From assembly GCA_016215105.1 (NCBI GenBank), contig JACRLJ010000009.1, positions 78,756 through 142,755 on the forward strand: a stretch of 64,000 bases of DNA. The letters run 5' to 3'. This DNA is from Candidatus Hydrogenedentota bacterium (lineage in GTDB: Bacteria; Hydrogenedentota; Hydrogenedentia; Hydrogenedentales; SLHB01). Positions 1-64,000 of the stretch are shown here, one piece after another. The stretch's first letter is position 1, and every line of letters begins with the position of its first letter. Position numbers and translations under genes: made by a program. Under the pieces are notes generated by a model that ran no database searches, was not told the DNA's origin, and saw only the letters and a program-made list of their open reading frames with translations.

Positions 1-2
1 GC

Positions 3-188
3 TTGCACCCGGTCGAGTGGAACATCGGCGAGTCAGCGGGGGCCCTGGCGGCGTTTTGTCTGGAGCGGAACGCCGTTCCGCGAGCGGTGCGCGACACGCC
101 GGGGTTGTTGAGGGACTTCCAGCAGTCGCTGCAACAGCAGGGCATCAACCTTGCGTGGCCCGCGGAGGCGCTGGCGCCGAAGGCGTAG
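3..188 (+). CDS. C-terminal fragment of FAD-dependent oxidoreductase family protein (5' truncated by window edge)
   Basis: Peptide HPVEWNIGESAGALAAFCLERNAVP...LRDFQQSLQQQG resembles the C-terminal end of FAD-dependent oxidoreductases; frame is open to the window start. Confidence 0.55.
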   Translation: MHPVEWNIGESAGALAAFCLERNAVPRAVRDTPGLLRDFQQSLQQQGINLAWPAEALAPKA

Positions 189-201
189 GAGGAGCCCATT
201 C

Positions 202-1968
202 TCATCGCGCCGGCTTGCTGTCCATCATCGCGTAACTTCCGGCGGGGAGACGCAGGATGGTTCCATCGAACTCGGACCTGTCTGACTTGTCTGACGGGTC
301 AGACCTGTCGGACGTGAGCGTTTCGGGAACTAACCCGAGTCCTGTTGTGCGCACTTCTGCCGGGGCGGCGGTGTAGTTTACGAAGACCGCATGTTTCGCG
401 AACAGATACGTTGCGACGCGCGGGGGCGCGTCGATGGCGAGGCCGAGCGGCGCAAGGGCGGTGTTGCGAAGTAGCGCGATGACGGGGGCGGGCAGGGTGA
501 GCAGCTCGCTTTTCACCGGAACGCAAAGGCTCTCGTCGATCGTGTAGGCGTCTTGGCCGAACGTGCCGAGATTCCAGACGATCGCTTTGCCTCCGCCGGG
601 ATGCTCCTTCACGGTGATGAACGGGATGCGCAGATTGTCCCAGGTTCCGCAGGTGACCCACGCGAGAGTCTTCGTTGTTGGGCCGGGTTCGAGAGTTCCA
701 GGGACGTGGAACGGCTTCGCCAACTCGATCTTTTTCCCGTCGACCTCAAAGGCGTGCGCGATGGTGCGCGCCGTGGCGGCGGTGGCGGGGGAGTAACCGA
801 AGAGCGCCAGCAATGCGGCGTCCGTGGCGTGCGCCAAGGCCGCGTGCGTCACGATAACTTGGCCGCCGGATGCGATGGCGTCAGCGATGGCTTTGCCCAT
901 GTTCGGGTCGGACATGCCTTGCGCCGGCACGATGGCGCTGCGCATGTTCTTGTCGAGACGCGTCGCGGGCACGCAGGGGATGCCCATCATGCCGAAGTCG
1001 TCGTAGATGAAGAGGTCTCCGCTGCCCTCGCTGGTGGCGGGTTTGATGACATGAACGCCCCACGGTTCGATTGCGGCGTCGCTCAGCTTGCGCAAACCCG
1101 GCAAGCCCGCTGTCATGCGCGAGACCAGCGTGCCGGTGAACAGCGCGTCACCGTAACAGAAGAGCGTAAGGTTCGTGGCGCCGCCGAGGTGCGACGTGAC
1201 CGCCTGATCGTAGAACTGCTGCTTGTCACATTCGATGTAGTCGATCCACGCGCCTTCGAACTTGTCCCCAGCGCAGGCGCGCATCCACCGCGAATTGAAA
1301 TAGCCCTGGTAGGGTTCGGTGTAGCCGAACTTGGGGGTGTTGGGGTTGCGCGTTTCCGTGCCCACCCACACCTTGTCGAAAATCGCCGGGAAACGTTCCG
1401 GGTCGTAGCCGTAGAGGTGGTAGCGGTCGTAGGTCTGCGGGAATTTGACGGTGAGTTGGACCTTGGGTTTCTCCTCATGCGCCGCGCGGACCCAGCGCTC
1501 GGAGACTTTGGTGAGCAACGTACGGCGGAACGCGCCGCGGTTCTGGCCGTTACGGGCCTTCTCGCAGTCCGCGCACCGGCACGAGGTCATGAACGCGTCG
1601 TCGATGACGACCTGATCGAACAGGCGCGACAGCTTCCGAATCTCGCGTTCGATTGCGGATACGGTGTCCTCGGACGAATAGCAAAAGAACGGCATCTGCG
1701 TCTCGACGCCCACCCCGCGTTTGCCGAAGCCCTCGCCCCAGACCGGCATCAACCCGCCGAGCGTGCGGAAGCCCTCGGCGTTGAACCGGTCCCGCGCCAC
1801 GCGGAGTACCGCTTCGTCCACGACCATCCCGCCGCGATACGATTCGAGGACGACGGAGTCGGCGTGCGCGGAGCGCAAGCGCGTCAGAGCCTTGTCCCAA
1901 CCCGCGGCATTGTTGAGGTCGGAGACGACCGAGTGGGCGACGATGTAGACGGTGAGGGCGGTGGACAT
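202..1968 (-). CDS. hypothetical protein, possible glycoside-hydrolase-like (TIM-barrel) protein
   Basis: 588 aa ORF with normal composition; motifs such as VVIDDAFMTSCRCADCEKAR and GAWIDYIECDKQQFYDQ; C-terminus contains repetitive SDRSDPSDKSDRSE. Confidence 0.7.
   Translation of the reverse strand: MSTALTVYIVAHSVVSDLNNAAGWDKALTRLRSAHADSVVLESYRGGMVVDEAVLRVARDRFNAEGFRTLGGLMPVWGEGFGKRGVGVETQMPFFCYSSEDTVSAIEREIRKLSRLFDQVVIDDAFMTSCRCADCEKARNGQNRGAFRRTLLTKVSERWVRAAHEEKPKVQLTVKFPQTYDRYHLYGYDPERFPAIFDKVWVGTETRNPNTPKFGYTEPYQGYFNSRWMRACAGDKFEGAWIDYIECDKQQFYDQAVTSHLGGATNLTLFCYGDALFTGTLVSRMTAGLPGLRKLSDAAIEPWGVHVIKPATSEGSGDLFIYDDFGMMGIPCVPATRLDKNMRSAIVPAQGMSDPNMGKAIADAIASGGQVIVTHAALAHATDAALLALFGYSPATAATARTIAHAFEVDGKKIELAKPFHVPGTLEPGPTTKTLAWVTCGTWDNLRIPFITVKEHPGGGKAIVWNLGTFGQDAYTIDESLCVPVKSELLTLPAPVIALLRNTALAPLGLAIDAPPRVATYLFAKHAVFVNYTAAPAEVRTTGLGLVPETLTSDRSDPSDKSDRSEFDGTILRLPAGSYAMMDSKPAR
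272..316. repeat. five degenerate 9-bp units (TCGGACCTG TCTGACTTG TCTGACGGG TCAGACCTG TCGGACGTG) inside a CDS
   Basis: Direct reading; encodes an S-D-x repeat on the minus strand. Confidence 0.85.
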
Positions 1969-1977
1969 GCGGGACTA

Positions 1978-2976
1978 CTACTCCTTTTCCGGACCGAGCA
2001 GGTCAAACTTGCTCCATAATTCCATGGCTTTTTTGGTCGCGGGCCATTTGCCGGGATAGCGAATGAACTCAACGTGGCCATCCATATATAGCACATTTAT
2101 GCCACCGGGGATGTGATAGAAGTCATCGAGGCTTCCGCCGATACGGTCCCACATGATCGGGATCGCGCTTTCCGCATACGCCTCGGCGTTTTTTCCCGCG
2201 CCGGCAGGGAGCAGCTTTTCGATTCCTTCACGCAATCGTAGAATCTTATCGCCGCCGCCTGTGCCCGTTCCCCCCGGAACGTCAAGGTCGGCATTGAACG
2301 GCTGACCGCTAGCGAGCCGATCCGAGTAGGCCTTGAGGAAGGATTGCAGCTCCGCGTCGTTGGTGATGACGTAGCCCAGATAGGTATAGGCACTGTTGTT
2401 GATGAGTTTCTGCGCATCGGCTTGGGCGCCTATGGACGGACTCATATCGGCGTTAGGGTCGCTGGGACAGGTCAAGACAGCGAAATCGTTGAGGTACTCC
2501 GGATACACGGGCCGCATGTTTTCGCCGTCATTGCGGAATACCAAGCGGCCTCTTGCCGGTGACAGTTCCGGATAGCGGCCTTCCTTGTCGTCCGATTCCA
2601 GCATCTTGAATGCCAGCCCAATCTGCTTGAGATTGTTCTGACAGCTCGCGCGCCGCGCCGCTTCACGGGCTCGCGCGAGAGCCGGTAGAAGGATTGCCGC
2701 GAGTATGCCGATGATTACGACGAAGGCCACGGCAGCCCCGCAACCGACCACAACCCACGCGACGGGCGAAGAGCCGGTTCGTGGCGCCGGGGCGGCCACT
2801 CTCACCGGACGTTGGGGAATGGGCGGCGGCTGAATGGGGATAGCGGGTGGCGCGGGTGGCGCGGCGGGCGGAACGGTCAAGTTGCCGCCGCAGTGCGCGC
2901 AGGCCAAAACGAGGCCGGCGTCTTCATCCACGAATACCAATACATGGGAACAGTGAGGACACTCGCACCGGATCAT
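1978..2976 (-). CDS. zinc-ribbon + TM + DUF1559-like (H-X9-DG) protein, copy 1
   Basis: N-term [15 protein letters not shown]...[47 protein letters not shown]-term [25 protein letters not shown]. Confidence 0.85.
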
Positions 2977-3205
2977 GATTTGCCCCTTTCTCCGATAAAA
3001 ACCGGGTTGCTCTCCGGACCTCCCTTGCCTAACGCAAAACTATAGCGCATTCGCGCGACGAACGCGAAGCCACTATCACGTTCCATCCCATATTCTTTCA
3101 ATTTCAACCATTCCGGCGAGATACGAATTGAGGAAGACAGCGTCCCGCGGGCGGACCACAATTGCGCCTGGCCTCGACCTATCGCGCGGCGCCGCCGCGC
3201 TCAGA

Positions 3206-3252
3206 GTCGACCGAGTGTGCGACGATGTAGACGGTGAGGGCGGTGGACATGA
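3206..3252 (-). pseudogene. relic of the 5' end of the 588-aa gene (MSTALTVYIVAHSV...)
   Basis: GTGTGCGACGATGTAGACGGTGAGGGCGGTGGACAT is nearly identical to 1931-1968; similarity ends after codon ~14. Confidence 0.75.
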
Positions 3253-3330
3253 TGTCGTTTACTCCTTCGCGCGTTGCAGACTGTACAGTTCGCTGAGTAT
3301 ACGACATGCCTCCACGGTGGATGAAGGCTT
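3253..3330 (-). pseudogene. relic of a DUF1559-like C-terminus (...STVEACRILSELYSLQRAKE*)
   Basis: Minus-strand translation matches ends of neighbouring copies (EEACRILSKLDSSR*, GEACRVFSELEALKPQ*). Confidence 0.7.
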
Positions 3331-3338
3331 AGGAGTCC

Positions 3339-3926
3339 TTATGGAATGCTGAGAATCAGCGAAAGCGTGTCTTGCTGTTCGTCACGTTTAATGGATGCGC
3401 GGACCGCTTGCTGGACACCGGGCGTTTTCGTGAGCCGTCTTGGAGGCGTACCCTCGTTTCCACAGACCCAAACGTGCGCCGCATTTCGATGCACGAGAAT
3501 CAGGTGCGCGGATGCCACGTGTTGACTTTCGTCCAGCGCACGCACCAGGACACCGCGATCGGTCCTGCGACTCTGCGGCGGTACAGACAGGAATACCGGC
3601 CCCAACACGACTACCGCGGACGAGCAGTGCTTGCGATGTTCGGGAAACGTATGACTGAACCGGCCCTCCACATCGGTTGTTTGGATTGATTGCTCTGGTT
3701 TCTCGTTGTTGAGCGCCGCAGTGATGGTGTTCTGGTTGGCGTATGGTGGGACCTCCATCACGGACACCGTCTTGCCGGGAGACGGTACACCATGGCGGTC
3801 CTCCACCTTGCCCTCTACGATAAGCGGTTTCAGGCGTGTAAACCCATCAGCCACTCCAATACACCCGCCCAGCGTCATGGACGAAGCCATGGTGATGACT
3901 AGGTTTAGGCATACTAAAGGCCTCAT
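3339..3926 (-). CDS. putative lipoprotein, hypothetical
   Basis: Signal MRPLVCLNLVITMASSMTLGGC with lipobox LGGC; the annotated upstream extension to 4046 is probably not translated. Confidence 0.6.
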   Translation of the reverse strand: MRPLVCLNLVITMASSMTLGGCIGVADGFTRLKPLIVEGKVEDRHGVPSPGKTVSVMEVPPYANQNTITAALNNEKPEQSIQTTDVEGRFSHTFPEHRKHCSSAVVVLGPVFLSVPPQSRRTDRGVLVRALDESQHVASAHLILVHRNAAHVWVCGNEGTPPRRLTKTPGVQQAVRASIKRDEQQDTLSLILSIP

Positions 3927-3996
3927 TTCAACGCTTCCTCCCGATTTACTCGACCGAACTCGTGCCCGCCCTTGCACCTTGATCTGGTCTTTCCCG

Positions 3997-4236
3997 TTAC
4001 CGACTCGAATCCAGTTTGCTGAGTATACGACATGCCTCCTCGGCAACGGGAAATTTGCCGGGATACTTGACGAACTGGACGTGGCCGTCTAGGAAGAGGA
4101 CGTTGGCGCCGGCGGGACGCAAATCTGGCACGGCAGGCGCGGGTGCGGGGAAAGGTGGCGGCGGGTGGATGATACCGTCGCGCCCAGAGTAGACGCGCCG
4201 TCTCGCCGCGTCGCCGGGGCGCTGGCAGAGCCACAC
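3997..4236 (-). pseudogene. truncated DUF1559-like C-terminal fragment
   Basis: Contains GANVLFLDGHVQFVKYPGKFPVAEEACRILSKLDSSR but no zinc ribbon or TM segment. Confidence 0.65.
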
Positions 4237-4413
4237 ATTGAGGTGGCTATCCTGGGCGCATCGACAGAGATACGTATGAGCGTGATCATCTCACGGGCAG
4301 CACTGGCGAGTGGATGAGACTACGGCGCTCAGGCTGACGCGGCGGGACGGCGCGTCTACTTTGGGCATCCCTCTTCTCGCTGCGTTCCGGTTGGGGTGAT
4401 CCGCTGCCGGCGA

Positions 4414-5568
4414 TTACTGGGGCTTCAAGGCTTCAAGTTCGCTGAAAACGCGGCAGGCTTCTCCAGTCACTGGGAACTTTGCCTGGTACTTGACGAACTC
4501 GACGTGGCCGTCCATGAAGAGCACGTTGGCGCCGGATTTGTGGCTGAACCAATTCTCGGGCTTTGTATTCGGATCGAATCGGCAGCGGTCCCACATGATG
4601 GGGATTCTGCTCTGTGCGCGGGCGGCGGCGTTGGGGTCTTTGGCGTCGGTGATGAACATGCGTTCAACGCCTTCGCGGAGACGGAGGATCTTGTCACCGC
4701 CTCCTGTGCTGGTTCCGGGCGGGACGTCGAGGTCGATGTCGAAGGGGAGGCCTTTCGCGATACGATCTTTGTAGGCGGCGGCGAAGGCGCGCAGTTCGGA
4801 GTCGTTGGTGACGGCGTATCCCAAGTAGACGTAGCTGGCATCGATAATGAACAGTCTCGGATCGGGATTGAACTCGTCGGACGCGCGCAGCGATTCGGGC
4901 CTTTCCAGTTTCTTTAGCCGTTCTTTCTCATCGGGTTGATCCGGGCATACGAATATGGTTGGGTCGGCGAGGTATTCCGGGTAGAGTTTAGATTCAATCG
5001 CAAACATGAGCCGCCCTGTTTCCACAGCAAGTTGCGGATACATGCCCATTTTCTCGCCTGCAAACATCCTGAACACGAGGCCGAATTGTTTGAGATTGTT
5101 TTGGCAAAAAGCTCGCTTGCGATTAGGATTTTCGCGCGCCCCCTGGAAACAGGACACAATAATCGGTACGGCCAAGAGCACGAAGGGCGCCAGCCTGAAC
5201 ACGATTCCCGAATATGCCCGCAGACGCGCCCAGAACGTTTTGGACTCCCTTGCTCTACTTTCCGCCTCCGGCAGCGCAATAGCCAACGCGACAAACGCAC
5301 ACACGCAACCGACGCCAAAGTAAAACAAATCCGGCCCTATAGGGTGTTCGCGCGCAAGCACCCCCAGAATAGACACGAATACGGAGAGGATGACAAAGAA
5401 GCATGCAAGACAGCCAAAGACCATACTGGCAATTCGCGGACCAGCGCCGTACTTGCTTAGGGATATGGACGGAGAACTTTCCAGCGCCGCAGGCGCGGAA
5501 TCGGTCAACACCCCTTGGCAGTTTGGGCACATCGCGGGTCGCGCTTCGCCCGCCGGGGCGCGGAACAA
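4414..5568 (-). CDS. zinc-ribbon + TM + DUF1559-like (H-X9-DG) protein, copy 2
   Basis: CQNNLKQFGLVFRMFAGEKMGMYPQL and HKSGANVLFMDGHVEFVKYQAKFP. The zinc ribbon continues in frame upstream of the called TTG (VIDRTCPHCGAFLFRAP...CPNCQG), so the true start is unclear. Confidence 0.8.
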   Translation of the reverse strand: MFRAPAGEARPAMCPNCQGVLTDSAPAALESSPSISLSKYGAGPRIASMVFGCLACFFVILSVFVSILGVLAREHPIGPDLFYFGVGCVCAFVALAIALPEAESRARESKTFWARLRAYSGIVFRLAPFVLLAVPIIVSCFQGARENPNRKRAFCQNNLKQFGLVFRMFAGEKMGMYPQLAVETGRLMFAIESKLYPEYLADPTIFVCPDQPDEKERLKKLERPESLRASDEFNPDPRLFIIDASYVYLGYAVTNDSELRAFAAAYKDRIAKGLPFDIDLDVPPGTSTGGGDKILRLREGVERMFITDAKDPNAAARAQSRIPIMWDRCRFDPNTKPENWFSHKSGANVLFMDGHVEFVKYQAKFPVTGEACRVFSELEALKPQ

Positions 5569-5638
5569 GAACGCGCCACAGTGCGGACAGGTGCGGTCTA
5601 TGACGTTGTCCCCGCTACCTTTCGTAGTATCACCCCCT

Positions 5639-6811
5639 TTACTGTATTGCCTCCAGCTCGCTGAGCAATTGCACGGCTTCCGGTGTGAGTGGGAATCTGC
5701 CGGGGTATTTGATGAACTCGACGTGGCCGTCCATGAAGAGGACGTCGGCGCCGCCTGGAATATGATTGAATGTCATGCTGCTGCCGGGGTTGCCGCTGAC
5801 GGTGTCCCACATGATGGGGATGGAGGATTGTGCGGAGGCCGAACCTCTGGGGTTGTTGATATCCGTGATGATGAAACGCTCGACGCCTTCGCGGAGGCGG
5901 AGAATCTTGTCGCCGCCGCCTGTCCCTGTTCCGGGGGGAACGTCGAGATCCTCGTCGAAGCGGAGTCCTTTTGCTAGACGATCTTTGTAGACTTGGACGA
6001 AGGCTTTCAATTCCGCCTCATTGGTGACCACGTAGCCGAGATAGGTGTAGCTGCTTCGGTCGAACACGTCTTGCGGGCCGGCTTGACCGGCCTCGGCGGG
6101 CGGCTCCTCCGCGCTTTCGTCACTCGGGCAACTCAGTATCGAGTAGTCGGAGAAGAAGTCGGGGAACATCGGGTTGCTGCCGGGCGCGCTGTTGGCGAAT
6201 ATGAGACGCCCGGATTGTGGGTTCAGCTCTGGGAACAGGTTCTTGTTTTCACCCGCAAACATCTTGAAGACCAGTCCCATCTGTTTGAGGTTGTTCTGGC
6301 ACGTGGCGCGTCCTGCCGCGTCGGGGTCGTGAGATAGGACATTGCTATCCGATAACACCGGCAGGAGTATCGGGGCGGCAATGAGACACAGGAAGACCAG
6401 CGCGGCGATTGCCACGTTGACGTAGCTCAAAATCAGGCCGGTGGTGGCCATGCCCTGGCCTTTCAGTTCGCGCGGGGTCTTTCTTATTTCGGACAAGGCC
6501 ATGTGACCTGTAATGATCCCGGGAATGGCGCAAAGCGGTCCGAAGCAGAGGAACGAGGTGATTCCGAGCGTCACACTCGCCACGGCCAGTCCGCAGGTCT
6601 GCGATGGGCCGGCCGTTGCGGTCGCGCCGGTCATGCCGGGGGCAAACCGTGGAAGCGACGGCGGCTGGATAGGAATGGCTGGCGCGGCCATCGGGATCGC
6701 GGACGGAACGGTCAGGCTGTTGTTGCAGTGCGGGCACGCCGCGACTTGGTCCGCGTAGTCGTCGGTGAATTCGAGGATCTGCGCACAGTGTGGACATTCG
6801 CACCGGATCAT
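5639..6811 (-). CDS. zinc-ribbon + DUF4190-like TM + DUF1559-like (H-X9-DG) protein, copy 3
   Basis: [15 protein letters not shown]...CPHCNNSLTVP; TCGLAVASVTLGITSFLCFGPLCAIPGIITGHMALSEIRKTPRELKGQGMATTGLILSYVNV is DUF4190-like; [40 protein letters not shown]. Confidence 0.85.
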   Translation of the reverse strand: MIRCECPHCAQILEFTDDYADQVAACPHCNNSLTVPSAIPMAAPAIPIQPPSLPRFAPGMTGATATAGPSQTCGLAVASVTLGITSFLCFGPLCAIPGIITGHMALSEIRKTPRELKGQGMATTGLILSYVNVAIAALVFLCLIAAPILLPVLSDSNVLSHDPDAAGRATCQNNLKQMGLVFKMFAGENKNLFPELNPQSGRLIFANSAPGSNPMFPDFFSDYSILSCPSDESAEEPPAEAGQAGPQDVFDRSSYTYLGYVVTNEAELKAFVQVYKDRLAKGLRFDEDLDVPPGTGTGGGDKILRLREGVERFIITDINNPRGSASAQSSIPIMWDTVSGNPGSSMTFNHIPGGADVLFMDGHVEFIKYPGRFPLTPEAVQLLSELEAIQ

Positions 6812-6924
6812 GTGAGGCCCCTTTCTCCGTGTAGGCCGTGGGTGACGTGTGGCGGCTTGTGGCTTTGAGATTACTATAGCGCAGGCGATGGAGCGGGGTC
6901 TAGGGTTTGGGGTCTGGGGTCTGG

Positions 6925-7032
6925 TCGGACGGGTCGGACGGGTCGGACGGGTCGGACGGGTCGGACGGGTTGGACGGGTTGGACGGGTTGGGCGGGTTGG
7001 ACGGGTCGGACGGGTCGGACGGGTCGGGTGGC
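6925..7032. repeat. 9-bp minisatellite, consensus TCGGACGGG, about 11-12 units
   Basis: Direct reading of tandem TCGGACGGG/TTGGACGGG units starting at 6925. Confidence 0.95.
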
Positions 7033-7052
7033 TCGCGTGGAGGTAGCGGGCT

Positions 7053-7316
7053 TTAGTTGCGCTGGTGGTCGAGGGAGTGTGTGTGGGGTCTATCGGCTTC
7101 GCTGGCTATGGCGATGGGGGCGTCGAGTTCTATGCCGCAGTGGAGGCAGTAGCGCGGGGGATAGGCGCGTTCCTGGAGGCTTTCGCAGTTCCGGCAAAGG
7201 ACGCGGTATTGCGGTGTGGCGGTTGTGGTTCCATCCTGCAGGCACCATACCGGGTGGGTTCCATTGACGATCATGTCCGGGGCGGCGGTCGAGGTGAGTG
7301 CGAGCATGGTTGGCAT
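7053..7316 (-). CDS. small zinc-ribbon protein, hypothetical
   Basis: 87 aa with two CxxC motifs (VLCRNCESLQERAYPPRYCLHCGIEL). Confidence 0.45.
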   Translation of the reverse strand: MPTMLALTSTAAPDMIVNGTHPVWCLQDGTTTATPQYRVLCRNCESLQERAYPPRYCLHCGIELDAPIAIASEADRPHTHSLDHQRN

Positions 7317-7708
7317 CCTTGCGCTGTTGGGCGCCTTCCGTGGCGTCCATTCCTGTTCTGGCCTATTCTTCGGCAGGACGGAGATGGAACTTGAGTTGGA
7401 CTTGGACGGTTCGGCACAGGGGGACCGTTCGGCGAACCGTCCCTACCCTGGGCGGCCCGGCGACACGTTCCCAGCCCTGGTGATCCGTAAACGGTTCCTG
7501 GCAACCAGTTGAACCGGCTTGGGCGGTGCGGTAGTGTAACCACAAGGGCGGCGCGCCGGTCTCAGGAAGTCCTTAGCTTCTTTGCCCGCAACTTCCACGT
7601 TGTTCGCGTAGATGTTGCGGACAAAGAAGTCATACCAATGACTCTGTCGTTGCGGCCGGGCCGCCTTAGACGTTCTATTCAACACACCATGTTGGGGAGG
7701 TATTGGGT

Positions 7709-9337
7709 ATGGCCATGCGTTTGCGTCTGCTGCTATTCGCGGTCGTGTTCGGTTTGCTTCTTGGGCCGTTGGCGTCGTCCGAGACGGTCATGGTCCCGAT
7801 GAAGGACGGCGTCAAGTTGGCCACGGACGTCACGTTGCCGGCCAGCGGCGGTCCGGCGTTTCCGGTAGTGCTGGTGCGCACCGTGTATAACAAAGCGCAG
7901 GGGGCGGGGGTAGCGCCCATCTTTAACGCGGCCGGGATGGCGCTCGTGATTCAGGACACGCGCGGCCGGTTCGCAAGCGAAGGCAAGGACATGATCTTCG
8001 CCGATGATGGCTGGGGCGAACACCAGGACGGCGCCGACACGGTTGCGTGGGTGAAGCAGCAGCCGTGGTGCAACGGCAAGATCGGTACGTGGGGCATGTC
8101 GGCATTGGGCATCACACAGATTCAGATGGCGCCTGCCACGAAAGACGTTGCCGCGCAAGCCATCATCGTGGCGTCGTCGAAGTTCTACGGCCAGACCGCG
8201 TACCAGGGCGGTGTGTTCATGAAGTCGCTGGCGGAAACCTGGATTCACGGTCAGAAGAGCGATTGGGTGATTGACATCTGGAAGAGTCATCCGGCGTATG
8301 ACGCCTACTGGAAAGGATTCAACGCGGAAGAACAGGCGCCGAAGATCACCGCGCCCGCGATTCACATCGGGGGATGGTTCGACATCTTCCAGCAGGGCAC
8401 GATCAACAACTTCGTAACGCGGCAGCATCAGAGCGGCCAAGGCGCCAAGGGGAATCAGAAACTCGTCATCGGGCCATGGCCGCACGGGCCGAGCAAGAGA
8501 CTCGGTGATCTCGACCTGAAGGACAACTTTAACAAGTTTGACATGAACATGGCGTCAGTGCGGTTTCTACAGTACTGGCTCAAGGGTGAAGATAACGGCA
8601 TCATGAAAGAACCTGCGGTGAATTACTACACGCTGGGCGATGTGGTCACCGAGGGCGCTCCCGGCAACGAATGGCGCACCGCCGACGATTGGCCGCCGTT
8701 CCCCACGAAGGCAACATCGTACTACCTGGTCGAAGGCGGCAAACTTGGCAACAAGCCCGCGGACACGAAAGGCAGCGCGACGTACTCGTACGATCCCAAG
8801 GACCCGTGTCCGACCAAGGGCGGCCAGAACTTGACCATTCCCGCCGGGACGTTTGACCAGCGCGAGGTCAGCGGCCGTCCCGACGTGCTTCGCTTCGCCA
8901 CAGAGCCACTCGCCGCGCCGGTCGAGATCACCGGGCACGTGGATGTGACGCTGTACGTTTCGACGGACGCTCCGGACACCGACTTCACCGCGAAGCTGGT
9001 GGACATTTATCCGGACGGCAAGGAGATTCTTATGCTGGACAACGTGCGCCGTCTGAAGTTCCACAAGGGATTTGACAAACCCGAGCCGGTAAAGCCGGGC
9101 GAGATCACCAAGCTCGACATAGACCTGTGGTCGATCAGTTTGATAGTGAACAAGGGTCACCGCATCGGCGTGCAGGTATCGAGCAGCAACTACCCGCGTT
9201 TCGAGAAGAATCCGAACACCGGTGACGATTTTCCGAAGGACGACAAGCTGCGCGTCGCGAAGAACACGGTGTATATGGACAAAGAACACCCGAGCGCGAT
9301 CATTCTGCCGGTGCGCGCCGAGGCGGCAGGCAAGTAG
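7709..9337 (+). CDS. CocE/NonD family (S15-like) alpha/beta hydrolase, secreted
   Basis: Signal MRLRLLLFAVVFGLLLGPLAS; VPMKDGVKLATDVTLP; GKIGTWGMSALGITQ; C-terminal X-Pro-peptidase-like beta domain; RBS ggggagg before ATG 7709. Confidence 0.88.
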   Translation: MAMRLRLLLFAVVFGLLLGPLASSETVMVPMKDGVKLATDVTLPASGGPAFPVVLVRTVYNKAQGAGVAPIFNAAGMALVIQDTRGRFASEGKDMIFADDGWGEHQDGADTVAWVKQQPWCNGKIGTWGMSALGITQIQMAPATKDVAAQAIIVASSKFYGQTAYQGGVFMKSLAETWIHGQKSDWVIDIWKSHPAYDAYWKGFNAEEQAPKITAPAIHIGGWFDIFQQGTINNFVTRQHQSGQGAKGNQKLVIGPWPHGPSKRLGDLDLKDNFNKFDMNMASVRFLQYWLKGEDNGIMKEPAVNYYTLGDVVTEGAPGNEWRTADDWPPFPTKATSYYLVEGGKLGNKPADTKGSATYSYDPKDPCPTKGGQNLTIPAGTFDQREVSGRPDVLRFATEPLAAPVEITGHVDVTLYVSTDAPDTDFTAKLVDIYPDGKEILMLDNVRRLKFHKGFDKPEPVKPGEITKLDIDLWSISLIVNKGHRIGVQVSSSNYPRFEKNPNTGDDFPKDDKLRVAKNTVYMDKEHPSAIILPVRAEAAGK

Positions 9338-9543
9338 CGTGGCATGGCGGCAACCAAGGCCGCTTGGCCGCGAAAGAACGCAGAGAACGCAAGGGAATTA
9401 CGAATTACGAATGCAGACGGACGCAGACGTATCTAGAAAACGAAATTTTGACTAGACGACTTGCGGTCATCAGGGCACGGACTTCTGCAAAGTGAAGCAA
9501 GACGTTGATAGTTAGTAGTGCAAAGGAGACAGCGAGCGGCTTC

Positions 9544-10716
9544 ATGACGCGATCATTCACGGTACGCGGTGTCATTCTCGGACATGAACATCCGTCGGAT
9601 ATTCATGTCGAGGACGGCCGTATCGTTTCGATTGGCCCGGTTGGGATAGCGAAGGCCGATTTCGGGTCGCGCGCCTCGATCATCGGGCCGACCCTGTTCG
9701 ATATCCAGGTCAACGGTATGGCCGGGATCAATTTGCAGGGGCGCGCTGTCGTTCCCGAAGACATCGGGAGGATTAGCGGCCATCTGGCGCACGGGGGCGT
9801 GTCGCACTGGGTACCCACGCTCATTACAGGCTCGCAAGAAGACTTGGAGCACGGGTGCCGCGTGATTGCCGTGGCCATGCACGATCCGAAGGTGGCTCGC
9901 GCTGTGCCCGGGGTCCATCTCGAAGGGCCGTACATTTCGGCTATGGACGGTCCGCGCGGCGCCCATCCGCGGAAACACGTGCGCCTGCCCAGTGTGCGCG
10001 AATTCGATCGCTTGCTGAAAGCGGCGGACGGAAGAATCGCGTACGTGACGGTCGCGCCGGAGTTGGACGGCGCTATTCCATTCATCAAGGCGGTGGTCAA
10101 GCGCGGCGTGGTGGTTTCCCTGGGACATCACAACGGTGTGGCCGACGATGTGGCGCGCGCGGTGGACGCGGGCGCGCGGATGTGTACGCACTTGGGTAAT
10201 GGTCTTGCGACGCAACTGAAACGCCATGAGAATCCGCTTTGGCCGCAACTGGCGGAGGATAGGCTGGTGGCATCGCTTATTGCGGATTTGGCGCACCTGC
10301 CCGCGCCCGTACTGAAGACGTTCGTACGCGCGAAAGGCTGCGAGCGCGTCGTGCTAACGTCGGATTGCGTACACATCACCGGAATGAAGCCGGGGCGTTA
10401 TACGTTGAGCGGGCATGACGTGGAACTGACGCGCAACGGCCGCATCCTTCTGTCGGGTACGGAACTGCTTGCGGGAAGCGCGTTGATGCTGCTTCAGGGC
10501 GTCGTGAACGCCGCGCAGGTGACGGATATGACTCTCGAACAGGCCTATGCTTGCGCCACTACGATTCCAGCCGCGTTGCTTGGTCTCGATGCGGAGTTCG
10601 GGCCGCCCGAGGTGGGGGAGAAGGCGGAATTCGTCGTGTTTGATATTGACAAGACGAAGGCGCAGTGGAAGGCGAACGTGCGCGGGGTGTTTGTGGATGG
10701 GGTGGCGCACGTCTAG
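9544..10716 (+). CDS. nagA: N-acetylglucosamine-6-phosphate deacetylase
   Basis: DIQVNGMAGINLQ, PGVHLEGPYIS, SLGHHNGVADD, THLGNGL, VVLTSDCVHITGMKPGRYTL, GSALMLLQGVVN. Confidence 0.85.
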   Translation: MTRSFTVRGVILGHEHPSDIHVEDGRIVSIGPVGIAKADFGSRASIIGPTLFDIQVNGMAGINLQGRAVVPEDIGRISGHLAHGGVSHWVPTLITGSQEDLEHGCRVIAVAMHDPKVARAVPGVHLEGPYISAMDGPRGAHPRKHVRLPSVREFDRLLKAADGRIAYVTVAPELDGAIPFIKAVVKRGVVVSLGHHNGVADDVARAVDAGARMCTHLGNGLATQLKRHENPLWPQLAEDRLVASLIADLAHLPAPVLKTFVRAKGCERVVLTSDCVHITGMKPGRYTLSGHDVELTRNGRILLSGTELLAGSALMLLQGVVNAAQVTDMTLEQAYACATTIPAALLGLDAEFGPPEVGEKAEFVVFDIDKTKAQWKANVRGVFVDGVAHV

Positions 10717-10720
10717 AAGA

Positions 10721-10765
10721 TCGGACGGATCGGACTGATCAGACCGACCAGACAGGACTGACGAG
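10721..10765. repeat. five degenerate 9-bp units of the TCGGACGGG family, intergenic
   Basis: TCGGACGGA TCGGACTGA TCAGACCGA CCAGACAGG ACTGACGAG. Confidence 0.8.
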
Positions 10766-10779
10766 ACAGGGAGTGTTCG

Positions 10780-12054
10780 GTGAGCGAACGACAACTGAAG
10801 ATCACCATCAACGGCACCGGTTTTGCCGGAGATTATACCGCGCGGGTCTACGGCATGATTCCGCACAAGAACGGCGTGAGCATCTCGCTTGCGGGCGTCA
10901 CGTCGGGCGGGCTGGGCAATGCGCAACGTTTCGCCGCAAAGCACGCAATTCCGCAGGCGTTCGCGACGCATGCGGAGATGCTGGACGCGATTCACCCGGA
11001 CATCGACAACATCGCCTGCGCGAACTACGCGCACGGTCAGTACACCGTCGAGGCGGCGGAAGCGGGGGTAGGGGTGATTGTGTTGGAAAAACCGCCGGTG
11101 ATTTGGCCGGGATACGCCGCCGGACGAGAAGCCAACGCCGAAACGCGCAAACGCGAAACGATGGAGTACCTGGCTGCTGTGCTGGACGCGGTGCGGGCGA
11201 AGGGCGCGAAACTGCTGTATGCGGAAGACTTCGTTTACTTCGATGGCGTACGCGGTTTGACGCAGCTCTTGGCCGAAGCGATGAAGACCGGCAAGGGGAA
11301 GGTGCTGTACCAGCGCGGCGTCTGCGCGCACCAGGGGTCCCATGCGCCGGCGTACGACACGCCGTCGAAGTCGGGCGGCGGCTCGTTGTTCAACAAGGCG
11401 TGTCATCCGCTCGGACCGATTCTGTACCTGAAGCAGGTCGAAGGCATCTTGCGCGATGGGAAGCCTATCCGGCCGGCAAGAGTGTCCGCGGTCGCGCTTC
11501 AAATACTCAAGCATCAATCCGCGGCCAGCGGCGAGCATTTCCGCGTAATGCAGAACGTGGACGACTTTGGCCGCATCACGGTCGTGTTCGACGATCATAC
11601 CGTGGCCGAGGTGCTCGGTTACGACCTGAGCATCAGCGGGATTCGGAACGAGCTGTCCATCATGACCGATTTTGCGCAGTACGACATCCGCGTGAACCCG
11701 AGCAACGAGAACGAGCTATTCCTGCCGAACGCGTCCGCGGCGGGCAACATAGTGTTTCGCGAAAAGTTGCCCACGCCACAAGGCACGTCATTTCCGCGCC
11801 CGAATCAATTTCACTCGCACGGGTACGTGAACGAAATGAACGACGCAGTGGATTGCGCGCTCGAGGCGGACCGCTATCCGCAATCCGGCGCGATGATGGC
11901 GTGGGACACGATGGCGGTGTTGATGGCGGGCTACGAATCGAGCGAGAAGGACGCGGCGTTTGTGGATGTCACGGAGTACACGCGTGGCCGGGGTTTCACC
12001 GAACGCGAGCTGCCCTGTCCCGCGAAGTTTGGCGACGTGTTCCAGCGCACATAA
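10780..12054 (+). CDS. Gfo/Idh/MocA family oxidoreductase
   Basis: N-terminal Rossmann-like INGTGFAGDYTARVYGMIP; DIDNIACANYAHGQYTVEAAEAGVGVIVLEKPPV. Confidence 0.85.
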   Translation: MSERQLKITINGTGFAGDYTARVYGMIPHKNGVSISLAGVTSGGLGNAQRFAAKHAIPQAFATHAEMLDAIHPDIDNIACANYAHGQYTVEAAEAGVGVIVLEKPPVIWPGYAAGREANAETRKRETMEYLAAVLDAVRAKGAKLLYAEDFVYFDGVRGLTQLLAEAMKTGKGKVLYQRGVCAHQGSHAPAYDTPSKSGGGSLFNKACHPLGPILYLKQVEGILRDGKPIRPARVSAVALQILKHQSAASGEHFRVMQNVDDFGRITVVFDDHTVAEVLGYDLSISGIRNELSIMTDFAQYDIRVNPSNENELFLPNASAAGNIVFREKLPTPQGTSFPRPNQFHSHGYVNEMNDAVDCALEADRYPQSGAMMAWDTMAVLMAGYESSEKDAAFVDVTEYTRGRGFTERELPCPAKFGDVFQRT

Positions 12055-12063
12055 GGCTCAGGC

Positions 12064-12684
12064 CTACTTGCCGGGTTTACGCCAAATCGCGGTGTCTTTG
12101 ACTCCATTGGACGTCCGGATCAACTTCCATGACGAGAGTTTTTCCGCCAGATTTGCCCACAGCGGCGTGCAGGGGTCTCCATCCGGCGGTATCGATTCCG
12201 GCGCCCGCGAGTTCGAGGGAAGGTAACGCTGAACGTCGTCCACGACGCAGAGGCCCCCCGGGCGAATCTTTCCCATCACCGCCGCCACGCATTCGCCGCG
12301 CGCCGCGTCCACCCCGTCCACCAGCGCGAAGTCGAGGGACTCGTCGTCGGTGGCATTAACCGCGCCGGCATAATCCGGGGAATCCGCGGCAATATGGAGC
12401 AGATTCACATTGATTTGTCCCCGGGCGCCGAGCCATCCCTGAACGCGATCGCGCCAAACGGGATCGCTCTCGACGCTGGTCAACGATTTGACGCGCTGGG
12501 CAAGCCAGACGGTGCTGCGTCCGGCGCCCCATTCAAAGCCTGCGTGGCTTGGCAGGAGCCACACATCGAGAAACTCGTTTGCGTCAGATGTAAGCCATGG
12601 CGCGCTGGGATGGGCGCGCTCGTAGAGGACGGTGCGCGCCTTATCGCACGCGTACCGAATCGACCAATGTTTGAAAGATCGCAT
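12064..12684 (-). CDS. class I SAM-dependent methyltransferase-like protein
   Basis: GFEWGAGRSTVWLAQRVKSLTSVESDPVW and LDFALVDGVDAARGECVAAVMGKIRPGGLCVVDDVQRY. Confidence 0.7.
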   Translation of the reverse strand: MRSFKHWSIRYACDKARTVLYERAHPSAPWLTSDANEFLDVWLLPSHAGFEWGAGRSTVWLAQRVKSLTSVESDPVWRDRVQGWLGARGQINVNLLHIAADSPDYAGAVNATDDESLDFALVDGVDAARGECVAAVMGKIRPGGLCVVDDVQRYLPSNSRAPESIPPDGDPCTPLWANLAEKLSSWKLIRTSNGVKDTAIWRKPGK

Positions 12685-12814
12685 GCAGACTCACCATTGG
12701 TTATTGACGGACTCAGGTTTCTCCTGCGACTCAGCCAGCAACGTCAATTCGATCCGCGTACGCGCCGCCGGAAAGAAGTCTTGGCATTGACTACGCGATT
12801 GCGGCTGAGCCGCT

Positions 12815-14497
12815 CTAGGTCTTGATCATGGGTTGGACAGGTAACACGCAGCGGAAACCGACCGTCGTCAATTGGGATTCAGCGAACAGACCTTTGCGGT
12901 GAGAACAACGAAGTTCCGCCACAGTGGAGTGCCACGAGCCACCCCGAACCACGCGGCGGGGCGAGCCTTGGGTAATCACCGCCCCGCGCTTGGACGGGTT
13001 GTACGGCAGGAAACAATCTTGCGTCCATTCGTACACGTTTCCGGCGAGATCGTGAATTCCTTCGGGTGTATCGCCGTCCTCGTGCATGGTAATGATGGAC
13101 GGCATGTTCAGGTAGTCGCCATAGTTGCAGCGCGTGGGGTCGGGTTCCAGATTGCCCCACGGATACTTGCGATTCTCCTTACCGCGCGCCGCAAACTCCC
13201 ATTGCGCCTCGGTTGGCAATTGCTTTCCCGCCCAGACCGCATAGGCGTTCGCCTCTGCCCAGGATACTCCGACCACCGGCTGCTTGGGGCCGTTGAATTC
13301 GGCGTTTCGCCAGAATTTGGGCTCCGGGCTCTTGGTGGCCTTCAGGTAAACGTCGTACTGTTCGGTCGTGACTGGACTTACGTCCATGTAGAACGGTTCG
13401 ACGTAGGCTTCGTGCTCCGGCGCTTCCTCGGGCAAGTCATTGTTGCCGATGAGAAAGCTGCCGCCCTCGATGTACACCATGCCTTCGGTGGATACGCTTG
13501 GTCCGAGTTCGCCGCCGACGCTATGGATCGACACGGGCTTATAGGATTCGTCAAAGGCGTGCAACAAGTTGCGCCGAAACTCGCCCGCGGACTGCCAGCG
13601 GTTTTCCTTTTGAGTCCGCAGGGCTTTGCCCAGCACGGTCAACAGGGACGGAGCGACATCATCGCGGACAGTGTTGATTTCCGCGGGCTCATCCAAGGGG
13701 GTCCGCAGCGTGAGCATTTCCTGGAAGAGCAGTCCCACCGCGTAAATGTCCGCCCGGAGGTCAATGACTTGGTGCAACTTCTGTTCCGGCGCCGCATAGG
13801 CCAGAGTACCCACCACGCGACCTTGTCCGGAAGCGTCGGTATCCGGGATAAGGGCTTCCTCGTCTATGGCCTTGGCCAGCCCGAAGTCCAACACCTTCAC
13901 ACGTTCTCCCGGCATAAGCATAACGTTTTCAGGCTTCATGTCGCGGTGTATTACCATGTGATGGGCGTATTCCAGCGCAGCGAGCACCTGGGAAACCACG
14001 GCCACCGCCAGCCGTACTTCGACGAAGCGCCGCTCCTTGCGGTGTCTGCGAAGATAGGAGCGCAGGGAGTGGCCCTTGAGAAACTCCATCGAGAGGTACA
14101 TGACGCCTTCTTGAGTGGCGGTCACGTCGTGGACGGCTACGATGTTCTCATGGCGAAGCCGGCGCGCCACTTGGGCCTCCTGAATGAACAACTGCTGACC
14201 GCGTTGCGAATTCAGGAGTCTTGGATTGAGGAATTTCAGCGCGACTTTTTCTTTGATGAGCAAGTCCTGGGCGCGGTATACGACACCCATGCCGCCGCGG
14301 CCCACGGCCTCCTCGATTTCGTATCGATCCGAGACTTTATCCCCCGGCATATAGTTAATATCCGCTTCGAACGCCGAAGCCGCCACAGCGGGAACGACGA
14401 GCCGGGCGCCGCATCCGAAACACACGCCTGCCCTTCCTTGAACTGTTGTTGGAACAAGGATACGGATACCACAATTTGCGCAAGTGACTTGTATCAT
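12815..14497 (-). CDS. zinc-ribbon + Ser/Thr protein kinase + formylglycine-generating-enzyme (SUMF1-like) domain fusion
   Basis: CANCGIRI...CFGCGARLVVP; kinase motifs VIHRDMKPENVML and VLDFGLAK; FGE-sulfatase motifs GGSFLIGNNDLPEEAPEHEAYVEPFYMDVSPVT, LPTEAQWEFAARG, VRGGSW, GFRCV. Confidence 0.93.
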   Translation of the reverse strand: MIQVTCANCGIRILVPTTVQGRAGVCFGCGARLVVPAVAASAFEADINYMPGDKVSDRYEIEEAVGRGGMGVVYRAQDLLIKEKVALKFLNPRLLNSQRGQQLFIQEAQVARRLRHENIVAVHDVTATQEGVMYLSMEFLKGHSLRSYLRRHRKERRFVEVRLAVAVVSQVLAALEYAHHMVIHRDMKPENVMLMPGERVKVLDFGLAKAIDEEALIPDTDASGQGRVVGTLAYAAPEQKLHQVIDLRADIYAVGLLFQEMLTLRTPLDEPAEINTVRDDVAPSLLTVLGKALRTQKENRWQSAGEFRRNLLHAFDESYKPVSIHSVGGELGPSVSTEGMVYIEGGSFLIGNNDLPEEAPEHEAYVEPFYMDVSPVTTEQYDVYLKATKSPEPKFWRNAEFNGPKQPVVGVSWAEANAYAVWAGKQLPTEAQWEFAARGKENRKYPWGNLEPDPTRCNYGDYLNMPSIITMHEDGDTPEGIHDLAGNVYEWTQDCFLPYNPSKRGAVITQGSPRRVVRGGSWHSTVAELRCSHRKGLFAESQLTTVGFRCVLPVQPMIKT

Positions 14498-14527
14498 GGG
14501 AACTTATCGCGAGTATAACACGGTCCG

Positions 14528-14740
14528 CTAGCCGTCGGCAAAATCTGGATCACGGCGCGGCCGATCGCCGAATTCTGGCGCGCATGGAGGGTCTTGACGA
14601 GCGCGCCAATAATTAGTTGACAATCGAATGTAAAAATCGTACAGTGCGTCAGCGAAGACAAGGTGGCACTGGCCGATTCTAAGGTCTCGGCGCGATTCGC
14701 CGACGCGTCTTGAAATCACTAAAATCTCGTGTAGGTCCAA
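14528..14740 (-). CDS. divergent CsrA-like small protein (non-ATG start TTG or ATT), possibly decayed
   Basis: ILVISRRVGES matches the CsrA N-terminal signature; LRIGQCHLVFADALYDFYIRL keeps the IG...(V/I)RL spacing; about 65-70 aa. No ATG start. Confidence 0.35.
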   Translation of the reverse strand: MDLHEILVISRRVGESRRDLRIGQCHLVFADALYDFYIRLSTNYWRARQDPPCAPEFGDRPRRDPDFADG

Positions 14741-14753
14741 TTGCGAATAGGAG

Positions 14754-14782
14754 TTGACACGTAGCGGGTCGTACTCTATAAT
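14754..14782 (+). promoter_or_regulatory. consensus sigma70-type promoter TTGACA-N17-TATAAT
   Basis: TTGACA 14754-14759, 17-nt spacer, TATAAT 14777-14782, followed by a ~215-nt leader to the ORF at 15004. Confidence 0.75.
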
Positions 14783-15003
14783 GCCTTTACGTTGACTTGA
14801 GGCGTCTCTCCGTGGCGTAGCGGGCCCGAAGAGCAGGGAGCACGGCAAGCCGAGTCGGCGGTACGATGCGCCATTCGAAAATCTGTACTGGGAAGATCAC
14901 CGTGCTGGTGGAGGCGGTGTTGTAACAGAGGAACGATTACCAAAGAGCGCGGTATAGTGGCGAGAAGTAGACTGTCCGGAAAACTGCAAAGGAGAAATGA
15001 AGC

Positions 15004-18000
15004 ATGGGGAATAGGAAGAAGCTCGTTCTAGCGTCGCTCGTGGGCGTCATGATGATGCTCTCGTTTGCGATAGGGCTGGTACCTTCGCAATTGAGTGGTC
15101 CGCCCTTAACCGCCAAAGCGGCGCAAGGCGCGACGGAAGTCGCGATTAGCGCTGATGGTGTCACCCCCGTAGGTGACAATTTCTCCATTCCCGTTGGTGG
15201 CGAACAATCTTTCACCGCACTGAGCGTCACCAATGGCGCAGGAACCCATCTGATTTCGACCGGTGACGCGTCGTGGTCGTTGGCGACCGACGGCGCCGCC
15301 GCGTTGAGCGCGGTAGCGGGCGACTTTGTCGCGACCGTATCGGCGCTGGCTCCCGGCGAAGCGGGGTTGTATGTGTCCACGGGCGATGGCCTGTCGGACC
15401 TCGTCAACCTGACGCTGTACAACCTCAAGTCGGCCAAGAACGGCTATGGCACGCTTGATTCCGTGACCATTACGCAGCCGACGAACAATACGACGCTGCA
15501 CGTGCCGAGTGGCGCGACGGCGGTACCTTTGACGCTTACTTCGGCGACGAATAATCCGGCGAACACCGCCAAGGTGGAATATTCGGACTCGACCAGCGCC
15601 AATTACGGGTTTTCGACGACCCCGCCTTACGCGGTCACGATTCCCGACGTGAAGGCGCTTGGCGCGACGGCGACGATCACCGCAGTTGCGTCGAGTATCG
15701 CCAAATATGGCAACACCGTTTCGGACAGCGTCACCATCAGCATTCAAGCCGATGCGGCGGACGGGAACGATGACGGACTTCCGGACAATCCGTTCGGTCT
15801 TGGCCTTGGAGAAGGCGAACACTGGGTATCCGTCATTGATGCGGGCGGTGGCCACTACCGCTACGTGTATGTGGTTGGTATGGGCGTTGGCGCGAAAGCC
15901 ATCGACATCCCGACCGGCGGCGTATCAGTCTCCATTGCGGACCCGGCCAATCCCGCCCGCGTTGTGACGGTTACGGCTCCCCCGAACCTTCTGGCCGCGG
16001 GCCAGTCTGGACTGCTGGTCGTTGAGGCGGCCGACGATATCACCACATTGCTCGGCGCGACCCAAGCCGCCAACGTGAATGCCGAACCGGCCGGTGGACT
16101 CGTCACTGGCGGTCAGTACGTTGAGATCGGCGTTCTTGTCAGCAGCGATGGCGGTACGACATTTGGCGAGATCGACAACGCGGCGCTTACCTCGAACCCG
16201 TTGACTCTTGAAATTCAGGGTCTGAGTGTTCTGGCGGGCGACAACGTCAGGCTCTTTGACTATCCGACGACGATAACGAACGGCAATCCGATCGGTGTGA
16301 CAGCGGACAGTTCTGGCGCGTGGGCGCAGATATCCGGTGGCACGCAGGTCGTAGATGGAACGATGACGGCGGAGTTGACGTCGCTATCGATGTTCGCGCC
16401 GTACAGCACTCCAACGGCGATTCACCTTTTCGGCGTGAACAACACCAGCGGCGACCCGAATGTCACTGGCGCTCAAGCGTACAGCGTGAATGGCGGCTCG
16501 GTTGATGTGACCGTCGATAATCTGCCGGCGGGAAGCGTAACCATCACCATCGATGGCGTTACCGCAACCCAGACCAACCGTGTCGGCAACGTGATCACCA
16601 TCACGGCGCCGAATGCGGCGGCACTGGCTACCCCGGCGAGCTCGAACGCGGTTGACATCCGAATCGTAGAAGACGCTGACGCGACAAACTTCGATGTATC
16701 GCCGAAGGGCTTCACGTATGTTGGACCTATTCTTACCAGCGTGAGTCCCCCGTCGGGATCGCACAACGGCGGTGATGCCATTACAATCACCGGTTCCGGG
16801 TTTGGCGGAACGGCGACGGCGGATATTGGCGGCGCGGCTGTGACCAGCCCGTCGGTGGTCAATGCGACCACGATAACCGGCGTTACCGGATCACACACCC
16901 CGGGTAACTTCACGCTCACGGTAACGTTGAGCAACAACTACCAAGGTACGGCGAACGGTCTGTATTCGTACCTGCCGGACGCGCCGACGCTGACCAGCGT
17001 GTTCCCCGACGCGGTTTACACGGACGGTGGCTACACGGTCAAGGCGACGGGCACGAACTTCGTTGACCCGAATGCCCTGCTGAAGGCCGCTGCCCAAACC
17101 TATGGCTTGTTCACGGCCGCCAAGGGCGTGCAAGATCCGTCGGTGGACCGTCCCGCAGTCGAGGTGCAGTTCCTTGACGATACCCACATGAATCTGGTTA
17201 CTCCGCAAGTCACCGCCGCGGGGCTGTACGATATGTACATGGCCACGGGCTTGGACGTTGCGGCGAAGGCCCTGTACAGTTCTGGTATGGTAGATTTCAC
17301 CTTCGTTGACCCCGCAAGCGCGACGATGCACATTACGAGCATCGATCCGAACATTGGGCCGCTGGCGGGAGGCAACAGTGTCGCGATTTCGGGTGACCAT
17401 TTCCCTGTCGCGGCTGGCGGTGACATCACGTCCGGAAACGTGCTGCGCGTCGCGAACGCCTTTGGGGCGAACGGAACTATCGTTAACATTAACCTGAGCC
17501 TGTTCCGCGGCACCGACGCCGTGGGCGCGCCGGCGGCGATCAACGGCAAGGTTACGTTCTCGACGAGCGTGTTGACCCCGCGCAATGGCGGCGTGGCCGA
17601 CCCGCCGTTCGTAGCCGATGCGCTGCTGGGAACGTGGTACGCGAAGACGGCATCGGTTTCCGCCGCCACGGCTGGCGAAGTCAGCTATGTGTTCTCCGGC
17701 GGCACAACCGAAATCACGACCTTCGACAATCAGCGGTTCGGAGGAACGGTGACGGATCAGCAGAATCCGTTCCCGTTGGGCTTCTTCCGGTTCGACGTGG
17801 TGGGCGCCACCAATGACACCACCATCGTTCAACCCACGAACATCACCATGGCCGATCACTCGGCGGTGGCGCTTACCGACGTCTCCGGCCAGGGCGGCTT
17901 CTTCAATGTGGGCACGAGCGCGGCCACGCCTCCGACGGCGAATGTGTACTTCGGAGACAAGACGGCGGCGCTTGACACGACGAAGAGAGCGCAGACCTCG

Positions 18001-19773
18001 ACCCTGCTCTACGTGTTTGCGCCTGCGGGCGACGCAGCGGGCGGAGTTGATGTCCGCGTGGTCAATCCGGCCGACGCGACTGACTTTGCGATTTCGCGCG
18101 CAAGCCAGCTCTATGCGTCCGGTGGCGGGTACACGTACAATCCCGCTCCGCCGGCGTTGACCGTTGACTCCATCACGCCCAATGAAGCGTGGGCGTTCGG
18201 TGGTACGGTCGCGCATATCAGCGGCACGAAGTTTGAATACGGCGCGAAGGCCGTATCGCAAGTGTTCTTCGGTTCCGTGGCGGCCGAGATTGCCCCGGCT
18301 CCGTACGTGAACACCTCGACAGATCTCTACGTGATTGTGCCGCCGTTGGCGAATCCTTCGGCGACGCTTGCCTCTCCGACGCAACAGGTCGACATCACGG
18401 TGACGAATTCGGATAGCGAATCGGTCGTCAAGCCGAATTTCTTCACCTACAACCTGTACACCCGGAGCACGGAGACGTACGACGATACCGGTGACGTGTA
18501 TACAACCGGGTTCGCGTTCACTCAGACCACCGGCACTGGCGCCACTGGCCAGAAGGTGTCGTTGAGTGACGACGCGGCCACGGCCGGCGCATTCGTAGTA
18601 CCGGCCGGAATTACCGCGGCCAAGCCGACGAGCACCGGTCAGATCTTTGGATTGGTGCGCGCGACGAAGGTACCGGGTGTGTTTGGCGTTCAGGATCTGC
18701 CGGGAACGGCCATTGGCAACATCTGGAACTTCGATATTCACCTCTATAGCGGTGACTATCCGTTCGATGAAATCAATGTGTCCTTCAACACGGACGAGAC
18801 ACCGATCACGCTGCGGTACCCGACCGACGACGCGACCCTGACACTGGCGGTGAACAGCGCTACGCTGTCCACGTACTCGCACGACAGTACGTTTGATTAC
18901 AACACCAGCTCGTTGAGTGTGAGCGCGCCAGCGCTGTACCAGTCCAACGTGCTTCCGTCCGAAGAAGTCGTGACGGCTGGAAATATCACCGAAGTGACGA
19001 CGCGTCTGTACCACCTCAGCGCTTTGGCGCTGCGTAAGGACGCCGAGCCGCCGGTTATCAGCTGTGACCTCGAGGGCGCCGATCGTGAAGCGAACGAAGG
19101 CGACACGATTGATCTCACGGGTCAAGGCCTCGGCTGGGTTACGGGCATCGAAGTCCTGACCGACAGCGACGTGGGCACCAAGAGTGTCACGGACGTGCTT
19201 GCTGGGAGTATAAGCGCGGATGAGTACCACATCAGCTTCCGGTTCCCGGCAGTTCAGGCGGCCGCGGATGGTCCGGCTCAGTTGCGCGTACTCGTGAACG
19301 ATGGTACAGCCGGCGGTCGTACGCTAATCGTGAATGGCCTGACGGTCAGAGCGACTACGCGGCCTCCGACCGGCCTTCTGCAGCTGCTCCTTGGCCTACT
19401 GGTCGCCCTGTTCGGTCTGGCTGGCGGCGGTGACCACGGCGGTGGCGGCGGTGGCCCGTGCTTCATTGCGACGGCTGCCTATGGCACCCCGATGGCCCAG
19501 CAGATCGACACGCTGCGCGACTTCCGCGACGCGTACCTGCTGAACAACGCGGTTGGTAGCGCCTTCGTGGACGCTTACTACCACGTCAGCCCGGCGGTCG
19601 CCGATGTCGTGGCGAAGAGCCCGGTAATGGCGGCTGTGGTGCGCATCTTGCTCGTGCCGGTCATCCTATTGGCCAAGATGGCCGTAGCCATGCCGCACCT
19701 GACCATCGCCCTGTCGCTCCTGACGGGCTTGGCGATGTTCCTGCGCCGGCTTAAGAAGGCCAAGAAGGCCTAG
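15004..19773 (+). CDS. secreted IPT/TIG-repeat protein with C-terminal CFI-box-CTERM sorting domain
   Basis: Signal peptide; IPT/TIG-like segments (ILTSVSPPSGSHNGGDAITITGSGFGGT; HITSIDPNIGPLAGGNSVAISGDHF); C-term Gly-rich linker then CFIATAAYGTPMAQQIDTLRDFRDAYLLNNAVGSAFVDAYYHVSP plus TM and basic tail. RBS aaaggag. Confidence 0.9.
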   Translation: MGNRKKLVLASLVGVMMMLSFAIGLVPSQLSGPPLTAKAAQGATEVAISADGVTPVGDNFSIPVGGEQSFTALSVTNGAGTHLISTGDASWSLATDGAAALSAVAGDFVATVSALAPGEAGLYVSTGDGLSDLVNLTLYNLKSAKNGYGTLDSVTITQPTNNTTLHVPSGATAVPLTLTSATNNPANTAKVEYSDSTSANYGFSTTPPYAVTIPDVKALGATATITAVASSIAKYGNTVSDSVTISIQADAADGNDDGLPDNPFGLGLGEGEHWVSVIDAGGGHYRYVYVVGMGVGAKAIDIPTGGVSVSIADPANPARVVTVTAPPNLLAAGQSGLLVVEAADDITTLLGATQAANVNAEPAGGLVTGGQYVEIGVLVSSDGGTTFGEIDNAALTSNPLTLEIQGLSVLAGDNVRLFDYPTTITNGNPIGVTADSSGAWAQISGGTQVVDGTMTAELTSLSMFAPYSTPTAIHLFGVNNTSGDPNVTGAQAYSVNGGSVDVTVDNLPAGSVTITIDGVTATQTNRVGNVITITAPNAAALATPASSNAVDIRIVEDADATNFDVSPKGFTYVGPILTSVSPPSGSHNGGDAITITGSGFGGTATADIGGAAVTSPSVVNATTITGVTGSHTPGNFTLTVTLSNNYQGTANGLYSYLPDAPTLTSVFPDAVYTDGGYTVKATGTNFVDPNALLKAAAQTYGLFTAAKGVQDPSVDRPAVEVQFLDDTHMNLVTPQVTAAGLYDMYMATGLDVAAKALYSSGMVDFTFVDPASATMHITSIDPNIGPLAGGNSVAISGDHFPVAAGGDITSGNVLRVANAFGANGTIVNINLSLFRGTDAVGAPAAINGKVTFSTSVLTPRNGGVADPPFVADALLGTWYAKTASVSAATAGEVSYVFSGGTTEITTFDNQRFGGTVTDQQNPFPLGFFRFDVVGATNDTTIVQPTNITMADHSAVALTDVSGQGGFFNVGTSAATPPTANVYFGDKTAALDTTKRAQTSTLLYVFAPAGDAAGGVDVRVVNPADATDFAISRASQLYASGGGYTYNPAPPALTVDSITPNEAWAFGGTVAHISGTKFEYGAKAVSQVFFGSVAAEIAPAPYVNTSTDLYVIVPPLANPSATLASPTQQVDITVTNSDSESVVKPNFFTYNLYTRSTETYDDTGDVYTTGFAFTQTTGTGATGQKVSLSDDAATAGAFVVPAGITAAKPTSTGQIFGLVRATKVPGVFGVQDLPGTAIGNIWNFDIHLYSGDYPFDEINVSFNTDETPITLRYPTDDATLTLAVNSATLSTYSHDSTFDYNTSSLSVSAPALYQSNVLPSEEVVTAGNITEVTTRLYHLSALALRKDAEPPVISCDLEGADREANEGDTIDLTGQGLGWVTGIEVLTDSDVGTKSVTDVLAGSISADEYHISFRFPAVQAAADGPAQLRVLVNDGTAGGRTLIVNGLTVRATTRPPTGLLQLLLGLLVALFGLAGGGDHGGGGGGPCFIATAAYGTPMAQQIDTLRDFRDAYLLNNAVGSAFVDAYYHVSPAVADVVAKSPVMAAVVRILLVPVILLAKMAVAMPHLTIALSLLTGLAMFLRRLKKAKKA

Positions 19774-19790
19774 GTCCCTAATCACACAAC

Positions 19791-19830
19791 GGCCCCGGTG
19801 GGAGCCAATTGGCTCCCACCGGGGCCTTTT
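19791..19830 (+). terminator. rho-independent terminator after the CFI-box protein gene
   Basis: Perfect 16-bp stem GGCCCCGGTGGGAGCC-AATT-GGCTCCCACCGGGGCC followed by TTTT. Confidence 0.9.
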
Positions 19831-19961
19831 CCTTTGGCGATGCCGGTTTGGGGTTTGGGGTAGCGCATGGGGGTAGGGCGCTTTCGCCGAGAGTGCCCGA
19901 TGGCGCGCGAACGCGATGTCGAATTGGGGCGGATTTGGGTGAAAACCGGGGCGGTTTGGCA

Positions 19962-20070
19962 AAACCGTCCCTACCCGGTCGCGGCAAACCGTCCCTACCC
20001 GATCTCGCCGAATCGTCCCTACCCGGTCATGGCAACGCGCCCCTACCCGGTCATGGTAACGCGTCCCAAA
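19962..20070. repeat. 24-bp tandem repeat, consensus AAACCGTCCCTACCCGGTCATGGC, about 4.5 units
   Basis: Units at 19962, 19986, 20010, 20034 and partial at 20058. Confidence 0.9.
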
Positions 20071-20166
20071 CCGAATTCCCTATTGTTGATCGGCGTGGCA
20101 ACCCTGGTCGGAACGAGTCCGTGGGACGTTTGATCCCTTTCGGCCAAGCCGGTACGATGGGACTCT

Positions 20167-21678
20167 GTGGACCGTCAAACCCCAACCGCCCCAAAGGAGT
20201 GGCCTGTCTTGGCGCTGCTGCTCGCAGTGGCGCTTGTGGTCCGTGTGTTTTTCTGGGTGGCGCTGGGGCGCGCGCTGGATTCGGCCGACGCCGTTCAATA
20301 CGTCGAAATGGCCACCCAGTTTGCCGCGGGTGACTTTCGTTCGTTTGATCCCCGCATACCGATTTTATACTCGGCGTTGTGCGCGGGCGCGTCGCTCGCC
20401 TTCCCTGACATCGAGACCGCCTGCCGGATGGTTTCGCTGCTTTGTTCCGTCCTGACGCTGCTCCCAGTCTATTGGCTATCGCGAGCGTTGCACGGCGTAC
20501 CGGCGGCGCGAATCGCCGCGCTCGTGACCGCCACGTGGCCGTGGCTGGCGGACTACGGCAGCCGCGTGGCGCCGGAGTCGCTCGCTCTATTGTTGTGGTT
20601 TACGACGGTCTATCTGCTCGCCGAAGGATTGTTGCGGCGCGCGGCGTATCTGCCCTTTGCGGCGCTCACCATATTCGGACTTTATCTCGCGCGCCCAGAG
20701 GGCGTTCTCACGCTTCTTGCGGCGCCTCTTGGCGGAGTACTTCTCGTGGCGGGACGTCCGAACAAGGGAGCCGCGTTTATCAGACTCGGCCTGTTCGTCG
20801 CCATGGCCGCGGCGCTGGTTGTGGCCGCGGTGCTGGTGATGCGCTCACTGACGGGGCACGCGGCGCTGAGTTACCGGGCGGCCAGCGTCGCCGCTTCCGC
20901 GCACTATCTCACGAGCCGAGCCGTGGAGCTTGGAAAGACGTTCTCGAAGGTGTTTACCGAAGTGATTCCCATCATGCTTGGTCCGCTGCTTCTCATGTTC
21001 GCCGGAGTAGGCGCCTTTCAAAAATCCGAAAGACCGCGTGATTTCCGGCTTGAGATCTATGTGCTGTTTTTTGCCGCAGTGCAATTCACCGCGGCGGTGC
21101 TCAGCACGTATCCCGAACCACGCTACGCGATGGCGGTCATCGTCGCGCTCATGCTTTGGGCGGCGCGAGGCATGGCCCTGGTCTCGCGGCAAGCGCGCGA
21201 CAACGGGTACGGCGGGGCCGTTGCGTCGGCCCCGGTGACTACAATGCTGGCGCTAATGGCTTTTGGCGCGGCGACGGTGTTTGTTCCGGAGTGGATGGGC
21301 CGCATACCGCGCGACCCGATCGAGTACAAGCTTGCCGGAGTCTGGATGAAGCAGCACCTCGAGCCCGGCCTTATCCTGACACGCAAACCCCAGGTGGGAT
21401 ACTACGCCGGCATGAAGAGCTTCGGGCCGAGCGCCCACGCTACGGTAGAAAGCGTGACCACTGAAGCGGAAGCCGCCGGCGCAAGATACCTCGTGCTGGA
21501 CGAACGGTACACCGCCTCGATGGCGCCGGGCTTGAAACCGCTGCTCGACGCCAAGCGCCCGGCGCCGGCCGGATTGAAGCTCGTGACCGACAGCGTTTCC
21601 CCCTACCCGGGGGCCAGCGTGGTCATCTACGAGTTTACGCAAGCTCCACGCACCCCCAGCGTGTCTGGGACGCAATAA
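20167..21678 (+). CDS. glycosyltransferase family 39 / PMT-like integral membrane protein
   Basis: Multi-TM; RALDSADAVQYVEMATQFAAGDFRSFDPRIPILYSALCAGASL; GTG start at 20167. Confidence 0.75.
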   Translation: MDRQTPTAPKEWPVLALLLAVALVVRVFFWVALGRALDSADAVQYVEMATQFAAGDFRSFDPRIPILYSALCAGASLAFPDIETACRMVSLLCSVLTLLPVYWLSRALHGVPAARIAALVTATWPWLADYGSRVAPESLALLLWFTTVYLLAEGLLRRAAYLPFAALTIFGLYLARPEGVLTLLAAPLGGVLLVAGRPNKGAAFIRLGLFVAMAAALVVAAVLVMRSLTGHAALSYRAASVAASAHYLTSRAVELGKTFSKVFTEVIPIMLGPLLLMFAGVGAFQKSERPRDFRLEIYVLFFAAVQFTAAVLSTYPEPRYAMAVIVALMLWAARGMALVSRQARDNGYGGAVASAPVTTMLALMAFGAATVFVPEWMGRIPRDPIEYKLAGVWMKQHLEPGLILTRKPQVGYYAGMKSFGPSAHATVESVTTEAEAAGARYLVLDERYTASMAPGLKPLLDAKRPAPAGLKLVTDSVSPYPGASVVIYEFTQAPRTPSVSGTQ

Positions 21679-21688
21679 TGCGCGCTGT

Positions 21689-22546
21689 ATGACTGCGGCA
21701 TCTTCCCCATCAACTTTGGTGATTCATAGCGGCGGAATCGGCGACTTCCTGTTGATGTGTCCATCGCTCGTGGGTCTCGGCGGGGCCGGCTTGGTGGAAG
21801 TGGCCGGCCGGCTCGAGCGGGTACAGCTTGCTGTCGCGGGCGGACTGGCCCGCAAGGCGCACGACTTGGACGCGCTCGATTTTGCGTCGATATTCAGCTC
21901 CCCTTCCGTGCGTCTCAGGCGATCGTTGGCGCCCTTCGAACGAGTTGTGGTGTGGATGCGTGACGACGAAGGTCTCATACACAGCGGTTTGAGCGAGGCA
22001 GGCGTTCGAGATGTGCGGGTGTTTCCCGGCCTGCCACCCGCCGGATGGCGCGCCCACGCGTCGGAGTACTATCTGGACTGCCTCGGCGGGAACCGGGACC
22101 GAATTCGATCTCCGCTACTCTCGGTTCCGCCCGCGCCAACACAGCGCGACGTTATTGTCCACTGCGGAAGCGGCGGGACGACGAAGAACTGGCCCTTGGA
22201 GCGGTACGTAGCGACAGCGCAGAGACTCGCGCAGCTTGGCCGAAGTGTGACGTGGTGCGTGGGACCGGCGGAAAACTCAATTCGATTACCATCTGACGCG
22301 AGCGTTATCCGCGTCGACGCGCTGACTGAACTCGCGGCCATTCTGGCTGCGGCCACACTTTACATTGGCAACGATAGCGGGATTTCGCACCTGGCGGCCG
22401 CGGTAGGATGCCCGGCGGTAGTCATATTTGGCCCTACCGAAGCGACACTATGGGCGCCCATGGGAGAATGCGTGCGGGTCGTTCAGGGCGCGCCCTGGCC
22501 GAGTGTGGATGACGCGCTGGAGGCCGTCCATTCGATACTGGGTTAG
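21689..22546 (+). CDS. glycosyltransferase family 9 (heptosyltransferase-like)
   Basis: VIHSGGIGDFLLMCPSL and LYIGNDSGISHLAAAVGCPAVVIFGPTEATLWAPMG. Confidence 0.85.
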   Translation: MTAASSPSTLVIHSGGIGDFLLMCPSLVGLGGAGLVEVAGRLERVQLAVAGGLARKAHDLDALDFASIFSSPSVRLRRSLAPFERVVVWMRDDEGLIHSGLSEAGVRDVRVFPGLPPAGWRAHASEYYLDCLGGNRDRIRSPLLSVPPAPTQRDVIVHCGSGGTTKNWPLERYVATAQRLAQLGRSVTWCVGPAENSIRLPSDASVIRVDALTELAAILAAATLYIGNDSGISHLAAAVGCPAVVIFGPTEATLWAPMGECVRVVQGAPWPSVDDALEAVHSILG

Positions 22547-22571
22547 AGGCAATAAGGCGGGATCTACCGGC

Positions 22572-23045
22572 TCACTCTTTGAGTCGCTGCTCCATCTGCT
22601 CTACTACCCCCCGAGTTTGCTTCTCGGTGTGCGCCAATTTCTCCCGGGCTTTGTCCGCGGCAGTGGAATTTGGGTCGGTGAGGATGGCCCGTTTCCAGTA
22701 ATTCACGGCCTCATGGGCATTGCCCTGCTTGTAGGCGGTGTGCCCCAGGTACGTCAACGCAAGCGCGTTCTTGGGGTCCGCCAAATTCGCGCGTTTGAAT
22801 AGGTTCTCCGCAACCTTGTAATCCTTCTCGTTATAGGCGCGCCGGCCGAGTTCGGTGAGTTTCTTTCCGTCACGCTCATCCTCGTCGTCCACCGTCGCGC
22901 GCACGGCGTACGTCAACTTTTTCGTATCCCGCGCCACACCAGCCAGGACACTCCGAGTCGACGCTTCTCCTTGGACCAGCCGCCGAACGTATCGACCCAA
23001 ATTGGTCACGTAAGTCTTGGCGCTGCCAGTGATACCCTTAGCCAT
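22572..23045 (-). CDS. tetratricopeptide repeat protein
   Basis: TPR-like FKRANLADPKNALALTYLGHTAYKQGNAHEAVNYWKRAILTDPNS. Confidence 0.75.
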   Translation of the reverse strand: MAKGITGSAKTYVTNLGRYVRRLVQGEASTRSVLAGVARDTKKLTYAVRATVDDEDERDGKKLTELGRRAYNEKDYKVAENLFKRANLADPKNALALTYLGHTAYKQGNAHEAVNYWKRAILTDPNSTAADKAREKLAHTEKQTRGVVEQMEQRLKE

Positions 23046-23138
23046 TGTCTAACGCCCTCCTTCCCCGAAAGGCAAATTCACTGTATCAGTCATTTTACCA
23101 CTATTCCCGGTTTTCGGCAATCCCCAAGTGTATGTCAG

Positions 23139-26100
23139 TCAGCTACTGAGGGCTTCACGGACCTTGCGGCTAAGTGCGCCCTCGGTAAAGGGTTTGGATA
23201 TGAAGAAGATACCGGGGTCGAGAATTCCGTGGTGGCCGATGACGTCTTCCGAGTACCCAGACATGAACAGCGCCTTAATGCCTGGGCAGATCTGAGCAAC
23301 GCGTTCATAGACCTCGCGGCCATTCGTCCCAGGCATGATGACATCGGTAAGCAGCAGGTCGATCCGGGCGGAGGCGCCCGCCAGTTCGAAGCATTCCTCG
23401 GGGTTTCTCGCCTGGATCACGGCATAACCCAAACGGGTCAACATCCTGCACGTGATTTCCCGAACCGCCTCCTCGTCCTCGATCACGAGGATGACCTCGC
23501 CTTGTCCAGGCGCTTTGGTTTCGATAGGGCAGGTCTGGGGTTCTTGCGCCGAGCCGTAGACAAGTGGCAGACAGACCTTGAACGTGGAGCCGTGGCCGGG
23601 CTCGCTATAGACCCAGATGGCGCCGCGGTGCTGCTTAATGATTCCGTAGGCAGTGGCAAGCCCGAGTCCCGTTCCTTTTCCTTTCGTCTTCGTGGTGAAA
23701 AACGGGTCGAATATCCGGCGCTGTGTGTCCGCATCCATACCTTCACCCGTATCACTCACGCTAAGCAGGACATAGGGGCCAGCCTGCAAATCGACGTGCC
23801 GGATGGCTGTGATCTCATCCAATACGAACTCGCTGGTTTCGATCGTAAGTGTGCCGCCTCTGGGCATCGCGTCCCGCGCGTTGACGCACAAGTTTAGGAT
23901 AACCTGTTCGAGTTGGGCGGTGTCCGCATTGATGTGTCCAATGCCCGGCGGAGTGGAGATCCGTACTTCGATATCTTCGCTGAGCACTCTCCGAAGCATC
24001 TTCTCCATGTTGCGCACAATAGTGTTGAGATCTACGACCTCGACTTGGAGCACTTGTTTGCGGCTAAAGGCCAAGAGCTGCTTCGTCAAGTCCCGCGCGT
24101 GTTCACCGGCCCTCATGATCTCGGAGAGTGGTCCCCGCATGCTGGAATCGGCGGGCAGCTCGTCCAACATCAGTTCGCCATAGCCAAGGATGATCGACAA
24201 TATATTATTGAAATCGTGCGCCACACCGCCCGCAAGGTGACCGACGGACTCCATCCGCTGCGCGTGGGCCAACTGCTCTTCCAAGTGAATCCGATCCGCT
24301 TCCATTTGCTTCCGATCGGTAATGTCCCAGAAGATGCCCAATACGCCGGTGACATGCCCATGACGGTCGCGAACGGGCGCCTTGACGGTATGAACCCACA
24401 CCTCCTGGCCGTCTACGACGTGAGTCTCTTCGATGTCCACAATTTGTTCCGACGCCATCACCTTTCGGTCGTCCTCCCGGTACTTCTCAGCCAGCGGCCG
24501 CGGGAAGTAGTCGAAGTCGGTGGTTCCGGCGACATCGGCGGGCGAACGCTTAAGATCCGCGGCAAATAGTTCATTGCAGGATACAAACACCAAGTCCCGG
24601 TCTTTGATGAAGATCCGCTGGGGAAGATTCTCGACCAAATTACGGTACTTTGCCTCATTCTCACGCAACGCTTCCTCGATACGGCTGCGTTCTTTGATTT
24701 CCTGCCGTAACGATTGATTCGCGTTCCTCAGCTCCTGGGTTCGTTCGCTAACGATAGACTCGAGATTCTCCAGGGATACCTTGAGGGCGTCTTCAGCCCT
24801 TTTCCGCGTCGTGATATCCGTGGCGACGCCCTTGATGTCCAGAATCTCGCCGTTCCGGCTCACTGTTTGGCACGAGAGTCTCAACCAGCGCGTTTCCCCG
24901 CTGCGGCTTACAAACTGAAATTCCTCTTTGAAGGATTCGTTGGCGCCCAGTTCGGCCAAATTGCGCTGGAAGCGCTCCCGCTCCGTGTCCTGCATTACGG
25001 CCGCTAATGCCGTTCCGATGACGCTCTGAGGCTCATGGCCCAGGATATGCCGCAGCCCTGGGCTGATATAGCTGATGACACCGTTCGGGGAAAGCGTGAA
25101 AATGATCTCATTGATGGAGTTCAGGATTTCGCGGTACTTCTTTTCGGAAGCGGCGAGCAACCGCTGTTTTCGAACCCACGCCGCGCTCAACACCACGACC
25201 GCCAACACTAGTCCCCCGACCGGCAGATAGAATGCCGGAGACCGCCAGAACGGCCCTTGGACTTCGAAATGTTCTTCGACCGGTCTCGGCAGGCTGTTTC
25301 GATCGTGATCTACAACGCGCATTTGAAGCGTATAGTGGCCGGGTCCCAGCAGCGGCGCGACTGCCAGCGTATCCCGGCTCCACGTCGTCCAGTCCTGCGT
25401 GATCCGGGCGGAATCGCCGGCGAGAATTCGCCATGAGTAGTACAGGTTCTCGGCAGGCGTCAGCTTCCATTTGTCAATGCCGGAAAACTTGAAGATACCC
25501 CGATCCCGCGACGCGACAAACTTGGACGAAATCGCAACGCGGGCCTCCGGATAGTCCCTGTCCGGCTCGTAGCGAAAGACGCCGGCTCCCTCGATTCGAG
25601 CCCAAATCTTACCTTCGGGATCCTCGCCCAGAAAACGCACGCGGCCATTCGGTACTCCCTGCTCATCGCCATAATCGAGCCACAGGTCATTACGGTACGA
25701 GGAAATGCCGGAATACGGGCTTCCCACCCAAATCGTCCCATCGGAAGCCTGGCACAGCGCCGTTGACTGATTACTTGCTGCGGCGTCAACCGAGCACACC
25801 TTGGTGGACCGGCCGTTCTGCAACGAGAAAATGCCTTCGTTAGCGATGTGTAGCAGCACCGTGTGATCCGGCAGCTCCGATAGGGATTCCAGATTCTTGA
25901 GTGACAGCCCGTTTGTATCCAATTCCAAACGCCATTCACCGTCCTTATATCGCTCGGAGAAATTCGACCATTTCACCCACAAGGAACCGCCGGAATCCTC
26001 AAACAGCGAGCGCACGAGTTGCGCAGACTGTGTTCGCAAAAGGCGCCACGTGGTGTCCGTAAGCTCGAAAACCCGGTCATCCGCCGATACGAAGACGTGT

Positions 26101-27467
26101 CCCGACGCGCCAGCGCATATTCGCGCCGAACGCTCAAAAGCGGGGATCGGGACGGATCGGCGAGCCGATTTTTCCGAAATCGAGACCTCCTCGATTCGAT
26201 CGGAAAAGAGCAACCAGACCGTCCCGCCATGGGGTTCACTCATGCCGAGACACTTTGAACCTTGAGCATTCGCGCGTACAACGCTTTGCCAACGGTCCCG
26301 ATCCCAACGATAAATGGTCCCGCCTCGATCGGCGAGCATCGGAGTCTGTTCGGGGTCGGCATAGAGGGCCACGGCGTCTACGGCTGTCCCATCCTGCGCC
26401 GTATTGCGGGCGTTCCACGGTCCAGTGGTCAAGCGATATGCGCCATTGCCGGCGCCGAACCACATTTCGTTCGGGCCTACACGGTTGAATGGCTGCGTGG
26501 AAAAGAACATGGGCGACGGGTGTACGGCGACAGACTGCCACTGCCGCCGCGAATACGTCCGAAGGCCCTTGCTCGTTCCCACGTAGAGCACATCGTCGTC
26601 CCCCGCGCCGAGAGCCAAACACTCTGCATCGTCCGACGGTATAACTGTTCTGACGCCATCCGCATACTTAATTAGAAAGTTGGTCCCTGCGGCCCAAACG
26701 ACTCCATTGTCCGTCTGGGCGAAAGAGACGATGCCCTGCTTTTCCTCCGCCCCTTCCCACCGGATGCTCCAATTCTTCCCATCGAACAGCTCGGTTCCCG
26801 CGCCGATCACACTGACCCACGTTTCGGTCACGCCGACCGGCAGAACATCTCCAAAGTATTGGCCGGCCTTCAACTGACTTTGAGGAAAGACGAGCGACCA
26901 CTCCCCGGACGGTTCACGCGTTCCCACCTCCTCCGCCGGCGCGGCGGATTGGCGCGGACGAGGCTGGAATTGAAGAATCCCAGTGTTTTCCAGGACAAAC
27001 CAAACCGCGCCGTTCTTCAACAGGTATGTCTGTAAGACCGACGGTGTGGGCAGCCCTGGAAGTGGCGGTTTGATGGGACGCCACCGCGCGGCGTCAAAAT
27101 AGGCGATTCCCTCGGTCGTTCCGCACCACAGTCGTTTCTCCTGATCCAACAGCAAGGCGCGAACGTCGTTGGTGGGCAGGCCCCTGCTCTCGTCGTAGGT
27201 TGTCCAGGTGTACCCATCATACCGGGAGATTCCGCTTGCCCAACACGCAAACCATATCGCGCCATCGGGGGCCTTGACGATGCCTCGAATCAGTTCGCCC
27301 GCCAAACCGTCGCCCGGCCGGAACACCTGAATATGCTTGGGAACCATTTCCTGGGCCGAAGATCGGGTGGAAAGGGCGAGAAGTAGCAACAGGAGGGTAG
27401 TCGCTGCGACAAGCAGGCGCGGGCGGTGCGCCGCGGGGACGGGCGGAAAAGATCGCGCCGCGCTCAT
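23139..27467 (-). CDS. hybrid sensor histidine kinase/response regulator with two-component-regulator propeller and PAS domains
   Basis: Reg_prop repeats (DGYTWTTYDESRGLPTNDVRALLLDQEKRLWCGTTEGIAYFD), Y_Y_Y-like region (YYSWRILAGD...LGPGHYTLQMRVVD), TM, two PAS, H-box GGVAHDFNNILSIILGYGELMLDEL, HATPase, C-term REC LLLTDVIMPGTNGREV. Start chosen at MSAARSF. Confidence 0.93.
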   Translation of the reverse strand: MSAARSFPPVPAAHRPRLLVAATTLLLLLLALSTRSSAQEMVPKHIQVFRPGDGLAGELIRGIVKAPDGAIWFACWASGISRYDGYTWTTYDESRGLPTNDVRALLLDQEKRLWCGTTEGIAYFDAARWRPIKPPLPGLPTPSVLQTYLLKNGAVWFVLENTGILQFQPRPRQSAAPAEEVGTREPSGEWSLVFPQSQLKAGQYFGDVLPVGVTETWVSVIGAGTELFDGKNWSIRWEGAEEKQGIVSFAQTDNGVVWAAGTNFLIKYADGVRTVIPSDDAECLALGAGDDDVLYVGTSKGLRTYSRRQWQSVAVHPSPMFFSTQPFNRVGPNEMWFGAGNGAYRLTTGPWNARNTAQDGTAVDAVALYADPEQTPMLADRGGTIYRWDRDRWQSVVRANAQGSKCLGMSEPHGGTVWLLFSDRIEEVSISEKSARRSVPIPAFERSARICAGASGHVFVSADDRVFELTDTTWRLLRTQSAQLVRSLFEDSGGSLWVKWSNFSERYKDGEWRLELDTNGLSLKNLESLSELPDHTVLLHIANEGIFSLQNGRSTKVCSVDAAASNQSTALCQASDGTIWVGSPYSGISSYRNDLWLDYGDEQGVPNGRVRFLGEDPEGKIWARIEGAGVFRYEPDRDYPEARVAISSKFVASRDRGIFKFSGIDKWKLTPAENLYYSWRILAGDSARITQDWTTWSRDTLAVAPLLGPGHYTLQMRVVDHDRNSLPRPVEEHFEVQGPFWRSPAFYLPVGGLVLAVVVLSAAWVRKQRLLAASEKKYREILNSINEIIFTLSPNGVISYISPGLRHILGHEPQSVIGTALAAVMQDTERERFQRNLAELGANESFKEEFQFVSRSGETRWLRLSCQTVSRNGEILDIKGVATDITTRKRAEDALKVSLENLESIVSERTQELRNANQSLRQEIKERSRIEEALRENEAKYRNLVENLPQRIFIKDRDLVFVSCNELFAADLKRSPADVAGTTDFDYFPRPLAEKYREDDRKVMASEQIVDIEETHVVDGQEVWVHTVKAPVRDRHGHVTGVLGIFWDITDRKQMEADRIHLEEQLAHAQRMESVGHLAGGVAHDFNNILSIILGYGELMLDELPADSSMRGPLSEIMRAGEHARDLTKQLLAFSRKQVLQVEVVDLNTIVRNMEKMLRRVLSEDIEVRISTPPGIGHINADTAQLEQVILNLCVNARDAMPRGGTLTIETSEFVLDEITAIRHVDLQAGPYVLLSVSDTGEGMDADTQRRIFDPFFTTKTKGKGTGLGLATAYGIIKQHRGAIWVYSEPGHGSTFKVCLPLVYGSAQEPQTCPIETKAPGQGEVILVIEDEEAVREITCRMLTRLGYAVIQARNPEECFELAGASARIDLLLTDVIMPGTNGREVYERVAQICPGIKALFMSGYSEDVIGHHGILDPGIFFISKPFTEGALSRKVREALSS

Positions 27468-27726
27468 ACAAATCCAATCCGATTCGCGGCCGGCATCGAG
27501 CGGAGTAGGATGCGCATGTGAAGCTTTCCGGCGATACAATTGTGCGTGTGCATTAAGAGCCGCGCTTCCATCCTTCCCCAAAGAATACCGCACGGAGCGC
27601 TTATGCCCAGCGGCTGTACCAATAGTACCATATCGATTGGGTCCGCGCTATGCCGGTCTCGGTGGCCTGTCACCGCATCGAGGCCGCGTTTGCAGCAGGT
27701 TGACCCGGTCGCAGCGCTTCGCAATA

Positions 27727-29190
27727 ATGAAACGAAACGTGACTACCCCGGATGTTGCCCGCATGTCGATTCCAAACGCGATACTCACTTTGTGCATGAC
27801 GCTGCTCGTCCCGGCTGCGCCGGGAGACGCCACCGCCGCGACTGCCCCGCCTCCGCCACTGCCGCCCGTTCCCACGGCCGAACAACTCGCGTGGCAGGAT
27901 ATGGAATACGGCATGTTTTGCCACTTCGGAATCAACACGTTCCATAACGAGGAGTGGACGGACGGCTCGAAGGATCCAGCGACGTTCAATCCCACGGATT
28001 TCAATGCGCGCCAATGGGTCGAGACGGCCAAGAGCGCGGGGATGAACTACCTGGTAGTTACGGCCAAACACCACGACGGATTCTGCACATACCCGACGGC
28101 GCAGACCGACTACAGCGTCAAGATGAGCCCTTGGCGCGGCGGCAAGGGCGACGTGGTTCGAGGCGTCGCCGACGCCTGCCATGAATTGGGGGTGATGTTC
28201 GGGTGCTATCTCTCGCCGTGGGATCGCCATGACAAGCGGTACGAAGACAGCGCGTCCTACGACGGGCTGTTCAAGGACTACCTCCGCGAGTTGCTGACAC
28301 AATACGGACCGGTGGGTGAAGTATGGTTCGACGGGGCCGGCAGCAAAGGACACGTATACGACTGGAACGGCTACTACGCGCTTATCCGGGAACTGCAACC
28401 CCAGGCCCTCATCGCGATCTGCGGGCCGGACATCCGGTGGGTGGGGAATGAAGACGGGCTTGCACCGGACACGCTCTGGAACGTTCAGGAGCGGCCCGCG
28501 GACGTCCTCGAGGGCGCGTCAGACAAATCCCCGGCGACCTCCGTGGCCCGGGTCTGGTGGCCGGCCGAGTGCGACGTGCCGATTCGCAAGGGGCAGTGGT
28601 TCTACCATACGGACGGCGAGAAGAATCTTCGGAGCGTAAAGGAACTGCTCGATATCTACTACCGCTCCGTGGGACATGGAGCGACGCTTCTGCTGAATGT
28701 TTCTCCGGATCGCCGCGGACAATTGCCGGAGGCGGATGTGGCGCGGCTGAAGGAGGTCTGGGGGATTCTGAACGAAACCTACAAACTGAATCTGGCCCAG
28801 GGTAAGCCCGCAACCGCGACAAACGTGCGCGGGAAAGATTCAGCCTACGGCCCGGACAAGGCCCTCGACGGCGATCCCAACACCTATTGGGCGACCGATG
28901 ATGTTATCGTGAGTTCGCAGTCGCTGACGGTGGATTTGGGCGCACCGGCAGTGATTAACCGCGCGATGATCCAGGAGTATATTGCGTTGGGTCAACGGGT
29001 CGAGGCCTACACGCTCGAAATCCTGAACGGAACCGATTGGAAGGAAATTGTTCGCGGGACAACGGTCGGCCATAAGAAGCTCGACCGATTCCCGGATGTG
29101 ACCGCATCGAAGGTGCGCCTGACGATTACGAAATCGCTGGCCTGCCCGGCAATACGATCATTTGGCGTGTATCGCGCAACAACGGAATGA
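27727..29190 (+). CDS. alpha-L-fucosidase (GH29) with C-terminal F5/8 type C (discoidin-like) domain
   Basis: MEYGMFCHFGINTF, VVTAKHHDGFCTYPT, GEVWFDGAG; C-term LAQGKPATATNV...YGPDKALDGDPNTYWATDD. Confidence 0.9.
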   Translation: MKRNVTTPDVARMSIPNAILTLCMTLLVPAAPGDATAATAPPPPLPPVPTAEQLAWQDMEYGMFCHFGINTFHNEEWTDGSKDPATFNPTDFNARQWVETAKSAGMNYLVVTAKHHDGFCTYPTAQTDYSVKMSPWRGGKGDVVRGVADACHELGVMFGCYLSPWDRHDKRYEDSASYDGLFKDYLRELLTQYGPVGEVWFDGAGSKGHVYDWNGYYALIRELQPQALIAICGPDIRWVGNEDGLAPDTLWNVQERPADVLEGASDKSPATSVARVWWPAECDVPIRKGQWFYHTDGEKNLRSVKELLDIYYRSVGHGATLLLNVSPDRRGQLPEADVARLKEVWGILNETYKLNLAQGKPATATNVRGKDSAYGPDKALDGDPNTYWATDDVIVSSQSLTVDLGAPAVINRAMIQEYIALGQRVEAYTLEILNGTDWKEIVRGTTVGHKKLDRFPDVTASKVRLTITKSLACPAIRSFGVYRATTE

Positions 29191-29201
29191 AGGAGACCGC
29201 A

Positions 29202-30554
29202 ATGAAGTCAGTTCTAGCGCTTGTGTTGGCGATGGCCCTTGCCTCGGGCGCATTTGCTCAGCAGGGAAAGAAATATGACGCCACTTGGGAGTCGCTGGAC
29301 AAGCGGCCGACTCCCGCGTGGTTTGACGAGGGCAAGTTTGGCATCTTCATTCATTGGGGCGTGTACTCGGTTCCGGCGTGGGGGCCTAAGGGGAAGTACG
29401 CGGAATGGTACTGGAGCGATATGCAGAAGAAGGATGGAGAAACCTGGAAGCACCACCTCGCGACCTACGGGGAGAAGTTCCAGTACCAGGATTTTGCGCC
29501 CATCTTCAAAGCGGAAATGTTCGATCCGGCCCAGTGGGCGGATGTATTCGCCAAGTCCGGCGCGAAGTACGTTGTGCTCACCTCGAAACATCACGAGGGG
29601 TTTTGCCTATGGCCAAGCCCGCAGAGTTGGAACTGGAACGCGGGCGACATCGGACCGCATCGCGATTTGGCGGGTGACCTGATCACGGCGGTGAAGGGCC
29701 GCGGCCTGCGAATGGGTTACTACTATTCGCTGTACGAGTGGTTCAATCCGTTGTACAAGAGCGATGTTAAGGCCTACGTCGATCAGCACATGCTGCCTCA
29801 ATTGAAGGATCTCGTTACCCGCTACAAGCCCGACTTGGTCTGGACGGACGGCGAGTGGGATCACCCCGATACCACGTGGCGCAGCACCGAATTTCTCGCG
29901 TGGCTCTTCAACGAGTCGCCGGTAAAAGACGAAGTCGCCGTTAACGACCGGTGGGGCAAGGACGTGCGCAGCCATCACGGCGGGTTCTACACGACCGAAT
30001 ACGGAATTATAGATGGCAAGACCCCGCTCGCCGAACAGCACAAGTGGGAGGAATGCCGGGGCATGGGCGCCTCGTTTGGCTACAACCGAAACGAGGACGC
30101 GTCCGATTACAAGTCCACCGCGGAACAGCTTCAGGTCTTGATTGATACGGTCAGCAGAGGCGGCAACCTGCTTCTCGACATCGGTCCAACCGGCGACGGC
30201 CGTATCCCCGTGATCATGCAACAGCGTTTGATCGAAATGGGGGATTGGTTGAAGGTCAACGGGGAGGCAATCTACGGAACGCATCCCTGGCGCGTGTCGT
30301 CGGACGGTGACTTGGTCCGCTATACGAGCAAAGACGGGGCAGTGTACGCGATCTGCCTGAAATGGCCTGGCTCCGACCTCGCTCTGCCCTCGGTCAAACC
30401 GACGGACAAGGTTGCGGCCACGCTCGTTGGACGCGATGGCGCGCTGGCGTGCAAGAACGAGAACGGCGTCCTGCACATTGCCGTGCCGCCGCTGACAGTG
30501 GACGAAGTCCCGTGCCGCCACGCGTATGTGATTAAGCTGACCGGCGTCGAGTAA
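29202..30554 (+). CDS. alpha-L-fucosidase (GH29)
   Basis: GKFGIFIHWGVYSVPAW, VVLTSKHHEGFCLWPS, DLVWTDGEWDHPD, GGNLLLDIGPTGDGRIP; signal peptide. Confidence 0.93.
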   Translation: MKSVLALVLAMALASGAFAQQGKKYDATWESLDKRPTPAWFDEGKFGIFIHWGVYSVPAWGPKGKYAEWYWSDMQKKDGETWKHHLATYGEKFQYQDFAPIFKAEMFDPAQWADVFAKSGAKYVVLTSKHHEGFCLWPSPQSWNWNAGDIGPHRDLAGDLITAVKGRGLRMGYYYSLYEWFNPLYKSDVKAYVDQHMLPQLKDLVTRYKPDLVWTDGEWDHPDTTWRSTEFLAWLFNESPVKDEVAVNDRWGKDVRSHHGGFYTTEYGIIDGKTPLAEQHKWEECRGMGASFGYNRNEDASDYKSTAEQLQVLIDTVSRGGNLLLDIGPTGDGRIPVIMQQRLIEMGDWLKVNGEAIYGTHPWRVSSDGDLVRYTSKDGAVYAICLKWPGSDLALPSVKPTDKVAATLVGRDGALACKNENGVLHIAVPPLTVDEVPCRHAYVIKLTGVE

Positions 30555-30745
30555 GACGCTGCAACGCGCCGTATCGTGCCAGCAGGCCAGGGCGCCTTTG
30601 GCTGCACGTTCTACCGCCACCGATCATGGGAGTCTTCCCATGGCGCTGTCTGTCCGTCTGCCGCGGAAACATGAACGCATGCCGTAGTCGTGCTAGAATG
30701 ATTTTGCAGACTCTAATGGCGTCATAACGAAACCTAAGCCACCCC

Positions 30746-32773
30746 ATGCGAACCGAATTCAACAAACTTCTCAAACTATTGAAGAAGAACTTTCCGGACG
30801 GCGATATCGAAACCGTTCGCAAGGCGTATCGTGTCGCGAATGCGGCCCATCAAGGGCAGGTGCGTCTATCCGGTGAGCCGTACATTGGTCACAGTATGTC
30901 CGTCGCCAAGATCGTGGCGACGCTGGGGTTGGATTTGACCACGACCGCGGCGGCGCTGCTCCACGATGTCCTGGAAGACACGCACGTAACGCGCGAGGAA
31001 TTGCAGCACGATTTTGGCGAGGAAATCACCTCGCTCGTGGACGGGGTGACGAAGATCGGCGCGCTCAACCGATCGACTTCCGCGACAACGCAGGTCGAGA
31101 AGCAGGCGAACAACCTCCGCAAGATGCTCGTGGCGACCGCGAAGGACGTGCGCGTCATCTTGATTAAGCTCGCGGACCGGCTGCACAACATGCGAACCCT
31201 CGAGTACCTTAACCCGGAACAAATACAACGCATTTCCCGCGAGACCTTGGACATCTACGCGCCGTTGGCGCATCGGCTCGGTATTGCGCGATGGAAATGG
31301 GAGCTCGAGGACCACGCCTTTCACCATCTGCATCCCCGCGAGTATAAGGAGATGGCCGCGCTCGTCGCCATGAAGCGGCGGGAGCGCGAGGAGTGGCTCG
31401 AAAACACGATTGAGTTTCTTGAAGGACGTCTCGCCGAGGCCGAAGTGAACGCGAGAGTAATCGGCCGCCCGAAACACCTGTTCAGCATTTATCAAAAGAT
31501 GCTGCAACAAGGCAAGGATTTCGACCAGGTGATGGACGTGGTCGCCGTTCGAATCATTACCCAGACGGTCGCGGAGTGCTACAACGCTTTGGGGGTGGTG
31601 CATCATTTGTGGACTCCGGTGCCGGGCCGGTTCAAAGACTACATCGCCATGCCGAAGGCGAATATGTATCAGTCCGTACACACCAGCGTGATGCGGGAAA
31701 ACGGATTTCCGCTCGAAATCCAGATCCGCACGGAAGAAATGGACCGGATCGCCCGCGAGGGGATCGCGGCGCACTGGCGCTACAAGGAAGAGGCCGACGG
31801 TGACGGCGGGCGCCGGGTGGACGCGAAACTGGACAACCAGTTGCACTGGTTGCGGCACATGTATGAGTGGCTCCAGGAAGCTCACGCGCCGGACGAACTG
31901 CTCGATAGCGTGCGCCGCGATTTCACCGTCAGCGACGTTTACGTTTTTACGCCGAAAGGCGAAGTGAAGGAGTTGCCCGTCGGCGCCACGCCTCTGGACT
32001 TTGCGTACCTCATTCACTCGCACGTCGGCCACCATTGTATCGGCGCGCGCGTCAACAACCGTATGGTTCCCTTGCGTTACAACCTCCAGACCGGCGACGT
32101 GGTCGAGATTCTCACATCAAAAAATCAAACGCCTCACCTGGATTGGCTTGATTTCGTAGTCACCGGCCGGGCGCGCACGCGTATCCGCCAGCGGCTGCGC
32201 GAGCTTGGCCAAATCGAGGCGCCGGAAGAGACGATCAAGAAGACGGTCCATGCCGCTCCGGCGCCGGCACGCAAGGTTCCGCAAGTCCGTCATGTGGACG
32301 ACGCCACGCGTGAAAAGATGATTCGCATTCAGGGCGCGAAAGGCATGGCAGCCAATTTTGCGAAGTGTTGCGGTCCCATGCCGGGCCATCCGGTAATCGG
32401 GTACGTAACAAAGTCGCCGGGCATTACCATTCATCGCGCCGACTGCCGGAACTTCATGAACACCCGGCGCGACCCGGATCGAATTGTCGAAGCGTCCTGG
32501 GAAGGCGACGAGCACTTCGAGACCGGCATGCGCGTTACGATCGGGCAGCGGCCCAACGTGCTCGCGGACATCACCAACGCGATTCGTCCCATGAACATCA
32601 GTATCACGCGGGCGCAGTTCGTGCCCGGCGAAAGCGGCAAGAGCTATTTTGATTTCGTGTTTGAGACGGCCGAGGAAGGGAGTATCGAGCGCGTCGCGCG
32701 CACCATTCGAACCGTCGCGGGAGTCTCGAACGTTGGAATACTTCCCCCTTCGTTGATTGCGAATCAGAACTAG
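30746..32773 (+). CDS. rsh: bifunctional (p)ppGpp synthetase/hydrolase, RelA/SpoT family
   Basis: HD domain LLHDVLEDTHVTREEL, synthetase RFKDYIAMPKANMYQSVHTSVM and EIQIRTEEMDRIAREGIAAHWRYK, TGS and C-terminal ACT-like domain. Confidence 0.96.
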   Translation: MRTEFNKLLKLLKKNFPDGDIETVRKAYRVANAAHQGQVRLSGEPYIGHSMSVAKIVATLGLDLTTTAAALLHDVLEDTHVTREELQHDFGEEITSLVDGVTKIGALNRSTSATTQVEKQANNLRKMLVATAKDVRVILIKLADRLHNMRTLEYLNPEQIQRISRETLDIYAPLAHRLGIARWKWELEDHAFHHLHPREYKEMAALVAMKRREREEWLENTIEFLEGRLAEAEVNARVIGRPKHLFSIYQKMLQQGKDFDQVMDVVAVRIITQTVAECYNALGVVHHLWTPVPGRFKDYIAMPKANMYQSVHTSVMRENGFPLEIQIRTEEMDRIAREGIAAHWRYKEEADGDGGRRVDAKLDNQLHWLRHMYEWLQEAHAPDELLDSVRRDFTVSDVYVFTPKGEVKELPVGATPLDFAYLIHSHVGHHCIGARVNNRMVPLRYNLQTGDVVEILTSKNQTPHLDWLDFVVTGRARTRIRQRLRELGQIEAPEETIKKTVHAAPAPARKVPQVRHVDDATREKMIRIQGAKGMAANFAKCCGPMPGHPVIGYVTKSPGITIHRADCRNFMNTRRDPDRIVEASWEGDEHFETGMRVTIGQRPNVLADITNAIRPMNISITRAQFVPGESGKSYFDFVFETAEEGSIERVARTIRTVAGVSNVGILPPSLIANQN

Positions 32774-32869
32774 CTTCGTTGTGAACTAAACCCGCGGGAC
32801 GCGCCGGTGTACCCGGCTAAGACTTAACACTCACGAATTGGGAGCCGCGGCTGGGCCGCGTGACACCGC

Positions 32870-34867
32870 ATGGATCGATTTGAGCTCGTCACGGAATACA
32901 AGCCGCAGGGCGATCAGCCTGAGGCGATCGAGGCGCTGGCGCGCGGCCTGGATGAAGGTCTGCCTCACCAGGTGTTGCTCGGCGTTACGGGCTCGGGCAA
33001 GACGTTTACAATCGCCAACGTGATCGAAAAGGTGAACCGGCCTGCTCTGGTGCTCGCGCACAACAAGATTCTGGCGGCCCAGCTCTACGGCGAGTTCAAG
33101 TCGCTCTTTCCTAACAACGCCGTCGAGTACTTCGTCAGCTACTACGACTATTACCAGCCCGAAGCGTACATCCCGACGACGGACACCTATATCGAGAAGG
33201 ACTCGTCGATCAACGATGAGATCGACAAGATGCGCCACTCGGCGACGCGCGCGCTGCTTACGCGGCGGGATGTGATCATCGTTGCGAGTGTTTCGTGCAT
33301 CTACGGAATTGGCTCGCCGGACACCTACGGCGGGCTGCGCGTCGAGTTGGAGACCGGGGCCCCGCTGTCGCGCGAGACGCTGCTCGCGGGCCTGGTTGCC
33401 ATGCAATACGCGCGCAACGACACCGACTTTCATCGCGGGACGTTTCGCGTGCGCGGCGACACCGTGGATGTGTTTCCGGCCTACGAGGCCGAGTTGGCCA
33501 TTCGCATCGAGTTTTTCGGCGATGAGATCGACGCGCTCTCGGAAATCGATCCGCTGCGCGGACTCGTAAACCGGAAATTGCGGCGCACGGCCATTTTCCC
33601 GGGCTCGCACTACGCGACGACATCAGAATCGCTGCAAACCGCAATTCGCGGGATCGAGTTTGAACTTGTGGAGCGTTTGAAGGAGTTCAAGGCGGAGAAC
33701 AACCTGCTCGCCGCGCAGCGCCTCGAACAGCGCACCAACTACGACATCGAAATGCTCCGCGAAATCGGTTATTGCAGCGGCATCGAGAATTATTCGCGCC
33801 ACCTCGATGGGCGCATGCCCGGCGAACCGCCGTATACGCTGATTAGCTACTTCCCGGACGATGTCATCATGGTGATCGACGAGAGCCACGTGTCCGTTCC
33901 CCAGATTGGCGCCATGTACAAGGGCGACCGCTCGCGCAAGGACAAGCTTGTGGAGTACGGGTTCCGGCTGCCTTGCGCGCGCGATAACCGCCCGCTCACG
34001 TTCGAGGAGTTCGAGACGCGCGTCGGCCAGTGTATTTACGTGAGCGCGACGCCCGGTCCGTACGAATTGAAGAAGAGTGAGGGGCTGATTATCGAGCAGG
34101 TGGTGCGTCCCACGGGACTTGTCGACCCCGAGATCGAGGTCCGGCCCGCGGCAAACCAGGTCGATGATCTGCTCGAAGAATTGCGGAAGATCACGGCGGC
34201 TGGAGGGCGCGCCCTGGTCACTACGCTGACCAAACGCATGTCCGAGGATTTGACCGAGTACCTGCGCGACCTCAAGATTCGCGTGAAGTACATGCACTCC
34301 GACGTGGAGACCCTCGAACGCATCGAACTGATACGTTCACTGCGACTTGGCGAATACGATGTGCTGGTGGGAATCAATCTCCTGCGCGAAGGGTTGGATA
34401 TACACGAAGTGACTCTGGGGGCTAGCCTTGACGCGGATAAGGAAGGCTTTCTCCGCTCGGAGACGAGTCTGATCCAGACCTGCGGACGGGCCGCGCGCAA
34501 TATCAAGGGGCGCGTAATCATGTACGCGGACGCCATGACCGGATCGATGACCCGGGCCATCTCCGAAATGGGCCGGCGCCGCGCCAAACAGCTGATCTAT
34601 AACAAGAAACACAAGATCACGCCGAAGACCATTCAGAAATCCATCGCGGACCTGCTTTCCAGCATCCATGAGCGCGACTACGTGACGGTGCCCATCGCCG
34701 CCGAGGACGCGGACGTTTATGTTGGTACACTCGACTTGCCCAAACGCATCCGTGAACTGCGCAAGCAAATGACGGACGCCGCGTCGAAAATGGACTTCGA
34801 AAAAGCCGCGGAATACCGGGACCGCCTACTCGCACTCGAACGCCGCCAAGTCGAAGAGGGGCTGTAG
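32870..34867 (+). CDS. uvrB: excinuclease ABC subunit B
   Basis: [106 protein letters not shown]-terminal UVR motif. Confidence 0.98.
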
Positions 34868-34917
34868 GCTACCGAGATGGTAGAGCATCTACTACGCTCT
34901 CCACGGCGCTCGCTCAT

Positions 34918-35910
34918 TTACACCGCGGGACCGGGCCCCCAGTAACCGGGCTTGCGGAAGGGGCACTCGAAAGGCTCGTCGCAGGGCCGGTAGGGGACCA
35001 TGGCGGCGATTTCGTCGAGGCGTTTGTTGACGTCTTCGGGAAGCGGACCTTGTTCGACGGCCTGAATGTTCTGTTCGAGTTGGTCGATCGTGCGCGGGCC
35101 GGTCAGTACCGACGAGACGCCCGGCACGCCAAGGGCCCAACGAAGGCAGAACACGGGAATCTCGATGCGGCAGTCGTCGCAGAGCGCGTAGAGCGCCTTG
35201 ATTTGGGCGCGGCGCGGGGGGCTCAGGAAGATCGCGCCCTGCTCGATCTCCTTGTCATAGCGCCGCGAAAGCCAGCCTTGTTGCGTCGGCGAGGCAAGGA
35301 AAACACCCATGTTCTGTCGGCGCGCTTCGGGCAGCACCGCTACCATCGCCTCGCGCCACAACGGACTGCTGTTGAAGGCCGTCAGGACGACGTCGTACTG
35401 TCCGGTGGCCATGATGCGCGCCAGCGGGTAGGCGGTCGTGCCGCCCAGGCCGGTGTACTTGATCAGACCTTCTTGCTTGAGTTCGCGCAACAGTTCCACG
35501 ACCGGGCCTTCGAAGCTCACGCCGTCGTTGTACCAGTCGAACTCCCCCGGGCGATCCGGCTCGTGAATCATGAGAATGTCGATCACGTCGCGGTGAAGCA
35601 GTTCGAGGCTCTGCTCGACAATGCGGCGGAGGCAGGCCTTGTCTTTCGGATCGAAGGTCTCGTCAGCGCGCGGCCCAAGTTTCGTAGACACGATACACGG
35701 CCTGCCGAGTTCGTGAAGCGCATGACCAAGCGCTGCCTCGCTGTCGCCGTAGTCGGCGGACGTGTCGGCGAAGTTCATGCCGAGTTCAAGCGCCCGCCTA
35801 ACCAACGGAAGCGCGCCATCAAACCCCTGCGGGCCGCCGGTGATAAAGGCGGCGCCTAAAGAGAGCTCGCCAACCTCGAGTCCCGTTCTGCCAAGGATTC
35901 GCTTGTTCAT
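34918..35910 (-). CDS. aldo/keto reductase
   Basis: LGRTGLEVGELSLGAAF, NFADTSADYGDSEAALGHAL, CLRWALGVPGVSSVLTGPRTIDQLEQN. Confidence 0.93.
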   Translation of the reverse strand: MNKRILGRTGLEVGELSLGAAFITGGPQGFDGALPLVRRALELGMNFADTSADYGDSEAALGHALHELGRPCIVSTKLGPRADETFDPKDKACLRRIVEQSLELLHRDVIDILMIHEPDRPGEFDWYNDGVSFEGPVVELLRELKQEGLIKYTGLGGTTAYPLARIMATGQYDVVLTAFNSSPLWREAMVAVLPEARRQNMGVFLASPTQQGWLSRRYDKEIEQGAIFLSPPRRAQIKALYALCDDCRIEIPVFCLRWALGVPGVSSVLTGPRTIDQLEQNIQAVEQGPLPEDVNKRLDEIAAMVPYRPCDEPFECPFRKPGYWGPGPAV

Positions 35911-36130
35911 GTGTTTCCGCTCCTTTCACGTTCCAAGCATAGCTTCGGAATACTCGAACTGCGGCAAGAAGTCAATAAACGTGCCGCTGTTTTCCCATTT
36001 ACTTCGCACGGTATAATGCGTCCCGCTAATCGTGCGGCCTGGCACGATTTCGGCTGCGGGACAGTCGAACTGCTGGTATGCGTCGGCAGCTATCAGGTTT
36101 CCAAACATCATGAAAGAAGGTTCAACCAGC

Positions 36131-37567
36131 ATGCGGACAATGTTATCAAGAGCTTGGATTCCTGCGCTCGTCGCAGCGGCCCTTACCTTGGGGGCCGCGC
36201 TACTCTCCACAAACAGCGCCTATGCCGCAGACGGACAGAGCGCGCCTGTCCCGGCGGACATGCCGGTCAACGATGTGCCGCTGGGCGCCTATCTGCCTTG
36301 GGAGTTCACCGGCGACTACTGTAAGCACGCCGGTATGGACCAATGGCAGTATGTAGAGAAGATCGTCCGGAGCGCCAAAGAACAGAATATTGATACGTTA
36401 TGGCTGGTCAATATCCAGGTACCGGATCTGCAGAAGCTGCTGAAGATCACGATTCCCGCGGGCATCAAGGTGCTTCCATGCCTTGGGGAAATCGAGCCCA
36501 AGAACCACGGATTCAAGCTGGACGAAGCCAATCCTTCGACGTTCGACGCTCCGTTCGCGCATTATGCCGAGGAAGTCCCAGAGATTGTAAAGGCTCTCGG
36601 AGAAGACAAGAAGGGCATCCTGGCCTGGGTTCTTGGGGACGAGCCAACAGGCGCCACCATTACGCTCGTGGAACACCTGCGCAAATTGTTTCGAGAAGCC
36701 GACCCGGAACGTCCCGTTCTGACGGTGAACATGTGGCCGCAGTCGGCGGAACTACCGGGCAAGACCCGGATGACGACTTTTTGTGTGGACCTGTATCCGT
36801 TCTTCGGACGCAACAATCCCAATGGCCCCTTCACTCCGGACGCCTCCCGAAACTTCTTCACCGTCAACGCGCAGCGTCTGGTCGAGGCGGCGGGCCGGGA
36901 CGGCAGGTCTGCATGGGTTATGGGACAGGGATTTGCTGATGTAGGCGGGCCCTCTATCGCCGACAATCACGGCTCCGTGACCGTATTGCCGGGCGGCATG
37001 TTGTGCTGGCGTCTACCGACCCTCCCGGAGATTCGCTGGCAAATATGGGAGTCGTTTCGCTGCGGAGCCAAGGGGTTCCTGTTCTTCACGCTCTTTTACA
37101 CCAATGAATCCCAACCCTCGGAACCCGCAATTTCGGCGCCCGATTTGCTGGGCGCCGTGCTGAAACACAAGACGTACATCGGCAGGACGACGCTCCTGGA
37201 CTTTCAGGCGGAGCCGACACCTCTGTCAGAAGAGGCGTCGAAAACCTTTAGCCGCATAAAACCGTTCAAGAAACTGATTCTGTCTCTCAAACCCACTATG
37301 ACGGAGTGGATTCAAGGCAACCAATACTTGAAGGCGGGCAATTTCACTTCGGATGATCCCAATGTAAACTACTGCATCATCGTCAACCACGACCTCGAGC
37401 GAAAGCAAAGCGCAAAGCTCGTCGTTGGAGTAACCATAAAGAGCATATCGGACGTGCTTACCGGCAAGCCGCTGAAGATGACCTCTCAGGGATGGTACGG
37501 TGGCAACAACAGTATTGAAATTGAGCTTCCAGCCGGAGACGGAACCATACTTAAACTCGAACGCTGA
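36131..37567 (+). CDS. secreted hypothetical protein, probable glycoside-hydrolase-like TIM barrel
   Basis: Signal peptide MRTMLSRAWIPALVAAALTLGAALLSTNSAYA; LAWVLGDEPTGATITLVEHLRKLF; agaagg RBS. Confidence 0.65.
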   Translation: MRTMLSRAWIPALVAAALTLGAALLSTNSAYAADGQSAPVPADMPVNDVPLGAYLPWEFTGDYCKHAGMDQWQYVEKIVRSAKEQNIDTLWLVNIQVPDLQKLLKITIPAGIKVLPCLGEIEPKNHGFKLDEANPSTFDAPFAHYAEEVPEIVKALGEDKKGILAWVLGDEPTGATITLVEHLRKLFREADPERPVLTVNMWPQSAELPGKTRMTTFCVDLYPFFGRNNPNGPFTPDASRNFFTVNAQRLVEAAGRDGRSAWVMGQGFADVGGPSIADNHGSVTVLPGGMLCWRLPTLPEIRWQIWESFRCGAKGFLFFTLFYTNESQPSEPAISAPDLLGAVLKHKTYIGRTTLLDFQAEPTPLSEEASKTFSRIKPFKKLILSLKPTMTEWIQGNQYLKAGNFTSDDPNVNYCIIVNHDLERKQSAKLVVGVTIKSISDVLTGKPLKMTSQGWYGGNNSIEIELPAGDGTILKLER

Positions 37568-37640
37568 GAACGCTTCTACCCTTTTGACGATGGCAGGGTT
37601 GGGCTCCAAGAACTTCCAGCAAAGCCCTTGTTCATCAGAT

Positions 37641-37705
37641 GTAGCGCCGGCATCTTGCCGGCATTGTAGCGACTGGACTTCGCCGGCCGGAAGCCGGCGT
37701 TACGC
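37641..37705. repeat. imperfect REP-like inverted repeat (GTAGCGCCGGCATCTTGCCGGC ... GCCGGCCGGAAGCCGGCGTTAC)
   Basis: Arms match at 18/22 positions by hand alignment; intergenic. Confidence 0.7.
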
Positions 37706-37778
37706 TTTCATCGGCCGTCTCGGGTTCTGTTAGAGGCGCTGAGCAGAGTTCGCGTTGGACAACCAAAGGAGCACTACT

Positions 37779-39818
37779 ATGTTGCGAATGGTATGCGCTG
37801 TGTTTGTGGCCGGAGCGCTGATGACGAGCGGCGCGCTGGCGGATGTGTCGCTGGCGGGCGTATTTGGCGACTCGATGGTGTTGCAGCGTGGTAAGCCCAT
37901 TCCCGTTTGGGGCAAAGCCGCCCCGGACGAGGCGATTACCGTTTCCATGAATGGCAAGACCGCCAAGACGAAGGCGGACGCGCAGGGCGCCTGGTCGGTG
38001 AAGCTGCCCAGTATGAAGGCCGGTGGCCCGTATGAATTGTGCGTCACCGGCGCGGGCAAACCGGTGACATTGAAGGATGTGCTCATTGGTGACGTGTGGG
38101 TGTGCTCGGGCCAGTCCAATATGGGTATGACCATGCAAGGCACGGGGCGCGGCATACTTAACGGTGAGAAGGAAATCGCCGCGGCGAACTATCCCAACAT
38201 TCGCCTGTTTTCCGTGATGCCGGAAACCGCTGTCACCCCGCAGGATGAACTGGCGAAGCATTCCCCGTGGGCGCCTTGCACGCCGCAGTCCGTGCTGGGC
38301 TTTTCCGCCGCGGGTTACTTCTTCGGACGGCACGTGCATCAGAAAGAAAATGTGCCCGTGGGGCTTGTCATGACGGCGTGGGGCGGCACGTACGCCGAAG
38401 CGTGGACCAGCAAGGCCGGGCTTTCAACCATACCGGGATTTGAAAAGCGCCTTGAGTACGCGGCGGAGAATCTGCCGAAGCTTGACCAAATCGAGGGCGA
38501 ATACCGCGCCCAAATGCATGCATGGGACGCTCAGTTGGATGCGCTGGACGCGGGATTCCAGAGCGGCGTTCCCGTATGGAGCCAACCACAATGCCCCACT
38601 GCGGACTGGAAGCCCATCACTATGCCGCTGCCGTACTCCATGCTCGAGGATAGCAGTCCATCGAAATTGGAAGGCCGTATCTGGCTACGGCGCGATATCG
38701 AGGCGCCTGCGTCGTGGCAGGGCCGCGACTTGACGCTGAATCTCGGGTTTGCTCATGAGACCGACCAAGTGTGGTTTAACGGGACTGAAGTGGGCCGGTT
38801 TGATTTTGTTTACCACTTCTGGGACGGGCAGACGGTCACCATTCCCAGCCGCTTGGTTAAGGCGGGCGTCAACACCGTCGTCATCCGGTTAACGGACACC
38901 GGCAACAAGGGCGGCCTGTTTGGCGAACCCGGCATGCTTCAGCTTACAGCCAGCCCTCCGGATGTGGAGCCGAAGTCCGTTAGCGTGGCCGGGCCGTGGC
39001 TGATGAAGCAGGGGTTGCCGCTCGATAAAGTTACGCCGCGTCCCGCTCCGCCGGCCTATTGGCCCAACAACCCGAACATGCCGACCGTGCTCTATAACGC
39101 GATGATTCATCCGCTGGTCCGCATGCCCATCAAAGGTGTGATCTGGTATCAGGGCGAGTCGAACGCGGACGCGGCCTATGAATACCGCACCTTGTTACCC
39201 ACCCTGATTCAGGATTGGCGCAAGGCCTGGGGCGAGGGCAATTTCCCGTTCCTCTACGTTCAGATCGCCAACTTCAGCGGCTGGCAACCCCCGGCCACGA
39301 AACCGCGCGAATCCACATGGGCAGAGCTGCGCGAAGCACAGCTTATGACCTTGTCCACGCCCAAGACAGGCATGGCCGTCACTATCGACATCGGCGAGGT
39401 AGACGATATTCACCCCATCAACAAGAAGGACGTCGGCGTACGCCTCGGATTGGCCGCACAGCACGTGGCCTACGGCGAGAAGCTTGAATACTCGGGCCCG
39501 CTCTATAAATCGATGAAGGTCAAAGACGGCAGAGCCCGCATCGCCTTTACGCACGCCGGAGGACTAAACGTCAAAGGCGGCGAACTCAAAGGTTTCGCTA
39601 TTGCCGGGTCAGACCACACGTTTGTGTATGCCAAAGCCGAGGTAAAGGGCAACGAGGTCGTGGTGTGGAACGACGCGGTGAAAGCCCCGGTGGCGGTACG
39701 CTATGGCTGGGACTTCGCGCCGGAATGCAATCTGTACAACGCCGCCGGTCTCCCCGCTTCGCCGTTCCGAACGGATCAGTGGCCTGGAGTTACCGCGCCT
39801 AAGGCCGCCGCCAAGTAG
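37779..39818 (+). CDS. sialate O-acetylesterase
   Basis: DVWVCSGQSNMGMTM, GVIWYQGESNADAAYEYRTLLPTLIQDWRKAWGEGNFPFLYVQ, DIGEVDDIHPINKKDVGVRLGLAA. Confidence 0.93.
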   Translation: MLRMVCAVFVAGALMTSGALADVSLAGVFGDSMVLQRGKPIPVWGKAAPDEAITVSMNGKTAKTKADAQGAWSVKLPSMKAGGPYELCVTGAGKPVTLKDVLIGDVWVCSGQSNMGMTMQGTGRGILNGEKEIAAANYPNIRLFSVMPETAVTPQDELAKHSPWAPCTPQSVLGFSAAGYFFGRHVHQKENVPVGLVMTAWGGTYAEAWTSKAGLSTIPGFEKRLEYAAENLPKLDQIEGEYRAQMHAWDAQLDALDAGFQSGVPVWSQPQCPTADWKPITMPLPYSMLEDSSPSKLEGRIWLRRDIEAPASWQGRDLTLNLGFAHETDQVWFNGTEVGRFDFVYHFWDGQTVTIPSRLVKAGVNTVVIRLTDTGNKGGLFGEPGMLQLTASPPDVEPKSVSVAGPWLMKQGLPLDKVTPRPAPPAYWPNNPNMPTVLYNAMIHPLVRMPIKGVIWYQGESNADAAYEYRTLLPTLIQDWRKAWGEGNFPFLYVQIANFSGWQPPATKPRESTWAELREAQLMTLSTPKTGMAVTIDIGEVDDIHPINKKDVGVRLGLAAQHVAYGEKLEYSGPLYKSMKVKDGRARIAFTHAGGLNVKGGELKGFAIAGSDHTFVYAKAEVKGNEVVVWNDAVKAPVAVRYGWDFAPECNLYNAAGLPASPFRTDQWPGVTAPKAAAK

Positions 39819-39834
39819 GCAGGGAGCCACTGAA

Positions 39835-41193
39835 ATGGGAAGCGCCCAATCGAGCGAGACGGCGTTCTATATTCCCGAGAACCCGGGCTACACAATAGTG
39901 GATTCGGCCGCCGACTCGATTCGATTCACGGTCGAACGCACGCTGGCGCCGTGTTCGTGCGGGCATGTGGCGTCGCTATCGAGTTTCGTTAATCCCGAAG
40001 GCGCCATCATGGAGTGGCACGACTTTGGTCTGCTGGAAGGGCCGGGATGGGCGGCCAATACGGTTGGCGGCGCGCATGAGGTCTATCGGATGGGCGGGAT
40101 TCTCGGCAAGCCTGCGTGGCGCCGAATCGCGCTTGACGTCCTTGACCACGCGCTTGAACACGGGTTCATCGATTTCGAAACGGGGTTCATCCGTGGCTAC
40201 CGAGAGACCTCGACGAATTCGCACTGCCTCAATTTCCAGCACAATTCCGAGTGGTTCTGTCCAGGCTCGATGGCGTTGATCGGTCTGCAATTGCTGCAAT
40301 TTGCGGAGACGTTGGGTGACGACATGCGCGTAGGCCGGATGCGGGAGTCTGCGATCCGATGCGCAGCCTGGATCGAGCGAAATCTTGAACCGGCGCCGAA
40401 CGGGTGGTTCCCCCGCCGATGCGCGCCAAATGGCTCGCTCCACATCGCCCGTCGTGCGGAGGCGGAGGACCCACTCTGGCAGACATCGGGTGATGGGCTG
40501 TTCATCGTGCAGCTTCAGACGGCGCTCACGCAACGCGGGTTAGTGGATTACCGTGCGGCGATTAAGAACAAGATTGACGTGTTCGTCCGGTCCGGCGGAA
40601 TCTTCGGAAGCGTCAATCACGACACCTACGATGCGCACGAGAGCGTCGCCTACGCGCTGGGCTTCCGGACCTTGCTCGCGGCCGCGGCGCTTCTGCGCGA
40701 TGAGGGTGTCCGCCAGTTTGCCTTCGATATCTGTCTGGCGGGTCTCGACCGTTTCAAGTTGCGCGCCGACCGCAACGGCGTGAGAACCACGGGTTTGCTC
40801 ATCATGGAAGACTCGTGGGATACGGCTTATCTGTGGGAGAACGCGGAGGCAAGTCTGGCCTTATTTGAGGCCGCTAATGCCGTGCGCGGCGCCTCGTCCG
40901 GCTTGGCTCGGCAGTACGAGCTTGCCGGTCTCACCATCCTGCGCGCCTGCGCCCGATATCATTTCGGTCCCTACGGATTCCTAACCGAGGGAGTCGACTG
41001 GAACAATCACGTCGGACAGCAACACCATATCGACGGCGCCACCTACGGCGCGATTCAGTACACCGAACCGTTCCTCAATAGCCAGCACATCGCCGAACCT
41101 ACTTTGTACTATGTCGAGCATTTGGCGCGAAGAACCGGCGACGGATTTCGGGATTGCGAGGATAACCTTGTGCTTCGACGCCCCGTAGCGTGA
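39835..41193 (+). CDS. hypothetical protein, possible (alpha/alpha)6-barrel carbohydrate-active protein
   Basis: 452 aa ORF with helical repeat-like segments; follows the sialate O-acetylesterase in the same direction. Confidence 0.6.
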   Translation: MGSAQSSETAFYIPENPGYTIVDSAADSIRFTVERTLAPCSCGHVASLSSFVNPEGAIMEWHDFGLLEGPGWAANTVGGAHEVYRMGGILGKPAWRRIALDVLDHALEHGFIDFETGFIRGYRETSTNSHCLNFQHNSEWFCPGSMALIGLQLLQFAETLGDDMRVGRMRESAIRCAAWIERNLEPAPNGWFPRRCAPNGSLHIARRAEAEDPLWQTSGDGLFIVQLQTALTQRGLVDYRAAIKNKIDVFVRSGGIFGSVNHDTYDAHESVAYALGFRTLLAAAALLRDEGVRQFAFDICLAGLDRFKLRADRNGVRTTGLLIMEDSWDTAYLWENAEASLALFEAANAVRGASSGLARQYELAGLTILRACARYHFGPYGFLTEGVDWNNHVGQQHHIDGATYGAIQYTEPFLNSQHIAEPTLYYVEHLARRTGDGFRDCEDNLVLRRPVA

Positions 41194-41211
41194 TCCATTT
41201 CGATATGGCGA

Positions 41212-42615
41212 TCAGCCGAGTAGATCTTGCCACTTGGGAAGTCGAACCAGCAGCATCTCGTAGACCAGTTGCGCGGTTTCCGCGGGGCCGGATGTCCGGG
41301 CCTTGCTGATCGCTTCGCGGCGCGCGGGATCGGTGACTTCGACCCATGCCACGGTGTAAATGTGGTCATCCTTCCCAATTGCGATACTCTCCGCGAAGAA
41401 TACCCGCCGGTTGTCGCGCGATAGAATCGGACCGTGATCGACCAACTTCTTCTGGGTAACGTCGTAGGTGAGGAGGTAAAGCCCCGATTGCACTGAAGGT
41501 CGGCCATCAATTGTTACCTCGGGGCCGTGGCCAAGATAGAAGAGTGTGTTGTTCGGTCCCAGCATGAATCCCAACTGGCTGATTTCCGGGTTGCGCGGCA
41601 TGCCTTGATAGGCTTCGGGCCGAAGTTCCGCGACGGTACGGATGTAGTTCGCGGACGGCCTGAATTCGAACAGCGCCGTGGTCTCCCAAATAATCCCCCA
41701 GAAACTGTTTGTTGCCGGGTTCCATTCGATGGCGCGCCAATTGTGTTCGAAATCGCCCTTCGCCGTTTCGATCGCAGATTGCGACAAAGACACTCTGGAA
41801 AGGTCCAGCCCGTCGATGTAGCTCACTCGCCGGTACTGCGCCGGGTCGAACTTCCAGATCTTGCCATCCATTGTCGAACCATAGACTTCACCAGCCGGCG
41901 CCACCGCAAGCGTGCGGCAGATACGGTCCCATTCCCACGGATGATCGCCCCATTCGCCACGCCCCTGGACCGCGCCCCAGCAGCGCAATTCCTTCTTGCC
42001 GATCTCATAGCTGACCAGGAGTCCGGAGGGCCACGTGAGTCCGTAAAGCGTCTCGCGCTGGGTGTCCATGGCCATCGTGATGATGCCTTCGCCGGGCATG
42101 ACTTTGGCGAGATCGGCAAACCGGCCCGACTTCAGATCGTAACTCATGAAGTGTCCGCCCGAGTATGGCGCCTTTGCCCCCGCATCCAATTCCGGTAGAT
42201 CGCCGTGATAAAACGACGTGTGGGTCGCAAACCAAATCTTGCCCTTATGTTCGATCAGAGGCACATGCACTTTGCCTTGGGGTATATGCGTGTCCGCCGG
42301 CTCCCGAAGGACTTCGTCCAGCTTGCCAGCAAGCTTCATACCGTTGTTCTTCGGATCGAATATGTAGTAGCGGCAGCCGTACGCGCTATTGTGGGTATTG
42401 ATGACAAAGTGAATCCTACCGTCGGACGTGGCGGTCAGCGCGTTGTAGTTGCTGTCACCCGCGGGAAAATCCGGCTGGAGCAGATCGGCGTCAATGCGGT
42501 CCTGCAGATCCTGAAAGTGGACCGCGCTCCTCTTCACCTCCGCAGAATCCGCCGCGCCCGCCGACGCAGCTAGCGCGAGAACTGCCGCCACAAAGCACAC
42601 CCAAAACCGGATCAT
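41212..42615 (-). CDS. secreted hypothetical protein, beta-propeller-like
   Basis: Signal MIRFWVCFVAAVLALAASAGAA; repeated short beta-strand-like segments. Confidence 0.6.
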   Translation of the reverse strand: MIRFWVCFVAAVLALAASAGAADSAEVKRSAVHFQDLQDRIDADLLQPDFPAGDSNYNALTATSDGRIHFVINTHNSAYGCRYYIFDPKNNGMKLAGKLDEVLREPADTHIPQGKVHVPLIEHKGKIWFATHTSFYHGDLPELDAGAKAPYSGGHFMSYDLKSGRFADLAKVMPGEGIITMAMDTQRETLYGLTWPSGLLVSYEIGKKELRCWGAVQGRGEWGDHPWEWDRICRTLAVAPAGEVYGSTMDGKIWKFDPAQYRRVSYIDGLDLSRVSLSQSAIETAKGDFEHNWRAIEWNPATNSFWGIIWETTALFEFRPSANYIRTVAELRPEAYQGMPRNPEISQLGFMLGPNNTLFYLGHGPEVTIDGRPSVQSGLYLLTYDVTQKKLVDHGPILSRDNRRVFFAESIAIGKDDHIYTVAWVEVTDPARREAISKARTSGPAETAQLVYEMLLVRLPKWQDLLG

Positions 42616-42675
42616 AATTACAGCCCTCCAGCAAACGCGTGCACCGAGAAACCGTTCGCGTCAAGGACGCTCATT

Positions 42676-43221
42676 CTACCAAGTGGGCACGATCCCGCCT
42701 TTGAATGCGCCCACAAGTGTGCTGGGTCCGGCGGCGGTTCGGACGCGTAGTTCGATGGAGCCTTCCCACCAGTCACGCCCATCCATCCCGTGTTGAAATT
42801 TCTGCAACGTGATGTTTCCGCCGAGGACGGGGTAAATCCCCAAACCCGGAAGATTGACCGTCTGTTCCTCTTCTCCGGCCTGTGGCTGAATGGGAATGGG
42901 CTTGCTGACCAGGGGCGTATAGTCACTCATACCGTCCTGCCCGTCCTTGAGTTTGTCGTTGAATGCCGCCACAACGCTGGTTCCCGGGCCATCGATCTCG
43001 ATCAAATCGGGGGCTTCGGCGTCCGTATTGGCGAGTCGAAACGAGTCGAAGCGGACGGTCACCGCTCTGCCCTGCGCCTGAAGCTCCAGGGTTCCGCCCT
43101 CCCCGAATTCGGGCAATTTTGCCTTCGGCTCACTCGGCGCCGGGGCGGAACAACTCAAGAGGGCCATTAGTAGTCCCAATACACAGACGCCGAAATACCT
43201 GTTCTTTCGAAACCAATGCAC
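42676..43221 (-). CDS. putative lipoprotein, hypothetical
   Basis: MHWFRKNRYFGVCVLGLLMALLSCSAPAPS lipobox-like signal. Confidence 0.6.
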   Translation of the reverse strand: MHWFRKNRYFGVCVLGLLMALLSCSAPAPSEPKAKLPEFGEGGTLELQAQGRAVTVRFDSFRLANTDAEAPDLIEIDGPGTSVVAAFNDKLKDGQDGMSDYTPLVSKPIPIQPQAGEEEQTVNLPGLGIYPVLGGNITLQKFQHGMDGRDWWEGSIELRVRTAAGPSTLVGAFKGGIVPTW

Positions 43222-43282
43222 CTGCTATTCTCCTGCGTTGTTAGCTTCTTGGCAGCGGCTCGGTCGTATTATGGAAGAACGG

Positions 43283-44296
43283 CTACTCCCGTAACAATAC
43301 GTCCGCCGCAAGTCGCGTTTTAGCGAGCAATCTGCGAAACGCGGCGTTACTTTTCGCCAAGCTCCGCAACGAAACAATGAGCTTACGCTGTAAACGATAG
43401 CGTGTGAGCGGCGTCCGGCGCGTGCTCGCGCTGCCCTGCGCTGCGTCGAGCGGCGTCCAAAGCCCGTCCAGTGGAAAGCCGAAGACACGCAAGTCGTCTG
43501 GATCGAGTTGTCGTATGATCGTCTGCGCGATCTCGAGCTTGGCGGAATCGCCGGCCAGTTCTGTCGCCCATTTGTTGAGCGACGCAGTGGAAGGCCGTGA
43601 GTGCTGCGTGACGCCGATGGGGTCACCCAACCCCGGCGCCGGTTTCACGTCGTTTGCCCCTTCGCCGTAGTTGATGGTCTCCTTCTCGAACGGAACGCCG
43701 AGGTAGGCGTAGATCAGCCCCATCCAGGTCTCAGGATCGGTGACGAGATCCTCGTAGCGGACATGAAAGTACGGCGCGCGTTTTTCGCGCAGAAATCTCG
43801 CCATCGCGGGCACGTACCGGTGCAAGATGGGATTGTAGTTCTGTGCAGCCTGGTAATCTCCGTCGAAAAACGAATTCGCGTACGACGAGAGTATGGCCAG
43901 CGGGTGACGCGTCAAGACAACGTATTTGGCGTCCGGGAATAGCTTCTGAATGAAGGGCAGGACAAGCGCGTAGGCCGGAGTCTTGTCCAGAAAAAAGCGC
44001 TTGCCGGAATTCGCCAACACGCGCCCGTATAGAACGTCACAGTACGCCCGGCACGCGTCGATGTAGTCCTGTTCTTTGCCCGGCAGCTGCTCGACAAACA
44101 GCCGCTGCGATTCCGCCGCCAGGATATGGTCATAGGGCGCCTTGTCCACCTTATCGAAGTAGCCGAGATGGGCCAGCGGCGTCAGCAGATGCGGTTCCGG
44201 CCCGCCCAGAATCATGGAATGCGACTCGAGCATCCGTTCTAGCAGGGTAGTCCCCGAACGCGGTGCGCCAATCACAAAGATCAGTGGGACGCTCAT
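43283..44296 (-). CDS. sulfotransferase family protein
   Basis: PLIFVIGAPRSGTTLLERMLESH (5'-PSB loop) and LFPDAKYVVLTRHPLAILSSY (3'-PB). Start taken at MSVPLIF. Confidence 0.85.
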   Translation of the reverse strand: MSVPLIFVIGAPRSGTTLLERMLESHSMILGGPEPHLLTPLAHLGYFDKVDKAPYDHILAAESQRLFVEQLPGKEQDYIDACRAYCDVLYGRVLANSGKRFFLDKTPAYALVLPFIQKLFPDAKYVVLTRHPLAILSSYANSFFDGDYQAAQNYNPILHRYVPAMARFLREKRAPYFHVRYEDLVTDPETWMGLIYAYLGVPFEKETINYGEGANDVKPAPGLGDPIGVTQHSRPSTASLNKWATELAGDSAKLEIAQTIIRQLDPDDLRVFGFPLDGLWTPLDAAQGSASTRRTPLTRYRLQRKLIVSLRSLAKSNAAFRRLLAKTRLAADVLLRE

Positions 44297-44382
44297 GACC
44301 TGTCCTTCAACCGGTTCCCTGTGCGCAGTATACCGGTTCATGCGCCTAACATAAACCACGTTTCATTTGCTAGAATCGCCCC

Positions 44383-46425
44383 ATGCTTACCCGTACGATA
44401 CGAATCCTGCTTTCGGCCGGTTGTTTGGCGTCCATCTGTCTGACCGCCGGCGCCGCATTCGGCGCGGAGTCCAATAACTTCGCCCGAACAGACGCATCGC
44501 CGAAGAAAGATAATCCGGACAAGAAAGTACTGGCGCCCCCTGCCGCCGCGCCGTCCATTGCCGAATTCGTCCAAACGCTCACGCCGAACGAGCGCATCAC
44601 CCAACTGATGCTCGTCACCGTTCTTGGAAGGAACGCGCCCAATAGCGAGGACATGATGTTCCTGAGCCGGTACGCGCCGGGTGGCGTCATCATACCCGCG
44701 ACGCTGCGTCCCTCCTCGGCGGCCGGCTACGTCACGGCGTTGCGGCGCCTGCCAGTCGAAAAGCGGCGGGGCATCCCGTTGTTCATCGCGACGAACCTGT
44801 ACAGCCTCGAACAGCCTGGGGCCACGGCCTTCTTCAGTCAGCTTCCGTCTATGCTGTCCATAGCCGCTGCGAATGACCCGGACACTACGGAGCGACTGGG
44901 AACGTTTGTCGCCGGTTATCTCAACGCGATGGGCTTCAACATGCACCTGGGCCCGTCGCTGGAGCTCGCGCCAATCCTTCCCGGCGCCAAGGGTTCACTG
45001 CAAAGTTTTGGAGGTAATCCCGAATTTGCCGCCACGGCGGGCTCCGCGATGATTCGCGGCTTGACTGAAAACGGAATTGTGGTGGTTGCGATGGGGTTTC
45101 CCGGCGGTGGCGCGAACCGGCTGCCGAAACAGCCGGCGGTGTTGATGACTCCCAAGGCGGCGCTCGCGGAGAAGGATCTGCTGCCGTACGCGCGCGCCAT
45201 CTCTCAGGGCGCTCAGGTCATTCACGTGGGCAACACGCGGGTCCCGTCACTTGAGCCCGACAAACGCCCGGCGAGTTTGTCCAAGGCTGTCATGCGCGAC
45301 CTATTGCGGGATCAACTCAAATTCGATGGCGTTGTCATGGTGGGGCCGATCGACTCTCCGGACGTCGGCGAATTGATCGACCCTCAGCAGGCTGCGGTCC
45401 AGGCCATCCTCTCCGGCGCCGACATGATTCTGTGGAATGAAATGGGACCCCGAGTAATCAAGGCCATGGAGAAGATTTCCGTGGCCGTCGACGCGGGCGT
45501 TATTGGTCAGGAAACGATCGACGCGGCCTGCGTGCGCGTGATAACTCTCAAAGAGAAGATGGGCCTGCGCGCGCGCCCCCTTCCGAAGCCGGGCGATGCG
45601 GAAAAGATCGAGAAGAATAAGTCGTACCCCAAAGAGGCGTATGAAATCGAGCGCCATGCCATTACGCTGGTCAAGAACACCGGCAACGTGCTGCCGTTGA
45701 ATAAAGGGGCCTCAGTGCCAATTGGCGTCACCGGCATGGTGGGCGTCGAGGTCTTCAAGAACGCCCTCGAAAAATACATCAAGCCCATTTCGATGCAGCC
45801 GATCGGAAGTGCGAAGTATGTCGGTGACATCGAGCGATTCGAAATCGATCGCCTGGTTCGCACTGGAACCGGTCTGCGCACGACGATTTGCATATTCGCA
45901 AACGCGGTCCGGACCCGAGGTGAAGTCGACCTGATCCGCGCGCTAAAGGCGAAAGGAACGAACGTTGTCGTCGTGCTTTTCGGCTACCCGGACTCGCTTC
46001 CCGATCTCGTGGATGCGGACGCGATTGTGGTCGCCTACTGCGAAGGGCGCCTGGTCAACGAGAGCCTGAAGGCCGCAGCGGAAGCCCTGGTAGGCGAAGG
46101 CGCCATCGGCGCGCTTCCGTCTGTTCCGGATATCGCGGTGAAGACGGGGACGCCCCAAAAATTCAACGCGTTTTGCGTAGTTCGTTCCCCGGCGGGAACG
46201 CTGCCGGTTACGATTGACGCGCCCTTTGTCGCGGGCTTCGGGCTATCCTACGGCGCGTCGCGCGCGATGGAGAAGGCCGAGTGGGACTTCGGTGACGGTA
46301 CGCGCGCCAAGGGCATCGAAGCGGAGCACACATACGCGGAGCCAGGGAATTACGATGTGACCTTGACCGGGAAAGATCGCAAGGGAGAAACTGTGGAGCG
46401 CACGTTCAAAGCGGCAGTGGAGTAG
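44383..46425 (+). CDS. GH3-fold (NagZ-like) protein with C-terminal PKD domain; catalytic motifs degenerate
   Basis: GH3-like order LAPILP...SFGGNPEFAATAGSAMIRGLTENG...AMGFPGGG...SLSKAVMRDLLRDQLKFDGVVMV; PKD-like AEWDFGDGTRAKGIEAEHTYAEPGNYDVTLTGKD. Confidence 0.8.
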   Translation: MLTRTIRILLSAGCLASICLTAGAAFGAESNNFARTDASPKKDNPDKKVLAPPAAAPSIAEFVQTLTPNERITQLMLVTVLGRNAPNSEDMMFLSRYAPGGVIIPATLRPSSAAGYVTALRRLPVEKRRGIPLFIATNLYSLEQPGATAFFSQLPSMLSIAAANDPDTTERLGTFVAGYLNAMGFNMHLGPSLELAPILPGAKGSLQSFGGNPEFAATAGSAMIRGLTENGIVVVAMGFPGGGANRLPKQPAVLMTPKAALAEKDLLPYARAISQGAQVIHVGNTRVPSLEPDKRPASLSKAVMRDLLRDQLKFDGVVMVGPIDSPDVGELIDPQQAAVQAILSGADMILWNEMGPRVIKAMEKISVAVDAGVIGQETIDAACVRVITLKEKMGLRARPLPKPGDAEKIEKNKSYPKEAYEIERHAITLVKNTGNVLPLNKGASVPIGVTGMVGVEVFKNALEKYIKPISMQPIGSAKYVGDIERFEIDRLVRTGTGLRTTICIFANAVRTRGEVDLIRALKAKGTNVVVVLFGYPDSLPDLVDADAIVVAYCEGRLVNESLKAAAEALVGEGAIGALPSVPDIAVKTGTPQKFNAFCVVRSPAGTLPVTIDAPFVAGFGLSYGASRAMEKAEWDFGDGTRAKGIEAEHTYAEPGNYDVTLTGKDRKGETVERTFKAAVE

Positions 46426-46480
46426 CTTCGGGAGCGGCGCGGTTCGACTGCCGCCTACGGGCGGATGGAGAGATCGGGAA

Positions 46481-49400
46481 ATGTCGTTGAACCGTTTAGG
46501 GATCGCCTGTCTAATCTCACTGGTCGTAGCCGGAGCCGCACGCGCTGCCGAGCCTCGAATCAAATGGACCTACACCGCCGCCTCCACTCTGTACGCGCCG
46601 CCGCTGGTGGCGGACGTGAATCCCGGCAAGCCCGGCCTGGAAACCATTATCAGCGACAGCGAGGTCCGGCGCCTGCGATGTGTTGACGCCACGGGCCAAC
46701 CCCTCTGGGAGTACGACGGCCACTGGAGGCGCCGCCTCACCTCCGCCGCGGCGTTGAGTTGGTCTGCCCGCGCTGGCCTGGGGACCCTGCTCATCGGCAA
46801 TGACGACGGCGCGCTCAGTTGCATTGACGCAAAGAGTGGGGAAGGGTTGTGGCAGAAGAAAGTGGGAGGCATGGAGTGGGGGACCGCGATCTGGGCCGAC
46901 CTTAACGGTGATGGCAAAGACGAGGCCGTCGCGGGTACGGAAAACGCCGGCGTAGTCGCGTTTGCCGCGGACGGCTCGCCCTTGTGGAGCTATCAAACCA
47001 CGCCGCCCCTCCACATTCAATGCCCTATCGGCGCAGCGGACATCGATGGCGACGGTAAGCAGGAAATCTTCGGCGCGGCAAGTGTAGCGGGTCTATTCTG
47101 CCTGAATGGCGACGGCTCGCTGCGCTGGTCTCGCGCCACCGGAGATGACTTCTACAGCACCGTGGCCATCGCTGACGCCGACGGTGACGGAAAGCCTGAA
47201 GTGTACGCGATATCCAGCGATGACAACGCCCTGTACTGTTTCGACGCGCGGACGGGAAACGTCATCCAGGAAACCCACCTACTCGCCGGAGGCGACGCCT
47301 ACCCAAGCTCCTCTATCGCCATTGGCGACATCGATCGTGATGGCAAAGAGGAAATCGTCGTGGGAGACATTCTCGGCAATGTCTATTGCGTCGATTGTAC
47401 AGGACAGATTCGATGGGTGTTTCAGACGGATAAGCGCACCCACGCGGCCCCGTCGCTGGCCGACGTGGACGGCGACGGCGAAATCGAAGTGCTCGTCGCC
47501 TCCGGAGATCACAACCTCTACTGTCTGAATAGTGCCGGGGCGCTGAAATGGCGCTTCAAGGCGGACCTGCGTCTGATGTATCCCGCGACAATCGCCGACG
47601 TTGACGCTGACGGCAAGACCGACATCCTGTTTGGCGGCAGCGATCACCTGTTACGCTGCATCACGCTGGACGGGCGCTACACGCCCTCGCTGGCGCCGTG
47701 GCCGTCACGGCGCTTCGACGCCGCACAGTCTGGCAGCGCGTTCGGCAAGCGCTCCAAATCCGCCGCGCAAACGGTTGAGGAAACCACCCCATTGCTCGTG
47801 AATGGCGGGTTCGAACTCGGCAAAGTAACCAAAGGACAAGACCAATATCCCAAAGGTGCGGACATCTATGAACGGCGTCAAAACCAGCCGCGCGGTTGGT
47901 ACGTCGAAGGTGGCGCCGCCGATGCTTGCGCATTGGATCGCGAGACCAAGCGAACGGGCCAGAGCGCGGCAAAGGTTTCTCTCGGCGCCAAGCCCGTTCG
48001 TCTGATCAGCGAAGAAGCCGCGCTCGAACGTGATGTGAAAAGTGTGGACGCGTCAGTATGGGGCCACGGACCGGAAGGCGCCTCGGCAGTGTTGCGGTGG
48101 AACGGACCACAAGGCGTTCTTCGCGAAGACCCGCTGGCGCTGGGCGAAACCAAAGACGGGTGGCGGCAGTTCCGCGCCGTGAAACTCATTCCCCCACGTG
48201 GCGCGCGCGGGGTTGCGCTCGTGTGCGTGTGCCCCGCTGGAAAAGAATCATCCATTTCGTGGGACGACGCGGAAGTGATCGGAACCTTTGCGCGTCCCTA
48301 TCAATTGCGCGCTTTGGTGAATCAGGCCGGCTACGACGCCGGTATGCCGAAGCTGTTCACGGCGCAATCCAATTTCCCGGCGGATGCCGCGCAATTCGAG
48401 TTGCTGTCCGAAGACGGAAAGATCGCGTATTCGGCGCCCCTCCAGGCGCGTGGCCGCATCAAAGGCGCCTACGACAACGATTGGGGCTTCAACTACTGGC
48501 GCGGCGACTTCACCAAGTTCGATACTCCAGGCCGCTACTGGATTCGGCTCACCATCGGCGGCGCGTCAGACGTATCGTGGCCGTTCGAGATCGGCCCCAA
48601 TGTGTTGTGGGACAAGACGGCGCGGCCCGCCTATCGGTTCTTTTACTATCAACGCTGCGGCTTCGATGTCCCTGGCTTCCACAAAGCGTGTCATCTGGAT
48701 GACTCGACCAACCCTGAGCACACCAAACAGTATGACCTCGCCGGCGGCTGGCACGACGCGGGCGACTACAACAAGTATCACAATGCGCCCTACGCGCTCG
48801 CCCTCGCGCGGGCATACGGCAATCAGAAAACCCTCTTCGACACGCAGGACGAGGACCACAACGGCCTAAGCGATTTCCTCGACGAAATCCTCTGGGGCGG
48901 CGATCATGTGCGGCGCATGATCCTGCCGGACGGCTCCGTGCCGGGCGGCATTACCAGCGGATACGGATTCTGGGGGCCGCCTGAACTGGAGACGGACAAC
49001 AAACCCTTAACCGGCGACGAACGACCGCTGACCCCGCCTGAGTCCGGCGGCGATCCGGGCAGCCATCTGAACGCCATGGCGAAGATCGCGCGCCTTGCGA
49101 AGAATCCCGCGCCCTACATCGAGGCGGCCGAGCGGTCCCTCCGCTGGCTTCGCGAGAAGAATCTGAATATTCCTGCCCAGTTTGCCGCGGCAATAGACCT
49201 TTACCTTGCGACCAAGGACGACAAGTACGCGCAGCTCGCGAAGGAACTCTTTCCCAAAGCGGGATTGGACGACGTTGATGCCGTGGAGGCGTATGACGCC
49301 GCGTTCAAGGAAGACCACCGCGAAGAACTCAAGAAGCGGCTCACGGCGCGCGCGGACGAGATTCTAAGCCTTGCCGACAACCCATTCGGCGTCTATACCT

Positions 49401-49858
49401 TCGGGCCGAAGGAGAAACCCAATTTCTTCAATACCCCGGCCAAAGACAAGGGCTGGCACGTCGGAACCAGCAGCCACCTCGTCGAAGGCGCCAACCTCGT
49501 CGCGCAGGCGTATCGCTACAACCCCGATCCGCGTTACCTCGTGTTCATCTACGATCAGTTCAATTGGACACTGGGCTGCAATCCCTACGACATCAGTCTG
49601 ATGGAAGGCGTCGGCAGCGCCAACCCGCCCTCGTACCATCAGCGGCTGACCTTTGCCGGCGTCCCGCGCGGGGCCGTGCCCGGCAGCGTCGTCAACGGCA
49701 TCACCTGCCGCGACATCAGCGATGACCGCCCCTACTTCGACATGCGCGGCCTCGACATCCCCGATTTCGAGCCAAACGAATGCTGGCTGCCCCACAACGC
49801 GAACTACATCAACGCGCTGGTGAACCTGGAAACGATATACGCAATGAAAGGCCGGTAA
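46481..49858 (+). CDS. FG-GAP/VCBS propeller + CBM-like + CelD_N Ig-like + GH9 protein
   Basis: Six DxDxDG-type repeats (ADLNGDGKDEAVAG, ADIDGDGKQEIFG, ADADGDGKPEVYA, GDIDRDGKEEIVVG, ADVDGDGEIEVLVA, ADVDADGKTDILFG); GH9 LVNQAGYDAGMPKLFT, GGWHDAGDYNKYHNAPYALALA, FEPNECWLPHNANYINALV. Confidence 0.9.
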   Translation: MSLNRLGIACLISLVVAGAARAAEPRIKWTYTAASTLYAPPLVADVNPGKPGLETIISDSEVRRLRCVDATGQPLWEYDGHWRRRLTSAAALSWSARAGLGTLLIGNDDGALSCIDAKSGEGLWQKKVGGMEWGTAIWADLNGDGKDEAVAGTENAGVVAFAADGSPLWSYQTTPPLHIQCPIGAADIDGDGKQEIFGAASVAGLFCLNGDGSLRWSRATGDDFYSTVAIADADGDGKPEVYAISSDDNALYCFDARTGNVIQETHLLAGGDAYPSSSIAIGDIDRDGKEEIVVGDILGNVYCVDCTGQIRWVFQTDKRTHAAPSLADVDGDGEIEVLVASGDHNLYCLNSAGALKWRFKADLRLMYPATIADVDADGKTDILFGGSDHLLRCITLDGRYTPSLAPWPSRRFDAAQSGSAFGKRSKSAAQTVEETTPLLVNGGFELGKVTKGQDQYPKGADIYERRQNQPRGWYVEGGAADACALDRETKRTGQSAAKVSLGAKPVRLISEEAALERDVKSVDASVWGHGPEGASAVLRWNGPQGVLREDPLALGETKDGWRQFRAVKLIPPRGARGVALVCVCPAGKESSISWDDAEVIGTFARPYQLRALVNQAGYDAGMPKLFTAQSNFPADAAQFELLSEDGKIAYSAPLQARGRIKGAYDNDWGFNYWRGDFTKFDTPGRYWIRLTIGGASDVSWPFEIGPNVLWDKTARPAYRFFYYQRCGFDVPGFHKACHLDDSTNPEHTKQYDLAGGWHDAGDYNKYHNAPYALALARAYGNQKTLFDTQDEDHNGLSDFLDEILWGGDHVRRMILPDGSVPGGITSGYGFWGPPELETDNKPLTGDERPLTPPESGGDPGSHLNAMAKIARLAKNPAPYIEAAERSLRWLREKNLNIPAQFAAAIDLYLATKDDKYAQLAKELFPKAGLDDVDAVEAYDAAFKEDHREELKKRLTARADEILSLADNPFGVYTFGPKEKPNFFNTPAKDKGWHVGTSSHLVEGANLVAQAYRYNPDPRYLVFIYDQFNWTLGCNPYDISLMEGVGSANPPSYHQRLTFAGVPRGAVPGSVVNGITCRDISDDRPYFDMRGLDIPDFEPNECWLPHNANYINALVNLETIYAMKGR

Positions 49859-49994
49859 CGCGGCCGAATACGCTAGGCCTTATGCCACGGAAAACACACC
49901 GCGGCATAGCCGCAACCAAAGTGAATAGGCGTTTCCGAAAGCCGTAATCTGATTGTGTGAACAAGAGGCAACCAGCACGACGGAGGGAAACGCC

Positions 49995-50090
49995 ATGAAA
50001 GAGTTTATGACAAAGTACGCGGGCAAAATCAAGGGTGTTATGTCGGGGGGATGGAGATGTACCTGCAGCATGTCAGCGTACTCTTGAAGG
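49995..50090 (+). pseudogene. displaced N-terminus of the 50051-51526 ORF (MKEFMTKYAGKIKGVMSG...), out of frame
   Basis: ATG at 49995 preceded by ggaggg; reads MKEFMTKYAGKIKGVMSG then shifts relative to the main ORF at a run of six G (50045-50050). Confidence 0.5.
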
Positions 50091-51526
50091 ACTTCGGGCG
50101 CCACGTGGAAGAGGTGTCGTCGCAGGTGAAAGCGGCGGCATTGTCGTGGGCGAGCGAGTCGGGTCGTCCGATTCAGTACTTGGCGTCGTCGCAGGTGAGT
50201 AAGGAGGACATGGCGCGCGCCATCGCGCAACGCGATGGCGTGTCGGAGGGGCCGGTGTGCGTGCTGACGTGTGTGGAGCCGTGTAGGACTTTCGATATTT
50301 GTCGAAACCGTGAAACAAAGCAACTGGACTTGGTGGTCCGTCCGCGCAAATGCCTGTTTGTGTATCATTACTTTATCCACCCGGAACTGGGCTGGGGCTA
50401 TGTTCGGCTTCAAACGTGGTTTCCATTTCACGTGCAGGTGGGGCTTAATGGGCGGACCTGGTTAGCTCGCCAGATGGACACCGCCGGATTGGGATATCTG
50501 AAGTCGGACAACTGCTTTCCCTGGGTGGCGGATTTCTCCCGGGCTCAGGCGCTACTGGACGAGCAGTTGACGGTGAACTGGTCAGGCCTGTTGGACGGAT
50601 TTGCGGACCAGATTTTTCCGGTGCGGGAGTCAATCTTTGCCCGTCACCGAGTCTCGTACTACTGGAGCGTGTTTCAAAGTGAATGGGCTACCGATGTGGT
50701 ATTCGCAGACCGTGATACGCTGCGCGTCTTGTATCCTCGCTGGGTGCATCACGGTCTGACAACGTTGCACAGCGTAGACACCATGCGCTTCTTGGGACGC
50801 ACAGTGTCCGTTCAGAACGGGCGAGTACCGGTGCGTTTTGCGGGCGAGGTGGTCAGCGATGTGAAACGGCGAGAGGAAGGGGTGCGTCTTAAGCACCGCA
50901 TGGATAAGAACAGTGTGAAGCTTTATGACAAGGCATACACTTCGCGCGGCAGCGTGGTACGCGTTGAGACGACTCTGAATGACTCCTCGCCTTTCCGGGT
51001 GTTCCGAGCCAAAGAAGGCGCACCCGAAGAACAAAAGACTTGGCAGACCTTGCGCGCTGGAGTGGCCGACCTGGCCCGGCGAGCCCAGGTTTCCCAGGCT
51101 GCCAACGCGCGCTACTTGGGCGCCTTGACTCAAGTGGACGACGGGACGGCTTTGGGGCGCCTGCTTGAGCGTGTGCAACGGCCTATCACCCGGCACGGTC
51201 GCCGCACGCGCGCCCTACATCCGTTCGAAAACCCAGACGCTGCTCTGCTCAATGCCGTGAGCCACGGACAGTTTCTCCTTAATGGCTTCCGTAACCACGA
51301 CCTGCAGACCCTGTTGTTTTTGGGCGTTCCCCGCGATGCCGCCGAAGCTCGCCACCGCTCAGCCCAAGTCTCGCGAGCCCTTGCTCGCCTGCGCGCTCAT
51401 GGCTTAATCAAGAAGGTCCCCCATGAGTACCGCTATCATCTTACCGCTTCGGGAAGAACGCTTGCCGCAGCAATCTCCGCCGCCAAAGCTGCCTCCGTAA
51501 GTGCTTTAGTCGACAAGGCCGCATGA
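50051..51526 (+). CDS. uncharacterised family protein with Rep-initiator-like and C-terminal winged-helix-like motifs; putative mobile-element protein
   Basis: RLQTWFPFHVQVGLNGRTWLARQMD, YYWSVFQSEWATDVVF, GVRLKHRMDKNSVKLYDK...VVRVETTLND; C-term SRALARLRAHGLIKKVPHEYRYHLTASG. Confidence 0.7.
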   Translation: MEMYLQHVSVLLKDFGRHVEEVSSQVKAAALSWASESGRPIQYLASSQVSKEDMARAIAQRDGVSEGPVCVLTCVEPCRTFDICRNRETKQLDLVVRPRKCLFVYHYFIHPELGWGYVRLQTWFPFHVQVGLNGRTWLARQMDTAGLGYLKSDNCFPWVADFSRAQALLDEQLTVNWSGLLDGFADQIFPVRESIFARHRVSYYWSVFQSEWATDVVFADRDTLRVLYPRWVHHGLTTLHSVDTMRFLGRTVSVQNGRVPVRFAGEVVSDVKRREEGVRLKHRMDKNSVKLYDKAYTSRGSVVRVETTLNDSSPFRVFRAKEGAPEEQKTWQTLRAGVADLARRAQVSQAANARYLGALTQVDDGTALGRLLERVQRPITRHGRRTRALHPFENPDAALLNAVSHGQFLLNGFRNHDLQTLLFLGVPRDAAEARHRSAQVSRALARLRAHGLIKKVPHEYRYHLTASGRTLAAAISAAKAASVSALVDKAA

Positions 51527-51588
51527 TAAATCCTGCGTACCGTAACAAGAAATCAAACGTTAGTAGTGCATAGTGCAGAGAGTTGACT

Positions 51589-52257
51589 ATGAATCGTGAG
51601 ACCGCGAATCCAGTATGGGAGTCCTTTTGGAGCCTGAAGAGGAATCACGAATGGTGGACACACGCCGCGCCGGAGATCGAGGAGTTCGTTGCTTCGCAGT
51701 CGGCGCAAATCCGGCCTGACGTGCTGGATCTTGGGTGTGGCTTGGGCCGGCACGCCATCTTGTTCGCTCAGGCTGGGTTCCGCGTGACTGCTGTGGACGG
51801 TTCCCCAGCCGCGATCCGGCGCCTGCGAGAGTGGGCTGACCGGCTGTCATTGCGCGTCCAGACTGAGGTCTGTGATTTTCTCGGGGGGCGCATGCCGCCC
51901 GCGTCATTCGACATCATATTGAGCTACAACGTGATCTATCACGGACGCCGCGAAAAGTTCGCCGCCGCCATAGATCGCGTTTGCGCGCTCCTGCGGCCGG
52001 GCGGCTTGTTCTATTTCACGTGCCCAACACGCAACGATGGGAAATACGGATTCGGCAGGGAACTTGCGCCGCACACGTTCGAGTGCGAAAAGTCCATTAC
52101 CCCCGGCGACATCCACTATTTCGCGGACGAAGCGGACCTAGACGAATTGTTGTCCAAATTTCGTTTGCGTGAACGGACCAAGCGCGAGGGGCGCTGGAAC
52201 AACGAAGGCGAAGATCAGTTCTATTCGAATTGGCACGTGCTCGCCGAGAAGATCTGA
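51589..52257 (+). CDS. class I SAM-dependent methyltransferase
   Basis: DVLDLGCGLGRHAILFAQAGFRVTAVDGSPAAI and LLRPGGLFYFTCPTRND. Confidence 0.88.
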   Translation: MNRETANPVWESFWSLKRNHEWWTHAAPEIEEFVASQSAQIRPDVLDLGCGLGRHAILFAQAGFRVTAVDGSPAAIRRLREWADRLSLRVQTEVCDFLGGRMPPASFDIILSYNVIYHGRREKFAAAIDRVCALLRPGGLFYFTCPTRNDGKYGFGRELAPHTFECEKSITPGDIHYFADEADLDELLSKFRLRERTKREGRWNNEGEDQFYSNWHVLAEKI

Positions 52258-52325
52258 TGTAGTTGCTCGCGGCAAGAACTGCCCCCGCGCGCCCGCGTCA
52301 ACCGGACCCCAAACCCTAGACCCTC

Positions 52326-53408
52326 TTACAACCCCGAGCGTATCCCCGCCGCCCGATCACATATCTCCTCCTTCGTGAGCCCCGCGGCTGCGTACATCGC
52401 GAAGATGTTGTCGTCGGGCGTTTCCGGAGGCACCGTGTGCGACGCGGCCAGGATGTAACCGCCCCCATCACTCGTCATCCCCTCGATGAGGCGTTCCGTC
52501 GCTTGCCGCACTTCACGCGCCGTTCCGGTGGGCAACAACTCTTGCGTGTCCACGCCGCCCATGAAGGTGAGGTCCTTGCCGAATTCCCGTTTCAACTCCA
52601 GCGGGTCCATGCCGGGACAGTTGCACTGAATCGGGTTCAGCACGGTGATGCCCATGTCTATCAGGTCGCCAATAATCGGGCGCAGCGCCCCGCAGCAGTG
52701 GTATGCGACGGGCAGGCCGTGCGACTTGCCGACATCTACCACACGCTGCAGATGCGGGCGGATCAGGTCGCGCCACATCGCCGGTCCCATGATCATCGAG
52801 GTCTGACCGGCGACATCATCTCCCGTCCATAACCAGTCTACCTTGAACCGCCGCAAGGACTCCTCAGAGAGCAGCACGGCGAAATCCGCGCACCGCCCCA
52901 GCATCGTGTCCGCAACGTCCGGCTGGCTCGCCATGTCGAGAATGGCTGTGTCCATTCCGCGAAGACGCCAATACATCTCGAACACACACGGAGACACATC
53001 GACACCGGTGAACAAGTCCTCCGCTCCAATTAACGCGCGCGCCATTGGATCGAGCAACTCTTCAAGATGCGATTCGGGAAACGTGTACGCCAGCAACTCG
53101 TCCGGGGTTGCGTCGAGCAGCGGGAACTTCGCGATTTGATTGAATGCCCCTTGCTTTTCCCAGGTGATACCCCACACGTCGGTGTGCGACTCGCCGCCGT
53201 GTTCGTGGACGATCCCCTCCATCGCGTAGTTGTTATTGACCCACGTCTGGCGGACATCGTTTCCCATCGCGTCCGCGACACGCGCCACTGGGATTTCGAG
53301 CAACTCCGCTATGTGCCGCGCGGTGGACGGATGAAACCACATGAAGATCGGGACACGGTCAACCGGTTGACGATCAAGGGCCGCGCGGACTCGCTGTTTT
53401 CCCGTCAT
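52326..53408 (-). CDS. uroporphyrinogen decarboxylase (URO-D) family protein
   Basis: MTGKQRVRAALDRQPVDRVPIFMWF, GLPVAYHCCGALRPIIGDLIDMGITVLNPIQCNCPGMDPLELKREFGKDLTFMGGVDTQ. Confidence 0.85.
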   Translation of the reverse strand: MTGKQRVRAALDRQPVDRVPIFMWFHPSTARHIAELLEIPVARVADAMGNDVRQTWVNNNYAMEGIVHEHGGESHTDVWGITWEKQGAFNQIAKFPLLDATPDELLAYTFPESHLEELLDPMARALIGAEDLFTGVDVSPCVFEMYWRLRGMDTAILDMASQPDVADTMLGRCADFAVLLSEESLRRFKVDWLWTGDDVAGQTSMIMGPAMWRDLIRPHLQRVVDVGKSHGLPVAYHCCGALRPIIGDLIDMGITVLNPIQCNCPGMDPLELKREFGKDLTFMGGVDTQELLPTGTAREVRQATERLIEGMTSDGGGYILAASHTVPPETPDDNIFAMYAAAGLTKEEICDRAAGIRSGL

Positions 53409-53435
53409 GATAGGGCCCTTTCCATGGTACGGGTC

Positions 53436-55010
53436 CTATTTGGCCGCTGGCGGCGCCGCCGGGGCGGAAGGCGGGGCTGCCTCCAGGCTCTTCAAGGTGC
53501 GCTGATACCCGGGGACATCCTCCAGACGCAGCAAGACGAGTTTCGTCATGCCGAACCCATTCGGCTTTCCGACAAGTGTCCGCGTATTCGGCGAGGCGCC
53601 GCGGCCTTCAAATCGCAGCGTATGCTTGCCCGCGACGAGGTCATGCAAATCCAGGCAGACCCACTTCTCGTCCTCGCCCGCGATGCACAAGTCGAGCGGC
53701 CCGCCGATGGGACGATCATCCAGGAACGGCTGATACACGCCACCCAGGAAGGAGTAGGTCAGAATGGCGTTGACTTGGTAGCGGCCCGGTTCCGCCGCGT
53801 CGAACGTTACTTCGAGCCGCGCGTCCGGCTTGCTCGGGAGATACAGGATATCGTCATCGGACTTGACCAGGAGTTGCTCCGGCGCCGCTTTCACTTCCAA
53901 ACTCTTGGCGCCGATTACGCGATACGGCGCCACCCGGTTTTCGAGCGGTGGCAGCGGTGTAGCCGGGCCGGCCGCCGGGGTTTGGTACCAGAACGCGACC
54001 GAACTAACCCAGTCCGGCCGCTCGTGGTATTGTCCTAGAAATTCCGGTATCGGCGCGCCCTCGCCGTAGATGCTGCCTTTGTGTTCTATCGTGACCTTCA
54101 GGGACTTCGTAAACGGAATGGGATCTTTGATGTGCCAGCGGTACGCGCTCACGCGATCGCCCGCGTAATACCCTTCCCACACCGGCACGCCGAAATACGG
54201 TGTCTCGAACGTACGGAAACCCCACGCGTCACCAAAGTAATCTTCCGTGCCGGTGCCCCGCAACGACGGTACTTCTTCACCGTCAACAAAGAAGAAGTCG
54301 TCGCCTTCGCCGAACCAGCCGATTTCCGTCTGCAACACGGAGTACACCGTGCCGACATAGTGGCCACGGCCTTTCGTATCCAGAATCGTGTAATTACCCG
54401 GCTCGGCAGGGGCTTGCTGGCGGTATTGCGCGTGGAAGTAAGCGATGTCATCCGGCAGCGCGTCGTACTTGCGCCAATCGAGATAGTAGTAGAACGAGTC
54501 GGTGCGGTAGGCGTTGGAATCGTTGGTGACCGTGACCTTGGCGTGTTTGCGGAACGGCATTTCCCAAAAGCAACTGCGGGCCCGTCCGTAGGCGGAATTC
54601 ACGACCGGCGCCGAGGTAAACGAAGCCCTTGCGGCATTGCCCACGCCGAAGAAATCGCCCAACGGCGCCTCAACGCTCGGCTTGTCCGAACCGTCCCAGT
54701 AGATGCGCACGATAAGCGAACGCGGGTAGAAGGGATCCTTCGTATTGATGGTTGTCCAGACGTGCGTGATGACGCCGGGGCCGTCCACGTCGGCGAGGAC
54801 CAGGGTCGCGCCGGGCTCGATGGGACGCGAGTCACTGTTCTTCGTGACGTCCTGGTTCGAACTGCTCTCGCGCCGCGCCTGGTAATGCTGGATACGGGTC
54901 AACGAGTCGAGCGCGGCCGCATCCGAGGGCGGTTGCGCCCATGCCGGCGTTCCGGCGCCTGCACCCAACGCAATCAGACCCGTTACGCCCAAAATGGTCC
55001 GCATTCTCAC
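53436..55010 (-). CDS. DUF2961 / GH172 family protein, secreted
   Basis: SNQDVTKNSDSRPIEPGATLVLADVDGPGVITHVWTTINTKDPFYPRSLIVRIYWDGSDKPSVEAPLGDFFGVG; ARSCFWEMPFRKHAKVTVTND; GTGTEDYFGDAWGF. Confidence 0.9.
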   Translation of the reverse strand: MRMRTILGVTGLIALGAGAGTPAWAQPPSDAAALDSLTRIQHYQARRESSSNQDVTKNSDSRPIEPGATLVLADVDGPGVITHVWTTINTKDPFYPRSLIVRIYWDGSDKPSVEAPLGDFFGVGNAARASFTSAPVVNSAYGRARSCFWEMPFRKHAKVTVTNDSNAYRTDSFYYYLDWRKYDALPDDIAYFHAQYRQQAPAEPGNYTILDTKGRGHYVGTVYSVLQTEIGWFGEGDDFFFVDGEEVPSLRGTGTEDYFGDAWGFRTFETPYFGVPVWEGYYAGDRVSAYRWHIKDPIPFTKSLKVTIEHKGSIYGEGAPIPEFLGQYHERPDWVSSVAFWYQTPAAGPATPLPPLENRVAPYRVIGAKSLEVKAAPEQLLVKSDDDILYLPSKPDARLEVTFDAAEPGRYQVNAILTYSFLGGVYQPFLDDRPIGGPLDLCIAGEDEKWVCLDLHDLVAGKHTLRFEGRGASPNTRTLVGKPNGFGMTKLVLLRLEDVPGYQRTLKSLEAAPPSAPAAPPAAK

Positions 55011-55034
55011 GTGACGATCCTCCCATGACGCGTG

Positions 55035-56840
55035 TTAGAGCAGCTCCTCCAATTCGTCCACCAACCGCGCGAAACGCTTCATCGCTGTAGCTACCGGCCC
55101 GGGCTTTTCCATATCTACGCCGGCGTCGCGCAGCAATTCCAGCGGGAACTTCGAGCCTCCGCCTTTCAGGAACGATAAGTAGGCCTCGCGCTCCTTGGCG
55201 CCGCCATTCAGAACGCGCTCGCTCAGCGCGACGGCGGCGGAAATGCCCGTCGCGTACTTGTACACGTAAAACGCGTTGTAGAAATGCGGAATACGCAATC
55301 CCTCGAGGGTCAGTTGCTCATCGAGACAGAACTCGGGGCCGAAATAGCGCTCGAGCAATCCGCGGTATTCGTGGCGAATCCGTTCGATTGTCAACGGCTC
55401 ACCGTTTTCCGTGATCGCATGGGTAATGTGCTCGAATTCCGCGAACATGGTCTGGCGAACCAGTGTGTTCCGAATCTCGTCAAGCTCTCGATTGATCAGG
55501 AACGCGCGCATCTTCTTGTCCTTGGCGTGGTCAAAAAGATACTTTCCGAGCAGCAATTCATTGAACGTGGACGCGACCTCGGCGACGAAAATGGTGTAGT
55601 CGTAATACTGATAGGGCTGATTCCGTACGCTGTAGTACGTGTGCATCGAATGGCCGGCCTCGTGCGCCAGCGTGAACGCGCTGTCAATCACATCGTCTTT
55701 GTAATTCATCAGAATGTACGGCGGGCCAGAATATCCCCCCGCCGAAAAGGCCCCGCTGCGCTTGCCCTGGTTCTCGTAGCGGTCCACCCAGCGCCCGCGA
55801 ACCAGTCCCTCGTGCAGCGCTTTGCAGTAGCCGTCGCCCAACGGCGCCAGCGCCGCACAGACCGAGTCCGCGGCCTTCGCGTAAGGCATGCCCGATTTGC
55901 CCAGGTGCGCCAGTGGGACGTAACAGTCGTAAATGTGAACGTCCTTAATCTTCAGTGCCTTCCGCCGCACTTCTAAGTACCGGTACACGGTCTTCAGGTT
56001 CGCATGCACGGCCTTGATCAGATTGTCGTAAACGGCCACGGGAACCTTGTCGTGAAACAACGACGCTTCGCGGACCGACGGATAATGCCGGACCCGCGCG
56101 TGGTAGACGTCATTCAACACCGATGAACTCAGTGTAGCCGCGAGCGTATTGGAGTGCGCCTCGTACGCGTCATAGAACTTGTGGAACGCTTCCTTGCGAA
56201 CGGTCCGCTTGGGCGACTCATAAAAGGTGATCAGAGACCCGTGCGTCAGTTCGACTTTCCGGCCCTTTTCGTCCGTGACAAACCCAAACTTGAGGTCCGC
56301 GTCGTTGAGCTGGCCAAAGACCTTGCTCGCCGTGCCCGCTACCTCGCCTTGCATCGCCAGCACCATCTCTTCCGGCTCGGAAAGAATGTGCGGCCGGTAC
56401 CGCAGCAGTTTCTCGAGGGCGTAGCGGTAATCCTTGAGGACAGGGTCTTTCAGGAACGCATCCATCTTCTTTTTCGGAATCGCCTGAATCTCGGGCGCGA
56501 TGAAGCTGGCCGCTTCCATCGCGTGCGTCGCCAAATGCGTGTAACGCGCCACCATGCCCTGGTACGTGCTGTTGGCGACGTCCTCGGAAGACTTCAAGAA
56601 GGCGTAGGAGCGCATGGTCTCCGCAAGCTTGTCGAACTCGATCTCGAAGGCATAGCAGTCGCGCAGCGTCTTCGCCGACGAGCCAAGCTTGCCCCGGAAT
56701 TTTTCAAATCCAGCGATCTGTTTGTCGAGCTTTCTGTATGCCGCGTCCCAGGCTTTGTCATCCTTGAAGAGCGGGCTTAGGTCCCATGTGTCTTCCTTCT
56801 TGATGTCGCGGCGTAGCGGGCTGCGTTTCACGGTAGCCAT
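55035..56840 (-). CDS. pepF: oligoendopeptidase F (M3 family)
   Basis: HEXXH in FTLAHEAGHSMHTYYS; WDLSPLFKDDKAWDAAYRKLDKQI. Confidence 0.93.
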   Translation of the reverse strand: MATVKRSPLRRDIKKEDTWDLSPLFKDDKAWDAAYRKLDKQIAGFEKFRGKLGSSAKTLRDCYAFEIEFDKLAETMRSYAFLKSSEDVANSTYQGMVARYTHLATHAMEAASFIAPEIQAIPKKKMDAFLKDPVLKDYRYALEKLLRYRPHILSEPEEMVLAMQGEVAGTASKVFGQLNDADLKFGFVTDEKGRKVELTHGSLITFYESPKRTVRKEAFHKFYDAYEAHSNTLAATLSSSVLNDVYHARVRHYPSVREASLFHDKVPVAVYDNLIKAVHANLKTVYRYLEVRRKALKIKDVHIYDCYVPLAHLGKSGMPYAKAADSVCAALAPLGDGYCKALHEGLVRGRWVDRYENQGKRSGAFSAGGYSGPPYILMNYKDDVIDSAFTLAHEAGHSMHTYYSVRNQPYQYYDYTIFVAEVASTFNELLLGKYLFDHAKDKKMRAFLINRELDEIRNTLVRQTMFAEFEHITHAITENGEPLTIERIRHEYRGLLERYFGPEFCLDEQLTLEGLRIPHFYNAFYVYKYATGISAAVALSERVLNGGAKEREAYLSFLKGGGSKFPLELLRDAGVDMEKPGPVATAMKRFARLVDELEELL

Positions 56841-56914
56841 TAAAATCCTTTCTGTGATTGGTATTTTCCAACAATGGCGAAACTACGCAAGGACGTATGC
56901 GCGCACGTCCGCGC

Positions 56915-58780
56915 CTAGGCCGCGTCGGCGGCTTTCTTCCCAGTCCATTGGTCTATGAACTCCTGACGCTTTCCCGGCTCTGACTTCGGGAAGGTTGACA
57001 GTTTTCCATCGATCAGTACGCTCGTGCCGGTCAGGCTGTTCAGTGTCCACCCTAAACGGATCAACACATACTCATCCTTCTCCGCGTCAACCCACTTCAA
57101 CAAGTCGTTGAGTTCCGCCTTTGTCGCAACGCGCCCGATGGCGTAGGAGGCGCGTTGGCGAACGGCGGCCGGCGCGTCCGAGTTCAGAATGGCCGCCGCG
57201 GTCTGGTACGTCAGCTTTGCCGGCGTGTGGAACTGCAACGCGCCGATCAGCGATATCCGCACCTTATCGTCCTGCGAGGCGTCGAGCGCCTGTTTCGCGA
57301 TGGTATTGCCCATTGCCGCCGGCGCCATGATCTCGAGGGCGCGCGCAATGGAACGCCGCACAGCGGGGTCCTTATCCGTGAGATAGGGCAGCAGATCATT
57401 CGCAGTGCTCGAATTTCCAATCGCGCGAAGGGCGTCTGCCGCGGCCTGACGCACTTTGGCGTCGTCATTCCTCAGATACGGCAGCAGCGCCTTGGCCGCC
57501 GGACCGTAGACCATCGCGCCTAGACGGTCGATGCTGGCCACGAGCTCATCGCCCGTTTGTTTCGCAAGCCCAGTGAGAACCGATTTGGGAGTTGACTCGT
57601 TCTTCCAGATAATCAGGTGGTCGATCTCGACAATCTTGTTTTCCACCGTGGACCAGCAGAACGTCCGCAACTCCATTTCATCTTCCTTGCACTGCACCAC
57701 GGTATACGTGGGTTTGCCCTCGGTTGTGCGGTCGTCGGCGACGGCCGTCCACCACTCCGGATAATTGCCGTTAATGTCGCCGCCGTTTACGACGTAGGCG
57801 GTGCCCGCTGCATCGTCACGCTTGCCATCCCGGATACGGAATGCGCGCTCATAGATGTGGGTGTGGCCCGCAATGTCCATCGTAATGTGATGCTTGTCAA
57901 AGGACTTGGCGATCGCGTCAGGCCCGATGCCCATCTCGGGATCGGTGGGCTTCCGTTCGATTCCGGGAGCGCCGGTGACTTTGCGGCTGTCCGTGGGCCC
58001 GAAATAGCCGGCGCAAAATATGGGCAGATGCTGGGACAGGACGGTGTACTTGCTGTGAACGGTGGGCATGTGCTTGTCGAGCCATTGCGGGATCTCGCGC
58101 GAGCTGTCAATGGATACTAGCATGAAGTGCGTATTGCCCCAGTCGAACGTTGCGAAGGGTTCGCCCTCACCCTGGAGTTCATGGTACTTCGCGAACCAGT
58201 CGTTCTCCTTGTCCGTGGTCGCGGAGCCTTCGTGATTGCCGCGCGCCGTAACCATCATGTATTTGTGGTTAATCTCGGAATACCGCTTGAAATGCTCCGG
58301 CCACAGTTCGTACTTGTGGCCGTTTAACACCAAGTCGCCCATGATGAGATAGAAATCCGGATTCCATTGCAGCGTGTGGGCGGCCATTTTTGTCTCCTCC
58401 CAGCGCGTGTCCCAGCGGCGCGAATCCCCAACTACAATGAAGGTTACCGGGACCGGACCCGTGGGCGCGGTCTTGAACACGCTCTCCAAGTGATCGGCGC
58501 CGGCCTTGACCTGGTAGTGGTAGCTGGTGGCCGGCTTCAAGCCCGTGATGCGAACGCGGTGAATCTTCACGACCTCGTCCGATTTGGCCTGCTGGCCGTA
58601 CTTGTCGTCCGCGCCGTATGCCACGACCCCAGGGCCGGCGTCCGTTGTTTCCCAGATGATGGTAGCGCCATCCGTCGTGATGTTCTGAAGGTGGGGCGCA
58701 ATGTAAAACCCATCGGCCAATGCGGCCACCGGACAAACGAGCGCGGCGGCGAGCGTGAAAACAGCGGCGTAGCTTCGCAT
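56915..58780 (-). CDS. purple-acid-phosphatase-like metallophosphoesterase with C-terminal HEAT repeats
   Basis: N-term FN3-like; VTFIVVGDSRRWDTRW, DLVLNGHKYELW, ARGNHEGS, DIAGHTHIYERAFRI; HEAT-like YLRNDDAKVRQAAADALRAIGN. Start at MRSYAAV. Confidence 0.88.
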   Translation of the reverse strand: MRSYAAVFTLAAALVCPVAALADGFYIAPHLQNITTDGATIIWETTDAGPGVVAYGADDKYGQQAKSDEVVKIHRVRITGLKPATSYHYQVKAGADHLESVFKTAPTGPVPVTFIVVGDSRRWDTRWEETKMAAHTLQWNPDFYLIMGDLVLNGHKYELWPEHFKRYSEINHKYMMVTARGNHEGSATTDKENDWFAKYHELQGEGEPFATFDWGNTHFMLVSIDSSREIPQWLDKHMPTVHSKYTVLSQHLPIFCAGYFGPTDSRKVTGAPGIERKPTDPEMGIGPDAIAKSFDKHHITMDIAGHTHIYERAFRIRDGKRDDAAGTAYVVNGGDINGNYPEWWTAVADDRTTEGKPTYTVVQCKEDEMELRTFCWSTVENKIVEIDHLIIWKNESTPKSVLTGLAKQTGDELVASIDRLGAMVYGPAAKALLPYLRNDDAKVRQAAADALRAIGNSSTANDLLPYLTDKDPAVRRSIARALEIMAPAAMGNTIAKQALDASQDDKVRISLIGALQFHTPAKLTYQTAAAILNSDAPAAVRQRASYAIGRVATKAELNDLLKWVDAEKDEYVLIRLGWTLNSLTGTSVLIDGKLSTFPKSEPGKRQEFIDQWTGKKAADAA

Positions 58781-59137
58781 GTGTGAGACTCCTTCGTGTT
58801 GCGGAATGGCTTCGCAGAGGTGATCTAAGAGTGCCAGACCGCCCCAGCAAAAGCAACCGTCCGCAGAGACCCCATAGTAGACACGGCGTCGCCGCCGCAT
58901 CCGATAGCCTATCCCCTTGCGTCACGATCTTCCCCACCGCGGCGCACCCCATCTCTACCGCGCAGAACCCAGAGCGAGCCGGAGAATGGAGTTGCCGACG
59001 ACGAAGTCATTACGTACTTTTCCAACCTTAGTGCTATGATATTGCGTGTTTGACGTGGCGTGTTGTCGGCGCAACGGAGTCCGCTTCCCCCGGAGGCGCA
59101 AGACGTTCGCAGGGCGCAAGCCGTATCAGTGAGGAAC

Positions 59138-60442
59138 ATGCCGGCGGAAGTATGCGATATCTCGGTAGTCATTCCCAGCCTCAACGAGGCGGCCAATTTG
59201 TACCGCTTGTTGCCCAAGCTCAAGGAGGCGCTGGACAACCTTCACATTGCCTGGGAGATCATCGTCGTAGATGGTGACTCGACGGACGGCACTCCCGCCG
59301 TCGTGGAGAACGCCGGCGCCCGGTACATCAACGAAACCAGGCGCGGATACGGGACCGCCATATTGCGCGGTGTCACCGAGGCGCGGGGCGAATTCGTCCT
59401 CACGATGGACGCCGATATGTCCCATCCGGCGGAATTTGTCCAACAACTCTGGTCCGCCCGGACCGAAGCGGATATCGTCATCGGTTCCCGCTATGTTCCC
59501 GGCGGACACGCGGACCAGCCTTGGTTTCGCGCGATGTTGAGCCGCATTCTGAACGGATTCTTCGGATACGGGCTTGCCATGCCCGTGAAGGACATGTCGA
59601 GCGGATTCCGCCTCTATCGCCGCAGCGTGTTCCGCAATATCGATCTCACCTTCACCAACTTCGTCATTCTTATCGAAATTCTGTTGAAGGCTTTCGCCCG
59701 CGGCGCCCGCATCAAGGAGGCGCCGTTTCACTACAAGCCCCGGCAGTCCGGCAATTCGCATGCGCGCATCATTAAGTTCGGTGTGGACTATCTGCGCCTG
59801 TTCCATCGAATGTGGCGAATCCGAAACTCGGTAGACTTCCCCGACTACGATGAGCGCGCGTTTGACAGCCGCATTCCCCTGCAGAAGTACTGGCAGCGCA
59901 AGCGCTATGACATCATCATGCGGTTTACCCCGAAATTTGTTTCCACCGTGGACGTGGGCTGCGGCAGCAGTCATATTCTCGCTGACTTGCCTCATGCGAT
60001 CGGCGTTGACATGCGCCACGAAAAGCTCTCGTACATGCGCAAGAGCAACAAGCTGTTGCTGCAAGCCAACGGACTCCAATTGCCCTTTCCCGATGATTCG
60101 TTCGATTGCGCTATCAGCTCCGAAGTGATCGAGCATATTCCCGAAGAGAACGGCAAGTTGATTGACGAACTGACGCGGGTGCTGAAGCCGGGCGGGACGT
60201 TGGTCCTTGGCACTCCGGACTACGGCGGATGGCAATGGCCTCTCATCGAAAAGGCCTACGCCTTGGCCGCCCCCAGCGCGTACGCCGACGAGCACGTTAC
60301 GCACTACACGTACGATTCGCTGCGGAAAGCGCTGCTCGAGCGCGGCTACGAGATTACCGCGCACGACTACATCTGCAAAGCGGAACTGATATTTCAGGCG
60401 ACTAAACCTGGCAAGTCGGCGCCGAGTTCGAACGAGATATGA
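59138..60442 (+). CDS. glycosyltransferase family 2 fused to C-terminal class I methyltransferase
   Basis: DISVVIPSLNEAANLYRLLPKL, IVVDGDSTDGTPAV, VLTMDADMSHPAEFVQQL; C-term VSTVDVGCGSSHILADLPHAIGVDMR, FDCAISSEVIEHIPEENGKLIDELTRVLKPGGTLVLGTPDYG. Confidence 0.9.
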   Translation: MPAEVCDISVVIPSLNEAANLYRLLPKLKEALDNLHIAWEIIVVDGDSTDGTPAVVENAGARYINETRRGYGTAILRGVTEARGEFVLTMDADMSHPAEFVQQLWSARTEADIVIGSRYVPGGHADQPWFRAMLSRILNGFFGYGLAMPVKDMSSGFRLYRRSVFRNIDLTFTNFVILIEILLKAFARGARIKEAPFHYKPRQSGNSHARIIKFGVDYLRLFHRMWRIRNSVDFPDYDERAFDSRIPLQKYWQRKRYDIIMRFTPKFVSTVDVGCGSSHILADLPHAIGVDMRHEKLSYMRKSNKLLLQANGLQLPFPDDSFDCAISSEVIEHIPEENGKLIDELTRVLKPGGTLVLGTPDYGGWQWPLIEKAYALAAPSAYADEHVTHYTYDSLRKALLERGYEITAHDYICKAELIFQATKPGKSAPSSNEI

Positions 60443-60480
60443 TGCAACGCGAAACCAACTCCAACGACGAGGTGAAACGC

Positions 60481-61353
60481 ATGGTCCGTAGGCGCATGTA
60501 TGTCGCAGTGACTGTGCTGGCGCTGATGGTGGGTTGCGCCACCGGCTCGGCCAAGAAAAAGGATGAGGCCGCTACTCCGCCTCTCGTGCCCGACCCGCGC
60601 GCGGAACTGCTCAAGAAGGCCGAAGAGCAGCGCGCCGTCGTGCAGCAAGACCCCGCGAACGCCGAGCAACAATACAAACTTGGCAACGCGCTGTTCGACG
60701 CTTTCCAGTTCACGGAGGCGCGCGCCGCCTACAACGAGGCGATTAAGCTCAAGCCCGGCTATGCCGCCGCCTTCTGTAACCTTGGGCTGACGCTCAAGCG
60801 CCTGGGCCAGTTGGAGGAGGCCATAAAGGCCTATCGCTCGGCGCTGGCCATCGAACCGGATGACAAGACCACCTTGCTCAATCTCGCGTCGGCGCTTGAC
60901 ACTCTAAAGGACTCGGAGGGGCAAGTTGCGATCCTCCGCCATCTCGCCAAAGTCTATCCCGACGATGTGCAGGCGCAGGTCGAACTGGCCCATACCCTCT
61001 TCCGGCTCGGACGCTACGAAGACGCCGCCACGGCTTTCAAAGAAGTCTTGCGTCTCGACGCCGCGAATTCCGGCGATTACTACAATCTGGGGCTGTGCTA
61101 TTTCAACCGGGACGATTGGGATGGGGCTGTGACCACTTGGCTCGCTGGATTGGCCCGCAATCCGAAAGATCCCTCCCTGCTGAAAGGCTTGGCCGTGGTA
61201 TACTGGAAGCGAAAAGACTACGACCAGGCGTGGCAATATGTGACAAAGTGTGAAGCGCTCAATGTGGTTCTCGACCACAAATTCCTTCAGGCCCTGCGGG
61301 ATGATTCCGGTCAGCAGGGACCAAGCAGTAAGGTCTCGAAAGGGGCCAACTGA
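60481..61353 (+). CDS. TPR-repeat lipoprotein
   Basis: Signal VAVTVLALMVGC; TPR units KLGNALFDAFQFTEARAAYNEAIKLKPGYAAAFCNLGLTLKRLGQLEEAIKAYRSALAIEPD. Confidence 0.88.
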   Translation: MVRRRMYVAVTVLALMVGCATGSAKKKDEAATPPLVPDPRAELLKKAEEQRAVVQQDPANAEQQYKLGNALFDAFQFTEARAAYNEAIKLKPGYAAAFCNLGLTLKRLGQLEEAIKAYRSALAIEPDDKTTLLNLASALDTLKDSEGQVAILRHLAKVYPDDVQAQVELAHTLFRLGRYEDAATAFKEVLRLDAANSGDYYNLGLCYFNRDDWDGAVTTWLAGLARNPKDPSLLKGLAVVYWKRKDYDQAWQYVTKCEALNVVLDHKFLQALRDDSGQQGPSSKVSKGAN

Positions 61354-61426
61354 GGCGCTTCGCCAAACCCGGAGGCAACGACTTAGGAGTAACCGCTTCG
61401 CCGTTCCACCGAGGAGATGGGGACAT

Positions 61427-64000
61427 GAGGAAATCGGCGTTATTATTTCTGATCATGGCCGTATCGGCGGCGACGTTGACGGGATGTCCATGGTCCCCTG
61501 TAAGGTACCGGTTTACCAGCGCCGATTTGTTCCCAAACGGGATGTACCGGACCGACATGCCAGCGGCCACCGACGGGGGGAACCCGTCGCCCGCTCCTGG
61601 CGGCGCTGAAGAACAGGCCCGCCAGGTCGTCGAGCCCGATGTCATTCGGCAAGACGGGGCCACGCTATACGTCCTCAATCAGTACCGCGGCCTGACCCTC
61701 GTGGACCTCGACTCCCACGCCGTTCTCAGTCAGGTTCCGACACTGGGCTATCCCCGCGATCTGTATATTCAGGGAACGCGCGCCTACGTGCTGGTGGCGT
61801 ACGCCACGAACTATACAACCCAGGGCAACACCATCAGCTTCGCCATTCAGTCGCGCCTGTACGTCGTTGATATCTCAAATCCAGCCGCGGCTGCGGTGCT
61901 GTCGAGCTACGATCTCCACGGCGACCTCGTGGACAGCCGCTTGGTTGGCGACGTTCTTTACGCCGTCGGAGCGGAATATCAGTGGAGCGTTGCCCTTCCT
62001 GGTGTCGTCAAATCCCAACTCGGGACTTCGTGGGTCACGAGCGTAAGTATCGCCAATCCCGCCAACATCCAGCAGGCCGATCAGGTCTCGTTCGACGGGA
62101 CCGGCACGGTGATTCAGGCCACCGACGCCGCCATCTTTGTCGCGGCGCCCGACTGGCAGACCGGGAATTCTTCGATCACCTATGTGGATATCGCTGACCC
62201 TACCGGCGCGATGACGGTGCGCGGGTCCATCGGCGTCCAAGGCCAAATCGCCGACCGCTTCAAGCTCGACGCCTACCAGGGCGTGCTGCGCGTCGTGAGC
62301 GGGGGATGGGACGGCCAGCGGCAGGTCTACGTCACCACCGTTGATTTGACGGACCCGGATCACTTGGCGCAACTGGCGCAGACCGGCCTCGCGAATGCCG
62401 TCGGTGAACAGGTTTTCGCCACGCGCTTCGACGGCGCCAAAGCCTACATCGTGTCGTATCTCACGCGGGATCCCCTGTTCGTAGTGGACCTCTCCGATCC
62501 GGCGAAGCCGGTCGTTGCGGGACAACTCGACCTTCCCGGATGGTCCACCCATATCGAGCCGCGCGGCAACCGCCTCATCGCGCTCGGCGTTGACGACACC
62601 AATGGCCGCAAGATCAGTGTCAGCCTATTTGATGTCTCCAACCCCGCCGCGCCCGCGCTTATCCAGCGCGAGAGCTTCGGGGGGAACTGGTCGTGGTCCA
62701 ACGCCTACAGCGACGTCAAGTCATTCACCGCCCTGGACAACGTGATCATCGTTCCGTTTAGCGGGTGGGAGGACAATTTCGCGGGTTATGACCGGCTGCA
62801 GTTCCTGTCGTACACGCCCGACAGCCTTCAGGCGCGCGGCTACGTCGACATGCAAGGCGCCGTGCTGCGCTCCTTCGCATACGGGGGCGTCTACTACGGT
62901 GTAACCACCGAACAGTTAGCTACGATTGACGGCTCGGACCTCGATCATCCCTCCGTCACCAACAGTCTCACGCTGGCCGACAACATCAGCGATTTTGTCG
63001 AGCTTACGCCGTCGCTCGGCGCCGAGATCATCACGCAGTATGACAGCGGCGAGACGATAGTCCGCACCGTGGCGCTCGCGGCCAAATCCGTGGGCGCCGC
63101 TATTGGCGAAACCACCGTGTCTATCGGACAACTCACCGCGGCGTACCGCTACGGCGCGTCCGTGGTGTTAGCCGGAGTGGATTGGACCAATTCGTCGCCC
63201 CAGTACCGCGTTGCCATCGTGGATTGCTCCGTGCCCGCCACTCCTGCGGTAACGGCTACGCTCGACGTCAAAGTGCAGCCGTACTACGGCTATCTGCCAA
63301 TGCCAATGTATCAGGCGGCGGACTCGATGAGAGGCGGCCCGGTGTCGTCCGCAGTCAGCAACTATTGGTGGTTCCCCATGCCACTGCAGCAGACCACGTT
63401 TTTGACCGGTAACAAGCTGCTCCTGCGCTGTGTGTCTGACCACTACGACGTCACTCTAGGCAGCGTGACGCCGGCCGAGGGTCTGGCCGTGGTCAACCTC
63501 GATACGGCCGCGTGGACCAGTACTGTCGGTCTGGGATACAGCGATATTGTCTCGCTAAACGAGGCCGGCGGAAAACTGATCTTGGGCACGAAGCGCGAAA
63601 CGAGCTATCAAGGTTTCAAAGCGATGTGCGCGTACTTCCTGCGCCAAATCGATATCGCCGCGCTTTCCGCGGGACCCGCCGCCAACGTTCCCGGCGAGTT
63701 CATTCAGTACGACGCGGCGAATAAGATCCTGACGTTGCGCGATTTCCAGTGGTCCGCGCCGTACACGTTCGACAACGTGTTGCGCACCGTATCCTGGGAT
63801 GGTTCGGCCACGGCAACGCCGTTACAAAGCCTGACCCTGCCGCAATCAACTGTCCAGACACTCGGCGCCGGCGCCAAAGTCTTCTACGACGCCTATGACT
63901 CCGGCTACACCGTCGCGGCCATACCCGTGAGCGCAAACGGCGCGTTGGGCGAGGTGACGAGCGTACAAGTCACCGATCAATGGGGATACTTGCTGGCTGG
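61427..64000 (+). CDS. beta-propeller domain lipoprotein (3' truncated by window edge)
   Basis: ATG at 61427: MRKSALLFLIMAVSAATLTGCPWSPVRYRF (lipobox); VEPDVIRQDGATLYVLNQYRGLTLVDLDS...GYPRDLYIQGTRAYVLV resembles the Beta_propel family; appears open to the window end, so absent from the ORF track. Confidence 0.8.

Follow-up and report, generated by a model that had tools for sequence, protein, structure and literature searches.

A hairpin-ended, single-gene insertion element in a Hydrogenedentota genome, with a predicted tyrosine nuclease that resembles Rep_trans initiators rather than HUH enzymes

The window analyzed here, a 64,000-nucleotide stretch of a draft Candidatus Hydrogenedentota genome (contig JACRLJ010000009.1), contains a 1.7-kb insertion-sequence-like element whose sole gene appears to be a decayed copy. 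The element family has defined ends, occurs in several copies, inserts without target duplication, shares a set of conserved residues, and is spread over many phyla. We regard it as likely that the family comprises single-strand or rolling-circle transposons that are moved by a tyrosine nuclease with the Rep_trans/TBP fold, not by an HUH enzyme, and that have REP-like/MITE derivatives. The features of the window, all on the plus strand, are as follows.

49896..51567, plus strand: whole element, 1,672 bp, from comparison of homologous elements; left border common to contigs C76 and C19, right border common to C95
49896..49917, plus strand: left end, ACACC + hairpin GCGGC-ATA-GCCGC (49901-49913) + AACC (49914-49917)
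49995..50048, plus strand: what is left of the gene's true start, MKEFMTKYAGKIKGVMSG, in a different frame from the remainder, ~52 nt missing
50051..51526, plus strand: 491-aa ORF, the transposase without its first ~36 aa (strand 1, D20-R21 of complete members)
50675..50695, plus strand: codons of Q209-x-E211-x-A213-x-D215, counterpart of the Rep_trans strand-6 R-x-D-x-A-x-D
50918..50968, plus strand: codons of K290-x-Y292-x-K294 and R304-x-E306, corresponding to Rep_trans strands 10 and 11
51338..51490, plus strand: C-terminal winged helix, MarR/ArsR-like (weak Pfam wHTH matches, residues ~433-477; helices and strands in the model)
51559..51567, plus strand: right end, GTTAGTAGT, 33 nt 3' of the stop codon, the same in contig C95
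9334..9519, plus strand: candidate decayed short derivative, ~186 bp, read directly; imperfect hairpin, then AACCAAG ... GATAGTTAGTAGT, with GCA across the border

Three other contigs of the window's genome terminate within further copies: C76 matches window positions 49894-50034 at 100%, C19 matches 49893-49958 at 100%, and C95 matches 51449-51573 at 98%. The left flanks of the copies in this genome differ, and agreement starts at the element edge. Beside the window element, the target bases are a C at 49895 on the left and GCA from 51568 on the right.

An earlier reading of the window, made from its letters alone (the sequence-only reading), had placed a 491-aa ORF with several motif-like blocks at 49995-51526. 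The ORF and the quoted blocks are present, but the coordinates were wrong: the ORF occupies 50051-51526 (+), and translation begun at 49995 runs out of frame with it. The ATG at 49995 is the family's true start and matches the start ATG of complete members, whose N-terminal pattern is M..F......G.LxGFDRxVFRG...GM. From this ATG the window reads MKEFMTKYAGKIKGVMSG, followed by GMEMYLQH in a different frame; the complete member at locus L052 begins MHEFIAKHQNKIAGILSGFDRLVFRGTLRSLSFVDGM at the corresponding place. The distance from the ATG to the GMEM codon is 56 nt in the window versus 108 nt in L052, so that ~52 nt are missing, the window gene is frameshifted, and the invariant FDR...G strand (strand 1) is gone. 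In the alignment, D20, R21, and G26, found in all 48 other sequences, are absent from the window copy. Without strand 1, which bears the invariant, presumed catalytic Asp, the window copy is probably inactive; as the source is a draft genome, an assembly error may lie at the frameshift point. Y292 is the predicted nucleophile of the window copy. Two points had been absent from the sequence-only reading, namely the frameshift with loss of the presumed catalytic Asp and the hairpin end that links the element to REP-like repeats.

The hairpin is placed 5 nt from the left end of the element. By a strict rule (perfect stem of at least 5, then AACC), such a hairpin lies upstream of the gene at 40 of 74 loci, versus 0.84 expected from shuffles, and the rule detects no left end at the other 34. 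The arrangement in 36 non-redundant elements is (C)NYAGC, a stem and its complement separated by a loop of 2-4 nt, AACC, and mostly AAA; the stem variants GCGGC, GCGGGC, GCGGCC, GTGGGC, GTGGCT, and GCGGAC were picked for complementarity and are therefore no independent proof of covariation. The right end across relatives, TAGTAGT, stands ~40 nt 3' of the stop codon and is found within 25-60 nt of it at 15 of 71 loci (0.11 expected), while a broader right-end set covers 27 loci (2.5 expected). In a Desulfo-type clade (L108/L116-L122), the left end carries CYAAC/CYAAG and the right end CTAA instead; elements of the L094 family may terminate in TAGTGT, not TAGT; and a right border at GTAGTG was not seen in the L114/L115 pair from Bacilli. 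No terminal inverted repeats were seen, and the hairpin was found at the left end only.

Many elements sit inside interspersed repeats of the host, so that the target sequence can be read. When the flanks of 15 elements and the window copy are joined, the left base is C in all of them and the right side is mostly RC; insertion thus occurs mostly between C and RC (C/RC), without target duplication. The joined flanks match uninterrupted repeats without gaps (36 nt at 97% for L055, 28 nt at 96% for L052, 29 nt at 97% for L056), and for short units in the window's genome the outcome is the same, with two examples matching at 90% over 52 nt and over 48 nt. No true empty site was found in a sister strain, and the empty sites are deduced from the repeats. 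The intergenic, purine-rich repeats that often house elements, e.g., ACCACAGAGGCACAGAGGACACAGAG, AACGCAGAGACGCAGAG, and CCACAGATTTCACAGATGG, are similar across host genomes of several phyla; examples are L052 2772-2793 and 4510-4531, and others lie at L055, L056, L005, and L021-L050.

Relatives are present in 10 of 100 related genomes. A single-sequence search of a genome contig collection gave no match; an alignment-based search of the same collection gave 116 loci from at least 14 phyla, 80 of which were retained, and nearly all copies come from draft MAGs. Phyla are intermixed in the tree, where the window copy falls among Acidobacteriota copies (98/83 and 100/88 support), in contrast to the nearest relatives of its genome, which are Hydrogenedentota. 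In two acidobacterial MAGs, the elements L094 and L095 are 99.8% identical over 1.8 kb in different surroundings; one of these genomes has additional incomplete copies, of which three lie at contig ends, and at the left ends seen the flanks differ and the first base is the same. As in an insertion sequence, a discrete unit with its own transposase gene is repeated in different places. The sequence-only reading had suspected a mobile-element protein in multiple copies across phyla, and this has held up: C76, C19, and C95 end in copies, relatives occur in at least 14 phyla with a patchy distribution, the ends are defined, and uninterrupted targets are readable. The copy count and flank comparison that it proposed located the ends at 49896 and 51567 and revealed no target duplication, and the picture is not one of single-copy genes in conserved synteny.

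The loci encode one protein family, for which Pfam and NCBIfam name no transposase. These libraries and PHROGs returned only weak winged-helix or chance matches, and PDB sequences gave no match. An alignment of 49 sequences identifies the blocks QTWFPF, SEWATD, and KLYDK...VRVETT, together with the winged helix, as conserved parts of the family. In L052 numbering, D20 lies on strand 1, followed by Q245-x-E247-x-A249-x-D251 (the strand 6 counterpart), K325-x-Y327-x-K329 (strand 10), and R339-x-E341 (strand 11); E247, D251, K325, Y327, R339, and E341 are invariant in 49 of 49 sequences. AlphaFold2, run on this alignment, modeled the whole protein with a pLDDT of 90.8 and pTM of 0.79 and the catalytic domain with 94.7 and 0.90. 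In the prediction, beta-alpha-beta4-alpha occurs twice before the winged helix, a TBP-like order of elements. Foldseek searches with the full model and the catalytic domain found no significant PDB match and no Rep_trans entry in the 50 best; the best matches were TBP and Bet v 1-type helix-grip proteins, at low TM-score. In a viral structure library, one match reaches 3e-4, and the list includes, at 0.019, a Dishui lake phycodnavirus TBP (A0A2N9QVX7) that has been reported as a Rep-Arvir match (PMC13107129). Nothing here points to a clearly non-DNA enzyme fold.

Two unrelated versions of replication initiator are reported, HUH and Rep_trans/TBP-fold (PMC13107129). In Rep_trans, R140-x-D142-x-A144-x-D146 is on strand 6, R189-x-Y191-x-K193 on strand 10, and R212-x-E214 on strand 11 of a sheet that, in the structures, comprises two five-strand modules with TBP topology (PMC4797284); the metal ligands are D46, D142, and E214 (PMC13107129). 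D20, E247, D251, K325, Y327, R339, and E341 of the family are on the strands that carry Rep_trans D46, D142, D146, R189, Y191, R212, and E214, and RstA of phiSMA9 (PF02486 at 5.5e-19) has the same motif series. The Rep-like core suspected from the letters can accordingly be specified: KLYDK...VVRVETT corresponds to R-x-Y-x-K / R-x-E by order, spacing, and predicted strand, and SEWATD to R-x-D-x-A-x-D.

Rep_trans proteins (PF02486; RepDE/RepSTK1, inovirus RstA) share with the family R/Q-x-D/E-x-A-x-D, K/R-x-Y-x-K, R-x-E, and an acidic residue on strand 1, and the order of the predicted elements agrees with their two-module TBP-like sheet, although no PDB match was significant. The element protein differs in its C-terminal winged helix and in being encoded by a transposon rather than a replicon. 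Rep-Arvir (DUF7845, PF25227; initiators of archaeal viruses and plasmids) is similar in that a MarR-like winged helix follows its TBP-like catalytic domain, that a hairpin is the recognized site, and that its metal ligands and tyrosine form a comparable pattern (PMC13107129); it differs in serving archaeal replicons, not insertion sequences, and in lacking sequence or profile similarity. PF02486 is not among the 25 families listed for the 49 members at E<=1 and was not found in the genome; the PF25227 profile did not match the family, although it matched the positive control SNJ2; and profile comparisons with Rep_trans and Rep-Arvir were negative. These two are themselves said to be mutually unrecognizable by sequence (PMC13107129). 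Because profile-level similarity is not detectable, we do not file the family under either, although its protein probably works like them. Propionibacterium phage B5 Orf9, tried as a Rep_trans yardstick, proved to be an HUH Rep_1 protein.

The ends of the element recur in short dispersed units. In the window's genome, AGCGCGGC-N2-4-GCCGCAACC has 18 exact matches and GTGAGTAGTACAG has 12, versus 0 for the reversed-pattern control in each case; the genome of L074 has 11 hairpins versus 0 in the control. Units of 127-274 bp in the window's genome carry both ends, and no coding remnant was found in the candidate at 9334-9519. A 116-bp repeat at three places in the same genome (L026, L028, and L029 1492-1607; two pairings at 99% identity) opens with the same hairpin-AACC and is a probable non-autonomous element of another subfamily. 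The short units resemble repeats of the REP/MITE type that relatives of the element would have moved. The dispersed hairpin-AACC repeats in these two genomes would also be expected if the host had domesticated the gene, in the manner of RAYTs, to maintain REP-like repeats, and the gene were itself immobile, a reading that we consider unlikely given full elements that are 99.8% identical between different flanks, a tree in which phyla are mixed, and the presence of the gene in only 10 of 100 relatives.

That the protein is the initiator of an integrated plasmid or phage, not a transposase, is quite improbable. The family has the active-site motif of Rep_trans initiators, and relatives occur on seven plasmid records; however, the gene stands alone in a unit whose precise ends are ~1.7 kb apart, without further replicon genes, it has several chromosomal copies without target duplication, and relatives number one in 2.9 million viral contigs and none in 50,697 phage records queried with the homologue L011. 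We give still less credence to a cut-and-paste transposase of known chemistry (DDE-like or HUH) that has diverged too far for the libraries. The negative searches allow for extreme divergence, and transposases with an HTH are common among insertion sequences, but no HxH pair is conserved in more than 10% of sequences, Y1_Tnp is absent from the listed Pfam matches, the fold predicted for the protein is of the TBP type and not RNase H or RRM, and neither target duplication nor terminal inverted repeats were seen. A transcription factor, as suggested by the ArsR/MarR-type winged helix at the C-terminus and by a RefSeq name, is hardly credible, because the ~400-residue catalytic domain and its invariant polar residues would then have no explanation, and because the gene is part of a multi-copy element. 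The RefSeq name, ArsR family transcriptional regulator, belongs to a plasmid-borne family member (L136 2890-4404, Paraburkholderia pOLGA1, WP_063501089.1) and is misleading, owing to the C-terminal winged helix.

Single-strand or rolling-circle transposition is suggested by the combination of a predicted initiator-like tyrosine nuclease, insertion without duplication, and ends that are asymmetric, one of them with a hairpin 5 nt inside it. In such a scheme, the intact protein would be a tyrosine nuclease whose two-module TBP-like catalytic domain and C-terminal winged helix recognize the subterminal hairpin-AACC in single-stranded or extruded form. With a metal held by D20, E247, and E341, Tyr327 (L052 numbering) would nick the element border and form a 5'-phosphotyrosine link; TAGTAGT would be the site of a second strand transfer, through which a single strand is released or copied, and this strand would then be joined into another C/RC target without duplication. 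Short relics that retain both ends would be moved in trans and accumulate as REP-like/MITE repeats. We infer this trans-mobilization, the nuclease chemistry, the moving strand, and the choice between copying and excision from the features described above.

Known single-strand and rolling-circle transposons (IS200/IS605, RAYT, IS91, and Helitrons) use HUH nucleases. IS200/IS605 and REP/RAYT (TnpAREP) resemble the present family in a subterminal hairpin beside a conserved tetranucleotide, the absence of target duplication, and dispersed short palindromic relatives; unlike it, they rely on HUH Y1 nucleases with an RRM-type fold, and their tetranucleotide is GTAG/CGTC, whereas here it is AACC with a hairpin at one end only. 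IS91 and Helitrons share asymmetric ends, insertion without target duplication, and, on the complementary strand, a hairpin 5 nt from the 3' end, but they have HUH Y2 nucleases, a helicase in Helitrons, and a different target, in contrast to the single small protein of another predicted fold found here. In its way of life, the element represents a variant on the IS200/IS605-IS91 theme, whereas its transposase may be a new class of enzyme. Of the two initiator versions, only HUH is known to have given rise to transposases, and no Rep_trans-type transposase was found in the literature, with subscription papers and ISfinder outside the search.

On balance, we lean towards a separate transposase class, the first based on a Rep_trans/TBP-fold tyrosine nuclease, independent of HUH, occurring in 14 or more bacterial phyla, and giving rise to REP-like repeats of a second, non-RAYT type. 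If so, both versions of replication initiator, HUH and Rep_trans/TBP-fold, gave rise to transposases; hairpin repeats in understudied soil and sediment phyla would have a source; and a small enzyme with simple ends would be amenable to in vitro testing.

A few further observations concern hairpins and near-identical copies. Two GCGGC-nnn-GCCGCAA hairpins on the minus strand of the window, at 7643 and 12792, are followed by AGTCA(T/A)TG...ACTTCTTT and resemble L038 1522; they are perhaps a further dispersed repeat, and no clear family emerged when a second repeat type was suspected there. Loci L069 2378-4332 and L070 175-2129, from Verrucomicrobia and Deltaproteobacteria MAGs, are 99.95% identical with different left flanks, which reflects either a recent transfer or a binning error. 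At the left ends, the base that follows AACC is paired with the identity of the fifth base of the stem (GCGGG with AACCC and one AACCG, GCGGC with AACCA, and GCGGA with AACCT), which possibly reflects a recognition rule, or possibly just shared descent.
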